Assembly (NCBI RefSeq): GCF_017358165.1
Contig: NZ_CP071446.1
Coordinates: 434,001 to 498,000, forward strand
Length of the DNA: 64,000 nt
Direction: 5' to 3'
DNA from: Thermosipho ferrireducens
GTDB lineage: Bacteria; Thermotogota; Thermotogae; Thermotogales; Fervidobacteriaceae
Positions 1 to 64,000 of this stretch are shown piece after piece; position 1 is the first letter of the stretch, and every line of letters begins with the position of its first letter. The notes beneath the pieces were generated by a model that was not told the origin of the DNA, searched no databases, and saw nothing but the letters and a program-made list of their open reading frames with translations. A program made the position numbers and the translations under genes.

Positions 1-16
1 ATATCACACCGTTTTT

Positions 17-877
17 TCAGGACATAATTGAAAGATATTTTAAACTATCATCTGGAAACATTGTAACAACTCTTTCAAGATTATACTTTTCTTTTATTTT
101 CACAGCAGCAACTGCGTTTGCAGCTGAAGAAATTCCAACAGAAAATCCTGCTTTTTTTGATAAATATTCCATCATTTGAATAGCTTCTTCATCTGAAACT
201 TGAACTACCTCATCTATAACACTGATATCCAATATCTTGGGGATAAATCCTGCGCCAATTCCCTGAATTTTATGTTTCCCTGGTTTACCCCCTGATAAAA
301 CAGGAGAATTTGAAGGTTCAACAGCTACTATTTTAACTTTCTCACCGAAAAATTTTTTCAAAACATGCCCCACACCGCTTATCGTACCACCAGTTCCAAC
401 ACCAGCAACAAACGCATCAATATCAAACGCCATCTGCGCTAACAATTCCGGACCTGTTGTAAATTCATGACTCAATACATTATTAAAATTTTCAAATTGG
501 TTTGGCATAAAAGCATTTAATTCTTGAACTATTTCTTTTGCTTTCTCTATAGCTCCTTTCATTCCCTTATCTCCGGAAGTTAAAACTACTTCTGCACCAA
601 AAGATTTCATAAGTTCTATTCTTTCTTTTGTCATTGTTTCAGGCATTGTTAATATCACCCGAAGCCCGTATCTTTTTCCTATCCATGCAAGTGCTATTCC
701 AGTATTTCCACTGGTTGGCTCTACAATAATCTTCGAAGAAAGTAAATTATCTCTCATAGCGGCCCTTAGCATAAAATACGCCGGCCTATCTTTCACACTT
801 CCTCCAGGATTGTTTCTTTCAAGTTTTGCGTATATCCCTAACTTTTCCACGTAAACTGTCGGTGTATTTCCTATCAT
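17..877 (-). CDS. cysK: cysteine synthase (O-acetylserine sulfhydrylase), PLP enzyme
   Basis: 286 residues. Makes L-cysteine from O-acetylserine and sulfide in the cytoplasm. The PLP lysine lies in NNPGGSVKDRPA (K29). The phosphate and substrate loops PTSGNTGIALAW and GVGTGGTISG follow in the usual fold-type II order, and the length is near that of the CysK/CysM family. I chose the ATG at 877 because AAGGAGGG precedes it by 8 bases and the protein then opens with MIGNTP, typical of the family; a longer reading frame to 940 would overlap cysE. It lies 14 bases after cysE, so the two form a cysteine operon. CysK and CysM cannot be separated by eye. Confidence 0.93.
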   Translation of the reverse strand: MIGNTPTVYVEKLGIYAKLERNNPGGSVKDRPAYFMLRAAMRDNLLSSKIIVEPTSGNTGIALAWIGKRYGLRVILTMPETMTKERIELMKSFGAEVVLTSGDKGMKGAIEKAKEIVQELNAFMPNQFENFNNVLSHEFTTGPELLAQMAFDIDAFVAGVGTGGTISGVGHVLKKFFGEKVKIVAVEPSNSPVLSGGKPGKHKIQGIGAGFIPKILDISVIDEVVQVSDEEAIQMMEYLSKKAGFSVGISSAANAVAAVKIKEKYNLERVVTMFPDDSLKYLSIMS

Positions 878-891
878 AAAAGTAACCCTCC

Positions 892-1473
892 TTAAACTAT
901 CCATTCTATATATTCTGGTATTTCCTGTACATTTGTCCACCCAACAATTTTTGCTGGTATTCCAGCAACTTTAACATTGGAAGGTACACTGCTTAATACC
1001 ACTGAATTTGCACCTATTTGAACATTATCGCCTATTTTAATTGGTCCAAGAACAGACGCTCCACAGCCTATTAAAACATTCCTCCCAATATCTGGATGTC
1101 TTTTACCCTTTTGAATATTTCTCGAGCCAAGTGTGACACCATGATAGATTAATGTTCCTTTTCCTATGGTAACAGTAGAACCAATAACAGTTCCTATTCC
1201 ATGATCAATAACCACACCAGGTTCTATAATAGCCCCAGGGTGTATATCAACAGAATAAAATATCCGGGATAAATAATAAAAGAAATAGGAAATAAATTTT
1301 AAGTCATGCCTGTAAAATAGGTGGGAAATTCTGTACAATTGAAGAGCCTGAAAACCTCCGTGAAAGAAAAGCTGCCATTTTGATTCAAGAGAAGGGTCTT
1401 TTTTTAAATACTCCTTTATATCTTCTTCTCTTATCTTTTTTAAATTTCTCAATTCTCTCAGGAAACTTCGCAC
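892..1473 (-). CDS. cysE: serine O-acetyltransferase
   Basis: 193 residues. Acetylates serine with acetyl-CoA to give the substrate of the adjacent cysteine synthase. The C-terminal half is a left-handed hexapeptide-repeat helix (about residues 75-180) with the CysE signatures DIHPGA, IDHGIGTVIG, YHGVTLGS and the GKRHPDIG loop. It is the short type, with a reduced N-terminal helical domain. The start is GTG at 1473 behind AGAGGTGA; an ATG five bases upstream is out of frame and soon stops. It is the first gene of cysE-cysK, with an inverted repeat just upstream. Confidence 0.92.
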   Translation of the reverse strand: MRSFLRELRNLKKIREEDIKEYLKKDPSLESKWQLFFHGGFQALQLYRISHLFYRHDLKFISYFFYYLSRIFYSVDIHPGAIIEPGVVIDHGIGTVIGSTVTIGKGTLIYHGVTLGSRNIQKGKRHPDIGRNVLIGCGASVLGPIKIGDNVQIGANSVVLSSVPSNVKVAGIPAKIVGWTNVQEIPEYIEWIV

Positions 1474-1499
1474 CCCATAAAAATCACCTCTTTATGTGA

Positions 1500-1513
1500 T
1501 TAGGTTATCCTAA
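1500..1513. promoter_or_regulatory. inverted repeat TTAGG-TTAT-CCTAA upstream of cysE
   Basis: A perfect 5-bp inverted repeat with a 4-base centre lies 26 bases upstream of the cysE GTG. A TATATT-like -10 lies just beyond it at about 1517-1525, read on the minus strand. The site would be near the transcription start, as expected for a repressor operator. The arms resemble DtxR-family half-sites but no such regulator is in the window. Confidence 0.4.
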
Positions 1514-1613
1514 CTAAATATAACACGCTTTACTTGCTTTGGCAACAAAAAATAAAGTAAATTTATTGTAACACATAAAAAACATCTCTACTTAGAATAA
1601 AATTTAAATAAAA

Positions 1614-1639
1614 AAGAAGCCGAAAAAATTCGGCTTCTT
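1614..1639 (-). terminator. intrinsic terminator, second of a tandem pair
   Basis: An 11-bp perfect stem AAGAAGCCGAA / TTCGGCTTCTT with a 4-base loop, followed on the minus strand by TTTTTTATTT. It lies about 90 bases beyond the terminator of the copper operon, with no recognisable gene between. Confidence 0.75.
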
Positions 1640-1726
1640 AAACTTAAAACAAAACAATGGGCCTGATTTATGTGAACCAAGAAAATTTTTATATTTTTGT
1701 CCAGAGTTTTACTCTCACACATCAAC

Positions 1727-1753
1727 AAAAAAGGCGAGGGAAAAGTCCCCGCC
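1727..1753 (-). terminator. intrinsic terminator of copA-copZ
   Basis: Reading the minus strand, GGCGGGG and CCCTCGCC form a stem (one bulged base) followed by TTTTTT, starting 8 bases after the copZ stop. Confidence 0.85.
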
Positions 1754-1760
1754 GAAAAGA

Positions 1761-2057
1761 TTAATGACAGCAACCACCGCCGCTATGTTTCTTGTGTTTC
1801 TCGTGCTTGGAATGTTCTCCATGATGTCCTGAGTGTCCATGACCTTCCATTTCCATTTCTTTTATTTCTTTTACCTCATAACCTGCTTCTTCCACTGCTT
1901 TTTCAATCATACTGTTTTCTATACCTTCACCTTCTATAATCGCTTTACCTACTTCTACTTCAAGAAGCTTAACACCTGGCAATTTCATTAACTCTTCCTT
2001 TACGTGCATTATACAGTGTTCACATGTCATCCCTTCAATAGTTACTACCTTTTTCAT
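1761..2057 (-). CDS. copZ: copper chaperone, HMA domain with His-rich tail
   Basis: 98 residues. A heavy-metal-associated ferredoxin-like domain fills residues 1-70, with the Cu(I) site GMTCEHC near the N-terminus. About 25 residues of His/Lys/Gly-rich tail (GHGHSGHHGEH..., ending CCH) follow. It should carry Cu(I) in the cytoplasm and hand it to the ATPase encoded 13 bases upstream. The His-rich tail with a terminal Cys-Cys-His is not part of the usual ~68-residue CopZ and suggests extra metal storage or sensing. GGGAGG precedes the ATG. A terminator follows the gene. Confidence 0.88.
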   Translation of the reverse strand: MKKVVTIEGMTCEHCIMHVKEELMKLPGVKLLEVEVGKAIIEGEGIENSMIEKAVEEAGYEVKEIKEMEMEGHGHSGHHGEHSKHEKHKKHSGGGCCH

Positions 2058-2070
2058 AATATAACCTCCC

Positions 2071-4566
2071 TCATTTTGATGGTTTAAATGTTTTTAGCCT
2101 TAATGCATTCATTAACACAGATACCGAACTAAATGCCATAGCTGCAGCCGCTATCATTGGATTCAATAATGGTCCTCCAAAAATGTACAGTAACCCAGCA
2201 GCTATTGGTATACCGGCAGTGTTGTATGCAAAAGCCCAGAACAAGTTCTCTTTAATATTTCTTATTGTAGCCTTACTCAACTGTATCGCTGTAACAACAT
2301 CTTCTAAATCACTCTTCATGAGCACTATATCTGCTGATTCAATAGCCACATCTGTACCGGATCCTATAGCGATTCCCACGTCTGCCTGTGCAAGAGCCGG
2401 AGCATCGTTTATACCATCACCTACCATGGCTACAACTTCTCCATTTTCCTGTAATTTCTTAACTTCGTTTGCTTTGTCCTGTGGTAAAACCTCAGCTAAA
2501 ACTATATCTATACCAACCTGTCTTGCTATAGCTTCCGCTGTTCTTCTATTATCTCCTGTAATCATCGCAACCTTTATACCCATTTTGTGAAGCTTTCTTA
2601 TTGCGCTTGCACTTGATGGTTTTACAGTATCAGCAACAGCTATAATTCCTTCGAGTTTTCCGTTAATTGCTATATACATAGGAGTTTTACCTTCGTTAGC
2701 AAGCTTATTAGCTTCATCAACCAATGTTATTTCTATATTTTTATCTTTCATCAATTTTAAATTTCCCAGATAGATATCCATATCTTCTATGGTTACTTCT
2801 ATACCGTGCCCTGGAATCGCCATAAACTTATCTATCTTTTTCAATTCCAGATTCTTCTCTTCAGCGGCTTTTACAATAGCTTCTCCAAGTGGGTGTTCTG
2901 AACCCTTTTCAGCTGAAGCTGCGATGCTTAATAGCTCATCTTTAGAATAATTACCCTTTGTGAATATATCTGTAACCTTAGGCTTACCTTCAGTAATTGT
3001 ACCTGTTTTATCAAAGACTATCGTTTTTATTTTATGAGTCATTTCCAACGGCTCGCCACCCTTTATTAAGACACCGTACTCTGCTCCCTTACCTGTTCCT
3101 ACCATTATCGCAGTAGGAGTTGCCAGACCAAGAGCACATGGACATGCTATAACCAGAACTGAGATAAATATTGTTAACGCAAATACTGGACTTGCACCTG
3201 TAATGTACCATAATATAGCAGCTACTATCGCAATTACTATTACTGTTGGTACGAAATATCCTGAAATCACATCTGCTAATTTCGCTATAGGAGCTTTAGA
3301 GGTTTGAGCTTCCTCCACTAATTTTATTATTTGAGCAAGTGCTGTATCTTTACCCACTTTTGTAGCTTTAAATACTATGGTTCCATTCTTGTTTATTGAA
3401 CCTCCTATTACCTTATCACCAACATTTTTTTCTACAGGGATACTCTCTCCTGTTAACATTGACTCATCTACAGAAGTCCGTCCCTCTATAATAACTCCAT
3501 CAACAGGGATTTTTTCACCTGGTTTTACTATAATCAAATCTCCAACTTCAACTTCATCAACGGGGATTTCTATCTCTTCTCCATCCTGCAAAATTAACGC
3601 TGTTTTAGGTTGCAATCCCATAAGTTTTTTAATAGCTTCTGAGGTTTTCCCTTTGGTGACACTTTCAAGATATTTTCCAAGTAAAATAAGCGTTATGATA
3701 ACACCTGCTGTTTCAAAGTACAAATCGTTTGTATATTCTGTCTTACCAAAATAAATTGCCACTGTTCCATACAATCCATACAAAATCGCTGCCGCTGTAC
3801 CTATAGCTATTAGAGAATCCATATTTGGACTACGTTTTATGAGATTTTTAAAACCTACAGTATAAAATTTGTATCCTGCAATTGCTATAGGAATAGTAAG
3901 CAAAAGCTGGATTAATGCAAAATTAAATGGATGTATTTCTGGATTTATAAAAGTTGGTAAATCCACACCCAGAATGTGTCCCATAGCTATATAAAGTAAC
4001 GGTACAGAGAATATGGCCGAAACCACAAATTTTCTCCAGAGAATTCGCATTTCTCTTTGTCTTCTCTCTTTTTCTACATCATATTGATCTTTCGCATCAA
4101 TCTCAAGAGGTTTATATCCTGCATTTTCTATGGCCTTTTTAATAGCTGAAACCCTTACTTTGGAAGGATCATAAGTTACCAGCGCTTTTTCCGTGGCAAA
4201 ATTCACATCCACTTTTTCTATACCTTCAAGTTTTTGAATCTCTTTTGTTATCCTCGCCGCACATGAAGCACATGTCATTCCTGAAATTGGTATGGTAACC
4301 GTCTTGGCCGATTTTTCAAACTCCAGATCATACCCTGCATCTTTTACCACTTTCTTAATATCTTCCACTTTAACTTTTTCCGGATCAAATTTTAAAAAAA
4401 GCTTTTCTGTAGCAAAGTTTACATTAACCTTTTCCACTCCTTCCAGTTTCGCAACTCTTTTTTCAATGGTGCGCGCACATGATGCACACGTCATTCCAAT
4501 AACACTCATTTCTTTTTCTACCGTATTTTGTTCTTTTTTTTCAGCTAAAATTTCCTTTTCTGGCAT
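2071..4566 (-). CDS. copA: Cu(I)-exporting P1B-type ATPase
   Basis: 831 residues. Exports Cu(I) across the inner membrane using ATP. Two N-terminal HMA domains, each with GMTCASC, precede eight membrane segments. The membrane metal site is CPC (VIACPCALG), the phosphorylation site DKTGT, and the hinge [16 protein letters not shown] is the nucleotide-binding HP motif. All catalytic motifs are intact. The ATG at 4566 has AAAGGAGGAG in front, whereas a longer frame to 4593 would start inside the operator. It is transcribed with copZ and preceded by a CsoR-like palindrome. Confidence 0.95.
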
Positions 4567-4583
4567 ACACTCTCCTCCTTTCC

Positions 4584-4639
4584 TATCCCCCATATGGGGG
4601 GATACACTTCTATTATAACCCCCATGTGTTAATTAACAA
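4584..4639 (-). promoter_or_regulatory. copA promoter with CsoR-like operator
   Basis: On the minus strand, -35 TTGTTA (4634-4639) and -10 TATAAT (4612-4617) are separated by 16 bases. Just downstream, at 4584-4604, is a palindrome with arms TATCCCCC and GGGGGATA around a central ATAT. C-tract/G-tract palindromes of this kind are typical of CsoR-family copper repressors. A partial half-site (ATGGGGG) lies in the promoter spacer. No csoR gene is in the window. Confidence 0.65.
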
Positions 4640-4720
4640 TTAACAATTGTTTTTGACTGTGTAAATTAATTGATAACATTTCCTGATAAATAATATCTAT
4701 TTAAGAGGACGATTCTGTTC

Positions 4721-5173
4721 CAACTCTCGCAAGATCCTTCGTCGTTTCACTCTTCAGGACAGGCCTTGCTAACCTCGCTAAATACAAGATTCCTCACCCT
4801 TCGGGTTCGGAATGACATAAGTGAGGGTAAGATTTCTCGCCTTCTCGCTCCCCGGAATGACATAAAAAGAGAGTGTCATCCCGAACGAATGTGAGGGATC
4901 TTGTTTTTTTACTAACCTCGCCAATCTCGCCAACCTCGCTAACTCTTGCTAATCTCACCAACCTTGCTAACACTCGTTAAATCAAGATTCCTCACCCTTC
5001 AGGTTCGGAATGACATGGGCGGTGGATTCCTCCTCGCTCCCGCTCCTCGGAATGACACAGGTGGGGGATTCTTCGTCACTACGCTCCTTGGAATGAGCTA
5101 CTCTTTTTTGTCATCCCGAGGAATGAAATGACGAGGGATCTTATTTTACAATCCTCGCTAACTCTCGCTAATA
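4721..5173. repeat. composite repeat array R1
   Basis: Occupies the divergent region between copA and the gene at 5236. It holds forward modules (GATTCCTC...CGGAATGACA), reversed modules (TGTCATCCCGA...GAGGGATCTT) and CTCGC(T/C)AA satellites. One complete unit runs 4874-5015 (142 bp): reversed module, TTTTTTTACTAAC, about eight satellite copies, forward module. A variant ending CAGGACAGGCCTTGC opens the array. Short reading frames here carry no recognisable protein. Confidence 0.9.
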
Positions 5174-5186
5174 ATGTATATGTTAA

Positions 5187-5213
5187 TTGTTAAAAACATT
5201 TTTATGCTATAAT
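5187..5213 (+). promoter_or_regulatory. promoter for the gene at 5236
   Basis: -35 TTGTTA (5187-5192) and -10 TATAAT (5208-5213), 15-base spacer, 23 bases before the start codon and 14 bases after the end of repeat array R1. Confidence 0.55.
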
Positions 5214-5235
5214 ATTTCAGAAAGGAGGAGTCACT

Positions 5236-5811
5236 TTGCAAAATAAAACGTTGTTTTATATTCTAATGATATTTGTTATTGTATTTTTGATAATCGATGT
5301 TATTTCAATTTTTAACAGAAAGCCTTCTTTCCAGGTTGTTTCTTATTTTACAAAAATTGAAACAGACTATTCTGAAAACGCAACTTTAACAACCACAGCC
5401 AATCTTTTATTTAAAGATGAAAAAAGTATGAAAAGTTATATTTCAAATTATCAGTTAGCCGCTTCAAATACTTTTATAGATTATTTCAACAAAATATCAA
5501 AAGAAATAGGTAAAACCTTAAAAGTTATTGATTACAAAAATAGCATAAATGAGCGAGCAGGTATTTTAGAGATTGAAGAAGTGGCATATATAAACAATCT
5601 TGTCACAAAAAAAGGTACTTTTTTTGAACTTGGTATGGGCGCACTTAAATTGAACGCTGCTGAAAATTCTGAATTCGCAATTTACCTGCCAGAAAATGCT
5701 ACTGTTGTTTTAATAGATCCCACTCCAACTTCAATCATGAAAAATAAGATTACCTGGAAAGGAACCGCCCTGAATAGATTTCCAACTATAAGGTACAGGA
5801 GAGCTGAATAG
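5236..5811 (+). CDS. membrane-anchored protein of unknown function
   Basis: 191 residues starting at TTG behind AAAGGAGGAG. Residues 5-25 form one hydrophobic anchor (FYILMIFVIVFLIIDVISIF) with the rest predicted outside. The body looks like a mixed alpha/beta domain, and a C-terminal stretch contains YLPENATVVLIDPTPTS. I do not recognise a catalytic motif; it resembles a family I associate only with Thermotogales. It is followed after one base by another membrane-anchored gene, so the two probably act together at the envelope. Confidence 0.7.
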   Translation: MQNKTLFYILMIFVIVFLIIDVISIFNRKPSFQVVSYFTKIETDYSENATLTTTANLLFKDEKSMKSYISNYQLAASNTFIDYFNKISKEIGKTLKVIDYKNSINERAGILEIEEVAYINNLVTKKGTFFELGMGALKLNAAENSEFAIYLPENATVVLIDPTPTSIMKNKITWKGTALNRFPTIRYRRAE

Positions 5812-5812
5812 G

Positions 5813-6367
5813 ATGGGTGTGCTCGAATGGTTGGTGCTTTTCGGCACCATAGGCGCTTTGTCTTTTTCCTGGGGAATATATATACTGGAATCTTTTTATA
5901 AGAAAAGTGGTTCACAAGAGCTAAAAAAGGAAGAAGAAAGATTATTAGACCTTATGGGAAAGGTAAGAATTTTTGTTGATTCAAAAATTGAATTGCTGGA
6001 CGCAAAATTAGAAGAAGTAAACAAAGTAACTGAGAAATTAAACGATATGTATTCAAAACTCATGCTCCAATCAGTGGAAATAGAAAAGTTAAAGGAAGAA
6101 ATAAACTTTAAAAATCGGCAGTTTGGTGATATTTCTCAGGAACCCCAAAAAGATACCCAGGCAGTTAAAGCTGATCTTACAAACGAATTTGAAAGAAAAG
6201 CTTCAGAAAAACCAGCGTCAGAAACGAAAAAAGAAAAAAGTATTGAAGAGCAAATAATTGAAATGTTTTATAATGGAGTTTCCGAAGTGGATATTGCTAA
6301 AAAGTTTAACATGGGAATAGGTGAAGTTCGGTTAATTATTGATCTTATGAGTAGGTCAAAGGGGTGA
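5813..6367 (+). CDS. membrane-anchored coiled-coil protein with C-terminal helix-turn-helix
   Basis: 184 residues. An N-terminal membrane helix (about 5-25) leads into a long charged coiled coil (about 30-100), a low-complexity Lys/Glu/Ser linker, and a C-terminal HTH-like segment EVDIAKKFNMGIGEVRLIIDL (about 157-178). This layout matches small membrane-tethered proteins found near flagellar or cell-wall genes (YlxL/DUF6115-like); the name is inference from layout only. It starts one base after the preceding stop with AGGAGAG upstream, and its stop overlaps the ribosome site of the AMMECR1 gene. Confidence 0.65.
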   Translation: MGVLEWLVLFGTIGALSFSWGIYILESFYKKSGSQELKKEEERLLDLMGKVRIFVDSKIELLDAKLEEVNKVTEKLNDMYSKLMLQSVEIEKLKEEINFKNRQFGDISQEPQKDTQAVKADLTNEFERKASEKPASETKKEKSIEEQIIEMFYNGVSEVDIAKKFNMGIGEVRLIIDLMSRSKG

Positions 6368-6372
6368 AAAAG

Positions 6373-6894
6373 ATGAGAGGTGAACACCCTTATGTAAGAT
6401 GGGCAATTGAAGTCATTGAAACTTACATAAAGACCAAAAAAATTTTAGACCCTGATCCAGACAGGTTACCGAAAGAGCTTTTTGAAAAAAAGGCTGGTTG
6501 TTTTGTAACTCTTCACACTTTTAACGGCGCCCTTCGAGGATGTATTGGTACATATGAGGCCACTCAAGAAAACTTAGCTCTTGAAATTAGAAACAATGCT
6601 ATAGCATCTGCTACAAGAGATCCGCGTTTTCCACCTGTTACAGAAGATGAACTTGGCACAATAAAAGTCAATGTTGATGTTCTTAGTGAAATTGAACCGG
6701 TAAAACAAATTGACGAACTCGATCCAAAAAAATTTGGTATTATCGTTGCAAAAGGCTGGCAACGTGGGCTTTTATTGCCAGATATTGAAGGTGTAAACAC
6801 AGTAGAAGAGCAAATTCGAATAGCCAAATTAAAAGCTGGTATTTTTGACGAAAACTATACCTTATATAAATTCACTGTGGAAAGATACGAATAA
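6373..6894 (+). CDS. AMMECR1 family protein
   Basis: 173 residues. The family signature LRGCIG lies in FNGALRGCIGTYEA near residue 60, followed by NNAIASATRDPRFPPVTEDEL and a C-terminal GLLLPDIEGVNTVEEQ, all typical of the AMMECR1 fold. The biochemical role of the bacterial members is unknown. I chose ATG 6373 because AAAGGGGTGA ends about 7 bases before it. It is the third gene of a small plus-strand operon and ends one base from the converging HD-GYP gene, with no terminator visible between. Confidence 0.88.
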   Translation: MRGEHPYVRWAIEVIETYIKTKKILDPDPDRLPKELFEKKAGCFVTLHTFNGALRGCIGTYEATQENLALEIRNNAIASATRDPRFPPVTEDELGTIKVNVDVLSEIEPVKQIDELDPKKFGIIVAKGWQRGLLLPDIEGVNTVEEQIRIAKLKAGIFDENYTLYKFTVERYE

Positions 6895-6895
6895 C

Positions 6896-8635
6896 CTAAC
6901 CATTTCTCTCTATTTCTTTCAAGCGCTGCAACAACACCGAAGGAATATTTGTTGAAACATTGTTCCATATTTCTTCCACTTCTTTTTCATACTTTATAAA
7001 AATTTCCAGAACTTTGGGGTTGAAATGCTCCGGTTTTGTTCTCTCGTCGCCTTCTGTCAATATTTTCAAAGCTTTTTCATGCGAAAAAGCTGATTTATAA
7101 GGTCTTTCAGAACGTAAAGCATCGTAAACATCTACAAGAGTTACAATGGCCGCCTCAATTGGTATTTCTTCACATTTTAATCCGTAAGGATAGCCCGAAC
7201 CGTCACACTTTTCATGATGATAAAGTGCTATGTTTCTTGCTATTTTAAAACGCTCTTTGTTCCCAATCAAAGCCGCACCATAAATTGTGTGCTTTTTCAT
7301 TTCTTCAAATTCCTCTTCAGTTAACTTCCCAGGTTTTAACAGAATTTCCTTTGGAATCATTAACTTTCCTATATCATGAAGTGGTGCATAATACCTTATT
7401 TTGTAGACCATTTCTTCACTTAATCCGAGTTTTTTCGCAATAAAAGCCGATAAAATTCCAACTCGCTCTATATGATTGCCTGTATTTTCATCATAACCTT
7501 CTGCTATTGTAGCAAGCTGAGTACTAAATTCTAAATAAGAATCCTCTAATTCGTTATTTAACTTTTCAAGCTCTCTATAACTTTCTTCAAGATCTTCATT
7601 CATTGCACGAATTTCCTGAAAGGATGCCGAAATTTCTTCAGCCATTTCTTTATATTCTTTCAATAAATTATTTACTTCTTCTATACCACACGTTGCAAAA
7701 TCTCTGTCCAATTGAAACTCTTTTGTTTTTCTGAAATCCCTCATATTTTTTATAAGTTGCTCGAAAGGTTTAGATACTTCTTTTGCAACTTTCCTGGAAT
7801 TCCTCAACATTATAAATATAACCAGTCCCAGAACACCGAAAAAACTACCTATTCCCAGATAAGCAAATGAGTATAAAGGAGAAACATCTAATTTTATGAT
7901 TATACCTACAGGCTCAAATTTTTCTATATCTGTTTCGTATCCCCAGGAATGATATATAGAATAAATTTTTCCATTTTTAACTGTTATCGGCTCCTTGCTC
8001 CCAAATGCTTTAATGAGATACTCTTTATCTTTAGAGCCAACTTCTCCCAACCCCGGTATTATGGGCTTTAACTCATGAGTACAAACTGTTATTGTTTTTA
8101 CAAAACGCGCCTTACTTTTTATATTCGAAAGGTCCTTAAATAACAAAGCTATTTTCTGCATTCCCTGGGAAAACGTAGAAATATAAACTCTATCATCCAC
8201 ACGAATATAAACTGTTTTCATAAATACACCACTCTCAAATTTCCTGAGTATGAAATAATCAACGCTTTTCTCAAGTTTTTTCTGAATATATTTATCTAAT
8301 TTACTATAAGGAATAAAATTAAATAAAACTCTTTTATAGCGTTCGCTTTCAAATGCAAAAAATCTACTTATTATATTATCAGCATTTTCCTTATTCGCCT
8401 GTATTTTTTCCATTGTTTCTTGAAGTTGCTCATAAAATCTGGCTTCTATATCTCCCAGAGACCTCTGAAGGGTATTTAACGTTGATTGAACAATGTTTAT
8501 TGCGTTTTTCTCAAATTCTCTATTGACCACGTTATACGCTTGCAAACTAAACACAATCGCTACAATAAAAAGCACTAACATTCCAGACATAACCACATAT
8601 AGCATTTTTCTCCATAATAATCTTTCAAGCTTCAA
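6896..8635 (-). CDS. HD-GYP domain sensor protein, putative c-di-GMP phosphodiesterase
   Basis: 579 residues. A first membrane helix (about 12-35), an extracytoplasmic sensor region of about 220 residues, a second membrane helix (about 255-277, GIGSFFGVLGLVIFIML), a HAMP-like and coiled-coil linker, then an HD-GYP domain. Metal residues are present in LHDIGKLMIP and HHEKCDGSGYPYG. HD-GYP proteins hydrolyse cyclic di-GMP. The start is TTG at 8635, overlapping the mutS stop, with GGAGG upstream. It is third in tsaB-mutS-HD-GYP, an odd partner for DNA repair. Confidence 0.88.
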   Translation of the reverse strand: MKLERLLWRKMLYVVMSGMLVLFIVAIVFSLQAYNVVNREFEKNAINIVQSTLNTLQRSLGDIEARFYEQLQETMEKIQANKENADNIISRFFAFESERYKRVLFNFIPYSKLDKYIQKKLEKSVDYFILRKFESGVFMKTVYIRVDDRVYISTFSQGMQKIALLFKDLSNIKSKARFVKTITVCTHELKPIIPGLGEVGSKDKEYLIKAFGSKEPITVKNGKIYSIYHSWGYETDIEKFEPVGIIIKLDVSPLYSFAYLGIGSFFGVLGLVIFIMLRNSRKVAKEVSKPFEQLIKNMRDFRKTKEFQLDRDFATCGIEEVNNLLKEYKEMAEEISASFQEIRAMNEDLEESYRELEKLNNELEDSYLEFSTQLATIAEGYDENTGNHIERVGILSAFIAKKLGLSEEMVYKIRYYAPLHDIGKLMIPKEILLKPGKLTEEEFEEMKKHTIYGAALIGNKERFKIARNIALYHHEKCDGSGYPYGLKCEEIPIEAAIVTLVDVYDALRSERPYKSAFSHEKALKILTEGDERTKPEHFNPKVLEIFIKYEKEVEEIWNNVSTNIPSVLLQRLKEIERNG

Positions 8636-11097
8636 TCAAAATTCCCTCCTCTCATTTCAAACAGTTTAATTTGCCCCTCAGGAATTTTTCTTTTTCTCTT
8701 TATCTTTTTTAATTGTCCTTCTTTAACTATTCGTATTTTCTTTTCCAGATCACTTTTTTCCACAATAATATCAAGTATCTCTCTGGCTCGCTCTACAACT
8801 CCCTCCGGAACACCTGCTATAGCAGCTACTTCAACTCCATAACTTTTGTCAGCCACTCCTTCAACAACTTTATGAACAAAAACAACACCACTTCTGGTTT
8901 CTTCAACCTCTATAGTTAAATTTCTTATCCCATTATATACGTCTGCCAGTTCAGTAAGTTCAGTAAAATGAGTAGCAAACATAGTTTTACATTTTAAATC
9001 GCTGTATATATATTCGCTCATGGCCCATGCTATACTTATTCCATCAAACGTACTTGTTCCGCGACCAACTTCATCAAGAAGAACCAGACTGTTTTCTGTT
9101 GCTTTTGAAAGAATTAACGCAACTTCACTCATTTCCACAAGAAATGTACTTTTACCTGTTGATATATCGTCCCTTGCCCCCATTCTCGTGAAAATCCGAT
9201 CAAAAACAGGAAGGGTTGCGTATTCCGCAGGGACATACGATCCCATCTGAGCCATAACAGCGATTAATCCGACCTGTCTTATATAAGTACTTTTCCCACT
9301 CATGTTTGGCCCGGTAATTATATACATTCGAATATTTCTATCCATATACGTATCATTGGGAACAAATTCTGATAAAAATCTTTCTACAACAGCGTGTCTG
9401 CCGTTTTTTATCACTAATTTATCTTTTGAAAATTCAGGTTTTACATACCCATAAACGTGTGCATCATAAGCAAAAGTACTTAATACATCTATTTCAGATA
9501 AGATTTTTGCTACCCTTTTTATATTATCTAAGTATTCTGATACCTTCTCACATAACTCTTCAAATAATTTTTTCTCAATTACTTCGATCTTTTCTTTTGC
9601 AGAAAGAATTTTATCTTCAAATTCTTTGAGCTCAGGTGTTATATAACGTTCAGAATTAACAAGTGTTTGTCTTCGCGTGTAATAATCAGGAACAAAATTC
9701 ACCTGCCCTTTTGGAACTTCTATATAATATCCAAAAACCTGGTTGTAGCCAACCTTCAATTTTTGAATTCCGGTTCTTTCTCTTTCCCGGCGCGCAAATT
9801 CCTCCATTTTTTCCTTCGAATGAAGCAAAAGACTTCTATACTCATCAAGTTCCATAGAATACCCTTCTTTTATTACATTTCCATCACCTGGTGCAGCTGA
9901 TGGTTCATCCTTTATAGCTTTATCTATTAACTCCCTCAATTCTGGAAAATCGTTAAGTTCATCGGAAATGGGCTCTAATACTTCATTTGTTTTTAAGGCA
10001 GAAATAATCTCAGGAATAATTTCGAGCGTATTTTTTAAAGAAACAAGATCTTTTGGAGTAGCTTTTCTATAAGAAAGTCTGGTGGCAATCCTTTCAAGGT
10101 CAAAAACGCCATTTAAATATTCTCTCACCTCATTCATAAGAATTCTGTCAGCATAAAAAGCCTCAACAGCCTTTTGTCTTAAGTGGATTTCTTCCAAATC
10201 TTTAAGAGGTTGTAAAATCCACTTTTTTAGTGTTCTTGCACCCATTGAAGTTTTAGTTTTATTCAATATATCGTATAAATTCTTTCCGCGTTCTCCAGGA
10301 ACAAGTGAAAGATTTTCAACTGTTCTGGAATCAAGGATCATCCACTTATTTTCGGTTAAAAACTTTGGCATAGAAAGTTTTATCGACGACATTAGAGTGT
10401 ATTCCAGATATTTTAAAGTTGCACCAAGTACTTTCACTGCTTCTCCAAGCTCCATATGTTCAAGTGAAATCACATCATAGGTTTCTTTTATTTTTTCTTT
10501 TGCATCTTCAAAATACCAGTCGTCCAATTTTTCAATGAATATTTTTGGAAGCTTATCTTTTATAAATTCAGCGATTTCTGGTTTACTTAAAATTTGAGAT
10601 ACAGATGAAACTTTTACAAAGTCAATTAAATCTTCTATTTTCTCAAACGTTTTTATTAAAACCTCACCAGTTGACACATCCACAAGCACCGTTTGAAATG
10701 TTTCTTCTGCATTGTCAACTGTCATAAGATAATTATTATCCTGGGAAAGCATCTCATCTTCTATAAGTGTACCTGGTGTTATTACGCGTGTTACTTCCCG
10801 TCGTACTATTCCTTTAGCCTGTGAAGGATCTTCCATCTGCTCACAAATTGCTACTTTATAACCACTATCTATTAGCTTTTTCAAATAATTATCAAGTGCA
10901 TGATGAGGTATCCCTGCCATTGGAGCATCCTGTCTTCTGGTAAGAACTATATTCAAAACTTTAGAAATTATTTTAGCATCTTCAAAAAATGCTTCATAAA
11001 AATCTCCTAAACGAAACAAAAGTATTGCATCTGAATAATTTCTTTTAATATCCATATACTGTTTCATCATAGGTGTTAACTTATTAGGTTTTTTCAA
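8632..11097 (-). CDS. mutS: DNA mismatch repair protein MutS
   Basis: 821 residues from TTG 11097. Recognises mismatches and recruits MutL. The mismatch-binding Phe-x-Glu is visible in GDFYEAF near the N-terminus, and RRQDAPMAGIPHHAL follows. The ATPase has Walker A GPNMSGKST, Walker B LVLLDEVGRGTS and a C-terminal HTH region. A frame from 11121 exists, but the TTG at 11097 has GGAAGGGTGG in front and aligns with MutS starts (KKPNKLTPMMKQY). It overlaps the 3' end of tsaB by 14 bases, so the genes are translationally coupled. Confidence 0.95.
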   Translation of the reverse strand: MKKPNKLTPMMKQYMDIKRNYSDAILLFRLGDFYEAFFEDAKIISKVLNIVLTRRQDAPMAGIPHHALDNYLKKLIDSGYKVAICEQMEDPSQAKGIVRREVTRVITPGTLIEDEMLSQDNNYLMTVDNAEETFQTVLVDVSTGEVLIKTFEKIEDLIDFVKVSSVSQILSKPEIAEFIKDKLPKIFIEKLDDWYFEDAKEKIKETYDVISLEHMELGEAVKVLGATLKYLEYTLMSSIKLSMPKFLTENKWMILDSRTVENLSLVPGERGKNLYDILNKTKTSMGARTLKKWILQPLKDLEEIHLRQKAVEAFYADRILMNEVREYLNGVFDLERIATRLSYRKATPKDLVSLKNTLEIIPEIISALKTNEVLEPISDELNDFPELRELIDKAIKDEPSAAPGDGNVIKEGYSMELDEYRSLLLHSKEKMEEFARRERERTGIQKLKVGYNQVFGYYIEVPKGQVNFVPDYYTRRQTLVNSERYITPELKEFEDKILSAKEKIEVIEKKLFEELCEKVSEYLDNIKRVAKILSEIDVLSTFAYDAHVYGYVKPEFSKDKLVIKNGRHAVVERFLSEFVPNDTYMDRNIRMYIITGPNMSGKSTYIRQVGLIAVMAQMGSYVPAEYATLPVFDRIFTRMGARDDISTGKSTFLVEMSEVALILSKATENSLVLLDEVGRGTSTFDGISIAWAMSEYIYSDLKCKTMFATHFTELTELADVYNGIRNLTIEVEETRSGVVFVHKVVEGVADKSYGVEVAAIAGVPEGVVERAREILDIIVEKSDLEKKIRIVKEGQLKKIKRKRKIPEGQIKLFEMRGGNFD

Positions 11098-11746
11098 CCC
11101 TGCCACCCTTCCTTTTTTCAAAATTCAACTCAGCAATAGATTTTTGCAAGTAAAGTGGGTTCAGCTTTTCAACAAAATTTTGATTTTTTATTTCATCTTC
11201 TACGATGTTTAACATCCTCAACGGGTCAGGAAATGAAAGAAATTCCTCTGCCTTTTCATATTCAAAAAGAAGGTCTGCGCCATCTCCAACCACAATAGCA
11301 TCTTTCAAGAAACTCACTTTTCGTTTAAATCCTTCTATAGTTTCGATAAATGGTGATATTATCTCATCAAGGTTTTCATCGTAAACTGCCCCATACAAAT
11401 ACCCCTGCCGTGCTTTCCTTGCAACAACTATATTTTTAGAACAATACATTAAATTTGCGGCTATCAATTTTGTAGAAGGTACACTAACTATTTTCTTTTC
11501 CACAGCCAATCCCAACGCTAAAGATATTCCAACCCTCAACCCCGTTAAACTTCCTGGACCTATTCCAACTCCTATAACATCAAGCGTTGAAAAATTAACA
11601 CCTATTTCCTTTAAATATTTTGCTAAAATTCCTATATTTCTCCCATGTTTATCCTTTCCCTCAAATGTTACAGAAACTACATTTGTTTCATTTTTGTATG
11701 CTATAGATATTCGCTTAGTCGAAGTATCCAACGCCAAAATATTCAT
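11084..11746 (-). CDS. tsaB: tRNA threonylcarbamoyladenosine biosynthesis protein TsaB
   Basis: 220 residues. Part of the TsaBD(E) complex that installs t6A37 in ANN-decoding tRNAs. The ASKHA fold start MNILALDTSTKRISIA and the GIGPGSLTGLRVGI motif are diagnostic. The best SD (GGGAGG) lies about 25 bases before the ATG, with a small GTGCT-TTT-AGCAC hairpin between, which could bring it into range; no in-frame start exists closer to the SD. First gene of tsaB-mutS-HD-GYP. Confidence 0.9.
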   Translation of the reverse strand: MNILALDTSTKRISIAYKNETNVVSVTFEGKDKHGRNIGILAKYLKEIGVNFSTLDVIGVGIGPGSLTGLRVGISLALGLAVEKKIVSVPSTKLIAANLMYCSKNIVVARKARQGYLYGAVYDENLDEIISPFIETIEGFKRKVSFLKDAIVVGDGADLLFEYEKAEEFLSFPDPLRMLNIVEDEIKNQNFVEKLNPLYLQKSIAELNFEKRKGGRVEKT

Positions 11747-11933
11747 AAATAATTCGTGCTAAAAGCACTTACCTCCCTTCAAATCATTAAAACTCCTTTG
11801 TTTTTATTTTACCACAAGAAACTTAAAGGATTCTTTGAAAATATAAGGAATGCAAAAACATGGCAGGAAAATCCATCATGAGATTCCGACTAAAATAGAA
11901 AAATATCCTGGTTTTTCATTAATAACGACTACT

Positions 11934-12431
11934 TTATATTTTTTCAGAAGTTTTTTCCATACTGGAAATCCCCAGCATAAACATAAATATCCCAACGTAA
12001 ACAAATATATCCCCTATACTAATAATGAAACTTTCATTCCATGGAAGATAAACAGGAATCCAATCTCCCAATAAAAGCTTTATATCAAACTTATCCACCA
12101 CTGTGTGGCGTACCCCTACTCTTAATCCCATCTGTTCCACCAATGACTTTAATGCGGGCATCTTCCATCCAAAAATCATCATTACAAAAGAATTTAAAAG
12201 GGTACCTATTGCCATAAATTTAAATCCTGGAATATGTTTATTCAGAATTAAAAGAGTTATTAACATGGCAAATGATAAGGGCATTAATACCCCTCGAAAG
12301 TAGGGAAGTAATTGAAGAATAAATGGAATAGGAAACAGGTATATATACCTATAAGTTCTTTCGACTACGTATTTTATTCGTTTCGTAATTAGAGAAACTA
12401 TTAAAGCTGCCACAAACACATAAATAATCAC
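11934..12431 (-). CDS. DUF5317-type membrane protein
   Basis: 165 residues with four to five hydrophobic helices and a conserved C-terminal part, LLGDWIP...ISIGDIFVYVGIFMFM, typical of the DUF5317 family. Function unknown. Its ATG overlaps the stop of the upstream HD-GYP gene by four bases (ATGA), which implies co-translation and a shared membrane signalling role. No terminator is evident before tsaB, whose promoter region lies in the next ~180 bases. Confidence 0.75.
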   Translation of the reverse strand: MIIYVFVAALIVSLITKRIKYVVERTYRYIYLFPIPFILQLLPYFRGVLMPLSFAMLITLLILNKHIPGFKFMAIGTLLNSFVMMIFGWKMPALKSLVEQMGLRVGVRHTVVDKFDIKLLLGDWIPVYLPWNESFIISIGDIFVYVGIFMFMLGISSMEKTSEKI

Positions 12432-13726
12432 ACTTTCCCCTCCCCGTGAAGTTCTAAAAACAATTCAACTAAAGAAGGATCAAAAATTACTCCTGAATTT
12501 TCTTTCAGAAATTCTATTGCTTGTTCTTTTGTTAAAGCCGCCCTGTACGGTCTATCACTTGTTAGTGCGTCAAAAACATCCGCTAATGTAATCATTCTTG
12601 ATTCAAGTGGTATTTCATCACCTTTTAAACCATCTGGATATCCTTCTCCATCCCATCTTTCGTGATGGTGTTTAACCCACACAGCTACCGTATTTTTAAA
12701 TTCATTTACCTCCTTAAGAATTTCATACCCTTTTCTGGAATGCTCCTTCATTATTTCATATTCTTCCTTGGACAACTTCCCTGTTTTAATTAACACATTA
12801 TCTGGTATACCAATTTTTCCAACATCATGTAAAAGTGACGCTTTTTTCAACCAATCAATATACTTTTTTGAAAAACCACACTTTGTAGCCAGTTTATCTA
12901 CCAAATCGGCTACTCTTTCTCCATGTCCTGCTGTGTATGGATCCTTTTCCTCCAGACTTTTTGTTAAAGCTATCAACAAATCAAACTTAGCCTCTCTATA
13001 TCTTGCTGCATAATAATTCCCCACCTGAATACTAATAATGGTAATAAGGGAAAGAGGAATCGCAACAATCCCCACAGTTTTATAAAGGAGAAAAATTATG
13101 AAAGTATTCAGAGAATTGGACAGAAGGTTGAAAACCCTGCTTCCGCCAAACAAAAACGTCAACGTTTCCCGACTGAGTTCACCATACATAGACAATAAAA
13201 AGAGTACTATAAAACTTAAATTCACCAGAAAATAGACAAAAGCCACTAACGATAAAAGAAACGATAAATAAATCGGATTATTTGAAGGTGTTACTGAAAA
13301 AATTTTATGAGACAACAGAGAACTTAAAAACGCAGTTAACCCTATCTGGGAAACATTAAACAAAAAATTCCAGTAGTCAGAACTAAAAAGAACCTTAAAT
13401 CTTAAAACCAAAAAACCCAGAAAAGGGATAAGCATTGCCTGATGCGGCATAAGCGCAGTTCCAGCAATTATATTAATAATCATACCCGTGGTTACATATA
13501 ATTCTGCACCTTTAAAGCCCGATTTAACAATAAACGATTGAATTCTAACAGATAACAACTCAAAAAACACAAAAAAGCTCAAAAAAATTAAAAAATTCTT
13601 ATCAAAAAGATCCATGCCATATTTACGGCTATACAAAACAAAAAGGACCATATAAATGGTCCACAAAAGTAATGAATAAGTTTTTTCGCTTCTAAATTCT
13701 TTTAAAACCTTTGAAAACTGTTTCAA
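12428..13726 (-). CDS. multi-pass membrane HD-GYP protein
   Basis: 432 residues. The first ~230 residues form six or more membrane helices. A cytoplasmic HD-GYP domain follows (about 245-425), starting TKSLEEKDPYTAGHGERV, with metal motifs LLHDVGKIGIP and HHHERWDGEGYPDGL. All residues expected for cyclic di-GMP hydrolysis are present. Start TTG behind AGGTGGTG. An extended -10 (TGTTATAAT) lies about 50 bases upstream. It is coupled to the DUF5317 gene, and a 34-residue peptide gene lies immediately upstream in the same direction. Confidence 0.88.
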   Translation of the reverse strand: MKQFSKVLKEFRSEKTYSLLLWTIYMVLFVLYSRKYGMDLFDKNFLIFLSFFVFFELLSVRIQSFIVKSGFKGAELYVTTGMIINIIAGTALMPHQAMLIPFLGFLVLRFKVLFSSDYWNFLFNVSQIGLTAFLSSLLSHKIFSVTPSNNPIYLSFLLSLVAFVYFLVNLSFIVLFLLSMYGELSRETLTFLFGGSRVFNLLSNSLNTFIIFLLYKTVGIVAIPLSLITIISIQVGNYYAARYREAKFDLLIALTKSLEEKDPYTAGHGERVADLVDKLATKCGFSKKYIDWLKKASLLHDVGKIGIPDNVLIKTGKLSKEEYEIMKEHSRKGYEILKEVNEFKNTVAVWVKHHHERWDGEGYPDGLKGDEIPLESRMITLADVFDALTSDRPYRAALTKEQAIEFLKENSGVIFDPSLVELFLELHGEGKV

Positions 13727-13834
13727 TTATTACACCACCTATGAATGCTCGTATTTAATTTCTATATTTCTACAATAAATTATAACATAAAGCCACTTAA
13801 ATTTTTTAAGCTGAGACTTAATAACCGATTTCAA

Positions 13835-13939
13835 TCATCCTTTCTTAATTGGCCACAATTCAAGATTTCCCACAGCTGCTATAACCAATGGAAGTGTCAT
13901 CAAAACCACAACTACTACCTTTCTCCAGATTTTTTTCAT
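13835..13939 (-). CDS. small hydrophobic peptide, 34 residues
   Basis: ATG at 13937-13939 preceded by AAAGGAGGGGG, the strongest ribosome site in this region. The peptide opens MKKIWRKVVVVVLMTLPLVI, a basic start then a hydrophobic stretch like a signal peptide or single membrane helix, and ends in a short polar tail AVGNLELWPIKKG. A promoter with a palindrome lies upstream. It sits about 110 bases before the HD-GYP/DUF5317 pair on the same strand. I do not recognise the family; it could be a secreted signal, a membrane regulator or a leader peptide. Confidence 0.55.
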   Translation of the reverse strand: MKKIWRKVVVVVLMTLPLVIAAVGNLELWPIKKG

Positions 13940-14005
13940 AATTCCCCCTCCTTTGTTTTAGAATTGTCAACACAACATTTAGACAATATTCATCTACATT
14001 AATTG

Positions 14006-14053
14006 ATTTTAATAAACTTTCATAAATCGTCAAGACTTTTATGGAACGTTCCA
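14006..14053 (-). promoter_or_regulatory. promoter and 12-bp palindrome upstream of the 34-residue peptide gene
   Basis: On the minus strand, -35 TTGACG (14028-14033) and -10 TAAAAT (14006-14011), spacer 16. Immediately upstream of the -35 is the perfect palindrome TGGAACGTTCCA (14042-14053), a position fitting an activator site. A further TTGTC-N13-GACAA inverted repeat lies in the leader. Confidence 0.5.
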
Positions 14054-14110
14054 ATTTTTTTATTCTTTTGTGTATAATTATTATATATACATCCTGACAT
14101 TTCCTAAAAT

Positions 14111-14140
14111 AAAATCCGCGGATTTTTTCCCGCGGATTTT
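14111..14140 (-). terminator. intrinsic terminator of glnA
   Basis: An 11-bp stem AAAATCCGCGG / CCGCGGATTTT around an 8-base loop, followed on the minus strand by ATTTTA; begins 18 bases after the glnA stop. Confidence 0.85.
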
Positions 14141-14157
14141 ATTAAATCTAACCTTAA

Positions 14158-15477
14158 TTACACATTTTCATACTTTTTTCTTTCCCATTCTGTCACATAT
14201 ATTGAATAGCTTTTCCATTCTTTCCACTTAAGCTCCATGAATTTTTCGTATATATGATCTCCCAGCACCTCTTTAATCAATGGATCCTTTTCTGCTTCTA
14301 TTAGAGCTTCTTCGAGAGTCTTTGGTAGAGTAGTTATTCCTAATCCTTCTCTCTCTTCTTCATTCATACTGTATATATTCTTTTCAACAGGTTCTGGAGG
14401 TTGTATTTTATTTTTTACTCCATCCAATCCTGCGGCTACTAAAACAGCAAAAGCTAAATATGGATTACACGATGGATCTGGAGCTCTATACTCTAACCTT
14501 GTTCCCATACCACGTGCCATAGGAACTCTTATCAATGCAGAACGATTTCCAAGAGACCAGGCTACATTTACTGGTGCCTCATATCCTGGTACAAGTCTTT
14601 TATAACTATTCACTGTTGGATTGGTTACGGCAGTTATTGCTCTGGCATGTTTTAATACACCACCTACAAAGTATCTCATATTTTCAGAGATATCACCGGT
14701 TTTTTCATCATAAAATCCATTGGAACTTCCATCCTTAGAAAGCAGGCTCAAATGAACGTGCATTCCACTTCCATTAACTCCAAAAAATGGTTTTGGCATA
14801 AAAGTTGCATGTAAATTATTTTTTATAGCAAGAGTTTTTATAACCAATTTAACTGTTTGCACAGCGTCTGCAGAATTTAATGCATCTGCGTATCTGAAGT
14901 CGACCTCGTGTTGAGAAGGAGCAACTTCATGATGAGTAGCTTCAACGTCAATCCCCATTTCCTCGATCATAACAGCAACTTCACTTCTAAGATGCTCGGC
15001 AATGTCTACTGGCAGAAGATCAAAATAACCACCTTCATCTAAAAACTCATAACTTACTTTTCCATTCTTTTTTGGCAACAAAAAGAACTCTACTTCAGGT
15101 CCTGCATGTGGAACAAATCCAAGTCCGGAAGCTTCTTCCATAACAAGCTTCAACCTATACCGGGGATCACCCTCAAAAGGTTCTCCATTAGGCCTGTATA
15201 TATCACATATAAGTCTTGCACTTTTTTGACCTTCAAGAGTCCAGGGAAGGATAGCGAAAGTAGAGGGATCCGGGCGGAGGTACATATCAGATTCATTAAT
15301 CCTTACAAACCCTTCAATAGACGAGCCATCAAACATAATTCCTTTTTCAAATGCACGCTTTAAATCATTCACAGGGATTTCTACATTTTTCAAACTACCG
15401 TTAATGTCTGTAAACTGCAGGCGTATAAATCTTATGTTTTCCTCCTCAACAATTTCAAAAATTCTTTCAATCTCCAT
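14158..15477 (-). CDS. glnA: glutamine synthetase, type I
   Basis: 439 residues. Forms glutamine from glutamate, ammonia and ATP. Visible motifs are FTDINGSLKNVEIP, FDGSSIEGF, GPEVEFFLL, the NGSGMHVHLSL loop and EYRAPDPSCNPYLAF. The length and the absence of the adenylylated-tyrosine segment place it in the GSI-alpha group, which is controlled by feedback rather than adenylylation. ATG 15477 follows AAAGGGGGG. It is monocistronic: its own promoter lies about 110-135 bases upstream and a terminator follows. Confidence 0.96.
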   Translation of the reverse strand: MEIERIFEIVEEENIRFIRLQFTDINGSLKNVEIPVNDLKRAFEKGIMFDGSSIEGFVRINESDMYLRPDPSTFAILPWTLEGQKSARLICDIYRPNGEPFEGDPRYRLKLVMEEASGLGFVPHAGPEVEFFLLPKKNGKVSYEFLDEGGYFDLLPVDIAEHLRSEVAVMIEEMGIDVEATHHEVAPSQHEVDFRYADALNSADAVQTVKLVIKTLAIKNNLHATFMPKPFFGVNGSGMHVHLSLLSKDGSSNGFYDEKTGDISENMRYFVGGVLKHARAITAVTNPTVNSYKRLVPGYEAPVNVAWSLGNRSALIRVPMARGMGTRLEYRAPDPSCNPYLAFAVLVAAGLDGVKNKIQPPEPVEKNIYSMNEEEREGLGITTLPKTLEEALIEAEKDPLIKEVLGDHIYEKFMELKWKEWKSYSIYVTEWERKKYENV

Positions 15478-15585
15478 AAAATCCCCCCTTTCAATTAATA
15501 TCTGTAGATTTTACGAGCAATTAGTCAAAAATAAAAGCAAAACAACAAAAAATTACATTAACTACAACTCATATATTATATCTAA

Positions 15586-15613
15586 ATAATATCACACTTT
15601 TTAGCCATGTCAA
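15586..15613 (-). promoter_or_regulatory. glnA promoter
   Basis: -35 TTGACA (15608-15613) and -10 TATTAT (15586-15591), 16-base spacer, minus strand. This leaves a leader of about 100 bases before glnA in which I see no clear riboswitch. Confidence 0.65.
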
Positions 15614-15695
15614 CGTAAAAAAGTAATACTCACTAATTTCCATTATTATAATTTTGAACGAAGCAAAAAATTGGAGGAATATGACCTTTTCTTTT

Positions 15696-16064
15696 ACTAA
15701 CTTCGCAAGATCCTTCGCACTTCGTGCTCAGGACAAACCTTGCTAAAACATTCGCTAACTCTCGCCAATCTGCCAGTTACAAGATTCCTCGTCGCATACG
15801 CTCCTCGGAATGACACATTTCGTAGATGCTATCCCTCATTGTTTTTTTGTCATCCTGAGGAGCACAGCGACGAAGGATCTTGTTTTTTTACCAACACTCG
15901 CTAACTCTCGCTAAATTAAGATTCCTCACCCTTCGGGTTCGGAATGACATGGACGATGGATTTCTCGTTGCATACGCTTCTCGGAATGACATGAGTGGGG
16001 AGCCACTCTCGCTAACACCCGCTAACTCTCGCCAATCACTCACTAACTTTCGTTAACCTCGCTA
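15696..16064. repeat. composite repeat array R2
   Basis: Lies between MOSC and glnA and runs into the MOSC coding end. It contains the cleanest unit, 15848-15949 (102 bp): TGTCATCC...GGATCTTG, TTTTTTTACC, satellites AACACTCGCTAACTCTCGCT, then AAGATTCC...GGAATGACA. A variant module ending CAGGACAAACCTTGC lies at the left, and satellites continue to 16064. Confidence 0.9.
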
Positions 16065-16501
16065 ATTATCTCCACCACATCTCCCACGCTTATAATCCCA
16101 CCTTTAATAACTTTTAAAAACACCCCTTCAAGAGGCATAACACATGTTCCTACACGTTTTTTTATATCGCAAAAATCATGGCATTGTTTTCCAATCTGAG
16201 TGACTTCAAGCACAGCTTCTTTTATTTTTATCTTTGCTCCTAATTTCCACTTATATATCTTCTCAGCTTCTATTGTTATATTTTCTGCAAATTCGCCGTA
16301 TTCTATATCTATCCCTTTTTTTCTCATTTTTTCTATACTCTCTACAGCAAGCATGGAAACCTGTCGCAACCAATTTCCCGCATGGGCATCTCCTCTAATT
16401 CCAAAATTTTCTATCAACTCTACCTGCTCAACTGGCTTTTTTATAGTTCCCCTTTTCTCTGATATATTCAAGGATACAATTTTACCTATAATCTTTTTCA
16501 C
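16043..16501 (-). CDS. MOSC domain protein
   Basis: 152 residues from GTG 16501 (GGGAGGAG upstream). MOSC domains are sulfur-carrier modules linked to molybdenum cofactor chemistry. The conserved cysteine region TQIGKQCHDFCDI and the DCVMP-like GTCVMPLEGVF are present, and IRGDAHAG is typical of MoaB-linked MOSC proteins. It is last in the Mo/W cofactor operon. The final residues SEVNES and the stop codon are encoded by satellite copies of array R2, so the native C-terminus has probably been replaced or trimmed. Confidence 0.85.
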   Translation of the reverse strand: MKKIIGKIVSLNISEKRGTIKKPVEQVELIENFGIRGDAHAGNWLRQVSMLAVESIEKMRKKGIDIEYGEFAENITIEAEKIYKWKLGAKIKIKEAVLEVTQIGKQCHDFCDIKKRVGTCVMPLEGVFLKVIKGGIISVGDVVEIISEVNES

Positions 16502-16521
16502 TGAAAAACTCCTCCCTTTAC

Positions 16522-17010
16522 TTATCTTCTGCCACAATCTTCATCATTTCCCTGTAACTTTTCAACAAGATGTTCTATTGCCTGTTCTATTGCCTTAAAG
16601 TTTTCTTCCACTGCTTTCACACTTCCTGGAAAATTAATAATTACTGTCTCTTTTCTTATACCTGCAACTGCACGTGATATAATCGCCCGGGGGGTTTTTT
16701 TAAGGCTTTCCACCATCATAGCAATTTCTATACCATGAAGCCTTTTTTCTATAACCGCTAAAGTAGCCTCAGGAGTTACATCTCTTGGGGAAACTCCTGT
16801 TCCACCTGTTGTAAATATTATATCTGCGAGATTATCATCCGTTATTTTCATCAATGTTTGTTCTATCATCACTTTATCATCTGGAAGTATTCTATAGCCA
16901 ACTATTTCCCAGCCATGGTTACTGCAAAGCTCTTTCAATCTTTCTCCGCTCTTATCTCTTCTATTTCCTTCATAACCTTTATCACTAAGAGTTATTATGT
17001 AAACTCTCAT
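16522..17010 (-). CDS. moaB: molybdopterin adenylyltransferase-type protein MoaB/MogA
   Basis: 162 residues from ATG 17010 behind GGAGGAG. Adenylylates molybdopterin before metal insertion. The MPT-binding motif TTGGTGVSPRDVTPEAT is intact, and INFPGSVKAVEEN near the C-terminus is typical. It overlaps the end of moaC by 26 bases and is followed after 20 bases by the MOSC gene. Assignment to MoaB rather than MogA rests on size and on its MOSC neighbour. Confidence 0.88.
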   Translation of the reverse strand: MRVYIITLSDKGYEGNRRDKSGERLKELCSNHGWEIVGYRILPDDKVMIEQTLMKITDDNLADIIFTTGGTGVSPRDVTPEATLAVIEKRLHGIEIAMMVESLKKTPRAIISRAVAGIRKETVIINFPGSVKAVEENFKAIEQAIEHLVEKLQGNDEDCGRR

Positions 17011-17488
17011 CTTCTCTCCTCCAATGTCCACTTTTCCCCCCGAATTTTTCCATTAAATAAATATTTTCAATAGTAATCATTTTATCCACTGATTTGCACA
17101 TATCGTAAAGCGTAAGTGCCGCCACACTAACAGCTGTCAGTGCTTCCATTTCAGCACCTGTTTTACCAATTGTATTAACCCTGGCAAAAATCTCCACAAT
17201 ACCTTTTTCTTTTTCTATTTTTGATTCAAAATTAATATCAACACCTGTTAAAAATATGTTATGACACATAGGAATAATACTGGAAGTGTTTTTAGCTGCC
17301 ATAATACCTGCTACTTTTGCTACCGTAAAAACATCACCCTTTGGTATTTCATCATTTATAATGGCATTTAACGTTTCCTTTCTCATTGTTACCTTACCAT
17401 ATGCAACTGCTGTTCGCTTTGTATCTGCTTTGCCACCAACATTAACCATTTTTGCCTTTCCATCTTTATCTATATGGGAAAACTCCAT
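16985..17488 (-). CDS. moaC: cyclic pyranopterin monophosphate synthase MoaC
   Basis: 167 residues. Converts the MoaA product to cPMP. Motifs: AKMVNVGGKADTKRTAVA, the SIIPMCHNI loop and TGAEMEALTAVSVAALTLYDMCK with the catalytic Asp/Lys. ATG 17488 is one base after the moaA stop and has GGGGGGATAG in front, so I prefer it to an ATG six codons upstream that lies within moaA. Confidence 0.95.
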   Translation of the reverse strand: MEFSHIDKDGKAKMVNVGGKADTKRTAVAYGKVTMRKETLNAIINDEIPKGDVFTVAKVAGIMAAKNTSSIIPMCHNIFLTGVDINFESKIEKEKGIVEIFARVNTIGKTGAEMEALTAVSVAALTLYDMCKSVDKMITIENIYLMEKFGGKSGHWRREDESLHNNS

Positions 17489-17489
17489 T

Positions 17490-18410
17490 CTATCCCCCCA
17501 TTTCATTCAAACCTTTTGTTTTCAATTCCTCAAAGTTGTGGTGTTTTGGTTTGAAAAATATAGCTTTGCGTATTTTTTCCTCAAGCTTTTCTTTATTATG
17601 TAACAAATTCCTTATATCATACTTTATGTTTTTACCCAGGCATGGTATTAGCTTGCCGTCAAAACTTATGCGTATTTTATTACAGGTGCTACATATGTCT
17701 CGACTGAAAGCCGAGATAAAGCCTACATAAGTTTTTCCTATTTTATAATACTTAGCGGGACCTTCGCCAGGTTTTAACTTTGTAGGGTGCAATTTCCCAT
17801 AGCGGGTTTCCAGCAACTTGAAAATTTCTTCTTCCTTAATCCTTAAATCCTCCGTGAAATTACCAAAAGGCATAAGCTCAATAAATCTGATAGGAACTCC
17901 CAGTCTTTCTGCAAAATTTATCAATTCGAAAATTTCGTTTTTTGTATCAACAGTCAAAACTGTATTCAGTTTCACTTTTAGTCCCACTATCAACGCTTCC
18001 TCAATTCCTTCCAGAACATTTTTCAAACCATCTACTCCCGTTATTCTTTCAAATAATCTTTCATTAAGAGTATCAAGGCTGATATTTAACCCACTTAATC
18101 CCGCCTTTTTTAACCTGGAAGCTAATTCTTTGACAAAATGCCCGTTGGTAGTCATGTTAACTTCCTTAAAGTTACTACTTGCGAGCTTTACAATATCTAT
18201 TACATCTTTTCTCACAGTTGGTTCTCCACCAGTTATTCTAACTTTTCTTATTCCAATGCTTTTTAAAGCTTCAAATAATTTTTCATATTCGTTTAAAGTC
18301 ATTTCTTCTTTTCTCACATTATCAAGATAACAATATGTACATCTGTAATTACATCTATTGGTTATTGAAATTCTTGCATAGCGTATCTCTCTATTATATT
18401 GATCCCTCAA
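17490..18410 (-). CDS. moaA: GTP 3',8-cyclase MoaA, radical SAM
   Basis: 306 residues. Starts pterin cofactor synthesis from GTP. The radical-SAM cluster is CNYRCTYC, with TGGEPTVRKD for SAM binding. The second [4Fe-4S] site is CSTCNKIRISFDGKLIPCLG near the C-terminus. TTG 18410 directly follows the permease stop with GAGGAG about 10 bases before. It sits between the tungstate transporter and moaC. Confidence 0.93.
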   Translation of the reverse strand: MRDQYNREIRYARISITNRCNYRCTYCYLDNVRKEEMTLNEYEKLFEALKSIGIRKVRITGGEPTVRKDVIDIVKLASSNFKEVNMTTNGHFVKELASRLKKAGLSGLNISLDTLNERLFERITGVDGLKNVLEGIEEALIVGLKVKLNTVLTVDTKNEIFELINFAERLGVPIRFIELMPFGNFTEDLRIKEEEIFKLLETRYGKLHPTKLKPGEGPAKYYKIGKTYVGFISAFSRDICSTCNKIRISFDGKLIPCLGKNIKYDIRNLLHNKEKLEEKIRKAIFFKPKHHNFEELKTKGLNEMGG

Positions 18411-19187
18411 CTATCTCATCTCCTCAGATTTCCACCGATTTTCAAGTGTTCTCAACAATAAAAACACACTACCAAAAACTAAAAATATACCTGCCACAAC
18501 GCTGAGAGATTCTTTTACACCTTCCGTTAAAAATTTGTCATAAGCAAGCACAGATAAAGTTTTCGGATTATAAGCTATTATAGCCACAGCCCCAAACGTC
18601 GATATCCCCCGGGCCCACATTTGTACAGTACCTGCTATTATTTCCTTTTTTACCATGGGAATTGATACTTTAAAAAACGTTTCAAACTCTCCTTTCCCTA
18701 AGGAACGTGCAACTTTCTCATATCTGATATCTAATTCTCTGAAACCCTCTTTTACAGTACTAACAAAAATACTGAAACTAACATAAAAAATAGCCACAGT
18801 TACTCCCAAAAATGACGCTGAGAATTTTAATCCCATGTTTTCTAAAAACCTTCCAGTAGCAGAGGTACGACCAAGAGCGAGAAGAAGTGCGATCCCCGCC
18901 GCTGTATTTGGAATAGACTGTGGAAGATCCACAAGTGCTTCTATTAATGTCTTAAATGGAAAATCATACCTCGCAATCATATATGAAAAAGGAATCCCAA
19001 GAATTAAAATCATCCCAACGGAAATTACAGAAGCAGAAAACGTAACCAAAACCGCTTTCAAAAATTCTTCTCCCAATAATGTATCAAAAAAATTTCCAAA
19101 ATCCAGATTCAGAAAAATGTTTAATATTGGAAAAACAACAATTATAATTAAAATAACTGAAAATAATATCACGCAACATTTGAACAT
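18411..19187 (-). CDS. wtpB: tungstate/molybdate ABC transporter permease
   Basis: 258 residues, about six membrane helices. The segment DLPQSIPNTAAGIALL and the EAA-type loop YEKVARSLGKGEFETFFKVSIP match ModB/WtpB/TupB permeases. It works with the ATPase and WtpA-like binding protein encoded upstream. Its start overlaps the ATPase gene by 19 bases. The W-versus-Mo choice is inferred from the binding protein. Confidence 0.85.
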   Translation of the reverse strand: MFKCCVILFSVILIIIVVFPILNIFLNLDFGNFFDTLLGEEFLKAVLVTFSASVISVGMILILGIPFSYMIARYDFPFKTLIEALVDLPQSIPNTAAGIALLLALGRTSATGRFLENMGLKFSASFLGVTVAIFYVSFSIFVSTVKEGFRELDIRYEKVARSLGKGEFETFFKVSIPMVKKEIIAGTVQMWARGISTFGAVAIIAYNPKTLSVLAYDKFLTEGVKESLSVVAGIFLVFGSVFLLLRTLENRWKSEEMR

Positions 19188-19786
19188 TCCAGCTTCCCCT
19201 CTCTCATATCATAGAGACGTTTACCGGTAATATTATTTAGCTTGTGAGTCACATGAACAACCGGTATATTTTCAAGTTTCATATATTCATTTATCACAGC
19301 TTTTATACGCTTTTCACTGATAGAATCAATGTGGGAAAAAGGCTCGTCAAGTAAAAGCAATTTTGGTTTTGTGGCCAGGCATCTTGCAATAGCAACTCTT
19401 TGCTTTTCTCCTCCTGAAAGTGTTTTTACATCTCTTTCAAGAAAATTCTCTAACTCGAGCCGCTTTATCAAATACAGTGTAAAATCTTTATCCATAGATG
19501 CAAAGAAAATATTTTCTTTTACATTCATGTGTGGGAACAAATGCAAATGCTGATACACCATACCAATACCTCTTTTTTCAGGCGGAATGTGTGTAATATC
19601 ATTGCCATATAAAAAAATTTTACCGCTCACAGGTTTGTGAAAACCTACCAGCGTTTCAAAAAACGTTGTCTTCCCGGAACCCGTTTTACCAACTATGTAA
19701 ACCTCTTCACCGGGATGAACCACAAACTTTTCAACGTAAAGTTCAAACTCAGGTAGTTTTACATACAAATCCTTAACTTCCAGCAT
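19169..19786 (-). CDS. wtpC: tungstate/molybdate ABC transporter ATP-binding protein
   Basis: 205 residues. Walker A GKTGSGKTT, Q-loop MVYQHLHLFPHM, signature LSGGEKQRVAIARCLA, Walker B LLLLDEPFSHID and the switch His are all present. It is much shorter than ModC/WtpC proteins (~345 residues) because the C-terminal regulatory TOBE domain is missing. It overlaps both neighbours, so the three transporter genes are co-translated. Confidence 0.85.
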   Translation of the reverse strand: MLEVKDLYVKLPEFELYVEKFVVHPGEEVYIVGKTGSGKTTFFETLVGFHKPVSGKIFLYGNDITHIPPEKRGIGMVYQHLHLFPHMNVKENIFFASMDKDFTLYLIKRLELENFLERDVKTLSGGEKQRVAIARCLATKPKLLLLDEPFSHIDSISEKRIKAVINEYMKLENIPVVHVTHKLNNITGKRLYDMREGKLECSNVA

Positions 19787-20687
19787 TTTCTATCATCGCC
19801 TTTATTTTTTCTGGAACTTTCTCTTCATTACCTTCAATATAAGGTTTAATAAGGATAAAGCCATCTTTTTCAAGTATTTTAAGTCCCTCGCTCAAAAAAA
19901 ATCCAAGAAATCTTATTGCCCCTTCCTTGTTTTTTGAACTTTTAGGTATCCAGACAGTGTACGCTATAGTAGAACCCATTATAACTTTATTATTAATGCT
20001 TATAACAGTTTTTTCATAACTATCTTCAAATTCTGGTGAGCTTAAATTTATCTCTTCAGGAAACTCCACATATTTTAAATTATGTACTTTTGCAACTGAC
20101 CGGTACTCAAAAACATAATCAAGCTCTCCAACTTCAAGAAGTGATAACGAATCTATGGATTTTCTCGAGAGATATATATTCTTTGCCTCTTTAAATTTCT
20201 CATACAGTCCGGGAACATTATAATATCTCTCAGCCAATTGAAAAAGAAAATGTGTTCTGTAACCAAGAGGAGCAATTCTGGGATCAGGATACCCGAATCG
20301 GACATCTTTATCACCAAGCAAAATCTCAAAAAAATTCGAAGAATTTATTTTTTCACTATACCTGGAATTTTTTGTATAAGCCAGAACTATAGAATTTGAA
20401 GCAAAAACTATTTGCCAGTCAGTTAATTCTGGATAAACCATTTTAAAAAACAAATTTTTGTCTGCAAATAGAGCTATATCTGCTCTTCTACCAAGCTCCG
20501 TTATTTTACGAGCAACTACTATACTCGCAGATGGTTCCAGCAAAACTTTTTCTCCATATTTTTCTTCGTATTTTTTTGCTATTTCTTTCAAAGGTGGTGT
20601 AAGAGAAGATGCATAAAATATGAGAATGTCTGAAAAAACATACAATGAAAATAACACAAACATAATTATTATTAATATTCGTCTCAT
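19773..20687 (-). CDS. wtpA: tungstate/molybdate-binding protein, WtpA-like
   Basis: 304 residues with a cleavable-looking signal peptide (residues 1-19, no lipobox). Strong similarity to archaeal-type WtpA: FYASSLTPPLKEI, VVARKITELGRRADIALFAD, LGYRTHFLFQLAERYY, LSLLEVGELDYVFEYRSVA and LKYVEFPEEINLSSP. WtpA binds tungstate and molybdate with very high affinity. ATG 20687 follows GAGAGGAAGTGG. It lies 54 bases after moeA in the same operon. Confidence 0.88.
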   Translation of the reverse strand: MRRILIIIMFVLFSLYVFSDILIFYASSLTPPLKEIAKKYEEKYGEKVLLEPSASIVVARKITELGRRADIALFADKNLFFKMVYPELTDWQIVFASNSIVLAYTKNSRYSEKINSSNFFEILLGDKDVRFGYPDPRIAPLGYRTHFLFQLAERYYNVPGLYEKFKEAKNIYLSRKSIDSLSLLEVGELDYVFEYRSVAKVHNLKYVEFPEEINLSSPEFEDSYEKTVISINNKVIMGSTIAYTVWIPKSSKNKEGAIRFLGFFLSEGLKILEKDGFILIKPYIEGNEEKVPEKIKAMIENAGS

Positions 20688-20741
20688 CTTACACCACTTC
20701 CTCTCAAATTTTCATATTAATACTGACAACAAAGTTCTATT

Positions 20742-21968
20742 TTAAAACATATAAAACTCACAAACTTCACCCTTCTCAACTTTTTCTTTTTCCAAAGGAA
20801 TCCTTATAATCCCATCGGCATTTAACAATGGTTTTACCAATCCAGATTCATCAGGAAAAGGTTTTGCGTATAGTATTTTATTCTCAAAATTGTCGAATAT
20901 TTTTACTGGGATAAATGTCTCACGTCCATGGGCAGCTTTTAAACTATCCTCAGAAACAACGTATGCACATACCTTTGGCTTCCACATTGTATCTCCTTCT
21001 AATCTTTTTAAAAGCGGCAGCAAAAAAAGATAGGCACTGACCATAAAAGATACAGGTTTACCTGGAAGTCCTATAAGCGCTTTTTCACCAACTTTTGCAA
21101 AAACAGTCGGTTTACCTGGTTTTATCCACGCTCCATGAAAATATACTTCTCCAACTTCTGAGAAAACTTCCCTGGTAAAATCTTTTTTGCCAACAGAGCT
21201 CCCCCCTGAAGTAACAACTACATCGTATTTTTCCAGCGCTTCCTTTACTATTCTCAGGAACTTTTCATATTCATCTTTAACATGTGCCACTCTTTCTACT
21301 TCGTATCCAAGATGTTTAAGATAAGCCTTTAGTGTATAAGTGTTGCCATCTCTGACTTCAAAAAAACTTTTTTGAGCATCAGGCTCAACAACCTCACTGC
21401 CCGTAGAAATTATCCCAACCGATGGTTTTTTATAAACCATTATTTTTGTTATCCCATTTGCAAGTAACGCATCTATTTTTCCAAAAGTTATTCTCTCTCC
21501 ACGATTTACCAAAACCTCTCCCTTTCTCATTCCTGAATCCTTTTTTATAACATTTTCCCACGGATGTAATTGTTTAAAAACTTTCAGGAATTCCCCTTCA
21601 ACCATTGTATCCTCAACCATTACTACAGCATTTGCTCCTGAAGGAATAACACCTCCCGTAGGTACCCACACAGCTTCTTTGCTTCTTACAACATTTTCAT
21701 AGCCCTTTCCCATTTCTACTTTACCAGTTATCTTAAACGTTTTAGGAAATTCCCGAGATGCTCCGGAAGTATCTTCAGCTATAAGCGCATATCCATCCAC
21801 TGTGGATTTATCAAAACCGGGTAAATTTTCTCTCACAAAAATTTTTTCAAAACTTACGTATCCCATAGCAGAATCAACTGGAATTTCGAAATTTTTTTCT
21901 GGTTTAAACAAGTTTATATACTTTTCATAAATTTCCTCACGCCTGGCAAAATTCATAAACTTTCCCAC
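20742..21968 (-). CDS. moeA: molybdopterin molybdenumtransferase MoeA
   Basis: 408 residues. Inserts molybdate or tungstate into adenylylated molybdopterin. Domain order is as in MoeA: FDKSTVDGYALIAED, VPTGGVIPSGANAVVMVED, the MPT site ISTGSEVV...TSGGSSVGKKD, and LIGLPGKPVSFMV. Start GTG with GAGGTG 7 bases upstream. It is the first gene of the operon that continues with the transporter and moaACB. Confidence 0.95.
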   Translation of the reverse strand: MGKFMNFARREEIYEKYINLFKPEKNFEIPVDSAMGYVSFEKIFVRENLPGFDKSTVDGYALIAEDTSGASREFPKTFKITGKVEMGKGYENVVRSKEAVWVPTGGVIPSGANAVVMVEDTMVEGEFLKVFKQLHPWENVIKKDSGMRKGEVLVNRGERITFGKIDALLANGITKIMVYKKPSVGIISTGSEVVEPDAQKSFFEVRDGNTYTLKAYLKHLGYEVERVAHVKDEYEKFLRIVKEALEKYDVVVTSGGSSVGKKDFTREVFSEVGEVYFHGAWIKPGKPTVFAKVGEKALIGLPGKPVSFMVSAYLFLLPLLKRLEGDTMWKPKVCAYVVSEDSLKAAHGRETFIPVKIFDNFENKILYAKPFPDESGLVKPLLNADGIIRIPLEKEKVEKGEVCEFYMF

Positions 21969-22284
21969 AAAAAATCACCTCACCAACAAATTCTATCATT
22001 AAAAAGTTACAGTATTTGTTAAAATTATAGTCTATGTTAAAATATAATAAAAACCATAGAAGAAGTTCAATTATCAAAGTTTATTAAAAATAAAGAACCT
22101 TTATCTGTAAAAATCATAAAACAAACACAAACACGGTGTTTTTTGCACGGTATAAGAGTATATCATATACCAAACATTAATTCCTCTACAAAAGTGTTAT
22201 AATTATTGTTACTACTACGGTTCTCATGTAACCTTTAAAAGTTTTTTTGAAATAAACCATCAAAATACAAGTGGGGTTCTTCAA
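21969..22284. other. divergent promoter region between moeA and the GGDEF gene
   Basis: 316 bases without a gene. Minus-strand -10-like TATAAT near 22024-22031 could serve moeA. Plus-strand TGTTATAAT (22195-22203, extended -10) could serve the GGDEF gene with a leader of about 80 bases. An AAACAC-G-GTGTTT inverted repeat lies at 22129-22141. No repeat array and no structured RNA recognised. Confidence 0.45.
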
Positions 22285-23391
22285 ATGCTTACTATTATAC
22301 TTACAAGTTTATTAACAAGTTTTGTTTTCATCTTTATTTTGATGACCGTATTTCACGGAAGATCCCTGATATACATTGCGCGTTTTGAAGAAAAATCAAA
22401 AATATTTCTTCCTCCTAACTCAAAAAATGTGCTTAGAAATGGGATAAGCATAAGACTTTTGAGAATGGTTTTCAAATTACTCAACGAAAATTACCCGGAG
22501 GAAGAAATATTAAAAAAGATCTTTGAAAAAATATCTTCCGTTTATAAAGCAAGCGGCTGGTCGTTTTTGCTAACCCCGGAAAATAAGGAATGGAGCTTTT
22601 ATGTATGGTGTAAAAAATACGACAAATTTGAGTTAGAAAAACTTGCCAGGGAATTAAATGAAAAGAAACCAGATAACCTAAAAAAAATATTGGATACCAA
22701 AAAAATATACGCGCTCCAGAATGTTCACAAATTTTCCAGATGGGTTGATTCTGAAAAGCTTTCAGCTAAAATATCAACCTGGATTGGAATTCCAATAGTA
22801 TTCAAAAACTCTGTAATGGGTATTTTAAACATCGACTGGTCTCACAGGAAAAGATTGAACAGTTTCCATTTGTCTTTAGCGGAAGTTCTTGCGACAGAAC
22901 TTTCAAATATAGTAACCCACGTGCTTCATATAAAACAATTGATTCTGGATGCAAATCTTGACATATTAACTGAAACATTAAACAGAAGGGCTCTTGAAAA
23001 TTTTAAAAACATAGCTGGCCAATCAGCTGTTTTATTTATTGATTTAAATGATTTTAAAAAGATAAACGATAAATATGGTCATGAATTAGGTGATAAAACG
23101 TTAAAAATAATTGCTGAAAGACTTAAAAGGGTTATTAAAAAGGAAGATTTAATCTTTAGATACGGCGGAGATGAATTTGTTGTTATACTAAAAGATATAG
23201 ATGATGAAGAAATAATAAAAAGCATTGTCACAAGGATAAAAAAAATCATAGAAATTCCTATAACAATAGATATGAGCTCATTTAGAGTTTCCGCTGCCAT
23301 TGGATATGTCTTAAATAGCAAGACTACTTCTATAAAAGAATTAATTGATTTAGCTGATAAAAAAATGTATATGGATAAAAGACAACGTTAA
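22285..23391 (+). CDS. GAF-GGDEF protein, putative diguanylate cyclase
   Basis: 368 residues. One N-terminal membrane helix (1-23), a GAF-like sensor domain (about 55-210), then GGDEF (about 225-365). The active site RYGGDEFVVIL is intact, with the metal and substrate residues in LFIDLNDFKKINDKYGHELGD. The inhibitory I-site normally RxxD reads KKED here, so product inhibition may be weak. It would make cyclic di-GMP, opposite to the two HD-GYP proteins at 7 and 13 kb. The ribosome site GTGGGG is weak. Confidence 0.87.
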   Translation: MLTIILTSLLTSFVFIFILMTVFHGRSLIYIARFEEKSKIFLPPNSKNVLRNGISIRLLRMVFKLLNENYPEEEILKKIFEKISSVYKASGWSFLLTPENKEWSFYVWCKKYDKFELEKLARELNEKKPDNLKKILDTKKIYALQNVHKFSRWVDSEKLSAKISTWIGIPIVFKNSVMGILNIDWSHRKRLNSFHLSLAEVLATELSNIVTHVLHIKQLILDANLDILTETLNRRALENFKNIAGQSAVLFIDLNDFKKINDKYGHELGDKTLKIIAERLKRVIKKEDLIFRYGGDEFVVILKDIDDEEIIKSIVTRIKKIIEIPITIDMSSFRVSAAIGYVLNSKTTSIKELIDLADKKMYMDKRQR

Positions 23392-23424
23392 TGTATTATT
23401 TACTTTCAATTCGCAATAAAATGC

Positions 23425-23453
23425 TTGACACAGGACTTTTGATATGTTATTAT
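23425..23453 (+). promoter_or_regulatory. promoter of the tRNA-Lys/Leu/Gly operon
   Basis: -35 TTGACA (23425-23430) and -10 TATTAT (23448-23453) with a 17-base spacer, 26 bases before tRNA-Lys. Confidence 0.8.
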
Positions 23454-23479
23454 TTTTATCGGCTCTTGAAAGCCTGGAT

Positions 23480-23555
23480 GACCTGGTAGCTCAGCAGGTA
23501 GAGCACCTGACTTTTAATCAGGGGGCCGCGGGTTCGAATCCCGCCCGGGTCACCA
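23480..23555 (+). tRNA. tRNA-Lys (anticodon TTT)
   Basis: 76 bases including encoded CCA. Acceptor GACCTGG pairs with CCGGGTC; anticodon loop CTTTTAA; T-loop TTCGAAT. First of three tRNAs. Confidence 0.97.
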
Positions 23556-23560
23556 GAGGA

Positions 23561-23647
<87 letters not shown>

Positions 23648-23657
23648 AGGGAAAAAT

Positions 23658-23732
23658 GCGGGTGTAGCTCAGTGGTAGAGCGCCTGCTTGCCAAGCAGGA
23701 GGTCGCGGGTTCAAATCCCGTCGCCCGCTCCA
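23658..23732 (+). tRNA. tRNA-Gly (anticodon GCC)
   Basis: 75 bases with encoded CCA. Acceptor GCGGGTG; anticodon stem-loop CCTGC-TTGCCAA-GCAGG. Confidence 0.97.
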
Positions 23733-23762
23733 AAACATATTAATATCGAAACGATGAATCTA

Positions 23763-23790
23763 AAAGAGGCTTTTAAAGCCTCTTTTTTTT
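23763..23790 (+). terminator. terminator of the tRNA-Lys/Leu/Gly operon
   Basis: Stem AAAGAGGCTTT / AAAGCCTCTTT followed by a run of T, 30 bases after tRNA-Gly. Confidence 0.85.
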
Positions 23791-23832
23791 TACAAATTCC
23801 TTTCTTTGTTCTCCAGAATGATAACCTCTTTC

Positions 23833-24066
23833 CATGTCATTACGAACATATGTAAGGAGGATGTCATCCTGAGGGACGAAGTGACGAAGGATCTTTTCCT
23901 TATTGTCATTCCAAACGTATGTGAGGAATCTTGTTTTTTTACTAACTCTCGCCAACTCTCGCCAATTATAAGATTCCTCACCCTTCGGATTCGGAATGAC
24001 ATGGACGGTGGATTCCTCGCCTTCTTGCTCCTTAGAATGACATGGGCGATGAGACAGGCCTCACCA
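23833..24066. repeat. composite repeat array R3
   Basis: Lies between two converging terminators (tRNA operon and rplA). A complete unit spans 23904-24001 (98 bp): TGTCATTCC...GAATCTTG, TTTTTTTACTAAC, two satellite copies, then AAGATTCC...GGAATGACA. Extra reversed and forward modules flank it, ending with a truncated GACAGGCCTCACCAAT. Confidence 0.88.
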
Positions 24067-24073
24067 ATTTCTA

Positions 24074-24111
24074 AAAAAACAGCCTTGCCAATAAAAGCAA
24101 GGCTGTTTTTT
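24074..24111 (-). terminator. terminator after rplA
   Basis: 15-bp stem AAAAAACAGCCTTGC / GCAAGGCTGTTTTTT around an 8-base loop, with a T-run on the minus strand, 15 bases after the rplA stop. It ends the operon before rplJ would be expected. Confidence 0.9.
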
Positions 24112-24125
24112 GATCATTAATTTTT

Positions 24126-24824
24126 TTATTCTGTTATAGTAGCAGGATCAATTTTTATACCTGGTCCCATTGTTGAAGATAATACAACTTTTTTTATAAA
24201 GTTTCCCTTTACTCCGGCAGGTTTTAACGCCAATATTTGCTCGTAAGCTGATTTTATATTTTCTTTCAACTTTCCATCATCAAAAGATACTTTTCCTACT
24301 GGCAAGTGCAAGTTTCCAGTTTTGTCTGTTCGTACTTCCATTCTACCCTTTTTGAACTCTTTAACAGCTTCCCCAACATTTTCAGTAACAGTTCCCGCTT
24401 TTGGATTAGGCATTAACCCTCGAGGTCCAAGTATTTTACCAAGTCTTCCTATTACTCTCATCATGTCCGGCGTTGCTATTGCTACATCAAAATCGAGAAA
24501 GTTTTCTTTTTGAATTTTTTCAACCATATCTTCTGCTCCAACGTAATCTGCCCCCGCTGCCTTGGCTTCTTCGGCTTTTTCACCTTTTGCGAAAACCAAA
24601 ACGCGTATCTGCTTTCCTGTTCCGTGTGGAAGAGATACTGTACTTCTAATTTGCTGTTCTGATTTTCTATAATCTATATTGGTTTTAATATGAAGTTCCA
24701 CAGTTTCATCAAACTTAGCAGTTGCTACCTTTTTTGCAAGTTCAATTGCTTCATCTAAATTATAAAATTTTGTTCTATCCACCAATTTTCTTACCTCATT
24801 ATACCTTCTGGAGTGCTTCGGCAT
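24126..24824 (-). CDS. rplA: 50S ribosomal protein L1
   Basis: 232 residues, normal length. Signatures [52 protein letters not shown] and [17 protein letters not shown]1 forms the L1 stalk at the E site and often represses its own operon. ATG behind AGGAGGAGG, 26 bases after rplK. Unusually, a terminator and repeat array follow rather than rplJ-rplL-rpoB. Confidence 0.97.
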
Positions 24825-24850
24825 TCTGCCTCCTCCTTCCTAAAGTATTA

Positions 24851-25276
24851 TTAATCTACTACCTCTAAACCCATACTTTTTGCAGTTCCTTCAATTATCT
24901 TTATAGCCGCTTCAATATCATTTGCATTTAAATCTTCTTTTTTTATTTCCGCTATTTCTTTTAACTGATCTCGTGTCACTTTACCAACTATTTTTCTCTT
25001 TGGCTCCTGTGAACCAGAATTAACTTTTGCAGCTCTTTTTAGCAAAAATGAAGCTGGTGGTGTCTTGGTCACAAAAGTGAAAGATCTGTCTTCATAAACA
25101 GTTACTATAACTGGAATAAGCATTCCTGCTTTATCCGCAGTTGCCGCGTTAAACTTTTTACAAAATTCCATCAAATTTACGCCACGCTGACCTAATGCTG
25201 GACCTACTGGTGGCGCTGGCGTAGCCTTTCCGGCTTCCAGTTGCAACCTGACCTCTGCAACTACCTTCTTTGCCAT
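24851..25276 (-). CDS. rplK: 50S ribosomal protein L11
   Basis: 141 residues. [25 protein letters not shown] and [16 protein letters not shown] are L11 hallmarks. Binds the GTPase centre of 23S rRNA. It follows nusG by 58 bases with an AGGAGG-like site and precedes rplA. Confidence 0.97.
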
Positions 25277-25334
25277 GTATACTCTACCTCCTTTTTGTGG
25301 TTATAGGGATGCTCCCTCCCACGTATTTACAAGA

Positions 25335-26402
25335 TTAATCTATTCTTTCCACTTCGGATGTATGAACCGTTACAGGTGTTTCCCTACCAAATATTGTAAC
25401 CATAACTTTCAGTTCACTGTGTTCTGGGTTGATCTCCTTTACATTACCAACGAATCCTTCAAATGGTCCTGAAACAATCTTTACAACATCTCCTACTTCA
25501 AAATCAAATTCCACTTTCAATTGTTTCGGTTTCTTGGCTTCATATTCTTCTTCTCCAGATAACCTTAAAACAACCTGAGCTTCGCTATCTTTAATAGGAA
25601 GGGGCCTTCCACCAGAAGACACAAAGTCTATTATTCCAGGAACTGTTCGCACAAAATGCCATAACTCGTCATTCATAATCATTTCCACAAAAATATATCC
25701 TGGAAATAACTTTCGGCTTTTTACTTTTAAAATCCGTATTTCTTTCTTTGCAGGAAAATCTATCACTTCAACACGTCCAGAACTTTTTGAAAGAACTTTT
25801 TTTGGCTCTGCAAGAACCTGTCCAACCTTTACATTGGTTCCTTTTTTTACCAATTCTGTGTTAACTGTTTCATATGGAAGAGCGTAAACATCTTCCTCGC
25901 CTATTTTGTTTTTTACCACAACTCTTTTCATTCTTTCTGTGTAAACTATTTTTCCATCAAGTTCGCATATTATTTCTTCATCTTCTGTAAGGGGCATCCC
26001 CTGCCTTACATAGCCACCAATTTTTAAACCTGTAATCGGTTTACTTTTCTGGGGAATTACATATGTTTTAGTAAATTTTTTATCAGCTGTTTCAATAACT
26101 ATTTTCTTTGCATTTCTAACTTCAACTATTTTTCCGTCTCTTCTAACTCTTACTGCTGGTTCTTCCGCTAACAGCTCTCCTTTTTTAACCTCTTTTCCAT
26201 TTACCACATATAATTTTGCATTAGACGAAACTATATGCCTCTCAATAGATTTCGAAGAGGCATCTATTATGGTCTCTTCCGGCAAAAGAACTCTGCTAAT
26301 CAAATGTTCCACACCTTGAGCTTTAACCTTTGCCTCAAGGTTTTCTTTAGCGGCGGCCTCATATCCGGCCAGTGTTTGCAAAATATACCATCTTTTTCTC
26401 AT
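25335..26402 (-). CDS. nusG: transcription factor NusG with Thermotoga-type inserted domain
   Basis: 355 residues, about twice the usual 180. The NGN domain begins RKRWYILQTLAGYE (1-45), is interrupted by about 190 residues (roughly 46-235, rich in GK/KKG beta-barrel-like turns), and resumes at LFPGYIFVEM. A KOW domain, VGDVVKIVSGPFEGFVG, closes the protein. T. maritima NusG has the same extra domain, which supports the taxonomic call. It binds RNA polymerase and modulates pausing. Directly downstream of secE. Confidence 0.96.
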   Translation of the reverse strand: MRKRWYILQTLAGYEAAAKENLEAKVKAQGVEHLISRVLLPEETIIDASSKSIERHIVSSNAKLYVVNGKEVKKGELLAEEPAVRVRRDGKIVEVRNAKKIVIETADKKFTKTYVIPQKSKPITGLKIGGYVRQGMPLTEDEEIICELDGKIVYTERMKRVVVKNKIGEEDVYALPYETVNTELVKKGTNVKVGQVLAEPKKVLSKSSGRVEVIDFPAKKEIRILKVKSRKLFPGYIFVEMIMNDELWHFVRTVPGIIDFVSSGGRPLPIKDSEAQVVLRLSGEEEYEAKKPKQLKVEFDFEVGDVVKIVSGPFEGFVGNVKEINPEHSELKVMVTIFGRETPVTVHTSEVERID

Positions 26403-26421
26403 TTTACCACCTCAAAAAGAA

Positions 26422-26610
26422 TTAGAAAAGCTTCAAAATCGCTCCAAGTGTTCCTGAGAAGATAAGATCCAGTACAAAGAAATAAACTCCCGTAAATGCC
26501 AGGATCAACAAAACAACTCCTGTGGCTCCCCAGAGCTCTTTTCGATTTGGCCAGTGAGTCTTCTTAACTTCTGCCCTTACTTCTCTAAAAAACTTCCTCA
26601 ATTTTTCCAT
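26422..26610 (-). CDS. secE: preprotein translocase subunit SecE
   Basis: 62 residues, the single-helix form. An amphipathic N-terminus (FFREVRAEVKKTHWPNRKEL) precedes one membrane helix (about 30-52). Joins SecY and SecG in the translocon. It sits in the conserved order tRNA-Trp-secE-nusG. Confidence 0.93.
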   Translation of the reverse strand: MEKLRKFFREVRAEVKKTHWPNRKELWGATGVVLLILAFTGVYFFVLDLIFSGTLGAILKLF

Positions 26611-26638
26611 TTAAATCTCCCCCATAATAAAAAAATTC

Positions 26639-26714
26639 TGGCAGGGGCGGCAGGACTTGAACCCGCAACACCCGATTTTGGAGACCGGTGCTCTACCAGT
26701 TGAGCTACGCCCCT
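26639..26714 (-). tRNA. tRNA-Trp (anticodon CCA)
   Basis: 76 bases with encoded CCA. Acceptor AGGGGCG / CGCCCCT; anticodon loop CTCCAAA. Between rpmG and secE, as in Thermotoga. Confidence 0.96.
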
Positions 26715-26728
26715 GCAAAAAAAGATTA

Positions 26729-26878
26729 TTATGCCTTTGTCTCTACGTGCTGAGTATGTTTATTGCATTTAGGACAGTATTTTCTAAGCTGCAATTTTTG
26801 CTTTTTATTTTTTTCGCGAGTCGTATAATAATTTTTTGTTCCACATTCACCACATTTAAGAGCAACCTGTATTCTCAC
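26729..26878 (-). CDS. rpmG: 50S ribosomal protein L33
   Basis: 49 residues from GTG 26878 behind GGGAGGG. Begins MRIQVALKCGECGTKNYYT and carries two CxxC pairs (KCGEC, YCPKC), the zinc-binding form. A longer frame runs back through tRNA-Tyr and is not real. Confidence 0.95.
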   Translation of the reverse strand: MRIQVALKCGECGTKNYYTTREKNKKQKLQLRKYCPKCNKHTQHVETKA

Positions 26879-26903
26879 GTTTTTCCCTCCCGATAAAAAA
26901 ATC

Positions 26904-26990
26904 TGGTGGTGAGGGAAGGATTCGAACCTTCGAAGGCATTCTGCCAGCGGATTTACAGTCCGCCCCCTTTGGCCACTCGGGCACCTCACC
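26904..26990 (-). tRNA. tRNA-Tyr (anticodon GTA)
   Basis: 87 bases with long variable arm and encoded CCA. Acceptor GGTGAGG / CCTCACC; anticodon loop CTGTAAA. Confidence 0.96.
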
Positions 26991-27000
26991 ACCTCTACTT

Positions 27001-27076
27001 TGGAGCCAGCGGAGGGACTCGAACCCTCAACCTATTGATTACAAATCAATCGCTCTACCAATTGAGCTACGCTGGC
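27001..27076 (-). tRNA. tRNA-Thr (anticodon TGT)
   Basis: 76 bases with encoded CCA. Acceptor GCCAGCG / CGCTGGC; anticodon loop TTTGTAA. Confidence 0.96.
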
Positions 27077-27091
27077 TCGCACGCGATAATT

Positions 27092-27120
27092 ATTATAACC
27101 TATGTCAAAGAACGTGTCAA
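27092..27120 (-). promoter_or_regulatory. strong promoter of the tRNA-Thr to rplA operon
   Basis: -35 TTGACA (27115-27120), -10 TATAAT (27092-27097), 17-base spacer, perfect consensus. The -35 hexamer contains the TGA stop codon of rpsR (27117-27119). Confidence 0.88.
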
Positions 27121-27341
27121 TACTTTACATATGGAAGTAATGCCATTTGCCTTGCTCTTTTTATAGCAATCTTCACCATTCTTTGATGTTTTGCGCAATT
27201 TCCAGTGATACGTCTTGGAATAATTTTTCCCTTCTCGGTTAAAAACTCTCTAAGTAACTTAACATCTTTATAATCAACATAATCAACTTTAGATTGGCAA
27301 AGTTTACAAACTCTTACCTTTTTCCTTCTTCTGTATGCCAT
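27117..27341 (-). CDS. rpsR: 30S ribosomal protein S18
   Basis: 74 residues. [12 protein letters not shown], the [19 protein letters not shown] core and [12 protein letters not shown] are diagnostic. Binds S6 on the 30S platform. ATG behind AAAGGAGGG. Third in rpsF-ssb-rpsR; its stop codon is embedded in the next promoter, and no terminator separates it from tRNA-Thr. Confidence 0.97.
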
Positions 27342-27367
27342 TTATTATTTCCCTCCTTTTTCAAAGA

Positions 27368-27772
27368 TCAAAATGGTGGTTCATCATTCTCAGTATCCTC
27401 AAAAAGTTCGTCATATTCCACCATTTCTGTATCTTCAACTGCTGCATTCTTTTTATCCATAAATACTACCTGATCAGCCCATATCTCAGGAGTAGTTCTA
27501 TATTGACCATCATTTCCCTGCCATCTATTAATTCTTAACTTCCCCTCAACCAATATTAAGCGACCTTTTGTTAAATAACTTTGAACAAATTCTGCCAATT
27601 TGCTAAAAGTCACTATTCTTATAAAATCTGTATTATCGTTACCTTCAAATCCGGAACGATTCGGCCTGCTTACGGCTAAAGTAAACGTTGCCACCAAAGT
27701 ACCATTCAACGTTTGACGAACCTCTGGATCCCTCGTCAGTCGCCCTACAAGGACGACCTTATTATAATTCAT
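27368..27772 (-). CDS. ssb: single-stranded DNA-binding protein
   Basis: 134 residues. OB-fold start MNYNKVVLVGRLTRDPEVRQT and an acidic tail ending DEPPF, which recruits partner proteins. Its ATG overlaps the rpsF stop by one base (TAATG). Placed between rpsF and rpsR, as in most bacteria. Confidence 0.96.
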   Translation of the reverse strand: MNYNKVVLVGRLTRDPEVRQTLNGTLVATFTLAVSRPNRSGFEGNDNTDFIRIVTFSKLAEFVQSYLTKGRLILVEGKLRINRWQGNDGQYRTTPEIWADQVVFMDKKNAAVEDTEMVEYDELFEDTENDEPPF

Positions 27773-28128
27773 TATTCCACCTTCTCAACAGGTTGATTAT
27801 CTTCTTCTTTCTTAAGCTGTTTTTTCTCCTTCTTCTCAAGATCCTCTCTTCTAAACGTCTGCCATCTCAAGAATTCAGGTCTTACTCTAAAATATGTTTC
27901 AAATTCCGTCAAATCTACTTCTTCTCCTCTAAAATATACAACCGAGTAATCTGCCTCTGTATATTTCTTCAATGGGTATGCGGTCTTTTTCACACCTAAC
28001 CTTTCCAGCTTATCCACCTGAACACCCAACTTGTTTGTTAAAAAGTCTACCACACCATTGGCTATGTTTTCTCTTTCTTCTTCCGGTAAATCTGGTTTTA
28101 CTATAAACATGGTTTCATAGATCCTCAT
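27772..28128 (-). CDS. rpsF: 30S ribosomal protein S6
   Basis: 118 residues from ATG 28128 (AGGAGGTGTG upstream). MRIYETMFIVKPDLPEEE, KKTAYPLKKYTEADYSVVYF and the charged C-terminal tail fit S6. A longer open frame covers the leader hairpin and is rejected. Probably autoregulated by S6:S18 through the leader. Confidence 0.96.
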   Translation of the reverse strand: MRIYETMFIVKPDLPEEERENIANGVVDFLTNKLGVQVDKLERLGVKKTAYPLKKYTEADYSVVYFRGEEVDLTEFETYFRVRPEFLRWQTFRREDLEKKEKKQLKKEEDNQPVEKVE

Positions 28129-28141
28129 AACACACCTCCTC

Positions 28142-28183
28142 CCTCGGACTTTTCCGGTCCCACTGCTTTTCAGTGGAACGGGA
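28142..28183 (-). promoter_or_regulatory. candidate S6:S18 ribosomal-protein leader
   Basis: On the minus strand a CCACTG-AAAAG-CAGTGG hairpin is flanked by CCCGTT and GGACCGG, with an outer UCCC/GGGA pairing that would cover part of the rpsF SD (GGGAGGAGG). The CCG-bearing stem just upstream of rpsF matches the described S6:S18-binding leader motif. Confidence 0.6.
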
Positions 28184-28193
28184 TAATTCAGAA

Positions 28194-28216
28194 TAAAAGG
28201 GAGCATTCGCTCCCTT
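28194..28216 (-). terminator. terminator or attenuator between tRNA-Met and rpsF
   Basis: Stem AAGGGAGC / GCTCCCTT with a GAAT loop, then TTATT on the minus strand, starting 3 bases after the tRNA CCA. The T-run is short, so read-through into rpsF is plausible. Confidence 0.65.
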
Positions 28217-28218
28217 CT

Positions 28219-28294
28219 TGGTGGGCTCGGGAGGAATCGAACCCCCGACCATCCGGTTATGAGCCGGACGCTCTGCCAACTGAGCTACGAGCCC
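28219..28294 (-). tRNA. tRNA with CAT anticodon, probably elongator Met
   Basis: 76 bases with encoded CCA. Acceptor GGGCTCG / CGAGCCC (normal G1-C72, so not initiator); anticodon loop CTCATAA. Could also be the lysidine-modified Ile2 tRNA; GTAGCTCAG and the acceptor resemble elongator Met more. Confidence 0.9.
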
Positions 28295-28305
28295 ACTTAA
28301 CCTTT

Positions 28306-28382
28306 TGGAGGCGACGGTGGGATTTGAACCCACGAATAGGGATTTTGCAGACCCCCGCCTTAGACCACTTGGCTACGTCGCC
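28306..28382 (-). tRNA. tRNA-Cys (anticodon GCA)
   Basis: 77 bases with encoded CCA. Acceptor GGCGACG / CGTCGCC; anticodon loop CTGCAAA. Confidence 0.95.
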
Positions 28383-28393
28383 TCGCGATTGCA

Positions 28394-28422
28394 ATTTTAG
28401 CACAAAGCTATTTAAGTGTCAA
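28394..28422 (-). promoter_or_regulatory. promoter of tRNA-Cys/tRNA-Met and probably rpsF-ssb-rpsR
   Basis: -35 TTGACA (28417-28422), -10 TAAAAT (28394-28399), 17-base spacer, 11 bases before tRNA-Cys. No other convincing promoter was found upstream of rpsF. Confidence 0.8.
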
Positions 28423-28523
28423 TAATAAAATATAAAAGTTCTTATTATTTTCATTTTATAGTAAAATTAAGAAACTTCTATTTAATTCTGGAATGGACCT
28501 GCATTATTTATTTCTAACTTTCT

Positions 28524-28531
28524 GGTATAAT
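28524..28531 (+). promoter_or_regulatory. extended -10 promoter for the PEBP gene
   Basis: TGGTATAAT motif (-10 hexamer 28526-28531) with only a weak -35; 37 bases before the ATG. Confidence 0.5.
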
Positions 28532-28567
28532 CTTTCTGTATAAACGTAACTTTGAGGGGATGATAAA

Positions 28568-29008
28568 ATGACTGTTCAGACTATTTTTAAAAACGGGGAT
28601 AAAATCCCAAAACGATACACCTGCGAAGGAGTTGACGTAAATCCCGAGTTAAAAATTGAGGATATTCCATCTAATACTAAATCATTAGCCATAATTGTCG
28701 ATGATCCAGATGCTCCTTTTGGAACATTTGTTCACTGGGTAGTTTGGAATATAACACCAAATACTGATGCTATCAAAATACCGGAAAACTTTCTTGGAGG
28801 AATACAGGGAAAAAACGATTTTGGAAACAACGCTTACAACGGACCGTGTCCCCCCAGAGGACATGGAGTTCACCATTATCATTTTAAAATTTATGCTTTA
28901 AACACTGTTCTAAAAATTCCAGCATCTTCTGGAAAAAAAGAACTTGAAAAAGCTATGAACGGACATATAATTGATAGTGCTAAAATTGTGGGCATTTATA
29001 GGAGGTGA
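28568..29008 (+). CDS. YbhB/YbcL family (PEBP-like) protein
   Basis: 146 residues. The phosphatidylethanolamine-binding-protein fold is shown by VDDPDAPFGTFVHWVVWNI and GPCPPRGHGVHHYHFKIYAL, which line the ligand pocket. The ligand of bacterial members is unknown. ATG behind GAGGGGATGA. Its final codons TAT AGG AGG TGA double as the ribosome site of the next gene, so the two are co-translated. Confidence 0.92.
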   Translation: MTVQTIFKNGDKIPKRYTCEGVDVNPELKIEDIPSNTKSLAIIVDDPDAPFGTFVHWVVWNITPNTDAIKIPENFLGGIQGKNDFGNNAYNGPCPPRGHGVHHYHFKIYALNTVLKIPASSGKKELEKAMNGHIIDSAKIVGIYRR

Positions 29009-29012
29009 TCAG

Positions 29013-30737
29013 GTGAATTTTTTAGAAAAATATAAAAGCTGGTTAAATGATCCTGCTATTGATGAAAACACAAAAAACGAATTAAAAGTTATCAAAAACA
29101 ACGAAGAAGAGATTAAGGAGCGATTCTACAAAGAACTTGAATTTGGCACAGCAGGGTTGAGAGGAAAAATAGGAGCAGGAACAAATCGGATGAATATCTA
29201 CACTGTATCAAAAGCCACTCAAGGGTTAGCCGAACTTATAAATAGCAAAGGCGAAAATTATGCAAGTAGAGGTGTGGTAATCGCTTTTGATGTCAGGCAT
29301 TATTCAAAGGAATTTGCCAGAACAGCAGCAGAAGTACTCGCAGGCAACAACATAAAAGTTTATCTATTTGAAGATATACGCCCAACACCTGAACTTTCGT
29401 TTGCAGTAAGATATCTTAAAGCTACAGCTGGAATTGTAATCACTGCAAGCCACAACCCGCCTGAATATAATGGCTACAAGGTTTACTGGGAAGAAGGCTC
29501 TCAAATCCTTGATGATATAGCAACTCCCATTCAGGAAAACATAAAAAAGATTAAAAACTTTGGCTTAATCAAAAGAAAAAATTTTGATGAAGCCATTAAA
29601 GAGGGTCTAATCAAGATAGTAGGCAAAGAAATCGATAGCGCCTATTACGAAAAAGTTTTAAATCTATCACTCAACAATGACAACATAGATAAAGAAATTA
29701 AAATTGTCTACACACCTCTTAACGGCACGGGAAATATCCCCGTTCGTCACATCTTGAAAGAACGTGGATTTAAAAATGTATTTGTAGTAAAGGAGCAGGA
29801 ATTACCTGATCCTGATTTCAAAACTGTAGGATATCCAAACCCTGAAGACATTAAGGCATTTAAATTATCCCTCGAACTTGCTAAAAACGTCGATGCAGAT
29901 ATAATCCTTGCAACAGATCCAGATTGTGACAGATTGGCCGTAATGGTAAAACACAATAACGAATATATAAGCCTAAACGGAAACCAAACTGGTGCAATCT
30001 TAATCAACTATCTGCTCAGCGAAAGAAAAAAACGAGGTTTACTCTCTGATAAAAGCATAATTATAAAATCAATAGTTACCGGAGAACTTGGAAAACAGAT
30101 TGCAAAAGAATTTGGAGTAGAAACTTTTGAAACTCTCACAGGGTTCAAAAACATCTGTGGACTTGAAAATAGATTAGAAAAAGAAGGCCATCAATTTGAA
30201 TTTGGTTATGAAGAAAGTATTGGATTTGTCACTGGTAATTTTGTGCGCGATAAAGATGGTGTAATTTCCTCCATGATTTTAGCTGAGGCAGCTGCTTTTT
30301 ACAAAAAACAGGGAAAAACACTTATAGATGTTTTAAATGACTTATACGAAAAATATGGTTATTATCTTGAAAATAATTTCTCTCTTATTTATGAAGGATT
30401 AGAAGGTATGGAAAAGATTAAAAACATCATGAAAATTTACAGAGAAAATTTCCCAAAAGAAATTTCTGGCCTCAAACTAACAAAATACATAGATTATTTA
30501 ACAGGCATAATTTACAATGCTAACGGAAATGAAATAGGAAAAGTAAATCAAAAGCATATACCAGCTTCAAACGTATTGAGGTTCTTCCTTGAAGATGGTT
30601 CCTGGTATGCGGTAAGACCTTCTGGTACAGAACCAAAGTTGAAAGTATACATCTACTCTTTCGACCACAGCAGAGAAAATTCTACAAGAAAATTAAGCGA
30701 AATAGAAAAAGCCTTTAAAAAAACTATAGGAGAATAA
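29013..30737 (+). CDS. phosphoglucomutase/phosphomannomutase family enzyme
   Basis: 574 residues from GTG 29013 (AGGAGGTGATC upstream). Alpha-D-phosphohexomutase interconverting hexose 1- and 6-phosphates. The catalytic serine loop is TASHNPPEYNGYKVYW, the Mg loop DPDCDRLAVMV, the sugar-specificity loop FGYEESIGF and the phosphate loop RPSGTEPKLKVY. The ~575-residue length and EFGTAGLRG start fit the PGM2-like group. Glucose versus mannose specificity is not decidable. A terminator follows immediately. Confidence 0.93.
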   Translation: MNFLEKYKSWLNDPAIDENTKNELKVIKNNEEEIKERFYKELEFGTAGLRGKIGAGTNRMNIYTVSKATQGLAELINSKGENYASRGVVIAFDVRHYSKEFARTAAEVLAGNNIKVYLFEDIRPTPELSFAVRYLKATAGIVITASHNPPEYNGYKVYWEEGSQILDDIATPIQENIKKIKNFGLIKRKNFDEAIKEGLIKIVGKEIDSAYYEKVLNLSLNNDNIDKEIKIVYTPLNGTGNIPVRHILKERGFKNVFVVKEQELPDPDFKTVGYPNPEDIKAFKLSLELAKNVDADIILATDPDCDRLAVMVKHNNEYISLNGNQTGAILINYLLSERKKRGLLSDKSIIIKSIVTGELGKQIAKEFGVETFETLTGFKNICGLENRLEKEGHQFEFGYEESIGFVTGNFVRDKDGVISSMILAEAAAFYKKQGKTLIDVLNDLYEKYGYYLENNFSLIYEGLEGMEKIKNIMKIYRENFPKEISGLKLTKYIDYLTGIIYNANGNEIGKVNQKHIPASNVLRFFLEDGSWYAVRPSGTEPKLKVYIYSFDHSRENSTRKLSEIEKAFKKTIGE

Positions 30738-30767
30738 AAAAGCGTGCCTTAAAAGGCACGCTTTTTT
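30736..30767. terminator. bidirectional terminator between the phosphohexomutase and HU genes
   Basis: 15-bp stem AAAAAAGCGTGCCTT / AAGGCACGCTTTTTT with T-runs on both strands, overlapping the phosphohexomutase stop codon. Confidence 0.9.
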
Positions 30768-30778
30768 CTTTCAATTAA

Positions 30779-31057
30779 TTATTTGTTTACTTTTTCCTTC
30801 AATGCCTTACCTGGTTTAAACTTTGGAACCTTTCTTGCAGGAATTTTAATTTTCTCTCTTGTTCTTGGATTTACACCAGTTCTTGCAGCTGCTTTTCTTA
30901 CTTCAAATGTACCAAAATCTACAAGCTGAACTTTCTCCCCCTTAGCAAGTGCCTCAGAAATAGCTTCAAAAACAGCATCTACAACTACTTTAATATCTTT
31001 CTTCTTTAACCCCGTTACCTTTTCAGCCACTGCATTAACAAGTTCCTTTTTACTCAT
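30779..31057 (-). CDS. hup: HU family DNA-binding protein
   Basis: 92 residues. Begins MSKKELVNAVAEKVTG; the beta-arm region is TGVNPRTREKIKIPARKVPKFKPGK. Nucleoid-compacting dimer. ATG behind AAAAGGGAGGG; promoter TATATT near 31098-31103 with TTGCAA 18 bases upstream. Monocistronic. Confidence 0.95.
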   Translation of the reverse strand: MSKKELVNAVAEKVTGLKKKDIKVVVDAVFEAISEALAKGEKVQLVDFGTFEVRKAAARTGVNPRTREKIKIPARKVPKFKPGKALKEKVNK

Positions 31058-31192
31058 ATCTTTCCCTCCCTTTTAAAAAGTGATATCAAATACGCTTATA
31101 ATATAGCATTTTTTAACCAAGTATTGCAAGAAGCGCATATATAAACGTTTTGAGTGATTTATAATGAAACAAAGAAATATTTGAAGATTTTT

Positions 31193-31666
31193 TTACTTAT
31201 TAAACTCTCGTCGATAAAAATCGTCGATAATCCTTGCTATTTCGAATTTTGTCTTATTTTCAGAAGAAATTACCAGATCAGCGTGTTGAGAAAATACTTT
31301 GTGAACATTTTCGTATATCTTTTCCATATCTTTTATTTTTTGAGATACCTTTTTTATTCTCTGAATAAATTTATCTTTGGAAATTTTTATATATACTATT
31401 TTTCCTTCAAACAGACTTATGTTGGAAACAACACCCAGACAAACAACTATCTTTTTGTCAAACTTTTTGAATCGCTTTAATAAACGTCCCTCAACGTGCT
31501 GAAGTTCCACAAAACCGTTATCTCTAAGAACTCTGTTGAATCCTTTTTGAAGTTCCACTGAAATAAGATCATCAAAATCTATTACATCATAGCCAAAATC
31601 TCCTTTTAAAATCTCTCCCACAGCCGACTTTCCAGAGCCTGGAAGTCCTGTAACATACAACGGCAA
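31193..31666 (-). CDS. shikimate-kinase-like P-loop protein
   Basis: 157 residues. Walker A GLPGSGKSAVGEIL at residues 7-20, then IDFDDLI corresponding to the shikimate kinase DxD region and NRVLRDNGFVELQHVEGRLL resembling its helix before strand 3. The GGG motif of shikimate kinase is replaced by CLGVV, and no matching C-terminal arginine motif is obvious. It may be a divergent AroK or a kinase of another substrate. It lies 13 bases after yjbQ, so they share a transcript. Confidence 0.55.
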   Translation of the reverse strand: MPLYVTGLPGSGKSAVGEILKGDFGYDVIDFDDLISVELQKGFNRVLRDNGFVELQHVEGRLLKRFKKFDKKIVVCLGVVSNISLFEGKIVYIKISKDKFIQRIKKVSQKIKDMEKIYENVHKVFSQHADLVISSENKTKFEIARIIDDFYRREFNK

Positions 31667-31679
31667 TTTTATCCCCCCA

Positions 31680-32078
31680 TTATCCCTTTAATATTTTTAC
31701 ATATACTTTTCTTCGCCTTGGTCCATCAAACTCACAAAAATAGATCCCCTGCCACGTTCCAAGCAGTAATTGTCCGTTTTCTACTATTAAACTTATACTT
31801 GGACCTATTAGCGAAGATTTTACATGAGAGTCGGAATTTCCCTCAAGATGCGTATAACCCCAGTTTGGAGGTACAATCTTTTTTAAAGTGTTTTCTAAAT
31901 CTCTCTTTACTGAAGGATCTGCATTTTCATTAATAGTTATACCTGCGGTGGTATGTGGAACAAAAATTATACATATTCCTGAATTAATTCCCGCTTCTCT
32001 TATTAAACGTTCTATATCAGCTGTTATATCAACAAACTGGTTTCTGGCAGTGGTATTAACTTCCAAAGTGTAAACCAC
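31680..32078 (-). CDS. yjbQ: YjbQ/UPF0047 family protein
   Basis: 132 residues. The whole family signature is present: [57 protein letters not shown]. Members have been linked to a thiamine-phosphate-synthase-like activity but the physiological role is unsettled. GTG start behind GGGGGG. The promoter is an extended -10 (TGTTATAAT) at about 32139-32147, minus strand. Confidence 0.92.
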
Positions 32079-32177
32079 AAAATCCCCCCTAAATCATAAA
32101 ACCTATGTGAAGCATAAATTTCTTACCTTTTTTATAGAATTATAACACAATTAAGCAGAATTATTACGTTACTAATT

Positions 32178-32712
32178 AAGGGATCTTATTCCCTATTGTC
32201 ATTCCGAACGAACGTGAGGAGGATGTCATCCCGAGGAGCGTGAAGACGAAGGATCTTTTCCATTGTCATTCCGAGCAGAGCGAGGAATCTTGATCTTTTA
32301 CCAACCTCGCTAATCTTGCCAACTCTCGCTAACTCTCGCCGGTTATAAGATTCCTCGTCGCTCCCGCTCCTCGGAATGACATGAGTGGAGAGCCAATCCT
32401 CGCTAAATCAAGATTCCTCACCCTTCGGATTCGGAATGACAGAGTGGGGGATACCTCACCCTTCGGGTTCGGAATGACATGAAGAGGAGGCTAACCTCGC
32501 CAACTCTCGCGAGATCCTTCGTCGTTTCACTCCTCAGGACAGGCCTTGCTAATTACAAGATTCTTCGCACTCCGTGCTCAGAATGACAAAAAAAGAATGT
32601 CATCCCGAGGAACGAAGTGACGAGGGATCTTTTCCTTATTGTCATTCCGAACGCATGTGAGGAATCTTGTTTTTTTACTAACACTCGCCAATCTCGCCAA
32701 CCTTGCCAACTA
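32178..32712. repeat. composite repeat array R4 (longest)
   Basis: Fills most of the divergent yjbQ/glyA region. One complete unit spans 32264-32381 (118 bp) with about five satellite copies. Several reversed modules (TGTCATTCC...GAATCTT), tandem forward modules and a CAGGACAGGCCTTGC variant (near 32532-32550) follow. Confidence 0.9.
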
Positions 32713-32876
32713 AGTATAATTTCACGCAAAAACTCGAATCGTTAAGAAAAGTTCAAATATTTTTCGGATATCTACTCCACGTTAATATAATCATGTTCAC
32801 AAAACACTTTTTTGATTAAAGTATAAATGTTAAAATTGATGTTAGCTTATACAACCTTGAAAGGAGGGCATAAAAA

Positions 32877-34154
32877 ATGTGGAAACATGTAAAAAACACA
32901 GATCCTGAAATATACGAAGTTATCCTGAAAGAATGGGAAAGACAGGAATACGGTTTAGAACTTATCGCCTCAGAAAATTTCGCATCTTTAGCGGTAATAG
33001 AAGCCATGGGAAGTTTACTTACCAACAAATACGCAGAAGGATATCCAGGAAGAAGATATTACGGTGGCTGTGAATGGGTGGACGTTGCCGAAAAATTAGC
33101 AAGAGATAGAGCTAAACAACTTTTCAACGTAAAATACGCAAATGTACAACCACATTCAGGTTCACAGGCAAATATGGGGGCCTATTTCGCCATAGCCGAA
33201 ACAGGTGCCACACTTATGGGAATGTCACTTAGCCACGGAGGACATCTCACCCATGGTGCAGAAGTCAATTTTTCAGGAAGAATTTATAAAGTCGTTCCAT
33301 ATGGTGTTGATCCTGAAACAGAAGTGATTAATTATGACCAGGTACGTGATATTGCCTTAACTCACAAACCAAAAATAATAGTTGCAGGTGGAAGTGCTTA
33401 TTCTCGAATAATTGATTTTAAAAAGTTCAGAGAAATAGCAGACGAAGTAGGCGCCTATCTTGTTGTTGACATGGCCCATTTTGCAGGGCTCGTGGCTGCT
33501 GGAATCTATCCTAATCCTGCAGAATATGCCCACATAGTTACAAGTACAACTCATAAAACTCTAAGAGGTCCAAGAGGCGGTATGATTCTTACAAACGATA
33601 AAGACTTATACAAAGCCATTAATAAAAGTATATTCCCTGGAATTCAAGGCGGACCACTCATGCATGTAATAGCCGCCAAAGCTGTTTGTTTCAAGGAAGC
33701 TCTCACAGAAGAATTTAAAGAGTATCAAAAGCAGGTGGTTAAAAACGCTAAAACACTTGCAAAAGAACTTGAAAAGCGCGGACTAAGAATAGTATCTGGT
33801 GGTACAGATACACACTTAATGCTTGTTGATTTAACTCCTATAAATGTTACAGGAAAGGCTGCTGAAATTGCTCTTGGAAAATGCCACATTACAGTAAACA
33901 AAAATACTATTCCAAATGAAACACGTTCTCCATTCATAGCAAGTGGAATAAGACTCGGAACTCCCGCTCTTACTACAAGAGGAATGAAAGAAGCAGAAAT
34001 GGAGGAAATTGCAGAATTGATCGTAACTGTTCTTAAAAATGTAAAAGACGAGGAAGGAAATGTCGACGAATCAGTCATAGAAAAAGTTTCCGCTCAAGTC
34101 CTGAATCTCTGTAAAAAATTCCCGTTGTATGAGGGAAAAATAACCCTGAGTTAA
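32877..34154 (+). CDS. glyA: serine hydroxymethyltransferase
   Basis: 425 residues. Interconverts serine and glycine with tetrahydrofolate. [33 protein letters not shown], and the PLP lysine in [15 protein letters not shown] are intact. ATG behind AAAGGAGGGC. The leader after array R4 contains AT-rich -10 candidates but no recognisable glycine riboswitch. Followed by a terminator. Confidence 0.96.
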
Positions 34155-34162
34155 TAATTATC

Positions 34163-34193
34163 AAAATGGCTCCTGGATTTCAGGAGCCATTTT
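34163..34193. terminator. terminator after glyA, probably bidirectional
   Basis: 13-bp stem AAAATGGCTCCTG / CAGGAGCCATTTT, 5-base loop, T/A runs on both sides; lies between the converging glyA and the gene at 34226. Confidence 0.85.
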
Positions 34194-34225
34194 CTTTATA
34201 TTCCCTATATTCTCCATATTTCTAT

Positions 34226-34426
34226 TTACGCAAAATAGGCAAACAACGCAGACAGTGCAAAGGAAACTCCTGTAAGAAATAACAATCTCCATCCCAGTTT
34301 ATTACTTGCTATTTGCTTTTTTAAATTACGTTTTCTCATAGATCGCAAACCCACTTCAAAAAATATGATGGCGCCAATTAACAATACTACAGCTGATATG
34401 AAAAAAATATTTGATACTATTTTCAT
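34226..34426 (-). CDS. small membrane protein of unknown function
   Basis: 66 residues with two membrane helices (about 5-25 and 46-65) joined by a basic loop SMRKRNLKKQIASNK. ATG behind AAAGGAG. It is the last gene of the ridA-to-fliS run, 13 bases after fliS. No family recognised. Confidence 0.65.
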   Translation of the reverse strand: MKIVSNIFFISAVVLLIGAIIFFEVGLRSMRKRNLKKQIASNKLGWRLLFLTGVSFALSALFAYFA

Positions 34427-34439
34427 AAAGCCTACTCCT

Positions 34440-34850
34440 TTACAAACTCACATTGAGTCTTGGCCTATTTGGATCAGGAAGCTGGTTAGCTGTGTTTCCT
34501 ATCTTTTTCATAGCTTCACGCCACACTTCCAAAAGCTCTGATACAAGTGAGCGCACCTCTTCCAGTAATTTTTTATCTTTTTTCACATTGGCATCAACAA
34601 GCACTCTGAACATATAATTGTAAAGCGCACGTAAGTTCTGGGCTATCTCTCCACCTTTTTGCATATCAAGAGAAAGATTTAATTCTGTAATTATATCCTG
34701 ACACTTTGTAATAGCTTCATTTGCTTCAACAAAATTCCTCTCATCGATAGATTTACCAGCCTGCTCTAATAACTCTATAGCTCTAACGTAAAGAAGTTCT
34801 ATAAGTTTTGCAGGGCTTGCAGTTCTTACCATTTGTTCTGTATAATCCAT
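34440..34850 (-). CDS. fliS: flagellin export chaperone FliS
   Basis: 136 residues. YTEQMVRTASPAKLIELLYVRAIELL, the LNLSLDMQKGGEIAQNLRALYNYM helix and ANVKKDKKLLEEV fit the four-helix FliS bundle that binds the flagellin C-terminus. Implies a motile cell, but no flagellin or fliD is in the window. Confidence 0.9.
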   Translation of the reverse strand: MDYTEQMVRTASPAKLIELLYVRAIELLEQAGKSIDERNFVEANEAITKCQDIITELNLSLDMQKGGEIAQNLRALYNYMFRVLVDANVKKDKKLLEEVRSLVSELLEVWREAMKKIGNTANQLPDPNRPRLNVSL

Positions 34851-34878
34851 CTTTTCACCTTCCCTTCAAACACACTTC

Positions 34879-35481
34879 TCAATTATTCATTTCAATAGAA
34901 TTTAAAACGTTTTTAAAATATCCTCTGTAATATTTCAAAACTATTGGAATCTTATTCTGAAGTAAATCGGAAAGTTCTATCAAATCCTTAGTCTCAAGAG
35001 CTTTAACAAATTCACTTAGTATATTCATAACTTCCACTTCTTCTATATTATTCTCAAAATCTGCGGGAGTCAGTCCCGTTAATTTTATAGCATTTGTTCT
35101 CAGATTTTCCATAGCAGAGATTCCTTCGGCGAGGTTATTTATGTTATCAAATCCTTCTCTATTTCCGAGCATGACTTCTTTTGAAACTTCATCCAGCAAA
35201 GAAAGAATATTATCTATATAATCAACGACGTCGGAAAGTGTGGAAACAAAAAACTCCTGCAGAGAAGCGAAATTCATTTCAATTTCTATATTTTCATCTA
35301 TAACCGCTCCTCGCAATTCATCTACACGACTAATTGGTATCATTTTGCCATTTATTGAAAGCTCTTTTAATACTTTTCCAGACTGTTCTTTTGATACAGC
35401 ATCCAATAATTCCCCAAAATTTTTATATGCGCTCGCATCAAATTCCTGCAAATTTCCATTGACAATAAGTTTAACCATCAT
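34879..35481 (-). CDS. unknown protein encoded upstream of fliS
   Basis: 200 residues, no signal or membrane helix. The N-terminal ~70 residues look like a small beta-rich domain (VKLIVNGNLQEFDASAY); the rest is helical. No motif recognised. ATG ATG start overlaps the nudix stop. Its place before fliS suggests a flagellar link, which is inference only. Confidence 0.65.
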   Translation of the reverse strand: MMVKLIVNGNLQEFDASAYKNFGELLDAVSKEQSGKVLKELSINGKMIPISRVDELRGAVIDENIEIEMNFASLQEFFVSTLSDVVDYIDNILSLLDEVSKEVMLGNREGFDNINNLAEGISAMENLRTNAIKLTGLTPADFENNIEEVEVMNILSEFVKALETKDLIELSDLLQNKIPIVLKYYRGYFKNVLNSIEMNN

Positions 35482-36017
35482 TTTTCACTCCTCAACATGT
35501 GATAAGCCTTCATTACTCCTATTATAGTCTTTGCGTCTGTAATTTCACCAGTTATACATTTCTGCACAGCTTCTTCAAAATCCTTAATTTCAATCTCTAT
35601 AATTTCATCCTCATCTGTTTTCATATTTCCTTTTGTAAGTCCCGTAGCCAGATAAAGATGAATAATCTCATTTGAGAAACCCGGGGTGGTATAAATGTAT
35701 CCCATATAGGTATAATTAGATGCGGTAAATCCTGTCTCTTCTTTCAATTCTCTTTTTGCACAATCTAAGGGGTTTTCTTCAGGAGAGTCAAATTTGCCGG
35801 CAGGAATCTCTAACAATACCTGTTTTATGGGGTAACGATATTGCTTCACAAATACTATTCTGTTATCCTCTGTAACAGGTACAACCGCCACTGCTCCTGG
35901 ATGAAGAACATACTCTCGAACACTTTTCACGCCATTTTCAAGCAAAACCTCATCTCTTTTCACATGTAAAAGCACACCTTTAAATATCTCCTCACTATTT
36001 ATCGACTTTTCTACCAT
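35478..36017 (-). CDS. ADP-ribose pyrophosphatase-type NUDIX hydrolase
   Basis: 179 residues. The Nudix box GKFDSPEENPLDCAKRELKEETGF is exact (GX5EX7REUXEEXGU). The preceding KQYRYPIKQVLLEIPAG is typical of ADP-ribose pyrophosphatases. Cleaves ADP-ribose to AMP and ribose 5-phosphate; exact substrate is inferred. Overlaps the glycosylase gene by 23 bases. Confidence 0.9.
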   Translation of the reverse strand: MVEKSINSEEIFKGVLLHVKRDEVLLENGVKSVREYVLHPGAVAVVPVTEDNRIVFVKQYRYPIKQVLLEIPAGKFDSPEENPLDCAKRELKEETGFTASNYTYMGYIYTTPGFSNEIIHLYLATGLTKGNMKTDEDEIIEIEIKDFEEAVQKCITGEITDAKTIIGVMKAYHMLRSEK

Positions 36018-36687
36018 TTTCTTGACCTCCTATACACCGCACACGAAAATAACAATCCTTCACAGGACATTCTTTACAGCGAGGATTTTTTCTGCAAAAT
36101 TTTTTTGAATGCTCAACAATAAGACCGTGAAGTTCCTGGTAAAGTTTGACATCCGCCGGGTATTTTGAAAGAAACATATTTTGAAGTTCATCATATTTTT
36201 TATAATTCTTATCATACATTCTATTTACAAGACGTCTGGTATAACTATCAATCACAAAAATAGGTTTTTCAAGCGCATAAAGAATTATAGAATCGGCTGT
36301 TTCTTTTCCTATACCATTTATATTTAACAATTCTTCTCTAATAACATAAACATTCCGTTTTTTCTTTAATATTTCAATATTAAAATCATATCGAGATAAA
36401 TATGAAAGCAGGTTCTTCAAACGCATCGCTTTTAAATTATAAAAACCTGCTGGTTTAATAAGTTCTGCTATTTTTTCTTCGTTTAAACTATTTAGTTTTT
36501 TCAGCAAACTTCCATCGGCAGTTATCATCTGATAAATATTTTCTAATGCCTTTTCAACATTCTTCCAATTTGTATTTTGAGTTAGAATCGCTGTAACAAA
36601 TATCTCCTCAGAACTTCCTGGCCACCATTTCCCCAGTTCTCCATATATATCCTTAAGAATATAGTATAAATTTTCAAGGCCTTCCAC
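35995..36687 (-). CDS. HhH-GPD DNA glycosylase, MagIII-like
   Basis: 230 residues. Base-excision glycosylase of the endonuclease III superfamily: LTQNTNWKNVEKAL, the helix-hairpin-helix LNINGIGKETADSI, catalytic Asp in FVIDSYTRR and a four-cysteine iron-sulfur motif CRKNPRCKECPVKDC. The lysine used by EndoIII for beta-lyase (GVGRKTA) is Glu here (GIGKETA), as in Helicobacter MagIII, so a monofunctional 3-methyladenine-type glycosylase is more likely than Nth. GTG start 3 bases after ridA. Confidence 0.85.
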   Translation of the reverse strand: MEGLENLYYILKDIYGELGKWWPGSSEEIFVTAILTQNTNWKNVEKALENIYQMITADGSLLKKLNSLNEEKIAELIKPAGFYNLKAMRLKNLLSYLSRYDFNIEILKKKRNVYVIREELLNINGIGKETADSIILYALEKPIFVIDSYTRRLVNRMYDKNYKKYDELQNMFLSKYPADVKLYQELHGLIVEHSKKFCRKNPRCKECPVKDCYFRVRCIGGQENGRKVDK

Positions 36688-36690
36688 ATC

Positions 36691-37065
36691 CTATTCCTCC
36701 GCTATAAACTCTATCTCAATATCTGAATCTTTTGGAAGACCAGAAACCTGTACCACAGCTCTTGCAGGTTTGTGAGACTCAAAAAATTTTCCGTAAATTT
36801 CATTGAATTCAGAAAATTTAGAAATATCTTTCATATATACATTAACTTTTACAACTTTTTCAAGAGAACTTCCCACCTCTTCAAGAATGTTTTTTACGTT
36901 TTTAAGTATCACTGAAGTAGCCTTTTTTATATCCCCTTTGATTAATTCTCCTGTTTCAATATCGACTGGAAGTTGTCCGGATATAAATATAAACCCATTG
37001 CTTTTCACTGCTATAGAATACGGTCCAATAGCCTTTGGTGCACTCTTTGGTGAAAGCATCTGCAT
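36691..37065 (-). CDS. ridA: RidA family reactive enamine/imine deaminase
   Basis: 124 residues. SPKSAPKAIGPYSIAV, FISGQLPVD and KPARAVVQVSGLPKD with the conserved Arg fit RidA. Removes 2-aminoacrylate-type intermediates. First gene of a six-gene run; ATG behind GGGAGGG and an extended -10 upstream. Confidence 0.92.
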   Translation of the reverse strand: MQMLSPKSAPKAIGPYSIAVKSNGFIFISGQLPVDIETGELIKGDIKKATSVILKNVKNILEEVGSSLEKVVKVNVYMKDISKFSEFNEIYGKFFESHKPARAVVQVSGLPKDSDIEIEFIAEE

Positions 37066-37106
37066 ATAATATTCCCTCCCATTTTAGATTATTCGCATTC
37101 ATTCAT

Positions 37107-37150
37107 ATTATAGCATTACCTACAAAATCATATATATCTTTTGTTATAAT
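37107..37150. promoter_or_regulatory. divergent promoters of ridA (-) and the M48-like gene (+)
   Basis: Minus-strand TGCTATAAT (-10 37107-37112) and plus-strand TGTTATAAT (-10 37145-37150), both extended -10 elements with weak -35 boxes. Confidence 0.55.
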
Positions 37151-37186
37151 ATTTTAAAACTCACAAATCCTTATGTGGAGGTTTAC

Positions 37187-37861
37187 ATGAATATAGAAAA
37201 TATAAAAATCGAAAAAATCATAAGAACAAACAGAAAAAGTGTAGCTTTGCAAATCACCGAAAGAGCTACTCTAATTGTTAGAGCCCCTCGCAAAATGAAA
37301 AACTGTGAAATTTTTCATATAATTTCCAGACATAAAAAATGGATAGAAAAGAAAATAGAAGAAGTTAAAACAGCTATACCTGCTCCTAAACAATTTGTGG
37401 AAGGAGAAAAATTTTTATACCTTGGAAAATTTTATCCATTAAAAATCGTAACCGGCCAAAACGTTCCTTTAAAATTTGACAATGCCTTTCTTCTCTCACA
37501 AAACGTTTTAACAGATGCGAAAAACATTTTCAGTGCATGGTATAAATACCAGGCAAAAAAATTAATTCCAGAAAGGGTGGAATACTATTCTCAAAAACAC
37601 AATTTCAAGTACAACAAAATAAACATCACAAATGCAAAGAAACGGTGGGGCTCTTGCTCTTCAAAAGGAAATCTAAACTTCTCATGGTATCTTATTATGG
37701 CTCCAATAGCTGTAATAGACTATGTAATTATTCATGAACTTGTCCATCTCATAGAAAAAAATCACTCAAAAAATTTCTGGAAAAAAGTTGAACAGCTAAT
37801 GCCTGACTATAAAAAATATCATTTATGGTTAAAAGAGCATAAATACATGCTAACTTTGTAA
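37187..37861 (+). CDS. YgjP-like metallopeptidase domain protein
   Basis: 224 residues from ATG 37187 (GGAGG 6 bases upstream). The zinc motif HELVHLIEKNHSKNFW contains HExxH, and KKRWGSCSSKGNLNFSWYLIMAP precedes it, as in YgjP/DUF45 proteins. Substrate unknown; such genes often accompany restriction systems but none is here. Ends 13 bases from the converging folA with no terminator. Confidence 0.88.
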   Translation: MNIENIKIEKIIRTNRKSVALQITERATLIVRAPRKMKNCEIFHIISRHKKWIEKKIEEVKTAIPAPKQFVEGEKFLYLGKFYPLKIVTGQNVPLKFDNAFLLSQNVLTDAKNIFSAWYKYQAKKLIPERVEYYSQKHNFKYNKINITNAKKRWGSCSSKGNLNFSWYLIMAPIAVIDYVIIHELVHLIEKNHSKNFWKKVEQLMPDYKKYHLWLKEHKYMLTL

Positions 37862-37874
37862 AACAAAGTACAGC

Positions 37875-38372
37875 TTATTTGTCTTTCTTCACCTGATATT
37901 TCAAAAGCAATGCCCCTCTTTCATTTAAAACAGCTATGGATTCCAATTTTAGCTTCCTGGTAATAGGTAAATCCAGTTTTAAAGAATTTTCTAAAATCAG
38001 CGGTTCTATAGTAATGTATATCGTATCCACATATGGAAAGAACTCTTTTACTACCTTCGCTCCTCCTATAATTGCTGCTGTTCTTATTTCCCTTTCTTCC
38101 AATTGTTGAATAATATCCTCCGGTGAGCCTTTCAAAAAAATCACATTATCATAATCTTCGTAATTTTTAGTTGTCAAAACCACATTTAATCTTCCAGGAA
38201 GAGGCCTTCCTATGCTTTCAAAAGTCTTTCTTCCCATTATAATAGTACCAGCTTCCATTGTTATCTCCTTAAAATGTTCTTTATCTTCTTTAGAACTCCA
38301 ATCTATTGGATCGTTCTCTACTCTGGCTATCCCACCAAATATATCCATAACCAATACAACGAAAAGTTTCAT
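37875..38372 (-). CDS. folA: dihydrofolate reductase, Thermotoga type
   Basis: 165 residues. MKLFVVLVMDIFGGIA, DWSSKEDKEHF, IIMGRKTFESIGRPLPGRLNVVLT and NERGALLLKYQV follow the T. maritima enzyme closely, including its divergent N-terminal active site. Makes tetrahydrofolate with NADPH. An extended -10 (TGGTATAAT, hexamer 38408-38413) lies 36 bases upstream on the minus strand. Confidence 0.93.
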   Translation of the reverse strand: MKLFVVLVMDIFGGIARVENDPIDWSSKEDKEHFKEITMEAGTIIMGRKTFESIGRPLPGRLNVVLTTKNYEDYDNVIFLKGSPEDIIQQLEEREIRTAAIIGGAKVVKEFFPYVDTIYITIEPLILENSLKLDLPITRKLKLESIAVLNERGALLLKYQVKKDK

Positions 38373-38460
38373 CCCATCCCACCTGCCTTATAGCATCAGT
38401 ATAATTCATTATACCATTTACACCCTACATATATAAATCAGGTGATAAATATTTTTGATA

Positions 38461-38923
38461 CTAATTCTCGCAAGATCCTTCGCACTCCGTGCTCAGGACA
38501 GGCCTTATCAACACTCACCAACCTCGCTGTTTTATGTCATTCCGAACGCATGTGAGGAATCTTATTTTTTGTTTCTCGCTACCAACTCTCGCCGATTATA
38601 AGATTCCTCGTCGCATGCGCTCCTCGGAATGACATGAAAGGGGGATTCGTCGTTTTTATACTTCTTGGAATGATGTTCTCCTTTTTTGTCATCCTGAGGA
38701 ACGAAGTGACGAAGGATCTTATTCCTTTACTAATCTCACCAACCTCGCTAACTTTCGCTAACCCTCGCTAAATTAAGATTCCTCACCCTTCGGGTTCGGA
38801 ATGACATGGGCGGTGGATTCCTCCTCGCTCCTGCTCCTCGGAATGACATGAGTGGGGGAGCCAATCTCGCAAGATCCTTCGTCGTTTCACTCCTCAGGAC
38901 AGGCCTTGCTAACTCTCGCCAAT
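38461..38923. repeat. composite repeat array R5
   Basis: Two complete units, 38535-38634 (100 bp) and 38697-38806 (110 bp), each reversed module, T-rich tract, satellites, forward module. CAGGACAGGCCTT variants open and close the array. It ends 8 bases before the extended -10 of mntA. Confidence 0.9.
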
Positions 38924-39019
38924 AAAATGTTATAATAAAAATGTAAGTTATTAAGACCGCATATTGTAATTGTGCTTCCTAAAAAGTGAAGCGTTATGTT
39001 TTTTTCGGAGGTAGAAAAA

Positions 39020-39343
39020 ATGAGCGTTGTAAAAAACACAAATCTTACAACGATACTCAATATTCTTAGAGAACATAAACAAGAACTTATACAGAAATTT
39101 GCTGTTAAAAAGATAGGTGTTTACGGTTCTTTTGTCAGAGGTGAAGAAAAATTGGAAAGTGATGTTGACATTTATATTGAATTCGATATTAATAAAATAA
39201 CTTTCGATAAGTATTATGAACTATCCGAATATCTTGAATCTATCATTGGTAGAAAAGTTGACATAATAACAAAAGATGGTGTTGAAACCATAAGAATTCC
39301 TTATATAAAAGAAGAAATAAAGAGGAGTATTATATATGTCTAA
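39020..39343 (+). CDS. mntA: MntA-type nucleotidyltransferase antitoxin
   Basis: 107 residues from ATG 39020 (GGAGGT upstream). The minimal nucleotidyltransferase motif GSFVRGEEKLESDVDI (GS...DxD) is complete. In HepT/MntA modules this protein AMPylates the HEPN toxin near its active site. Overlaps hepT by 8 bases. TGTTATAAT at 38931-38936 is its likely promoter, directly after array R5. Confidence 0.9.
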   Translation: MSVVKNTNLTTILNILREHKQELIQKFAVKKIGVYGSFVRGEEKLESDVDIYIEFDINKITFDKYYELSEYLESIIGRKVDIITKDGVETIRIPYIKEEIKRSIIYV

Positions 39344-39692
39344 AAGAGGCGACAGAGAATTCTTACTCGATATACTTGAAGCGTGTAGGAGAATTGAAAG
39401 ATATGTTAACAATTTGAACTACGACTATTTTCAAAAAAACTATGAAAAACAGGATGCTGTTATAAGAAATATAGAAATAATCGGAGAAGCTGCAAAAAAT
39501 GTTTCAACTAAATTAAAAAACAAATACACAGAAATAGACTGGAAAAAAATTGCCGGAATGCGAGATAAACTAATCCACTTTTACTTTGGTATAAAGCTGG
39601 AAATAGTCTGGGTTGTAGTTCAAAATGAGATTCCTTTACTAAAAAGAAAAATTTTTAAAATTTTAAAAGAGTTAGAAGAAATAGGAAAATAA
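39336..39692 (+). CDS. hepT: HepT-type HEPN ribonuclease toxin
   Basis: 118 residues, all helical. The RX4HXY motif is intact (RDKLIHFYF), preceded by IRNIEIIGEAAKNVS as in DUF86 HEPN toxins. Cleaves RNA unless modified by MntA. The gene pair is bracketed by repeat arrays R5 and R6, and R6 begins at its TAA stop. Confidence 0.9.
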   Translation: MSKRGDREFLLDILEACRRIERYVNNLNYDYFQKNYEKQDAVIRNIEIIGEAAKNVSTKLKNKYTEIDWKKIAGMRDKLIHFYFGIKLEIVWVVVQNEIPLLKRKIFKILKELEEIGK

Positions 39693-39829
39693 GATTCCTC
39701 CTCGCATGCGCCCCTCGGAATGACATGTTTTGAAAATGCCAACCTCGCTAACACTCGTTAAATCAAGATTCCTCACCCTTCGGGTTCGGAATGACATAGG
39801 AAAGGAGCACACTCGCCAATCTCGCCAAT
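39690..39829. repeat. composite repeat array R6 (short)
   Basis: Starts AAGATTCCTC at the hepT stop codon: forward module, satellites, second forward module with CCCTTCGGG, then two CTCGCCAA copies. No complete inverted unit. Ends about 25 bases before the cheW -10 region. Confidence 0.85.
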
Positions 39830-39910
39830 TTTACATAAACTAAAAATACTTGAGTATAATATGGTAAAATAATTACTACAGGTTGTATAGAATTAACAGG
39901 AGGTGATCCT

Positions 39911-40372
39911 ATGGAACTAAAAGTTCTTACGTTCATGCTTGAATCTGAAGAATTTGCAGTAGATATAATGAAAGTTGATCGTGTAAAAGAATATGAAAAA
40001 ACAACAAAACTTCCTAACGCAGCAGACTTTGTAGAAGGAATAATAAATCTCATGGGAGAAGTCGTCCCTGTTATAAATCTCAGAAAAAAGTTTTCCCTGC
40101 CTGATTTTGAAGACAAGGAAAAAACAAAGATAATAGTTATTCGTTTTTCAGACGAAAAGAAATTGGGCTTTCTTGTAGATGACGTAAAAGAAGTCATAAC
40201 CTTGACAGAAGAGCAAATTGAACAGGCTCCCGAATATGGAAATACATCTTCTGAATATCTTTTAGGAATCGCCAAACTTGAAAATAGGATGGTACTTGTT
40301 CTTGATGTTGAAAAGATTTTATTGAAGAGCGAAAAAATTGCTCTGGAACAACTTGTCAATGTAAATAAGTAA
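39911..40372 (+). CDS. cheW: chemotaxis coupling protein CheW
   Basis: 153 residues. Two SH3-like lobes: VLTFMLESEEFAVDIMKVDRVKEYE, GIINLMGEVVPVINLRKKF and LGFLVDDVKEV. Links chemoreceptors to CheA. It stands alone here, with AGGAGGTGATC before the ATG and TATAAT at about 39855-39860. Its last 17 bases overlap the converging priA. Confidence 0.93.
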   Translation: MELKVLTFMLESEEFAVDIMKVDRVKEYEKTTKLPNAADFVEGIINLMGEVVPVINLRKKFSLPDFEDKEKTKIIVIRFSDEKKLGFLVDDVKEVITLTEEQIEQAPEYGNTSSEYLLGIAKLENRMVLVLDVEKILLKSEKIALEQLVNVNK

Positions 40373-42602
40373 GAATTGATGGGGGATTTACCCTTAGAAA
40401 AAGTTTAGTTGGGTATTTGTTTTTTAACTGTTCTATATTATTGATAACTTTTTGAGGATTGGAAGTTTTAACTATAAAATGATATAAATAATTATTTCTT
40501 ATCTTTGGTATAAGATATTCCGTTGGTCCAATAATGGGATCGTTGTACGATTTTTTTAATTCTTCAACTATCTTTTTTGCCGTTTCATAACCAAGAGCCT
40601 GATTTTGCGAAGAAGTTATTATATGGACTATGTTTGAAAATGGAGGGTAGTTTAGTGCTCTCCTTTTTTTTATTTCAATTTCATAAAAAGACTCCACATC
40701 CTGGTTAATCGCATATTTCAGTATATCACTTTCTGGATAATAGGTTTGAATCACAGCCTTTCCAGGGGCTTTTCTTCCTGAACGTCCTGTAACCTGAACC
40801 AGGAGTTGAAACGCTCTGAGCTCTGAATTATAATCCGGTATTGTGGCAATTGCATCTATGTCTGCAACAACAGTTAAAGATACTTTGGGAATGTCCAATC
40901 CTTTAGTTATCATTTTCGTACCAACAAGAATATCAATTTCTCCCAAGATCAGTTTCTTTAGTAATTTTTCAAAAAGTTTTGGTTTGAATATGAGATCAGT
41001 ATCAGCTCTTGCTATCTGTCTACCTGGAAAATGTTTGACTAACTCTTTCTCCATTCTTTCCGTACCGGTACCTTTTTCAAGTAGCATAATAGAACCACAC
41101 GAAGGGCACGCTGAGATTGTAGATTGTTCATAACCACAAATGTGACATTTTAAGATGCCTTTTGATTTATAGTAGGTCAATGAAGTTTCACAATTAGGGC
41201 ATTTTACAAAATATCCACAATTCTGACACACTATTCGTGAAAAACCTTTTCTTCTGACGAATACCATTACTTCTTCGTTCTTTTTTACAACTTCTGCGAT
41301 CTCATCTAATACTTTTTTCGAAAGATATGGCGAAACTTTGTCTTCGATTTTCATATTGATTATTTCTACTGTTGGAAGAGTAGTACCAAACCTCTCTGTT
41401 AATCTATGAAAATAGTATATCCCCTTTTTCGCTTTATAATAATGTTCTATGCGAGGTGTTGCACTTCCAAAAATTACGGGAACTGGAAACTCTTCAAGAA
41501 TCTTAATAGTATCATAAGTAATATTTGAGTCCTGGTAATAACTTTCATCGTGAAATTCATCCACTATTACCAGAGAAATATCTTTCAAAGGAACAAAAAC
41601 AGCACTCCTTGTACCAAGTAAAATATCCAGATCTCCCTTTACTGCTTTTATCCAGGTTTCTACTCTTTTAGCTTTAGTAAGATAGCTGTGGTAAACTCCA
41701 AGTTTGGCATCAGGAATTTTGGTCTTTATTCTAATGGAAGTCTGTTCTATCAAAGATGTTTCAGGGACTAAATAAAGAACTTTACCCATTTTCAAATAAT
41801 GTTTCATAACCTCTATATAAACTTCTGTTTTCCCGCTTCCAGTTACTCCCATTAATAAATGCATCCCCGGATTATTTATTATTTCATTTACTACTTCTTT
41901 TTGTAAGTTTGTGAGCTGTATTTTCTCAAACTGCTCTATTCTTTCTTCGAAAATTTCAACAATTCCTTTTCTTTTCAATTGATAAACTACGTCTAAATTA
42001 ATATTCAGTTCAGCCTTCAATTCTTCATAGGATACTACTTTGGTAGAAAGAAGATAATTAACAACCATGAGTTGTTTTTTTGTTAAACGTTTATATGCCA
42101 GTTCTTCCAGATTGGAAATAAGTTTTACAAAAAGTTCCTTTTTAGGACGTGGAGTACGAACCGTAAAATCTTTTACTATTTCAACTATTCCCTGTTTTAT
42201 AAATTCATTAAGCTTATTTTTTCCATATTTGCTAATAAAGCTCTCTACCGACAGGTTATCAAAGCCAAGAAAAGGACTCCGGGACTTTACATAAGTTACG
42301 AAATAATCATCTAAACCTTTGGGAAAACATAGATCAAAAAGTTTTCCAACAGGCGCACCAAAGAAATTTGAAACCCCTAAAAGAATCTTCACACGCCATT
42401 TTTCCAGAAAACTCTTTCCATCTATTCTTTCAATGATAGATTTAACTGCGCCTTTTTCATTGCTCTCCTGAACAATATACCCAACTCTTCTATTTCCGTT
42501 AAAATCTATCAGAACACGCTCACCTATTTCCAGTTTTATCTGCGATGAATACAAAAACGTTTTATTTAAATTCAAATTTGAAACAGCTACCTTATAAACC
42601 AA
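40356..42602 (-). CDS. priA: primosomal protein N' (replication restart helicase PriA)
   Basis: 748 residues. N-terminal DNA-binding part, then helicase: Walker A GVTGSGKTEVYIEV, DEFH box, SATPRIEH. Zinc cysteines CQNCGYFVKCPNC...CHICGY...CPSCGS and RADTDL/GTKMITKGLDIP motifs follow. The start is uncertain: GTG 42611 has no SD of its own, whereas TTG 42602 has GAGGTGG 6 bases upstream and I prefer it. Confidence 0.93.
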   Translation of the reverse strand: MVYKVAVSNLNLNKTFLYSSQIKLEIGERVLIDFNGNRRVGYIVQESNEKGAVKSIIERIDGKSFLEKWRVKILLGVSNFFGAPVGKLFDLCFPKGLDDYFVTYVKSRSPFLGFDNLSVESFISKYGKNKLNEFIKQGIVEIVKDFTVRTPRPKKELFVKLISNLEELAYKRLTKKQLMVVNYLLSTKVVSYEELKAELNINLDVVYQLKRKGIVEIFEERIEQFEKIQLTNLQKEVVNEIINNPGMHLLMGVTGSGKTEVYIEVMKHYLKMGKVLYLVPETSLIEQTSIRIKTKIPDAKLGVYHSYLTKAKRVETWIKAVKGDLDILLGTRSAVFVPLKDISLVIVDEFHDESYYQDSNITYDTIKILEEFPVPVIFGSATPRIEHYYKAKKGIYYFHRLTERFGTTLPTVEIINMKIEDKVSPYLSKKVLDEIAEVVKKNEEVMVFVRRKGFSRIVCQNCGYFVKCPNCETSLTYYKSKGILKCHICGYEQSTISACPSCGSIMLLEKGTGTERMEKELVKHFPGRQIARADTDLIFKPKLFEKLLKKLILGEIDILVGTKMITKGLDIPKVSLTVVADIDAIATIPDYNSELRAFQLLVQVTGRSGRKAPGKAVIQTYYPESDILKYAINQDVESFYEIEIKKRRALNYPPFSNIVHIITSSQNQALGYETAKKIVEELKKSYNDPIIGPTEYLIPKIRNNYLYHFIVKTSNPQKVINNIEQLKNKYPTKLFLRVNPPSILTYLH

Positions 42603-42689
42603 AAACGCCACCTCACATTTTCTTGATTTTTTTGCTTTTATTTATCTCTAAATAATCACCTTAAATTTTAACATTCTTTTGTTAAAAAA

Positions 42690-42878
42690 ATAAGTTGGCG
42701 AGAGTTGGAGAAGTTGGCGAGGGTTAGCGAGTGTTAGCGAGATTAGCGAGGCTGGTAAAATAAGATCCCCCTCACATGTGTTCGGGATGATCTTTTCTTC
42801 CTTTGTCATTCCGAACCCGAAGGGTGAGGAATCTTGTAATTAGCAAGAGTTAGCGAGGTTGGTAAAAACAAGATCCTT
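42690..42878. repeat. composite repeat array R7 (satellites in reverse orientation)
   Basis: The only array whose satellites read TTAGCGAG/TTGGCGAG on the plus strand. Order: reversed satellites, AAGATCCC...CGGGATGA, then TGTCATTCC...GAATCTTG, reversed satellites, GGTAAAAACAAGATCC, where the last module is cut off. Lies between priA and the Clp gene. Confidence 0.88.
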
Positions 42879-42905
42879 GATAAAAATTTATACTCTTAGT
42901 AATAT
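42877..42905 (+). promoter_or_regulatory. candidate promoter of the Clp ATPase gene
   Basis: -35 TTGATA (42877-42882), spacer 17, -10 TAATAT (42900-42905). The -35 begins at the truncation point of repeat array R7. No CIRCE-type inverted repeat was found. Confidence 0.5.
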
Positions 42906-42995
42906 TTTAGATACAAACGACACTGAACTGTAAATAATTTTAGCAGTCTAAATATATGAGTGATAAATAAAAAAATAATATCCGGAGGTGAAAAA

Positions 42996-45365
42996 ATGAG
43001 GTTTTTAGATGAAAGGATGAACGACATTCTTCAGCAAGCAGCTGAACAATTAACTCACAAAAGGCAGAATTTGCTCAAACCTGAACACGTGTTATACGAA
43101 GTAATGCAGGAAGAAGATGTATCAAAAATTTTTCAACAACTAAATGTAAATACTGAAGAAATTCTCAATAGTCTGGAGGAGTTAATCGAATCGCAATATG
43201 GCGTTTACTATGGTTCTGGATCCCAGGTTTATATTTCAAATGAATTGTCTCGTGTTCTGGATTTAGCCCGAAAAGAGGCTAAATTATTAGGAAACAACAA
43301 AGTTTCCCCTATTCATTTTGTATTGGCCCTCTTAAAAGATGGAACATTACAAGCTGCAAGTGTTCTTGGAAAGGCTGGAATAACATATGAAAATCTTTTA
43401 AAAGCAGTAAAAGAACTTGTCGAAAGTGGGGAATTAAACAGCGAAGAAAACATTCTCAATAAATATACCGTAGATCTAACAAAATTAGCGAAAGAAGGAA
43501 AATTATCCCCTGTCATAGGCAGAAACGAAGAGTTACAAAGGGTAATTGAAATATTAGTAAGAAAAACAAAAAACAACCCCGTCTTAGTTGGCGATCCAGG
43601 TGTCGGAAAAACTGCTATAGTTGAAGGGCTGGCTCAAAAAATAATATCGGGAAATGTTCCAGATGCATTGAAAAACAAAAAAGTACTTATGCTTGATCTT
43701 GGAAAAATGTTAGCAGGAAGTAAATACAGAGGAGAATTCGAAGAAAGATTAAAAAAAGTCATAGATGAAATAAGGAAAATGAAAGACAATGTAATTCTTT
43801 TCATAGACGAACTACACACAATTGTAGGCGCAGGAGCTGCAGAAGGAGCGATGGACGCTTCTAATATGTTAAAACCAGCTTTAGCACGTGGAGAATTGCA
43901 TTGTATAGGAGCCACCACATTAGATGAGTATAGAAAACATATAGAAAAAGACAAAGCTCTTGCAAGAAGATTTCAGCCTGTTATGGTAAAAGAGCCAAGT
44001 GTTGAAGAAACTATAGAAATTTTAAAAGGTTTAAAAGAAACCTACGAAAGTCATCACAATATTAAAATATCTGATGAAGCGCTTGAAGCTGCTGCAAAAC
44101 TTTCTTCTAAATACATTCAGGATAGATTTTTGCCAGACAAAGCAATTGACCTTATCGATGAAGCCGCCGCTAAAATCCGACTTAAAAACACTGATCCCAG
44201 GCTTTCTGAACTAAAAGAAAAAATAAATGCTCTCGGCGAAAAAATAGATGAACTCACAATAAACTCTCAATATAAGGAAGCAGCTGAAATGAAACAGCAA
44301 ATGTTTACTCTTCAAAAACAGTACGAGGAATTAGAAAAAAAATACGGTAGTGATACAGTAACAGCGGACACCGTGGCAAAGGTTGTAGAATCCTGGACTG
44401 GAATTCCTGCAACTAAGATGATGGAGTCAGAAAAAGAAAAATTGCTAAATTTTGAACAACTTGTTCATCGTAGAATGGTTGATCAGGAAGAAGCAGTAAA
44501 AGTAGTCGCAGATGCTATAAGAAAAGCTCGTGCAGGTATTAAAGATCCCAACAGACCAATTGGAACATTTTTATTCCTTGGACCAAGTGGTGTAGGAAAA
44601 ACAGAACTCGCAAAAACTATAGCAGAACTTTTATTTGGTTCAGAAAATTCTTTAATACGCATAGATATGAGTGAATATATGGAAAAGCACTCAGTTGCAA
44701 GACTAATAGGCGCTCCTCCAGGATATGTTGGATACGACGAAGGAGGGCAGTTAACAGAACAGGTAAGAAGAAAACCATACAGTGTAATACTACTTGATGA
44801 AGTGGAAAAAGCACATCCCGAAATATTCAACGTATTACTCCAGGTCTTTGACGATGGAAGATTAACAGATGGAAAAGGAAATACCGTTGATTTCAGAAAC
44901 ACTATTATCATTATGACAAGTAACCTTGCAAGTGATAAGATATTAAGAAAACTTGAAGCAGGATTATCGTTCGAAAAAATCGAAGAATCCGTAAGAGAAG
45001 AATTAAAACATTACTTTAGACCGGAATTTATAAATAGAATAGATCATGTGGTAATATTCAAACCGCTCACAAATGAACATATGAAACAAATCGTCGAAAA
45101 ACTTGTCAAACAACTCGAAAAACGTCTCGAAGATAAAAATATAAAAATCCAGCTTAGCAATAAAGCAAAAGAACTGTTAGCAAAAAAAGGATACGATCCA
45201 GCATTTGGCGCAAGACCATTAAGAAGATTGATAGAAAGAGAACTGGAAACTCCTTTATCCAAAATGATAATAGCTGGAGAGTTAAAAGAAAACGAAGTAA
45301 TACAGGTGGACGAAAACGAAGGAAAAATAACAATCGCAAAACTTAAAGCACTACCGGTAAATTAA
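42996..45365 (+). CDS. clpC: Clp/Hsp100 ATPase, ClpC-like with short middle domain
   Basis: 789 residues from ATG 42996 (CCGGAGGTG upstream). Double Clp N-domain (1-145), AAA1 with GDPGVGKT and DELHTIVGAG, a short middle segment with a UVR-like motif (YKEAAEMKQQMFTLQKQYEEL), AAA2 with GPSGVGKT and VILLDEVEKAHP, arginine finger region FRPEFINRIDHVV. The middle domain is far shorter than in ClpB, which argues for ClpC, but the AAA2 segment after TSNLASDKI lacks a clear VGF/IGF ClpP-docking loop. Unfoldase of protein quality control. Confidence 0.85.
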   Translation: MRFLDERMNDILQQAAEQLTHKRQNLLKPEHVLYEVMQEEDVSKIFQQLNVNTEEILNSLEELIESQYGVYYGSGSQVYISNELSRVLDLARKEAKLLGNNKVSPIHFVLALLKDGTLQAASVLGKAGITYENLLKAVKELVESGELNSEENILNKYTVDLTKLAKEGKLSPVIGRNEELQRVIEILVRKTKNNPVLVGDPGVGKTAIVEGLAQKIISGNVPDALKNKKVLMLDLGKMLAGSKYRGEFEERLKKVIDEIRKMKDNVILFIDELHTIVGAGAAEGAMDASNMLKPALARGELHCIGATTLDEYRKHIEKDKALARRFQPVMVKEPSVEETIEILKGLKETYESHHNIKISDEALEAAAKLSSKYIQDRFLPDKAIDLIDEAAAKIRLKNTDPRLSELKEKINALGEKIDELTINSQYKEAAEMKQQMFTLQKQYEELEKKYGSDTVTADTVAKVVESWTGIPATKMMESEKEKLLNFEQLVHRRMVDQEEAVKVVADAIRKARAGIKDPNRPIGTFLFLGPSGVGKTELAKTIAELLFGSENSLIRIDMSEYMEKHSVARLIGAPPGYVGYDEGGQLTEQVRRKPYSVILLDEVEKAHPEIFNVLLQVFDDGRLTDGKGNTVDFRNTIIIMTSNLASDKILRKLEAGLSFEKIEESVREELKHYFRPEFINRIDHVVIFKPLTNEHMKQIVEKLVKQLEKRLEDKNIKIQLSNKAKELLAKKGYDPAFGARPLRRLIERELETPLSKMIIAGELKENEVIQVDENEGKITIAKLKALPVN

Positions 45366-45385
45366 TCAAAAAAAGATTTTTCCTC

Positions 45386-45424
45386 AAAGCGGGCTTGTTG
45401 AAAAATAGCCCGCTTTTTGTTTTT
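45386..45424 (+). terminator. terminator of the Clp gene
   Basis: Stem AAAGCGGGCT / AGCCCGCTTT with a 10-12 base loop, then TTTTTGTTTTTTATT. Confidence 0.85.
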
Positions 45425-45436
45425 TATTCCCTTTCC

Positions 45437-45886
45437 ACCAACCCTCGCCAATCTCGCTAATCTCGCTAACTCTCGCTAAATATAAGATTCCTCGTCGCAT
45501 ACGCTCCTCGGAATGACATGGAAGGTTGAGTCCTCACCCTTCGGGTTCGGAATGACAAAGGAAGAAAAGGTCATCCCGAGGAATATTCCTCTCCTGTCAT
45601 CCCGAGCGTATGCGAGGGATCTTATTCCTTATTGTCATTTCGAACGAACGTGAGGAGAATGTCATCCCGAGGAACGAAGTGACGAGGGATCTTATTTTAC
45701 CAACCTCGCTAACTCTCGCTAATCCCGCCAATCTCGCTAAATACAAGATTCCTCGTCGCATACGCTCCTCGGAATGACATTGAGGGGTGAGTCCTCACCC
45801 TTCGGGTTCGGAATGACATGGACGGGCGATTCCTCGCCTTTTTGCCCCTCGGAATGACATGAGTGGGGAAGCTAACACTCGCCAAT
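45437..45886. repeat. composite repeat array R8
   Basis: Contains a complete unit 45660-45779 (120 bp, about five satellite copies) plus several solo reversed and forward modules. Ends 12 bases before the extended -10 of rodA. The minus-strand open frames here are repeat-encoded and not genes. Confidence 0.9.
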
Positions 45887-45951
45887 ATAAATATATGATA
45901 TAATACACCTGAAAAACAAATTTTACATTTGAGGGCGGTGCATAACACAGA

Positions 45952-47040
45952 ATGAAAGTCAAAGAAAATAATTTTTTTGATTTTTTTATATTTCTCCCCA
46001 CTATATTAATAATGGCCCTGGGACTTTTAAATTTGTGGAGCATCGCAAGAGCTTCTGAACATTTTTCAATTTTTATAAAACAACTAATCTGGAACGTGCT
46101 CGCGATTCTTGGAATGTTTGTTGTTTATTTTTTAAAAGAAAATTTTATAAAAAAGATAATAATCCCTCTTTATATATTATCTATTTTTTCTTTAACAGCT
46201 GTTTTGTTGTGGGGAAGTTATATTGGAGGAGCAAAAAGATGGTTTAAATTTTATCTTATTTCTTTTCAACCGTCTGAATTGTCAAAATTGGCATTAATTT
46301 TAATACTGGCTTATCTATTAACAAATGCTAAAACAAAAGAATTCTTTATTTCTTTAGTACTCACTTTAATACCAATAGCATTAATTATTAAGGAGCCAGA
46401 TCTTGGAATGTCAATCTTACATTTATTTGTCTGGTTCATAATGGTTCTATTTTCCAAAATCAAAATCATTTATCCCCTTTCTATAGTAGGAATTGGTGCG
46501 GGTTCAGCTCCTATTATATATTCTTTTTTCCTTGAAGATTATCAAAAAGCACGAATTCTATCGTTCATAAATCCAGAACATTATGCACAGGGAGCGGCAT
46601 ACAATGTGATAATGGCACAAAATGCTGTGGGCTCTGGCGGTATTTTTGGCCGTGGATTTCTTGTTTCACCATCTGTCAACGGCATGTTTGTGCCAAAAAT
46701 AGAAACAGACTTTGTTTTCTCTGCTTTTGCTGAACAATTTGGCTTTCTTGGAACTATTTTGATAATAATAGCTTTTGGAATAATAATATTTCGGGTGTTG
46801 TTATATCAGACATATTATAAAAATGCTTTCTGGAAATTTGTATCTGTAGGAATATCTGCTACATTTATGTTTCACATATTTGAAAATATAGGAATGAACA
46901 TTGGAATCACCCCTGTAACTGGAATTCCGTTGCCTTTTTTTAGTTACGGGGGATCATCTACTTTTATATTTGGAGTTATGATAGGATTTTTGCTAAAAGC
47001 CCAGGCCCTCTCCGACAAATTAAAAAGGAGGCGAACGTAA
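45952..47040 (+). CDS. rodA: SEDS peptidoglycan glycosyltransferase RodA/FtsW family
   Basis: 362 residues, about ten membrane helices. SYIGGAKRWF, FQPSELSKLALIL, KEPDLGMS and the C-terminal ENIGMNIGITPVTGIPLPFFSYGGSS are SEDS hallmarks. Polymerises glycan strands with a partner PBP2 during elongation. RodA rather than FtsW is favoured by the short tails. Promoter is an extended -10 TGATATAAT (hexamer 45899-45904). The ribosome site is weak (GAGGGCGGTG about 12 bases before ATG). Confidence 0.9.
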   Translation: MKVKENNFFDFFIFLPTILIMALGLLNLWSIARASEHFSIFIKQLIWNVLAILGMFVVYFLKENFIKKIIIPLYILSIFSLTAVLLWGSYIGGAKRWFKFYLISFQPSELSKLALILILAYLLTNAKTKEFFISLVLTLIPIALIIKEPDLGMSILHLFVWFIMVLFSKIKIIYPLSIVGIGAGSAPIIYSFFLEDYQKARILSFINPEHYAQGAAYNVIMAQNAVGSGGIFGRGFLVSPSVNGMFVPKIETDFVFSAFAEQFGFLGTILIIIAFGIIIFRVLLYQTYYKNAFWKFVSVGISATFMFHIFENIGMNIGITPVTGIPLPFFSYGGSSTFIFGVMIGFLLKAQALSDKLKRRRT

Positions 47041-47041
47041 A

Positions 47042-47680
47042 TTGGTGACAAAGCGGCGAAAAAACCTGGATTTGCTTCCAATTTTTATTCTTTTCTCTCT
47101 GATAACAATTTTCATTGTCACGGTAGTTTTATCGATTGGCAATTTTATAAGGTACCGTGACATTTTGAATAAATACAACGCATTGAAATCCTACGTGGAA
47201 AAAACATTGAACAGCTTCGAAACTGATCTAAAAGATTTAAAAGTTAAACTTGGACCAAATTCTCTTATAGATAAATACATTCTTTCTACAAATTACTTAA
47301 GAAATCTCGGAGTAGATCTTGAATATGTTCTAAGCAACCTGGAAGATACACCTGATACCGGGTATTTTATGCTATTTGTTATAGGAGATGAGCCAAGCTG
47401 GGTAACTATCAAAAAAGGAGACACTACTTATTTCTCACGGGAAATAAAACCTGGACTGTCCAAATACAAGTTTTATTATTTTAAAGAACCCCGCATTAAA
47501 ACAGATTACGACATTAAAATATCTGCTGATTCAGATATAGTTGTTGGCAAACCAGGCAAAGTTTACATGCTGGTTTTTGGGGTGGGTGTGAAATATCATC
47601 CAACAAAAGTAGTTTTTATAAACGAGTACAAAATTACAAATATAAGGAAAAAATTCAATCTCTATGTCCCCGGTAAATAG
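47042..47680 (+). CDS. membrane-anchored protein of unknown function
   Basis: 212 residues. Basic start, one membrane helix (about 13-33), a short coiled coil (about 40-75) and an extracytoplasmic beta-rich domain ([23 protein letters not shown]). TTG or adjacent GTG start, one base after rodA with AGGAGG upstream, so it is coupled to rodA and could act in wall synthesis. No family recognised. Confidence 0.65.
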
Positions 47681-47696
47681 CGAAAGGAGGAAAAAT

Positions 47697-48554
47697 ATGT
47701 ACCTACAAGATCTCATAAAAAAGTTAGACGAATTCTGGTCTTCAAAAGGGTGTTTTATTGACCTTCCATATGACATGGAAATGGGCGCTGGAACGTTTCA
47801 CGTATCAACATTTTTTGGAACGTTGAGAAAAAGACCGTGGAAAGTGGCTTTTGTCCAACCAAGTAGACGTCCAACAGATGGAAGATACGGGGAAAATCCC
47901 AATAGAATGCAGCGTTTTCTCCAGTACCAGGTAATAATAAAGCCTCATCCAGAAGACTCTCAAAAACTTTACTTAGAATCATTGGAAGTACTTGGAATAA
48001 ATCCCGGAGAACACGATATAAGATTTGTTGAAGATAACTGGGAATCCCCTACTCTGGGCGCCTGGGGAATTGGCTGGGAAGTCTGGCTGGATGGAATGGA
48101 AATTACTCAGTTCACCTACTTTCAGCAAGTTGGTGGAATATCTTTAAAAGAAATACCTTTAGAAATAACTTATGGACTCGAAAGAATAGCAATGTATCTA
48201 CAGGGAGTTGATAACGTTTTTGAAGTAATGTGGAACCAGGATGTAAAATACGGCGAATTGTTCCTGGAAAATGAAAGACAGTTCTCAATTTACAATTTTG
48301 AAAAAGCTGATACAAAGAAACTTTTTCAACTATATGACATCTATAGAGAAGAATTTGAAGAATTAATAAACCATGAACTCATTTTCCCGGCATACGAACA
48401 CCTTGTTAAATGCTCTCATATTTTTAATCTTTTAGATGCGCGAAATGCCATAAGCGTAACTCAAAGGCAGAGTTATATAAAAGACATACGTTCAATGGCT
48501 ACAAGATGTGCTAAAAAATTTGTTAAAAAAGAGGCAGGTGAACAAAATGGCTGA
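47697..48554 (+). CDS. glyQ: glycyl-tRNA synthetase alpha subunit
   Basis: 285 residues from ATG 47697 (AAAGGAGG). [29 protein letters not shown] and [23 protein letters not shown] (class II catalytic motifs) are intact. Forms the alpha2beta2 bacterial GlyRS with glyS, which it overlaps by 8 bases. A longer frame starts inside the previous gene. Confidence 0.96.
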
Positions 48555-50562
48555 ATACCTCTTTGAAATAGGTGTTGAAGAATTACCTTCAACAGAATTC
48601 GAAAATATAGTATCCCAGCTTAAAGAAAAGATTCAAAAACTTCTTGAAGAGGAAGCCTTATCATATGATAAATTCGAAACTTTCGCCGCCCCAAGAAGAT
48701 TTGGATTTTTCATAATCGGACTTCAGGAAAAGCAAGAGGATAAAATTATCGAAAAACGTGGACCCTCGTTAAAAGTAGCCTACGATGAAAATAACGTTCC
48801 CACAAAAGCTCTTGAAGGATTTTTAAAATCCAACGGTGTTAGTTTAGATGATATTGAAATAAAAAACAATTATGTATACATAAGAAAAAAAGTTCCTGGA
48901 AAAACAGCTATGGAAATAATTAGCAATAGACTTCCCGAAATAATTATGAAAATGAATTTCAGAAAACCCATGAAATGGGGAAATGGTAAATATTCTTTTG
49001 TAAGAATTCCTCACTGGATACTATCTCTTTACAACGGCACACCTCTTAATATTGAAATATTTGACATTAAATCATCAGATATTTCATACGGACATAGATT
49101 CGTTAAAGAAGCCCCTGTTAAAATAAATTCTGTAAATGATTACATAAATAAAATGAAAGAACTAAAAGTTATTCCTTTTATAAAAGAAAGAAAAGATTTT
49201 GTTTTATCTCAGATAGACTCTTTCGAAAATGAACACAACCTCAAAATTGAAAAAGATGAAGAACTAATAGAAGAAATTGTTTATTTAACAGAGTATCCGA
49301 CTATAATCTCCGGCAATTTTTCAAAACAATATCTTGACCTTCCAGAGGAACTCATTACAGTAACTATAAAACACCATCAGAGATCGTTCACCGTGTATAG
49401 GCGTGAAAAAATCACAAATTCATTTGTTTCTTTTTCAGATTCTCCATCTGGAAACCTGAACATTGTTAAAAACGGTTATGAAAAAGTAATAAATGCAAGG
49501 CTTGAAGATGCAAAATATTATTACGAAAAAGATATGAAATTGCCTCTTGAAACTTTTGCACAAAAACTAACACAAATAGTATTTCAGAAAGATCTTGGAA
49601 CTCTCATGGACAAAGTAAATCGAATTAAAACTATTTCCTCGCACATATGCGAAGAAATAAAGCTTGATTTCTCCACCAAAAAAAGAGTAATAAGAACAGC
49701 AGAGCTTTGCAAAGCCGATATTGCTTCAAACGTTGTTTACGAATTTCCAGAACTTCAGGGCGTTATGGGAAGAATTTATGCTTTAAAAGATAAAGAAGAT
49801 CCATCTGTTGCCATTGGTATTGAAGAACATTACACAGATTATCCAGAAACAATAACCGGTGCTATAGTAGCTATAGCAGATAGGCTCGATACTGTAGTCG
49901 GGAGCTTCATAGTTGGTAATATTCCATCTGGTTCAAAAGATCCTTTTGGCCTCAGAAAAAAAGTGGACACTGTCTTCAGAATAATTACAAAGTTTAACTG
50001 GGATATCAATTTAGAAAATATTATTGGCGAAATCGCAAACCTTTTAGGAAAGGAGATTCCAGAATCTTTAATAGAATTTCTAATTACCCGCTATGAACTC
50101 TACCACGCTTCAACAAGATATGATATAGCAAGAGCTGTACGAAAATTCTGGAAAAAACCACTTCACGGTAAATTAATCGCTGAAGCGTTGAATGAGATCT
50201 CTTCTCGAGAAGATTTCCAGCATCTTCTCGTCGGATTTGAAAGAGTGCACAACATATCTCAAAAGTACGATTCTTATGATTTTGACGGGGATAAATTTCT
50301 TGAAAAAGCCGAAAAAGAGTTATTTAACAAATACATTGAAGTAAAACCAAAAGTTTTAGGCGCCATTGAAGAACTCAATTATAGAGAAGCTCTACAAAGG
50401 CTTATTGAATTAAGACCATTCATAGATAATTATTTTGACAATGTATTTGTGATGACAAAACAGGACGATTTGAGAATGAATAGATTGGGATTTCTGAAAA
50501 ACCTGGATAAACTTTTTATGTCAGTAGGTGATTTAACAAAAATTGAAAAAAAATTACAATAG
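48547..50562 (+). CDS. glyS: glycyl-tRNA synthetase beta subunit
   Basis: 671 residues. [41 protein letters not shown], and the HD-like and anticodon-binding C-terminal part with [26 protein letters not shown]. Supplies tRNA binding. ATG 48547 behind GGCAGGTGA. Its 3' end carries the rubrerythrin promoter. Confidence 0.95.
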
Positions 50563-50567
50563 CGTGG

Positions 50568-50573
50568 TATAAT
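50568..50573 (+). promoter_or_regulatory. rubrerythrin promoter (extended -10)
   Basis: TGGTATAAT overlaps the end of glyS; a TTGAAA -35-like box lies 19 bases upstream. Gives a leader of about 45 bases. Confidence 0.5.
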
Positions 50574-50624
50574 ATATAATGTCGACAAATGTATAGCTAA
50601 CGTTTAAAGGGGGAGGGTGATAAA

Positions 50625-51131
50625 ATGAGAGATATGACAAAACAATTTTTAGAAGCCGCTTTTGCAGGTGAATCAATGGCTCATATGAAATACTCCATCT
50701 TTGCAGAAGAAGCTGAAAAAAAAGGACTAAAAAAATTAGCAAATTTATTTAAAGCTATCGCATATGCCGAATTTGTCCACGCAAGAAATCATTTCAAAGC
50801 GCTTGCAAAATTATCCGAGGAAATGGCCGAGAATGTGCAACAATGTATTGACGGGGAAACATTTGAAGTCGAAGAAATGTACCCTGTTTATAAAAATGCA
50901 GCAGAATTCCAGGATGAAAAAGACGCTGTAAGAACAACCCATTTTGCTATGGAAGCCGAGAAAATTCACGCTGAAATGTACAAAAAAGCCAAAGAACTTG
51001 TTGAAAAAGGTGAAGATTATTCTGCGGAAAAAATCTATATTTGTTCTATATGCGGTTACACTGCTGAAGATGAAATACCAGAAACATGCCCCGTATGTAA
51101 TGCTCCAAAGGAAAAGTTCGTGGAATTTTAA
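50625..51131 (+). CDS. rbr: rubrerythrin
   Basis: 168 residues. Ferritin-like diiron domain (EAAFAGESMAHMKY, AYAEFVHARNHF, FAMEAEKIHAEMY with the Glu/His ligands) followed by a C-terminal rubredoxin domain with CSICG...CPVCNAPKEKF. Peroxide reductase of anaerobes. ATG behind AAAGGGGGAGGGTG. Co-transcribed with the superoxide reductase gene 12 bases downstream. Confidence 0.94.
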   Translation: MRDMTKQFLEAAFAGESMAHMKYSIFAEEAEKKGLKKLANLFKAIAYAEFVHARNHFKALAKLSEEMAENVQQCIDGETFEVEEMYPVYKNAAEFQDEKDAVRTTHFAMEAEKIHAEMYKKAKELVEKGEDYSAEKIYICSICGYTAEDEIPETCPVCNAPKEKFVEF

Positions 51132-51143
51132 GGGGATGACAAA

Positions 51144-51497
51144 ATGCTGGGAAATTTTATCAAATCAGGTGATTTTAAGGGTGAAAAACATGTTCCCGTC
51201 ATAGTCGCTCCTGAAAAGGTTAAAGCCAATGAATGGTTTGAAGTAGAAGTTTCTGTGGGAAAAGAAATACCTCATCCAAATACTATAGAACATCATATTG
51301 CCTGGATAGACCTTTACGCAATACCTGAAGGCGCAAATTTCATACAGCACATTGGAAGATTTGAGTTCGTTCCTGAACTTTCTGAACCGTTTGTAAAAAC
51401 AAAAATTAAACTTGAAAAAAGCTGCAGATTAATAGCATTATCTTACTGCAACATTCATGGACTCTGGGAAAATGACTTAGAAATTTCCGTAGAATAA
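51144..51497 (+). CDS. sor: superoxide reductase, 1Fe (neelaredoxin) type
   Basis: 117 residues. Active-site Glu14-Lys15 and iron ligands His16 (GEKHVPV), His44 and His50 (PHPNTIEHHIAWIDLY) and the C-terminal Cys/His pair (LSYCNIHGLW) are all visible. There is no N-terminal desulforedoxin domain. Reduces superoxide to peroxide, which rubrerythrin then removes. Confidence 0.94.
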   Translation: MLGNFIKSGDFKGEKHVPVIVAPEKVKANEWFEVEVSVGKEIPHPNTIEHHIAWIDLYAIPEGANFIQHIGRFEFVPELSEPFVKTKIKLEKSCRLIALSYCNIHGLWENDLEISVE

Positions 51498-51511
51498 TTT
51501 GCCAGATGATC

Positions 51512-51537
51512 GGCGCCACCTGGCGCCTTATTTTTTT
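51512..51537 (+). terminator. terminator between the superoxide reductase gene and hflK
   Basis: Stem GGCGCCA / TGGCGCC with a 2-base loop, then TTATTTTTTT. It ends directly at the GGAGGTG ribosome site of hflK. Confidence 0.8.
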
Positions 51538-51549
51538 GGAGGTGATATT

Positions 51550-52479
51550 TTGATTCGCAAGTTTATTGTTTTGATAGTTATTGCTATCATTGTTGTTATA
51601 TTTCTAAGTACAGGTGTATATCAGGTTGGCCCATCTGAAGTTGCACTTATAAAAACTTTTGGAAAGTACTCATACACAACAGGACCAGGTATCCACTTTC
51701 ATTTGCCATACCCCATACAATCCCGGGTAATAGTTGATATCCAGAGTGTAAGAAAAGAAGAAATTGGTTTCAGAACAGTTACTACTTACGGAAAAGTAAC
51801 TTATAGGTCCGTACCTTCTGAAGCTCTTATGCTTACTGGAGACGGTAATATAATTAGTGTAGAAGCTGCTGTACAATATAAAGTCAAAGACCCTGTAAAG
51901 TTTGCATTTAATATCATCAGCGGAAAAGACATTGTAAGATTCACCGCTGAATCGGTACTTCGCGAAAGAGTTGCCGTGAGAAAAATCGATGATGTTTTAA
52001 CAATAGAAAGAGACAAAATCGCCCAGGAAACTGCGCAGGTTCTCCAGGAAATACTGGATTCTTATGATGCAGGTATATCAATAACGAATGTGTATTTGCA
52101 GGAAGTTGCTCCTCCTGATGATGTGGTGGCCGCTTTTGATGATGTAAATAACGCCAAGCAGGACAAAGAAAGGTTCGTAAACGAAGCTTTAAAATACGCA
52201 AACGATATAGTTCCAAAGGCGGAAGGACAGGCTGAACAAATATTAAGAGAAGCAGAAGCTTATGCCAAACAAAAAGTCCTGGAAGCAGAAGGAGAAACCC
52301 GGAGATTTTTAAGTGTTTTAAAAGAATACAGATTAGCTCCTGAAATAACAAAAACAAGGTTGAAAATCGAAAAAATTCAAGAAGTATTGTCAGACATAAA
52401 AAAAGTATTTATACTGGATAAATCTGGAACATTAAAACTAATAGACTTAAACCAATTTATTGGTGGTGGTTCACAATGA
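51550..52479 (+). CDS. hflK: HflK-type SPFH/band 7 membrane protein
   Basis: 309 residues from TTG 51550 (GGAGGTG upstream). N-terminal membrane helix (4-24), SPFH domain with VGPSEVALIKTFGKYSYTTGPGIHFHLPYPIQSR, then a coiled coil (EGQAEQILREAEAYAKQKVLEAEGE). With HflC it forms a membrane cage that in E. coli controls FtsH. No separate promoter is obvious after the preceding terminator. Confidence 0.9.
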   Translation: MIRKFIVLIVIAIIVVIFLSTGVYQVGPSEVALIKTFGKYSYTTGPGIHFHLPYPIQSRVIVDIQSVRKEEIGFRTVTTYGKVTYRSVPSEALMLTGDGNIISVEAAVQYKVKDPVKFAFNIISGKDIVRFTAESVLRERVAVRKIDDVLTIERDKIAQETAQVLQEILDSYDAGISITNVYLQEVAPPDDVVAAFDDVNNAKQDKERFVNEALKYANDIVPKAEGQAEQILREAEAYAKQKVLEAEGETRRFLSVLKEYRLAPEITKTRLKIEKIQEVLSDIKKVFILDKSGTLKLIDLNQFIGGGSQ

Positions 52480-53321
52480 GTGGTAAATTAATAACAACAA
52501 TTGTAATAATTGTAATAGCGTTGATCATTTTATCTCTCTCTATTTTTATCATTGACCAGACGGAGCAGGCGGTAGTTTTAAGATTTGGAGAAATCATAAA
52601 TACTTATTCAGAGGCTGGCATTCATTTCAAAACTCCTTTTATTGACAATGTAAAAAAATTTGAAAAGCGAATACTGCTATACGATATAGAACCTGAAAAA
52701 ATAATTACAGAAGACAAAAAGACTCTCATTATAGACACATACGCGCTCTGGAAAATAGCAAATCCTCAGAAATTTATTGAAACTATGAGAACCAAAGCGC
52801 TCGCTGAATCCAGAATAGACGATATAGTCTACTCACACATAAGAAATGTTTTTGCAAAGCATACCTTTGACGAAATTATCTCTGACAGGCGTGAAGAATT
52901 TTTACGTGAAGTTACAAAACTCTCGCGCGAAGATTTAAAAGATTTTGGAATAGAAGTCGTTGACGTTAGAGTAAAACACGCTGATCTTCCAAATGAAAAC
53001 ATCAGAGCAGTGTACGAAAGAATGAAAGCGGAAAGGTACAGTATAGCAGCTCAAATTCGCGCTGAAGGTCAAAAAGAAGCTCAAAAAATCAGAGCAGAGG
53101 CTGATAAAAAAGCAACAGTGATTCTTGCTGAAGCTCAAAGCAAAGCTGAACAGCTGAAAGGTATAGGAGAGGCAAGTTCCACAAGAATATACGCTGAAGC
53201 ATATCAACAGGATCCTGAATTTTTCGAATTCTGGCGTAGTTTAAGTTCATATAACGACATTTTCAAAAACGGGACCGTTATTCTGGGAGACATGGAAATT
53301 CTGAAATATTTCAGTAAATAG
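52476..53321 (+). CDS. hflC: HflC-type SPFH/band 7 membrane protein
   Basis: 281 residues. Membrane helix (5-26), DQTEQAVVLRFGEI, LLYDIEPEKIITEDKKTL, and a coiled coil with repeated AEA units. It overlaps hflK by 4 bases (ATGA). ftsH is not in the window. Confidence 0.92.
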   Translation: MSGKLITTIVIIVIALIILSLSIFIIDQTEQAVVLRFGEIINTYSEAGIHFKTPFIDNVKKFEKRILLYDIEPEKIITEDKKTLIIDTYALWKIANPQKFIETMRTKALAESRIDDIVYSHIRNVFAKHTFDEIISDRREEFLREVTKLSREDLKDFGIEVVDVRVKHADLPNENIRAVYERMKAERYSIAAQIRAEGQKEAQKIRAEADKKATVILAEAQSKAEQLKGIGEASSTRIYAEAYQQDPEFFEFWRSLSSYNDIFKNGTVILGDMEILKYFSK

Positions 53322-53324
53322 TTT

Positions 53325-53349
53325 AAAAAGCCCCTTAGCGGGGCTTTTT
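53325..53349. terminator. bidirectional terminator between hflC and the minus-strand operon
   Basis: 10-bp stem AAAAAGCCCC / GGGGCTTTTT, 5-base loop. Confidence 0.85.
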
Positions 53350-53377
53350 ATATTTATTTTGATCATTCAAATTACTC

Positions 53378-53917
53378 TTAATTTTCGATAGGTTTCACGG
53401 AAATACCAAGTATTATTTCACGGCTGGGAATATTTACAGGAAAAGAAAACTCTCCAATGGAAGTTTTTATTACACACGAAGAGCCATCTTTGGAAAAGGT
53501 GATTTTTCCAGTAATCGGGTCAAAGTAATTAACACCTTTGTTACTGTAATCCTTTGATACCATTCGCTTTAATATTGTTTTTTCTTTCTTTTCTTTTGTA
53601 TCATAAAAAGTAATCGCCTGATACGTAACCCTCTTAACCTCAAAAGTTTTATTCAAAATCTCCTGAAACGATATTTTCTTACTATTTAAAACAGAAATTT
53701 CTGATACTCCTCTGTTATAATAATCGTATCTTATATAATTTACTATGTGAAATGTTTTTAAAAAATCGTTGTAATCTGCCTTTATATAACTATAGAAACT
53801 CATTGTCGCGTCTAATAACATATATGCTCCAAAAATTATTTCTGCAAAGATAACTATGCAAATAATAAGTTCTACAAAAGATATATTTTCCCCCCTATCC
53901 CCCCAAAATCTACTCAA
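53378..53917 (-). CDS. prepilin-like protein of unknown function
   Basis: 179 residues. An N-terminal hydrophobic helix NISFVELIICIVIFAEIIFG resembles type IV pseudopilins (Glu at +5), but the residue before the expected cleavage is Asn with Gly two further back, so processing is doubtful. The rest (about 45-179) is a soluble domain. Start TTG 53917 has no good SD; a G-rich stretch GGGGGGATAGGGGGG lies inside the frame, so the true start may be further in. Last gene of the long operon. Confidence 0.55.
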   Translation of the reverse strand: MSRFWGDRGENISFVELIICIVIFAEIIFGAYMLLDATMSFYSYIKADYNDFLKTFHIVNYIRYDYYNRGVSEISVLNSKKISFQEILNKTFEVKRVTYQAITFYDTKEKKEKTILKRMVSKDYSNKGVNYFDPITGKITFSKDGSSCVIKTSIGEFSFPVNIPSREIILGISVKPIEN

Positions 53918-53920
53918 AAC

Positions 53921-54346
53921 TTAAAGTTCAAACTTTTCTTTTGGTGCTTCCCCCTTGGCAATTTTATCCAGAACACCGTTTACAAATTTACCGCTATTTT
54001 CTGTTCCAAACGTCTTTCCAAGTTCTATCATCTCATCAAGTGTAACCTCAATGGGAACATCTTTCACATAAAGCAATTCATAAGTCCCCAGTCTTAAAAT
54101 ATTCCTATCCACTGCAGAAAGCCTTTCCAAAGACCAATTTTCAAGATATTTACCTATTATTTTATCTATTTCACCGATCACTTTTTTCATTTCTTTAACA
54201 TATTCAAAAGCCTGTATTCTAAGTTTTTTATCTCTTATATACAAAAGCTCTTCTTTTGCTATTTCTTCTAAATCATCTCCTCGAAAATCCCACTGGAACA
54301 ATGTCTTAAATATGTATTCACGCATCTTACGGCGTCTTGTTGCCAA
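53921..54346 (-). CDS. nusB: transcription antitermination factor NusB
   Basis: 141 residues. [18 protein letters not shown] and [50 protein letters not shown] are typical. Binds boxA RNA with S10 in rRNA antitermination. TTG start directly after the preceding stop, behind GAGGGG. Confidence 0.93.
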
Positions 54347-54709
54347 TTACTGCCCCTCCTCACCTTCTGTTTCTTCGGCTTCTTTATTTAATTCTTCAAA
54401 TGTCTCTGTAACATCTGTTATTGTAACATTAACAGCTACAACTTGTAACTCTGTCATCCTTTGAATGTTTTCGCTAATGTTCTTCATAATTTTTCTTCCA
54501 AACTCCACTATACTTTTCCCGTAAGGAGCGCTTGTTTTTACATAAACAATCACACCATCTTCAGGCGTTCTTTCAATTTCTACACTTTTCTTTAACCTTT
54601 TAGATTCCTTATCATCGGGAGTAATTTCCAGTACTTCAAGAAAACTTCTGAATGCTATTTCTTTTAAAACATCATCACTAATATTTATACTCCCCTGTTC
54701 AAATTCCAT
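54347..54709 (-). CDS. Asp23/Gls24 family envelope stress-like protein
   Basis: 120 residues from ATG 54709 (AAGGAGGTGG). GSINISDDVLKEIAFRSFLEV and YGKSIVEFGRKIMKNISENIQRMTELQVVAVNVTITDV define the family, with an acidic tail. In Firmicutes such proteins localise at the membrane; they commonly sit between efp and nusB, as here. Confidence 0.88.
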   Translation of the reverse strand: MEFEQGSINISDDVLKEIAFRSFLEVLEITPDDKESKRLKKSVEIERTPEDGVIVYVKTSAPYGKSIVEFGRKIMKNISENIQRMTELQVVAVNVTITDVTETFEELNKEAEETEGEEGQ

Positions 54710-54722
54710 AATTGCCACCTCC

Positions 54723-55280
54723 TTAGGCTCTTTCAATATAATCCCCTGTTCTTGTATCCACTCTAACTTTGTCTCCCACTTCTACAAAAAAGGGGACTGT
54801 TATCTTTAAGCCTGTTTCGAGTATAGCAGGTTTTCCTCCGCCCGAAACTGTATCACCTTTAAATCCTGGTTCAGTCTCAGTAACTTCTAAAACCACGCTC
54901 GTTGGAAGCTGAATGCCTATAGGTTTCCCATCGTGCATTATTAAATCTATTTCTGTATTCTCAACAAGATAATATTTATCATCACCTATTTCATCCTCTG
55001 GTATTCCGTACTGCTCAAATGTTTCGTTATCCATAAAATAATAAGATGAGCCATCATTGTAAAGATATTCAGCTTTTCTAAAGGTTATTTGCGCCTCTTC
55101 GACCTTTTCACCACTATTAAAATTTACTTCTCTTATTAATCCTGTTGAAACATTTTTCAATTTTGTTCGTATTAATCCTGAACCTCGTGCCCTGAAATGT
55201 TTATTCACATCAACTATTCGATAAATTTCTCCTCCGTAAACAATATACATTCCTTTGCTCAGCGAACCAACATCTATCAC
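54723..55280 (-). CDS. efp: elongation factor P
   Basis: 185 residues, three beta-barrel domains. The tip loop is [16 protein letters not shown], giving Arg instead of the modified Lys of E. coli EF-P, as in T. maritima. C-terminal signature [27 protein letters not shown]. Relieves stalling at polyproline. No modification enzyme (epmA or earP) is nearby. Confidence 0.96.
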
Positions 55281-55308
55281 AAAAACACCTCCCTGTTTTC
55301 TTAGACAA

Positions 55309-56682
55309 TTAGACTATTTTATATTTCACTGCAAGCAATGTAATATCATCATGTTGCGGAGCCCCCTGAGAAAAGGAAAATACATCTTTTTCCACCACAT
55401 CAACAACTGATTTTGCGTTCAGATAAATACTTCGTTTTAAAATCCTTTCAAGCCTTTCAAAGCCGTACTCTTCTCCTGAAATATTTCTTGCCTCCACTAT
55501 TCCATCGGTATATGCAAATATAAGAGATTCCTGTGTCAACTTTACAGTTTCTACCTCATACATCACATTTTCAAACATTCCAAGCGGTGTACCGGAAGAA
55601 CATACCTTCTCCATTCCACTATCGTCCACAATATATAATGGGTCGTGGCCTGCGTTAATTACTTCTAAAACTCCTTCTCCGTTTAATTTAAACGCCACAG
55701 TAGTAACAAATCTATCCTCTCCTATGTCTTCAAACATTGTATTATTCAATCTGAAAAATATGTCTTTTAAACACGCAGATGAGCTTTGAACCAGAGATTT
55801 AAAAGCGCTTCGAAGAGAAGACATTATAAGAGCGGCGGGCAGTCCTTTTCCTGACACGTCTGCAAGGATGCCAAATAGCTCTCCTTTTTCAGTTTCAAAT
55901 ACATCAAAATAATCTCCTCCAACGTGAACCGCAGGAATACTTTCGCCGTAACTCTCATACTTTTTGTTATGCGGAAACTTTTTTGGGAAAAAGTTAATCT
56001 GTATATTTCTCGCAATATCGAGTTGTTGATTAAACCTTTGCCTTTCAATCTCTTCTTTCATGGAAAAATATCTTTCAATACTGCTTGCTATTTGCTGCGC
56101 AGTAGATTCGATTATTTTTCTATCCCCGGCTGTCAGAATTCCTCCCGTTTCCTTTCCAATTAACGCAATAAATCCCCATTTTTTCTCTTCCCCACCTGAT
56201 ATAGGAACAAGCAAAAAACTTTCTGAGTAAATTTCACTTTCATCGTAGTATACAACGTTTAACGGATTTTCATTGTACAGTTCAACAAGATAATCTTCTG
56301 TCACATTTTCACAATTTCCTATTTTCTCAAAAGCTTTTTCATAAGATATATAAATTACTCCACACTTAAACTTTATCGCTTTTTTCAAAGTACGCAGGAT
56401 GGGATTCAGCATATCAAGTACATTTAAATTACTCGAAACAATTTTACTTACTTCAAAAAGCGTGGAAATCTCTTCATAAGTCCTTGAAATTTCCTCAAGT
56501 TGACTTTCAATAAGCAGGGTTGAAGTCTCTATTTCCTGTTTATACGCTATGTGCTCTTCTTTTATCCTGACTATTTCCTCTTCAATGAGCTTTAAGAGCT
56601 CTTCTTTCGTAGCTGCTTCTTGCTCTTTACTTTTTGAAATTTCACATAACATTTTGTAAATTTTCTTAAGCTCCTGCATCAT
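55309..56682 (-). CDS. RsbU/SpoIIE-type serine phosphatase with coiled coil and GAF domain
   Basis: 457 residues. N-terminal coiled coil (1-75), GAF domain (about 75-210), linker helix with [20 protein letters not shown], then PPM/SpoIIE phosphatase: [54 protein letters not shown]; metal Asp residues intact. It overlaps the CheY-like gene by 17 bases, a receiver-phosphatase pair that usually acts on an anti-anti-sigma factor. No such target is encoded nearby. Confidence 0.9.
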
Positions 56683-57043
56683 CTATCAACCTTCTTACTT
56701 CTTCTATAAGTAAAGTTGGACTGAAGGGCTTTGTCATCACAATAGAAGCTCCAAGTGATTTTGCAATTCTTTCATCTTCAGCCCCACCTTTAGCTGTTAA
56801 AATTATTACAGGGATTTCTTTCAAATCCTCCTCTTTTTGTTTTTGTTTAAGCACTCCAAATCCATCAAGACGCGGCATCATTATATCAAGGATTATTAAA
56901 TCTGGCTTTACATCTCGCATTTTTTCTAACCCATCTATTCCATCGACTGCTTCAAAAACTTCAAATCCTGCTTTTCTCAGGTTAAAAGTAGTTATCTTCC
57001 GTAATACTTCTGAATCATCGATAACGAGAATTCTGGCTTTCAT
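56666..57043 (-). CDS. CheY-like response regulator (receiver only)
   Basis: 125 residues, a single receiver domain: acidic pair D9 D10, phospho-acceptor D53 (LIILDIMMP), Lys in MTKPFSP. No output domain. Translationally coupled to both neighbours (TAATG with the gene upstream). Probably controls the downstream phosphatase; no histidine kinase is in the window. Confidence 0.92.
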   Translation of the reverse strand: MKARILVIDDSEVLRKITTFNLRKAGFEVFEAVDGIDGLEKMRDVKPDLIILDIMMPRLDGFGVLKQKQKEEDLKEIPVIILTAKGGAEDERIAKSLGASIVMTKPFSPTLLIEEVRRLIDDAGA

Positions 57044-57648
57044 TAAGACACCCCTCTCAAAACTTCAGAAAACCTTTTTTCGCCAATAAGTGCTTCTTCC
57101 CTCATCGCTATATAAACACTCTCGGAAATACTATGTGGATTAAACAAATTCTTCTTCCTAAGATAATAGTTTAACACAACATAATCCTTTAAACCAACTA
57201 TTCGAAGATTTTCCAATGTTTCCTTTAATGTAAAGTATCTCATACCTCTCTTTGTTTTCTTTTCTACAACATAATCAGGATCATAACTAAAGGGCTTTTT
57301 TATTATAACTTTGTAACTATAACCATCTATTTCATTAAAATCATAATTTTTATCAAAAATTTCAAATACGCAAATTTCTCTCAGGCATACTTTCCTGATT
57401 TTTTCTAATACAAAATTAGTATCGTAATCTTCTTCAAAAAAAACTTTTAAATACAGAGCCTTATCCACAATACCTGTGGGAACAGGATCAACGTAAGAAA
57501 TTTTTGGCATGGGATGAAATCCCTGAGTAAATTCCATTTTTAACCCAGAACGCCGCAAAGCTCTTTCTATACTACGAATGGTGTCCAGAGCCGAAACATA
57601 TCTGAATAATCCCAGCTTCTTAAATCTCATTATAAATATTCTACTCAC
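57043..57648 (-). CDS. TIGR03936/DUF2344 family protein
   Basis: 201 residues. FKKLGLFRYVSALDTIRSIERALRRSGLKMEFTQGFHPMPKISYVDPVPTG is the signature of this family, which is usually fused to or next to a B12-binding radical SAM protein. No such partner is visible here. GTG start overlaps the preceding stop, with AAGGTGG upstream; an ATG at codon 7 is possible. Function unknown. Confidence 0.82.
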   Translation of the reverse strand: MSRIFIMRFKKLGLFRYVSALDTIRSIERALRRSGLKMEFTQGFHPMPKISYVDPVPTGIVDKALYLKVFFEEDYDTNFVLEKIRKVCLREICVFEIFDKNYDFNEIDGYSYKVIIKKPFSYDPDYVVEKKTKRGMRYFTLKETLENLRIVGLKDYVVLNYYLRKKNLFNPHSISESVYIAMREEALIGEKRFSEVLRGVS

Positions 57649-58394
57649 TTTATTTCCACCTTCAAAGCAGTAAGTTTCCCATTTTCCATATCTGGTACGT
57701 AAAGTATCTCATTTTTTTCGTCAAAAAACAAATCAGCAGGCTTTCCAAGTCCAGAAAATTCGTATAAAAAACGTCCATCCCTGGTAAACACTCCAATATT
57801 CCCAGATTCATATCCACTTACAAAAAAAAGATCGTTTTTCCTATCGTAAGCCAATCCATCTCCATATGATATTCCTTTCAAAACCATTTTTTTCACCACT
57901 TTATTTCCATCACTAACAAATAAACTTGCTGGATCTGTAAAAGAAACGATATATAGATATTCTCCATCTGTACTCAGGCCATTTGGATAAGCTATACTCA
58001 GCACCGGATACAATTCATTTTCCCTTAAAATATAAATTGTGTCCCCATATGTATCTGATACATACATTTCACCATTATACTTCACCACGTCATTTAAATA
58101 CTTTGCACTACCTGTTACTGGCGTGTATATCTTATAAGTGTGGCTTTTCAAACTATATTCTATTAATCTATCTTTGTCTGCTATCCACAGTGTCTCGTTT
58201 TCTACATAAATTCCTCGAGGATCCACCAGATTTTCTATAACATAGTTCCCCATTCTTGACTGGTACAATACACTTCCATCAGCTGTGTACAATTTTCCCA
58301 TTTGAGAGATATAATATCCCTCCTGAGTTACCCATATACTTTCAGGAACAAACAAACCAAATATTGAAAAAAGAATGCTCATAACTATTTTCAT
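57645..58394 (-). CDS. exported beta-propeller (NHL/SMP-30-like) protein
   Basis: 249 residues. N-terminal signal-like helix (2-18), then about five repeats of the type LxxxGxYLYIVS and DPRGIYVENETLWIAD, with PNGLSTDGEYLY and DGLAYDRKNDLFFVS resembling NHL or gluconolactonase blades. No catalytic ligands are certain, so I do not assign an enzyme. Lies one base after lptB. Confidence 0.75.
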   Translation of the reverse strand: MKIVMSILFSIFGLFVPESIWVTQEGYYISQMGKLYTADGSVLYQSRMGNYVIENLVDPRGIYVENETLWIADKDRLIEYSLKSHTYKIYTPVTGSAKYLNDVVKYNGEMYVSDTYGDTIYILRENELYPVLSIAYPNGLSTDGEYLYIVSFTDPASLFVSDGNKVVKKMVLKGISYGDGLAYDRKNDLFFVSGYESGNIGVFTRDGRFLYEFSGLGKPADLFFDEKNEILYVPDMENGKLTALKVEIK

Positions 58395-58395
58395 T

Positions 58396-59103
58396 TCATT
58401 CTCCCCCCAGGTATACTTCTTTCACCACCTCATCTTTCAGCACCTTCTCCGGTTCTCCCTCTGAAATTATTTCCCCCTTGTGTATTACATACAACCTATC
58501 CACAACCGGTATCAAAGCTTCAACGCTATGATCAGTTACAATTATTCCAAGGCCACGTTCTTTTAAATTTAATATCATCCCCTGTATTTCTTTAACTGTT
58601 TTTGGGTCTATACCAACAAATGGTTCGTCAAGTAAAAGAAAACGTGGCGAGAGAGTCATCATACGTGCAAGCTCCAAACGCCTTTTTTCTCCGCCAGATA
58701 AATCAGACGCCTTTTGATTTTTTAAAAGCGCTATTCCAAACTCTTCAAGAAGTTTATTCGTTCTTCCATTTATCCTATTTTTCTGAGAATGAAATTCCAA
58801 TACCAGCTTTAAATTCTCATCCACCTTTAATTCTCTAAAAACAGATGTTTCCTGCTGAAGATAGGTTATCCCCATTAACGAACGTTTATGAATAGGAACT
58901 TTTGTTATATCTTTATCCCCAAGATAAACTTTCCCCGAGTTTGGCACAACAACCCCAAGAATAATATTGAAAAGAGTAGTTTTTCCTGAGCCATTAGGAC
59001 CCAGCAACCCAACTACTTCCCCATTTTGAACATTTAAACTTGCACCTTTCAAAACTTTCTTTCTACCAAATTTCTTTACTATTTTTTCACAATAAAGTTT
59101 CAT
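58396..59103 (-). CDS. lptB: ABC transporter ATP-binding protein, LptB-like
   Basis: 235 residues. Walker A GPNGSGKTT, ITYLQQETSVFRELKVDENL (the LptB-type Q-loop), LSGGEKRRLELARMM, LLLDEPFVGID. LptB powers export of lipopolysaccharide in diderms; here it lies next to a Skp-like chaperone, fitting an outer-envelope role. Permease partners (LptFG) are not in the window, so the substrate is inferred and a LivG-type role is not excluded. Confidence 0.8.
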   Translation of the reverse strand: MKLYCEKIVKKFGRKKVLKGASLNVQNGEVVGLLGPNGSGKTTLFNIILGVVVPNSGKVYLGDKDITKVPIHKRSLMGITYLQQETSVFRELKVDENLKLVLEFHSQKNRINGRTNKLLEEFGIALLKNQKASDLSGGEKRRLELARMMTLSPRFLLLDEPFVGIDPKTVKEIQGMILNLKERGLGIIVTDHSVEALIPVVDRLYVIHKGEIISEGEPEKVLKDEVVKEVYLGGE

Positions 59104-59110
59104 AAAAACC

Positions 59111-59596
59111 TTACTGACCTATTGTTTTTAAATATTCAATAAATTGAGCTGTGATATCGTATTTGGTACTTCCATATGCCATTGATTTACTATTAAACAC
59201 AAAATCATATCCCATTATTTCCGCATACTCTGCTATTTTGGAGAGTATTTCCTGTTCTATTTCCGCAAATTTCTTTTGATACTCATCATTTAACATTTTG
59301 TTGTACTGCTGTTGCTTTTGAGCATATTCTTGCATCTTAGAATTAATAATATCCTGAGAAGCACCTTTTGCTTTCAATTCTTTTATTTCATTTGCGAGTT
59401 CATTCAACTTTTTAGTATAAAACTGAACATCTTCCTGATATTTTGACTGCACTTCAAGCCACTTATCATAAGATTGAATAACCTTGGATGAGTCAATGTA
59501 TGCAAGTTTTGGACCTTGTGTCGTATCCCCGGCAGAAATTACAATAACAGAAGCTAATAGAGATAACGCAATAATCAATGGAATCCATTTTTTCAT
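59111..59596 (-). CDS. skp: OmpH/Skp-like periplasmic chaperone
   Basis: 161 residues with signal peptide (1-22). LAYIDSSKVIQSYDKWLEVQSKYQ, a long coiled coil (about 45-110) and GYDFVFNSKSMAYGSTKYDITAQFIEYL are characteristic. Holds outer-membrane (toga) proteins during transit. Located between lptB and the helicase gene. Confidence 0.88.
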   Translation of the reverse strand: MKKWIPLIIALSLLASVIVISAGDTTQGPKLAYIDSSKVIQSYDKWLEVQSKYQEDVQFYTKKLNELANEIKELKAKGASQDIINSKMQEYAQKQQQYNKMLNDEYQKKFAEIEQEILSKIAEYAEIMGYDFVFNSKSMAYGSTKYDITAQFIEYLKTIGQ

Positions 59597-59607
59597 GAGA
59601 GCACCTC

Positions 59608-61179
59608 CTAATTTATAAATTTGCTTTTTGATTTCTCTCTTGCTTTTGAAACAATCGAACGACGCCCTCTAACTTTAAAAGCTTCCAGTATAATTTCAGC
59701 TTCTCTATACGGAACTGTTATAAAAGAAAATTTGTCGTAAAGCTGGACATCACGAATTATTTTATCATTTATCCCCGCTCTTTCAGAAATAAACCTGACT
59801 AATTTTGCTTTATCCATCCCGCTATTTTTTCCTCGAGCGATGAATAATCGTACTTTCTCGCTAAATTTCCTGTTTTGAGATAAATCCTGAAAAATTTCAG
59901 AAATAGAACCTCTTAAAATATATTTTAATAAGCCCTCTACCACTTCTTCTGTTGAATACTCACTTAATAATTCTTTTGTTAGTTTTTTGTACACTTTGTT
60001 ATCTTTCACTTCATTACGATTAGAAATAAACTTTTTGATTTTATTTAACTTCGCCGACAAAACTTCTTCTATCGTTGGTATTTCTCCTTTTTTTATTCTG
60101 GCGTTGGAAAATTTCTTTATTCTGAATAATTCTCTGTACTCCTTTGGTGTAACAAAAGTTATAGCAACCCCTTCCTTTCCCGCTCTTCCTGTTCTTCCTA
60201 TTCGATGAACATAATACTCTGGATTTAACGGAATAGAATAATTAATCACATGAGAAAGCCCACCTATATCTATTCCCCTTGCTGCTACATCCGTTGCAAT
60301 GAGTATATTCACTTTACGTGTTCTAAATTTTTTTAAAACTCTCTCTCGTTGATACTGGGAAAAATCTCCATGAAGAGCTTCTGCATCATAGCCCCTTTCT
60401 ATCAACCTGTTTGACACTTCATCAACTTCTAACTTTGTTCTACAGAACACCAGACCATAAAATTCTTCAGTTGCATCTATTACCCTGCAAAGAACCTCAA
60501 ATTTTTCACTTTCATAAACTTCTATATATATTTGTTCCGTAAGATTTACCGTAAGCTGGTTATCAGTCGCCTTCACAAATTCATATGTTCCCATATATTT
60601 TTTTGCAAGTGAAATTATCCTTGAAGGCATTGTTGCAGAAAACAAAAGTATCTTTTTATCATCTGAAGCGTTCTCCATTATCCTTTCAACATCGTCTATA
60701 AACCCCATATTCAGCATCTCATCAGCCTCATCAAGAACAAAATATTCAACTTTTGAAATATCCAGAGTTTTTCTATTGATATGATCAAGAATTCTACCAG
60801 GTGTTCCTACAACTACATCAACTCCGCGCTTTAAATGCTGAATCTGATAATTTATTGACTGACCGCCATATACTGGAAAAATTTTCAATCGCTTCTTTCC
60901 CTTCAAGCTACTAATCTCCTCCGCTACTTGAAGACTCAGTTCTCTTGTTGGAGTTAATATTAAAGCCTGAACATACTTTTTTGGTTTCAAAAGTTCGATT
61001 AGTGGTATGCCAAATGAAGCAGTCTTCCCTGTACCCGTTTTCGATTGGGCTATTATATTTCCTTTTTTCGAAAGCATTAAGGGTATCACTTTCTCCTGAA
61101 CATAGGTTGGTTTCTCAAAACCTTTTTTGTAAATTGCACTCAACACACTGTCACTCAAATTAAACTCTTCAAAATTCAC
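59608..61179 (-). CDS. DEAD-box RNA helicase with DbpA-type C-terminal domain
   Basis: 523 residues. Q motif KPTYVQEKVIPLML, Walker A AQSKTGTGKTASF, DEAD, SATMP, RGIDIGGLSHVINY and HRIGRTGRAGKEG. The C-terminal ~80 residues (NSGMDKAKLVRFISERAGINDKIIRDVQLYDKFSFI) match the DbpA RNA-binding fold. Likely ribosome assembly or RNA turnover. ATG overlaps the def stop. Confidence 0.93.
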   Translation of the reverse strand: MNFEEFNLSDSVLSAIYKKGFEKPTYVQEKVIPLMLSKKGNIIAQSKTGTGKTASFGIPLIELLKPKKYVQALILTPTRELSLQVAEEISSLKGKKRLKIFPVYGGQSINYQIQHLKRGVDVVVGTPGRILDHINRKTLDISKVEYFVLDEADEMLNMGFIDDVERIMENASDDKKILLFSATMPSRIISLAKKYMGTYEFVKATDNQLTVNLTEQIYIEVYESEKFEVLCRVIDATEEFYGLVFCRTKLEVDEVSNRLIERGYDAEALHGDFSQYQRERVLKKFRTRKVNILIATDVAARGIDIGGLSHVINYSIPLNPEYYVHRIGRTGRAGKEGVAITFVTPKEYRELFRIKKFSNARIKKGEIPTIEEVLSAKLNKIKKFISNRNEVKDNKVYKKLTKELLSEYSTEEVVEGLLKYILRGSISEIFQDLSQNRKFSEKVRLFIARGKNSGMDKAKLVRFISERAGINDKIIRDVQLYDKFSFITVPYREAEIILEAFKVRGRRSIVSKAREKSKSKFIN

Positions 61180-61673
61180 TTCGTCTCCTCCAGTCTTTTT
61201 CGCATAATTTTTCGAAGCTCAAGAGCAAGTTGTTTTTTCACATCAGATGGTAATCTATCTATAAATAAAATTCCATCGAGATGGTCCGTCTCATGTTGTA
61301 TTATACGCGCCGCATAACCTTCAAACAACTCCTCATGGTAGCTTCCATTTTCATCTTGATATCTTAACTTTACCCACTTATATCTTCTCACATCGGCAAA
61401 AATTCCAGGTACGCTAAGACAACCTTCCTCTCCTTCCTCTGTATCTTCAGAATGTTCAAAAATTTGAGGATTTACTATTACTTTTGGCCCCTCTCCATAA
61501 TCCATCAAAAAAAAGCGCAGAGATAACCCTATCTGGGGCGCCGCCAACCCAACTCCGTCCTCCAGATACATTATTTTTAACATCTCTTCTTTTATTTCTT
61601 TTATTTGCTCAAAATTTGTTACCGGCTTTGCCTTTTTTCTAAGAATAGGATCACCGAGAAGTCTTACTTTCAT
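61176..61673 (-). CDS. def: peptide deformylase
   Basis: 165 residues. The three motifs GVGLAAPQIG, EEGCLSVPG and QHETDHLDGILFIDR give the Cys and two His metal ligands and catalytic Glu. Removes formyl from nascent N-termini. Overlaps surE by 23 bases. Confidence 0.96.
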   Translation of the reverse strand: MKVRLLGDPILRKKAKPVTNFEQIKEIKEEMLKIMYLEDGVGLAAPQIGLSLRFFLMDYGEGPKVIVNPQIFEHSEDTEEGEEGCLSVPGIFADVRRYKWVKLRYQDENGSYHEELFEGYAARIIQHETDHLDGILFIDRLPSDVKKQLALELRKIMRKRLEETK

Positions 61674-62421
61674 GATATACTTCCTCCAGATACTTTAAAT
61701 ATTTCTCATTTGTCATGAAAACGCTTATGGGGGTTACAGAAACATAGCCTTCCTTCAACGCTTTGTAATCTGCTAATGGATCAGGATCATTTTCTATCAC
61801 ATTCCCCATCATCCAGTAATAATCTCTTCCCACAGGATCCACACGCTTTTCAAAGTAATCTTCATACATTCTTTTGCTCTGTCTGGTGAGCCTCCAGCCC
61901 TTTAACTCCTCATATGAAACTGATGGAACATTAATGTTTAGCGCGGTAAATCTTGGAATAGTCTTTACATCGAATTCTTTCAAAAATTTCAACAAAAACT
62001 TTGCTGCGGTCTCGTACATCGGGTTTTTAAAATCAGAACTTGAAATAGCTATAGAAGGAATCCCCGCTATAGCACCTTCTAACGCACCGCTCACTGTTCC
62101 CGAATAAATCACATCTGTACCCAGATTTTTTCCTCTGTTTACACCACTCACCACCAGATCAGGAGGAGAGCCAAGCACAACATCCATCCCCATTTTCACA
62201 CAATCTGCCGGAGTTCCTGAAACTGCATATATTTCAAAAGGCTCATTTATATCAAGCTTTCTAAGCCACAACGGAAACCTTATGGTAATAGCATGACCTA
62301 CAGCGCTCTGCTCAGTTTCAGGCGCAACCACTGTCACAGTATGTTCCCTGCTAAGATATCTTGCAAGACATAATATTCCCTGAGCGGTTACTCCGTCATC
62401 ATTTGTAACCAAAATTTTCAC
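61651..62421 (-). CDS. surE: 5'-nucleotidase SurE
   Basis: 256 residues. Metal site ILVTNDDG, then APETEQSAVGHAIT, SGTPADCVKMG, SGVNRGKNLGTDVIYSGTVSGALEG. Dephosphorylates nucleoside 5'- and 3'-monophosphates. Nine bases after the YaaR-like gene; ATG behind AGGTGG. Confidence 0.95.
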   Translation of the reverse strand: MKILVTNDDGVTAQGILCLARYLSREHTVTVVAPETEQSAVGHAITIRFPLWLRKLDINEPFEIYAVSGTPADCVKMGMDVVLGSPPDLVVSGVNRGKNLGTDVIYSGTVSGALEGAIAGIPSIAISSSDFKNPMYETAAKFLLKFLKEFDVKTIPRFTALNINVPSVSYEELKGWRLTRQSKRMYEDYFEKRVDPVGRDYYWMMGNVIENDPDPLADYKALKEGYVSVTPISVFMTNEKYLKYLEEVYHESKTSR

Positions 62422-62430
62422 ATTTCCACC

Positions 62431-62892
62431 TCATTTATACAAATCAAGGATTAATCCGTTGATTTCTTCCACTCTTGCAGCAAAATTTATTGTACCAGAT
62501 TCCGCTGTCATTAATTTATCTGCTAAATCTTTCAATTTCTGATCAACTTTTTCTACAATTATATGAAGACGTGGACTATTCGTAGAATAGTCCATCTTTC
62601 CACCCAATTTATACAGCTTTTTCTCTATTAATTTTAAAAACTCCTTTATTTTCTCCTTATATTTCTTTAAAGAATCAGGCGTTGGTGATCTCACAAAATC
62701 ATTTCCAGCGTCCAGTATTTCCTGAACAACTCGCTCTATTTCTTTGTTTATTACCTCTTCCTCTACATCCATTAAAACATCAAAAAATCCTTTTACTTCT
62801 CCCTCAAAAGATACCTTCTTTTTCTTTGACGTTTTTTTCTTTTTAATAGCACCACTTTTTATCTTGGGATCACCTGGTGGTTCTATCCTCAA
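62431..62892 (-). CDS. YaaR/DUF327 family protein
   Basis: 153 residues. Lys-rich N-terminus (IKKKKTSKKKKVSFEG), then a helical domain with NKEIERVVQEILDAGNDFVRSPTPDSLKKYKEKIKEFLKLI and LHIIVEKVDQKLKDLADKLM, the DUF327 core. Function unknown. TTG start directly after the mrp stop with AGAGGTG. Confidence 0.85.
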   Translation of the reverse strand: MRIEPPGDPKIKSGAIKKKKTSKKKKVSFEGEVKGFFDVLMDVEEEVINKEIERVVQEILDAGNDFVRSPTPDSLKKYKEKIKEFLKLIEKKLYKLGGKMDYSTNSPRLHIIVEKVDQKLKDLADKLMTAESGTINFAARVEEINGLILDLYK

Positions 62893-63708
62893 TTATTTCA
62901 CCTCTACTATTTTTGCAACCTGCTCAGCTATGTCTCTAAATACCTGTTCTATTTCTGTTTCCCTTAAATAAAGAGTTATCGGTTTTCCTTCGTCTGCATA
63001 CTTTGCAGCCTTGGGATCAAGTGGTACTTTACCGAGTAACGGAACATTATACTCTTTAGCTAAAATTTCTCCGCCTCCACTACCAAAAACTTCTATTATT
63101 TCGTCGCATTTAGAACATTTTACGTATGACATATTTTCTACTATTCCTATAAGCTTCTGTCCCATTGTCTGGACAAAAGAAACAGCCCTTCTTACATCAT
63201 CCAGCGATATTTTTTGAGGTGTCGTAACCATAACCACCCCATCAAGTTTCCCTATCATTTGAAATAAACTCAAAGCTTCGTCTCCCGTTCCAGGTGGTAA
63301 ATCAAAAACAAGATAGTCAAGCTCCCCCCATTTTGTATCTCCCAAAAATTGCTTAATTGCTGAATGTTTCAAAGGACCTCTCCATATAACTGCCTTGCCC
63401 TCTTCGACAAGCATACCTATAGACAATGCCTTCAAGTTATGCAAGACTTCTGCTGGAACAATTTCTTCTCCATCTACTGTTGGATTTTTACTTCCAAGCA
63501 TTCTAACAATATTCGGGCCGTGCATGTCAAGGTCAAGTAACCCTACTTTATATCCGCTTTCTGCAAGAGCTGTTGCAAGATTCACCGCAACAGTTGTCTT
63601 ACCGACTCCTCCTTTACCACTCAACACTGCTATTTTATGTTTTATTTTTCCCATCTTTTCCTTAACTTTGTTTAAATCGTTTTGCAAATTAAATTGTGGA
63701 TTCGCCAT
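62893..63708 (-). CDS. mrp: Mrp/NBP35-type iron-sulfur carrier ATPase
   Basis: 271 residues from ATG 63708 (GGAGGTG). Deviant Walker [43 protein letters not shown] and the cluster-binding CSKC. Binds and transfers [4Fe-4S] clusters. First gene of the 15-gene run; promoter TGATATAAT upstream. Confidence 0.95.
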
Positions 63709-63742
63709 TTTTACACCTCCAAAAAGAACATTCTTTATTAAC

Positions 63743-63801
63743 ATTATATCATAGATATAGTACAGCCTAAGTTAACATGAGATGTTGCGTTATGGTATAA
63801 T
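63743..63801. promoter_or_regulatory. divergent promoters of mrp (-) and the ABC-F gene (+)
   Basis: Minus-strand TGATATAAT (-10 63743-63748) and plus-strand TGGTATAAT (-10 63796-63801), both extended -10 type. Confidence 0.55.
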
Positions 63802-63835
63802 CTGTTACGTTAAAAACCTTAAGGGGTGCATAAAG

Positions 63836-64000
63836 ATGATATCCATAGTAAACCTAACAATAAATTTTCCTGGAAAATTGCTGTTTAAAAATGTTAATCT
63901 GACTATTCAGGACAAAGATAGAGTGGGATTAATAGGAAAAAATGGTTCAGGGAAGACTACCTTACTAAAAGCCATTGGCCAGCTTTTTGAAGATTATGAG
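63836..64000 (+). CDS. ABC-F family ATPase (partial, 3' end outside window)
   Basis: First 55 residues. ATG 63836 behind AAGGGGTG. MISIVNLTINFPGKLLFKNVNLTI then Walker A GLIGKNGSGKTTLLKAI. No membrane segment; the opening fits soluble ABC-F proteins (Uup/EttA/YdiF) acting on ribosomes. Family is inferred from the N-terminus only. Confidence 0.75.
   Translation, partial: MISIVNLTINFPGKLLFKNVNLTIQDKDRVGLIGKNGSGKTTLLKAIGQLFEDYE

Follow-up and report, generated by a model that had tools for sequence, protein, structure and literature searches.

The window, by which we mean the whole 64,000-nucleotide stretch of Thermosipho ferrireducens DNA analysed here, comes from a genome assembled as a single contig of 1.98 Mb. 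On its minus strand, glnA is followed by a 34-codon peptide gene (13835-13939), a gene for a 432-residue membrane protein with a TTG start (12428-13726) and a gene for a 165-residue membrane protein (11934-12431). From the stop codon of the peptide gene to the start of the second gene there are 108 nt; the second gene overlaps the third by 4 nt and is translationally coupled to it. A sequence-only reading had placed an HD-GYP gene directly downstream of the peptide gene, co-translated with a DUF5317 gene, and both were found.

The product of the peptide gene, MKKIWRKVVVVVLMTLPLVIAAVGNLELWPIKKG, is divided into a leader (residues 1-24), with a basic N-terminus and a hydrophobic core, and a predicted extracytoplasmic tail, NLELWPIKKG (residues 25-34; 13838-13867, minus strand), delimited with the help of the alignment. 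The tail follows AVG, where cleavage is inferred. The Shine-Dalgarno sequence AAAGGAGGGGG (13944-13954, minus strand) is strong, as first described, and a strong one is kept in relatives too. Further upstream, TTGACG and TAAAAT, 16 nt apart (14006-14033, minus strand), match a promoter at 10 of 12 positions and form the sole minus-strand candidate. The proposed hexamers are present, but such sites are no commoner than in shuffled sequences (three, against a shuffle mean of 3.1).

A perfect 12-bp palindrome, TGGAACGTTCCA (14042-14053, no strand), lies 8 bp upstream of the -35 hexamer, as the sequence-only reading had noted. It occurs as an exact match in two places in the whole source genome, but is absent from the loci of other genomes: all four matches among 292 loci belong to the source genome. 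A conserved operator was rejected, since no copy is found in the loci of other genomes; a lineage-specific operator remains possible.

Domains and predicted folds of the membrane proteins

The 432-residue protein is a predicted receptor and phosphodiesterase, identified by Pfam, by its model and by structure matches. Its MASE9 domain (residues 38-240; 13007-13615, minus strand) precedes an HD-GYP domain (residues 256-419; 12470-12961, minus strand). It belongs to family PF20972 (MASE9; 1.8e-32, 113.4 bits against a curated cut-off of 24.3), and the 165-residue protein to PF17248 (DUF5317; 2.5e-20, 73.4 bits, cut-off 25). The columns of the motif HHExxDGxGYP are invariant in an alignment of 38 proteins, and the window protein retains it intact as HHERWDGEGYP. 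By motif and fold the domain is a c-di-GMP phosphodiesterase, hydrolysis itself being inferred.

In the AlphaFold2 model of the receptor (pLDDT 86.5), the HD part resembles known HD-GYP structures (4mcw, Z 24.8), and residues 12-222 align with ECF S-components: VIA-align superposes them on NikM with Z 13.9 (187 aligned residues, 3.4 Å), and on FolT (12.6), CbiM (12.5), RibU (11.7) and ThiT (10.0), with an identity of only 6-13%. The caution line of this method for helical bundles is Z 13; the best match stands at 13.9 and the matches form a consistent block. Judged from this model, MASE9 probably has an S-component-type fold, although it is a sensor family fused to HD-GYP and not a transporter subunit.

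Two receptor positions are of particular concern below. F193 (codon 13148-13150, minus strand), at the end of helix 186-193, is the equivalent of column 201 of the Deinococcal receptors; S59 (codon 13550-13552, minus strand), just past helix 43-58, corresponds approximately to their column 70. In S-components, outer loops 1 and 5 frame the ligand pocket. Given an enzymatic domain inside the cell and the S-component topology, the model places the regions of both residues on the outer face.

An orthologue of the DUF5317 protein was modelled with pLDDT 88.5, and neither Foldseek, VIA-align nor a profile search of PDB sequences returned a credible relative. Two aspartates are invariant in its alignment (D125 and D143 in the numbering of the first sequence). 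With N82 and H111 they would fit an LspA-like aspartyl protease, but these searches gave no structural relative, and we leave that identity open: DUF5317 is treated as a co-occurring partner without an assigned role. We know of no ligand or role assigned to MASE9 or DUF5317. The open-licence literature, the only one searched, yielded no paper on DUF5317 or on MASE9 in the sense used here, and none joining HD-GYP with S component and ECF. In one locus outside the Thermotogota (L195, 3005-5092), MASE9 is fused to GAF and SpoIIE phosphatase domains, without HD-GYP; no peptide was found upstream.

Conservation and spread of the peptide gene

Among 20 genomes of the family, homologues of the peptide were found in four genomes of genus g4 and four of g5, at 53-68% identity and with tandem copies. 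In these eight genomes, as in the source genome, the peptide lies directly upstream of a full-length receptor orthologue. Genera g2 and g3 gave peptide matches at chance level only and no full-length receptor orthologue. In the 103 Thermotogota genomes, MASE9 is present in 42, essentially as a single copy, and DUF5317 in 42; 40 genomes have both (Fisher 1e-23), G020 and G081 have MASE9 only, and G075 and G084 DUF5317 only. Three of these four genomes are less than 82% complete; the fourth, G084, has the peptide at a contig end. T. maritima and Thermus composti, which served as named controls, give matches to both profiles.

A member of the peptide family precedes the receptor gene in 41 of the 42 Thermotogota genomes that carry MASE9, two of them partial at contig ends (G016 and G019; L014 and L010). 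The exception, G101 (L144), offers just 97 nt of upstream sequence before its contig ends. Loss of the frame or of its Shine-Dalgarno sequence in relatives would have refuted the original proposal; both are kept in every testable Thermotogota relative with the receptor. Tandem copies number three in L120, two in L121 and three in L118, and a contig scan with DUF5317 and one peptide pattern returned 10 loci, all but one of Thermotogota type.

The proposal had set the peptide beside an HD-GYP/DUF5317 pair. Linkage to the MASE9-HD-GYP gene holds, but DUF5317 is not a constant neighbour: in family f2 it is unlinked to the receptor gene (L127, L128, L133, L135, L136, L139, L140 and L146), following panC, the gene for pantoate-beta-alanine ligase, in the one case examined (L127). 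The peptide nonetheless stays beside MASE9-HD-GYP in these loci, and it therefore tracks that protein rather than the pair.

In four Thermotogota groups (8, 8, 6 and 8 sequences), pN/pS of the peptide gene is 0.28, 0.18, 0.33 and 0.29, with pN below pS in 99 of 99 pairs. Codon comparison thus shows purifying selection, the signature of translation. Conserved in place, with pN/pS of 0.18-0.33 and in an arrangement that recurs in other phyla, the 34-residue frame is a real gene, as had been supposed.

The peptides are about 21-36 residues long, with a basic start, a hydrophobic core, small residues and a short Trp-containing tail. In 20 Thermus-like peptides the mean entropy is 0.25 bits in the leader and 1.29 bits in the last five residues (permutation p 0.0009). 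AAGA and the Trp do not vary in this set; the leader has a pN/pS of 0.27 and the tail, its Trp excluded, 0.69. Tails include SAHWQ, SLHWK, SANWE, TYHWR and SVFWE. Immediately ahead of the tail, 45 of 47 Deinococci have AGA and the other two VGA; AXA is the textbook signal-peptidase I site. A short frame, an export-type leader (judged by eye), a variable tail and an adjoining receptor gene together meet the features of a peptide pheromone precursor.

A wider draw of 390 genomes contained MASE9 in 19 genomes outside the Thermotogota, giving 20 loci, two of which are Deinococci. Of the other 18, counted apart, seven have a clear peptide (L188, L192, L197, L200, L202, L204, L206), L201 and L203 have only a weak candidate, and seven have none upstream (L191, L193, L194, L195, L196, L205, L207); contig ends truncate the last two (L190, L198). 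DUF5317 is present in 9 of 17 genomes of the class to which G276 belongs, and there the peptide occurs in seven of eight further loci, the remaining one, L262, being cut. Identical copies stand in tandem in L268 (three) and L267 (two). Among Deinococci, MASE9 was found in 56 of 101 genomes, and in 49 of 50 genomes of one family. The peptide is present at 51 of 54 Deinococcal loci examined and missing at L289 and L292; one more, L290, is cut. L210 lacks the tail Trp, and L249 and L256 have Phe in its place. Besides Thermotogota and Deinococci, the peptide is present in some Bacillota and further lineages. The labels Thermus-like, Meiothermus-like and Thermotoga-like are inferred from family composition and the named controls.

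No receptor was found on viral contigs and no MASE9 on plasmids; the DUF5317 search of plasmids gave one Natranaerobius record. This plasmid of Natranaerobius thermophilus (NZ_CP144220.1), the only named example from Bacillota, has an unannotated 28-codon frame, MNKVVLILVTLLGVVLAGGASFTWGGGG, with AAGGAG, ahead of HD-GYP and DUF5317 genes. In the annotation its DUF5317 region is split between two overlapping frames (L187, 4775-5282), and a separate 65-residue frame covers the receptor N-terminus; this copy may be decaying.

As a control, one fixed filter was applied upstream of genes: it required a frame of 18-45 codons with a Shine-Dalgarno sequence, a hydrophobic stretch and a Trp among the nine C-terminal residues. 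MASE9-HD-GYP genes passed in 81 of 85 cases and other genes at the same loci in 15 of 300, two of the 15 being mislabelled MASE9 genes. The filter's four misses are L249 and L256, which have the peptide with Phe for Trp, and L191 and L193, without peptide. The filter was designed after examples had been seen, and its p-value is not blind.

Covariation of the peptide tail with the receptor

We name tail positions x2 (Trp minus 2) and x5 (last tail residue) in Deinococci, and x1 (Trp minus 4) in Thermotogota. In a discovery set of 38 Deinococci, Thr at x2 is paired with Tyr at MASE9 column 201 in 11 of 11 cases and Ala with Phe in 16 of 17; bulkier x2 residues are paired with Met, Ile, Val, Ser or Phe. 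In the charged Thermus-like cases, Lys or Arg at x5 goes with Glu at column 70 and Glu with Arg, with no exception: 18 of 18 charged pairs, among 21 Thermus-like sequences counted.

Predictions were fixed before the receptor residues of a hold-out set were read. Four of its loci (L247, L249, L256 and L260) had already been retrieved by then, and for two of these, L249 and L256, the tails were known but not the receptor residues; the remaining 12 loci were fetched once the predictions were set. The x2 rule held for Thr-Tyr (3/3) and Ala-Phe (7/7, with L282 and L283 near-duplicates). Met-Ser in L260 agrees with the discovery set, Met-Phe in L247 departs from it, and Val-Phe in L281 had not been predicted. 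At x5 and column 70, L282 and L283 have Arg-Glu, while L247 (Lys-Arg) and L291 (Asp-Glu) are failures. The charge rule thus failed in two of three independent Thermus-like hold-out cases, both with frame-broken receptors, and the pairing is weak outside the Thermus-like group.

Four Thermus-like loci (L247, L260, L291 and L292) have a MASE9-HD-GYP frame that is disrupted or N-terminally truncated, with the peptide intact in three. The residue pairs are mismatched in two of these decayed loci, L247 and L291; escape from pairing might be expected where the receptor decays.

Changes were mapped on an HD-GYP domain tree with 47 Deinococci (the 38 of the discovery set and nine of the hold-out; 92 branches). 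Column 201 changes 18 times on it and x2 20 times, and 17 of the column-201 changes share a branch with an x2 change (hypergeometric 1.4e-14); among 343 columns the runner-up for x2 reaches 2.9e-3. When parsimony was resolved at random, and on a second tree, 13-17 changes coincide, against a null maximum of 9-10 among 114 and 101 other columns of similar change number. The association of x5 with column 70 is weaker: counting branches gives 0.033, and scoring by charge class 0.012 on one tree and 0.0015 on the other; by branch count the best column for x5 lies in the HD domain, not in MASE9. A partial Mantel test relates MASE9 divergence to tail divergence beyond that of HD-GYP (0.35, p 4e-4). 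The value for the leader is 0.38, and this signal is not tail-specific.

The homologue of column 201 in the window protein is F193 (profile alignment probability 98.2). In 39 Thermotogota proteins its position ranks first of 230 for x1 (7 of 10 changes coincide, 4.3e-4), with no signal from the remaining four positions of the tail. The tail residue involved is Trp minus 4 here, versus Trp minus 2 in Deinococci. In a scan of all tail positions against all columns, none survives correction by itself in Thermotogota.

Co-evolution at single residues supports a contact between tail and receptor, in the absence of binding data. It points to contact, and says nothing on a free peptide or on cell-to-cell action. 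The peptide-plus-membrane-receptor unit of the sequence-only reading is strengthened to this extent, whereas export, cleavage and response are still inferred.

Proposed mechanism, alternatives and related systems

We favour, with some reserve, the view that the peptide is a Trp-tailed ligand of an S-component-like c-di-GMP receptor and probably acts as a secreted pheromone. The gene would encode the precursor of a short Trp-containing signal, inserted in the membrane N-in/C-out by its basic and hydrophobic leader. Cleavage after small residues (AVG; AGA in Thermus-like genomes), by a signal peptidase or else by a specialised protease that might be DUF5317, would free a tail of 4-11 residues, NLELWPIKKG here. 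The tail would bind the outer face of the neighbouring protein's MASE9 domain, at its first and fifth outer loops, and so alter the activity of the attached cytoplasmic HD-GYP phosphodiesterase. Export, cleavage, action from cell to cell, the sign of the response and the role of DUF5317 are all inferences.

The tail-loop co-evolution fits equally well a peptide that is never released: a one-helix partner of its own cell's MASE9, whose outer tail plugs the S-component pocket, the true signal being a small molecule or a metal. The closest folds include NikM and CbiM, and CbiM works with a small membrane protein, CbiN; moreover, purifying selection acts over the whole frame including the core (0.18-0.33; leader 0.27), beyond what an average signal peptide needs. 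On the other hand, a near-constant leader with a tail that varies round a fixed Trp, and identical tandem copies, are commoner in pheromone precursors, and the AGA before the Deinococcal tail is a standard signal-peptidase motif. We consider such a tethered subunit rather unlikely, without setting it aside.

Far less probable is an upstream frame whose translation controls the HD-GYP gene, for instance by sensing tryptophan at terminal Trp codons. Its position directly upstream and the terminal W or WW of many members would suit such a leader, but the Trp is often single and followed by other residues, and the hydrophobic core is strongly conserved at the amino-acid level. Residue-level co-evolution with MASE9 is not expected of a leader; we reject the attenuator reading on that ground, and also because 13650-14200 contains no terminator-like hairpin and no credible RNA family was found. 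Size and hydrophobicity would also allow a small toxin, or an unrelated membrane peptide that merely lies beside the receptor; this is hardly tenable for a peptide whose linkage is fixed over several phyla, which is absent jointly with MASE9 in g2 and g3, and which co-evolves with the receptor. The idea that the frame is untranslated and merely reflects conserved DNA ahead of the receptor gene has only the small size in its favour, and can practically be dismissed with synonymous above nonsynonymous change in all 99 pairs and the Shine-Dalgarno sequence kept.

The favoured reading, a secreted ligand of the MASE9 receptor, recalls the RRNPPA systems of Bacillota (Rap-Phr, Rgg-SHP, ComR-ComS/XIP), which likewise have a tiny precursor beside the receptor gene, a hydrophobic leader and a short variable C-terminal signal. 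XIP is also Trp-rich, and RRNPPA receptors need peptide import. In the partial texts available, duplicated pheromones are known in these systems (PMC11343458) and their receptors are cytoplasmic (PMC9765709). The partner here differs: it joins an S-component-like membrane domain to a c-di-GMP phosphodiesterase, occurs mainly in Thermotogota and Deinococci, and has no TPR match in Pfam, which leaves the RRNPPA receptor definition unmet. With Agr (AgrD-AgrC-AgrB) the system shares a peptide, a polytopic membrane receptor and a small membrane protein that are encoded together, as well as the co-diversification of peptide and receptor. It differs in lacking a histidine kinase, in the absence of Cys from the window peptide, and in its HD-GYP output. 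DUF5317 is not, to our knowledge, AgrB-like, and the partner genes have no AgrB- or AgrC-type Pfam matches, so Agr is not met either. Judged by sequence features alone, the system works like peptide pheromone systems, and by the features tested it is outside RRNPPA and Agr.

We found no prior description of a peptide-MASE9-HD-GYP system in the open-licence literature searched. Peptide quorum sensing has been reported in T. maritima, its identity with this gene not being established, and a survey of the proteomes of 106 thermophilic bacteria found no complete peptide quorum-sensing two-component system, as far as the available part of that paper goes (PMC6022435). The main text of a major review of c-di-GMP sensing lacks the terms pheromone, oligopeptide and autoinducing peptide (PMC8846402). 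Whether this amounts to a new class of peptide signalling is, in our estimate, evenly poised. Such a class would comprise secreted Trp peptides of 4-11 residues, a membrane receptor of S-component fold, c-di-GMP set through HD-GYP and DUF5317 as maturation partner. In Thermotogota and Deinococci it would be either an ancestral trait or a widespread one, with species pherotypes arising from single-residue pairs. If true, heat-loving bacteria have a previously unrecognised peptide signalling system, MASE9 gains a ligand and DUF5317 a pathway. Likely signal peptides could then be named from sequence alone and the question tested in the genetically tractable Thermus. In Thermus, according to the accessible portions of two papers, c-di-GMP binds the traffic ATPase PilF (PMC12002112, PMC11731258).

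Two minor observations concern the noncoding DNA. The second copy of TGGAACGTTCCA (L293, source genome C1:117359-117370) is flanked by an alpha-amylase-like gene on one side and a lipoprotein-like gene on the other. Given the amylase-like neighbour, the palindrome might serve a sugar-responsive regulator as its operator and bring the peptide gene under the same control; there are no direct data on such a regulator. In the window, the intergenic region upstream of glnA (15628-16058) carries imperfect direct repeats, a 24-nt unit present five times with CGCTAACTCTCGC and a 33-nt pair with CTCGGAATGACA, which look like a degenerate repeat element.

Follow-up and report, generated by a model that had tools for sequence, protein, structure and literature searches.

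What is the 102-bp unit at positions 15848–15949 of the window (the whole 64,000-nucleotide stretch analysed here, positions 434001–498000 of the complete, single-contig Thermosipho ferrireducens genome of 1,982,543 bases), and how did its kind come to populate this chromosome? The original prediction described a composite in which hairpin-forming inverted ends enclose a satellite core, and proposed a non-autonomous mobile element rather than a simple REP sequence. Reading of the sequence confirmed all of the parts, namely a module, a T-run with its spacer, two satellites and an inverted module. The six other units listed with it are likewise present, except that the left module of the one placed at 38697–38806 begins at 38687 (TGTCATCCTGAGG...). 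All of these units are parts of longer clusters, and the window contains eight module-and-satellite clusters of 138–532 bp each. An Rfam scan of the window returned tRNAs and nothing else. The features, in window coordinates, are as follows.

15848–15881, plus strand: left (upstream) hairpin module of the long class, outer stem ATCCT/AGGAT (sequence reading; covariation within the class)
15882–15896, plus strand: G-T7-ACCAACA spacer with the T-run, of the type trailing upstream modules (sequence reading)
15897–15914, plus strand: two satellite copies CTCGCTAA, at 15897–15904 and 15907–15914 (sequence reading)
15918–15949, minus strand: right (downstream) inverted hairpin module of the ACCCGAAGGGT class (sequence reading; covariation)
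15707–16065, plus strand: entire cluster around the focal unit, with modules and satellites on both sides
4731–5171, plus strand: cluster containing the unit 4874–5015
23835–24091, plus strand: cluster containing the unit 23904–24001; the relative G008 lacks the unit between the orthologous flanks
32178–32709, plus strand: cluster containing the unit 32264–32381
38472–38922, plus strand: cluster containing the units 38535–38634 and 38687–38806
39691–39828, plus strand: cluster of modules and satellites
42695–42857, minus strand: the sole cluster of opposite orientation in the window, an exception to the replication polarity described below
45444–45885, plus strand: cluster containing the unit 45660–45779

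Genome-wide, the exact module pattern matched 400 times (203 + 197) and the exact satellite-pair pattern 240 times (127 + 113); the reversed-pattern controls gave no match in either case, which excludes chance as the origin of the pattern. Cluster analyses cover 906 kb (46% of the genome), read as stretches that include the window, and 166 clusters were found there. Their order is strict: an outer module is followed by a T-run, the satellites and an inverted module. As had been proposed, the core is polar and its copy number varies, the 8-mer satellite forming arrays of 2–8 copies with a step of 9 bp (285 steps) or 10 bp (181 steps). The association of modules with satellites is also non-random and obeys a fixed grammar. 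M+ modules lie upstream of arrays in 103 cases and in the reverse arrangement in 28, and M− modules lie downstream in 122 cases as against 13. Modules with a 'short' loop were found 47 times upstream of satellites and never downstream, those of the ACCC..GGGT type 55 times downstream and never upstream. Short or long modules thus stand upstream, ACCC or long modules downstream. The suggestion that the two ends are inverted copies of one module therefore holds for their inversion only, the left and right ends being of different subclasses, and since these classes differ the whole unit is polar. A third hairpin type occurs inside satellite arrays, where CTCGCAAGATCC...GGACAGGC is followed by CTTGCTAA (e.g. 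at genome positions 110724–111202 and 1078342–1078533). A nested insertion was considered for this type (CTCGCAAGATCC...GGACAGGCCTTGC) and rejected, because its context is identical in the clusters inspected, which suggests a fixed type of module.

That the modules are imperfect hairpins is borne out by covariation. Across 338 modules, one outer-stem position is T-A in 206, C-G in 125 and otherwise in 7 (331/338 paired), and another is C-G in 247, T-A in 79 and otherwise in 12 (326/338 paired). The inner stems show compensating variation around conserved GA/GA mismatches, with loops of 3–4 nt. The hairpin assignment rests on this covariation, because the DNA folding energies of single modules of the 28- and 34-nt types were no better than those of shuffled sequences; standard energy parameters may give no credit to tandem G.A pairs.

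The modules look like a TGTC variant of the CGTC-tagged REP superfamily, which includes dRS3 of Neisseria and RPE-4/6 of Rickettsia (Di Nocera et al. 2013; PMC3733652). As far as the accessible part of that description goes, CGTC/TGTC REPs occur in several phyla, Thermotogae included, where their loops are divergent, and no dedicated transposase was found for them. The same part defines the superfamily by CGTC (or TGTC/CCTC) at one end, a stem of 8–9 bp opening with two A-T pairs, a loop of 4–5 nt and an unpaired tail that is mostly, though not always, CCA (PMC3733652). Measured against that definition, the present modules share the terminus, the two initial A-T pairs, the extragenic location and the lack of a known dedicated transposase; the TGTC start of the 400 modules agrees with the end criterion, TGTC having been required by the search pattern. 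They differ in having a stem of 5 bp, a tandem G.A and a further 2–4 bp, a loop of 3–4 nt and a CTT tail (CCA being a soft criterion), as well as in the satellite core, the fixed subclass order and the strong replication polarity. The accessible part of the paper makes no mention of a satellite core (PMC3733652), and a literature search with the module strings gave only unrelated papers among the matches listed. The contrast originally drawn with a simple REP thus stands for the arrangement, a REPIN-like doublet, and falls for the module, which is itself a REP resembling the CGTC/TGTC superfamily. In other words, a known building block appears here in a new arrangement and with an unusually strong imprint of replication, an identification that is well supported.

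This imprint is the main new result and goes beyond what had been predicted. GC skew is negative to the left of about 571 kb and positive to the right, and changes back near 1.5–1.6 Mb, which puts the origin near 571 kb and the terminus roughly half a genome from it. The minus-strand position of the rRNA operon near 422 kb accords with this origin. The dnaA gene is at the contig start (genome position 404), about 571 kb from the skew origin. With the origin set at 585 kb for these counts, cluster orientation agreed with the replichore in 104 of 122 cases (p 7e-16). Satellites ran rightward in 62 clusters of the left replichore and the other way in 15, and leftward in 42 clusters of the right replichore as against 3, with one tie overall (p 2e-16). 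Orientation flips sharply between 570 and 602 kb, an interval that includes the GC-skew minimum at about 571 kb. For one satellite pattern, listed in full, a two-breakpoint model fitted 53 of the 67 loci, and no more than 51 were reached in 500 shuffles. When the origin was set at 571 kb for the array and module-class tests, each of the four module classes was replication-polar by itself (p 1.3e-11 to 2.6e-13), the long CCT/CCC class even where no satellite was nearby (p 4e-4), and concordant arrays were slightly longer than discordant ones (3.2 versus 2.7 copies, p 0.04). Among the 18 discordant clusters are several pairs of neighbours, and three lie close to the terminus; local inversions would explain them. 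The density of loci also declines with distance from the origin, from 13 to 1.7 per 100 kb, or about sevenfold. The replication polarity of the units is thus well supported; as the inverted modules stand on both strands, polarity alone cannot tell which strand is processed.

Transcription does not account for this orientation, because between co-directional flanking genes the satellites pointed in the same direction 29 times and in the opposite one 28 times. The same figures make it highly improbable that the units act as terminators or attenuators of transcription whose placement relative to genes was selected. A hairpin with a T-run after it on one side would suit such a role, as would the intergenic location (in the 906 kb, no cluster lies inside any ORF over 600 bp), but units are found between divergent genes and between convergent ones alike. 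A further alternative is that the satellites are polar chromosome marks comparable to KOPS or Chi, kept in orientation by selection and showing a DNA-tracking or nucleoid protein the direction of the origin or terminus. The strong polarity, the enrichment towards the origin and the 9–10 bp period of an 8-mer whose complement on the leading strand, TTRGCGAG, reads in the origin-to-terminus direction would all be consistent with it. Marks of the KOPS kind, however, are expected to crowd near the terminus and to occur in coding DNA too. Moreover, isolated satellites outside clusters are few in the window and point both ways, and the satellite stays at background in all of the 102 other Thermotogota genomes, even though the task of chromosome segregation is conserved. 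We consider this explanation improbable.

Comparison with G008, a genome of another genus (840 kb compared; its flanking intergenic DNA is strongly diverged), bears on how the units arrived. Orthologous sites empty of the unit, originally named as evidence to look for, were found: at syntenic junctions, the gap measures, for example, 381 bp here and −26 bp in G008, 442 versus −4 bp, and 506 versus 86 bp. Clusters are concentrated at synteny breakpoints. Only 9 of the 46 gene pairs with a cluster were syntenic in G008, as compared with 171 of the 217 without one (p 4e-14), and the difference persisted for pairs spaced by more than 100 bp (9/46 versus 20/40, p 0.006). The focal cluster itself sits at a breakpoint. 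The neighbouring glutamine synthetase is 80% identical to proteins of Thermosipho MAGs, which marks the organism as a thermophile of the Fervidobacteriaceae type, and in Thermosipho its gene adjoins the orthologue of a gene found here at 846–847 kb. The two genes (genome 448158–449477, i.e. window 14158–15477, and 846017–846946) are here 397 kb apart, on opposite sides of the origin, and beyond each of them lies a repeat cluster, at 449739 (holding the focal unit) and at 848067. This is the outcome to be expected had an origin-spanning inversion taken place between inverted copies. The stretch at genome 570–600 kb, at the predicted origin, is nearly devoid of repeat clusters and carries duplicated sugar-nucleotide genes (98–100% identical) among IS5-like, IS110 and IS3-like genes.

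Without any transposition, clusters might also have grown and been copied by slippage, gene conversion and template switching among existing copies, with instability dependent on the replication strand removing or flipping the wrongly oriented ones. The clusters are indeed mosaic and carry duplicated segments (481 bp at 99% and 217 bp at 97% identity). The slightly greater length of concordant arrays would fit as well, and the inverted modules could permit inversion of the core. Copies nevertheless occupy well over 100 dispersed sites, including junctions at which the genes of the relative overlap or abut, and polarity extends to the module class that has no satellites nearby. We therefore regard an origin by these processes alone as doubtful, while giving it some weight.

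Spread through single-stranded DNA is in our opinion the most likely explanation. That nearly all units share one orientation relative to the fork suggests the single-stranded DNA exposed there as the route. We envisage a composite of TGTC-type REP hairpins that is REPIN-like and non-autonomous, its variable tandem core lying between a module at the left end and an inverted module of another subclass at the right. Such units would have spread by a lagging-strand process, the responsible enzyme would since have been lost, leaving them orphaned, and satellite number would have changed by slippage; recombination between copies may then have rearranged the chromosome and moved accessory genes. To this account as a whole we give about an even chance. 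Anatomy, covariation, intergenic location, replication polarity, the origin gradient, element-free orthologous junctions and the association with breakpoints are its observed basis, the gradient being predicted by it only with an added assumption. The ends of long copies, moreover, coincide with module borders more often than do random positions (38% versus 22%).

What counts against it is the search for a mobilising enzyme, along with the fact that no target-site duplication, excision or insertion was observed, the nearest genome compared being of another genus and strongly diverged in its flanking intergenic DNA. A REP-associated or other transposase carrying the module in its own flanks had been named as something to look for; none was found. 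The Y1/RAYT domain (PF01797) had no match in the genome, control genomes being positive, and neither TnpB nor a reverse transcriptase was detected there. IS21, IS5-like and IS110 elements were rejected as the source of the modules, the ends of the copies within the 46% of the genome read being unrelated. Five IS21-like copies are present (genome 553301, 797221, 1275544, 1499772 and 1746839); the four that were read are 99–100% identical, and two adjoin repeat clusters. It is conceivable, if unlikely, that a REP-type family multiplies via the lagging-strand template with no HUH/Y1 transposase, using host replication or annealing functions or some other enzyme. If this were true, HUH/Y1-free spread would leave a strong replication-oriented imprint on the chromosome and seed origin-spanning inversions. 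The 400 copies, with their strict subclass order and strong replication orientation, offer a direct handle on how CGTC/TGTC REPs spread, and the orientation, which implicates the single-stranded DNA of the fork, makes that route testable.

Several known systems combine some of these properties. Like the present composite, REPINs, which are replicative units, and BIMEs pair two inverted REP hairpins across a spacer and are extragenic and clustered; REPINs are thought to move as single-stranded DNA (PMC3116915). In contrast to REPINs with their RAYT, the foot is TGTC instead of GTAG, the spacer is a variable tandem array and no RAYT was detected. Elements derived from IS200/IS605, a family with a documented lagging-strand preference (PMC6006769), share the asymmetric hairpin ends and the replication-strand bias, but neither TnpA (Y1) nor TnpB was detected in this genome. 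The terminal inverted repeats recall a MITE, although here they are imperfect and of a different subclass at each end. BOX elements of Streptococcus pneumoniae, compared by layout only, have two different end modules and a variable tandem core and are intergenic (PMC3049150); the core units of 9–10 bp and the hairpin REP ends set the present repeats apart. Finally, in eight 50-kb stretches of E. coli K-12 (NC_000913.3; gene orientation uncontrolled), 29 of 43 Z-class REPs were concordant with replication (p 0.06) and the orientation of Y-class REPs gave p 0.41, a polarity far weaker in this sample than that found here.

The relatives searched included no further genome of the same genus. The module pattern occurs in low numbers in 11 other Thermotogota genomes. 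No satellite was found in plasmids or phages; the 21 IMG/VR contigs with one satellite match each are taken as chance. In two genomes of other genera, G003 and G014, the modules lie in islands of accessory genes. Several of these genes have relatives in the T. ferrireducens genome at 59–90% identity; many of the relatives are bracketed by modules as well, although the gene neighbourhoods differ between the genomes. The shared genes encode ATPases of the DUF234/DUF4143 type and, judging from sequence only, a nucleotidyltransferase/HEPN-like pair and a MATE-like transporter. As these islands were picked for holding modules, only the T. ferrireducens side is unbiased; there, no more than 25 of 776 genes over 100 aa are bracketed on both sides. 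The modules might accordingly be regarded as attC-like sites at which recombination turns the bracketed genes into mobile cassettes; the folding of attC and its orientation relative to replication are a known precedent (PMC5371416). The genome, however, has only two tyrosine recombinases, the satellite CGCTAAC departs, by inspection, from the attC core RYYYAAC/GTTRRRY in lacking the R, and most copies in the window sit among ordinary housekeeping genes. Cassette formation is thus very unlikely. Because the units mark synteny breakpoints and bracket transferred accessory genes, they may be one of the chief causes of rearrangement of the chromosome in this lineage. Two islands by the skew origin, at genome 552–571 kb and 616–640 kb, have a cluster after almost every one or two genes; these are ATPase genes, HTH genes and small paired genes, with relatives in the G003 and G014 islands.
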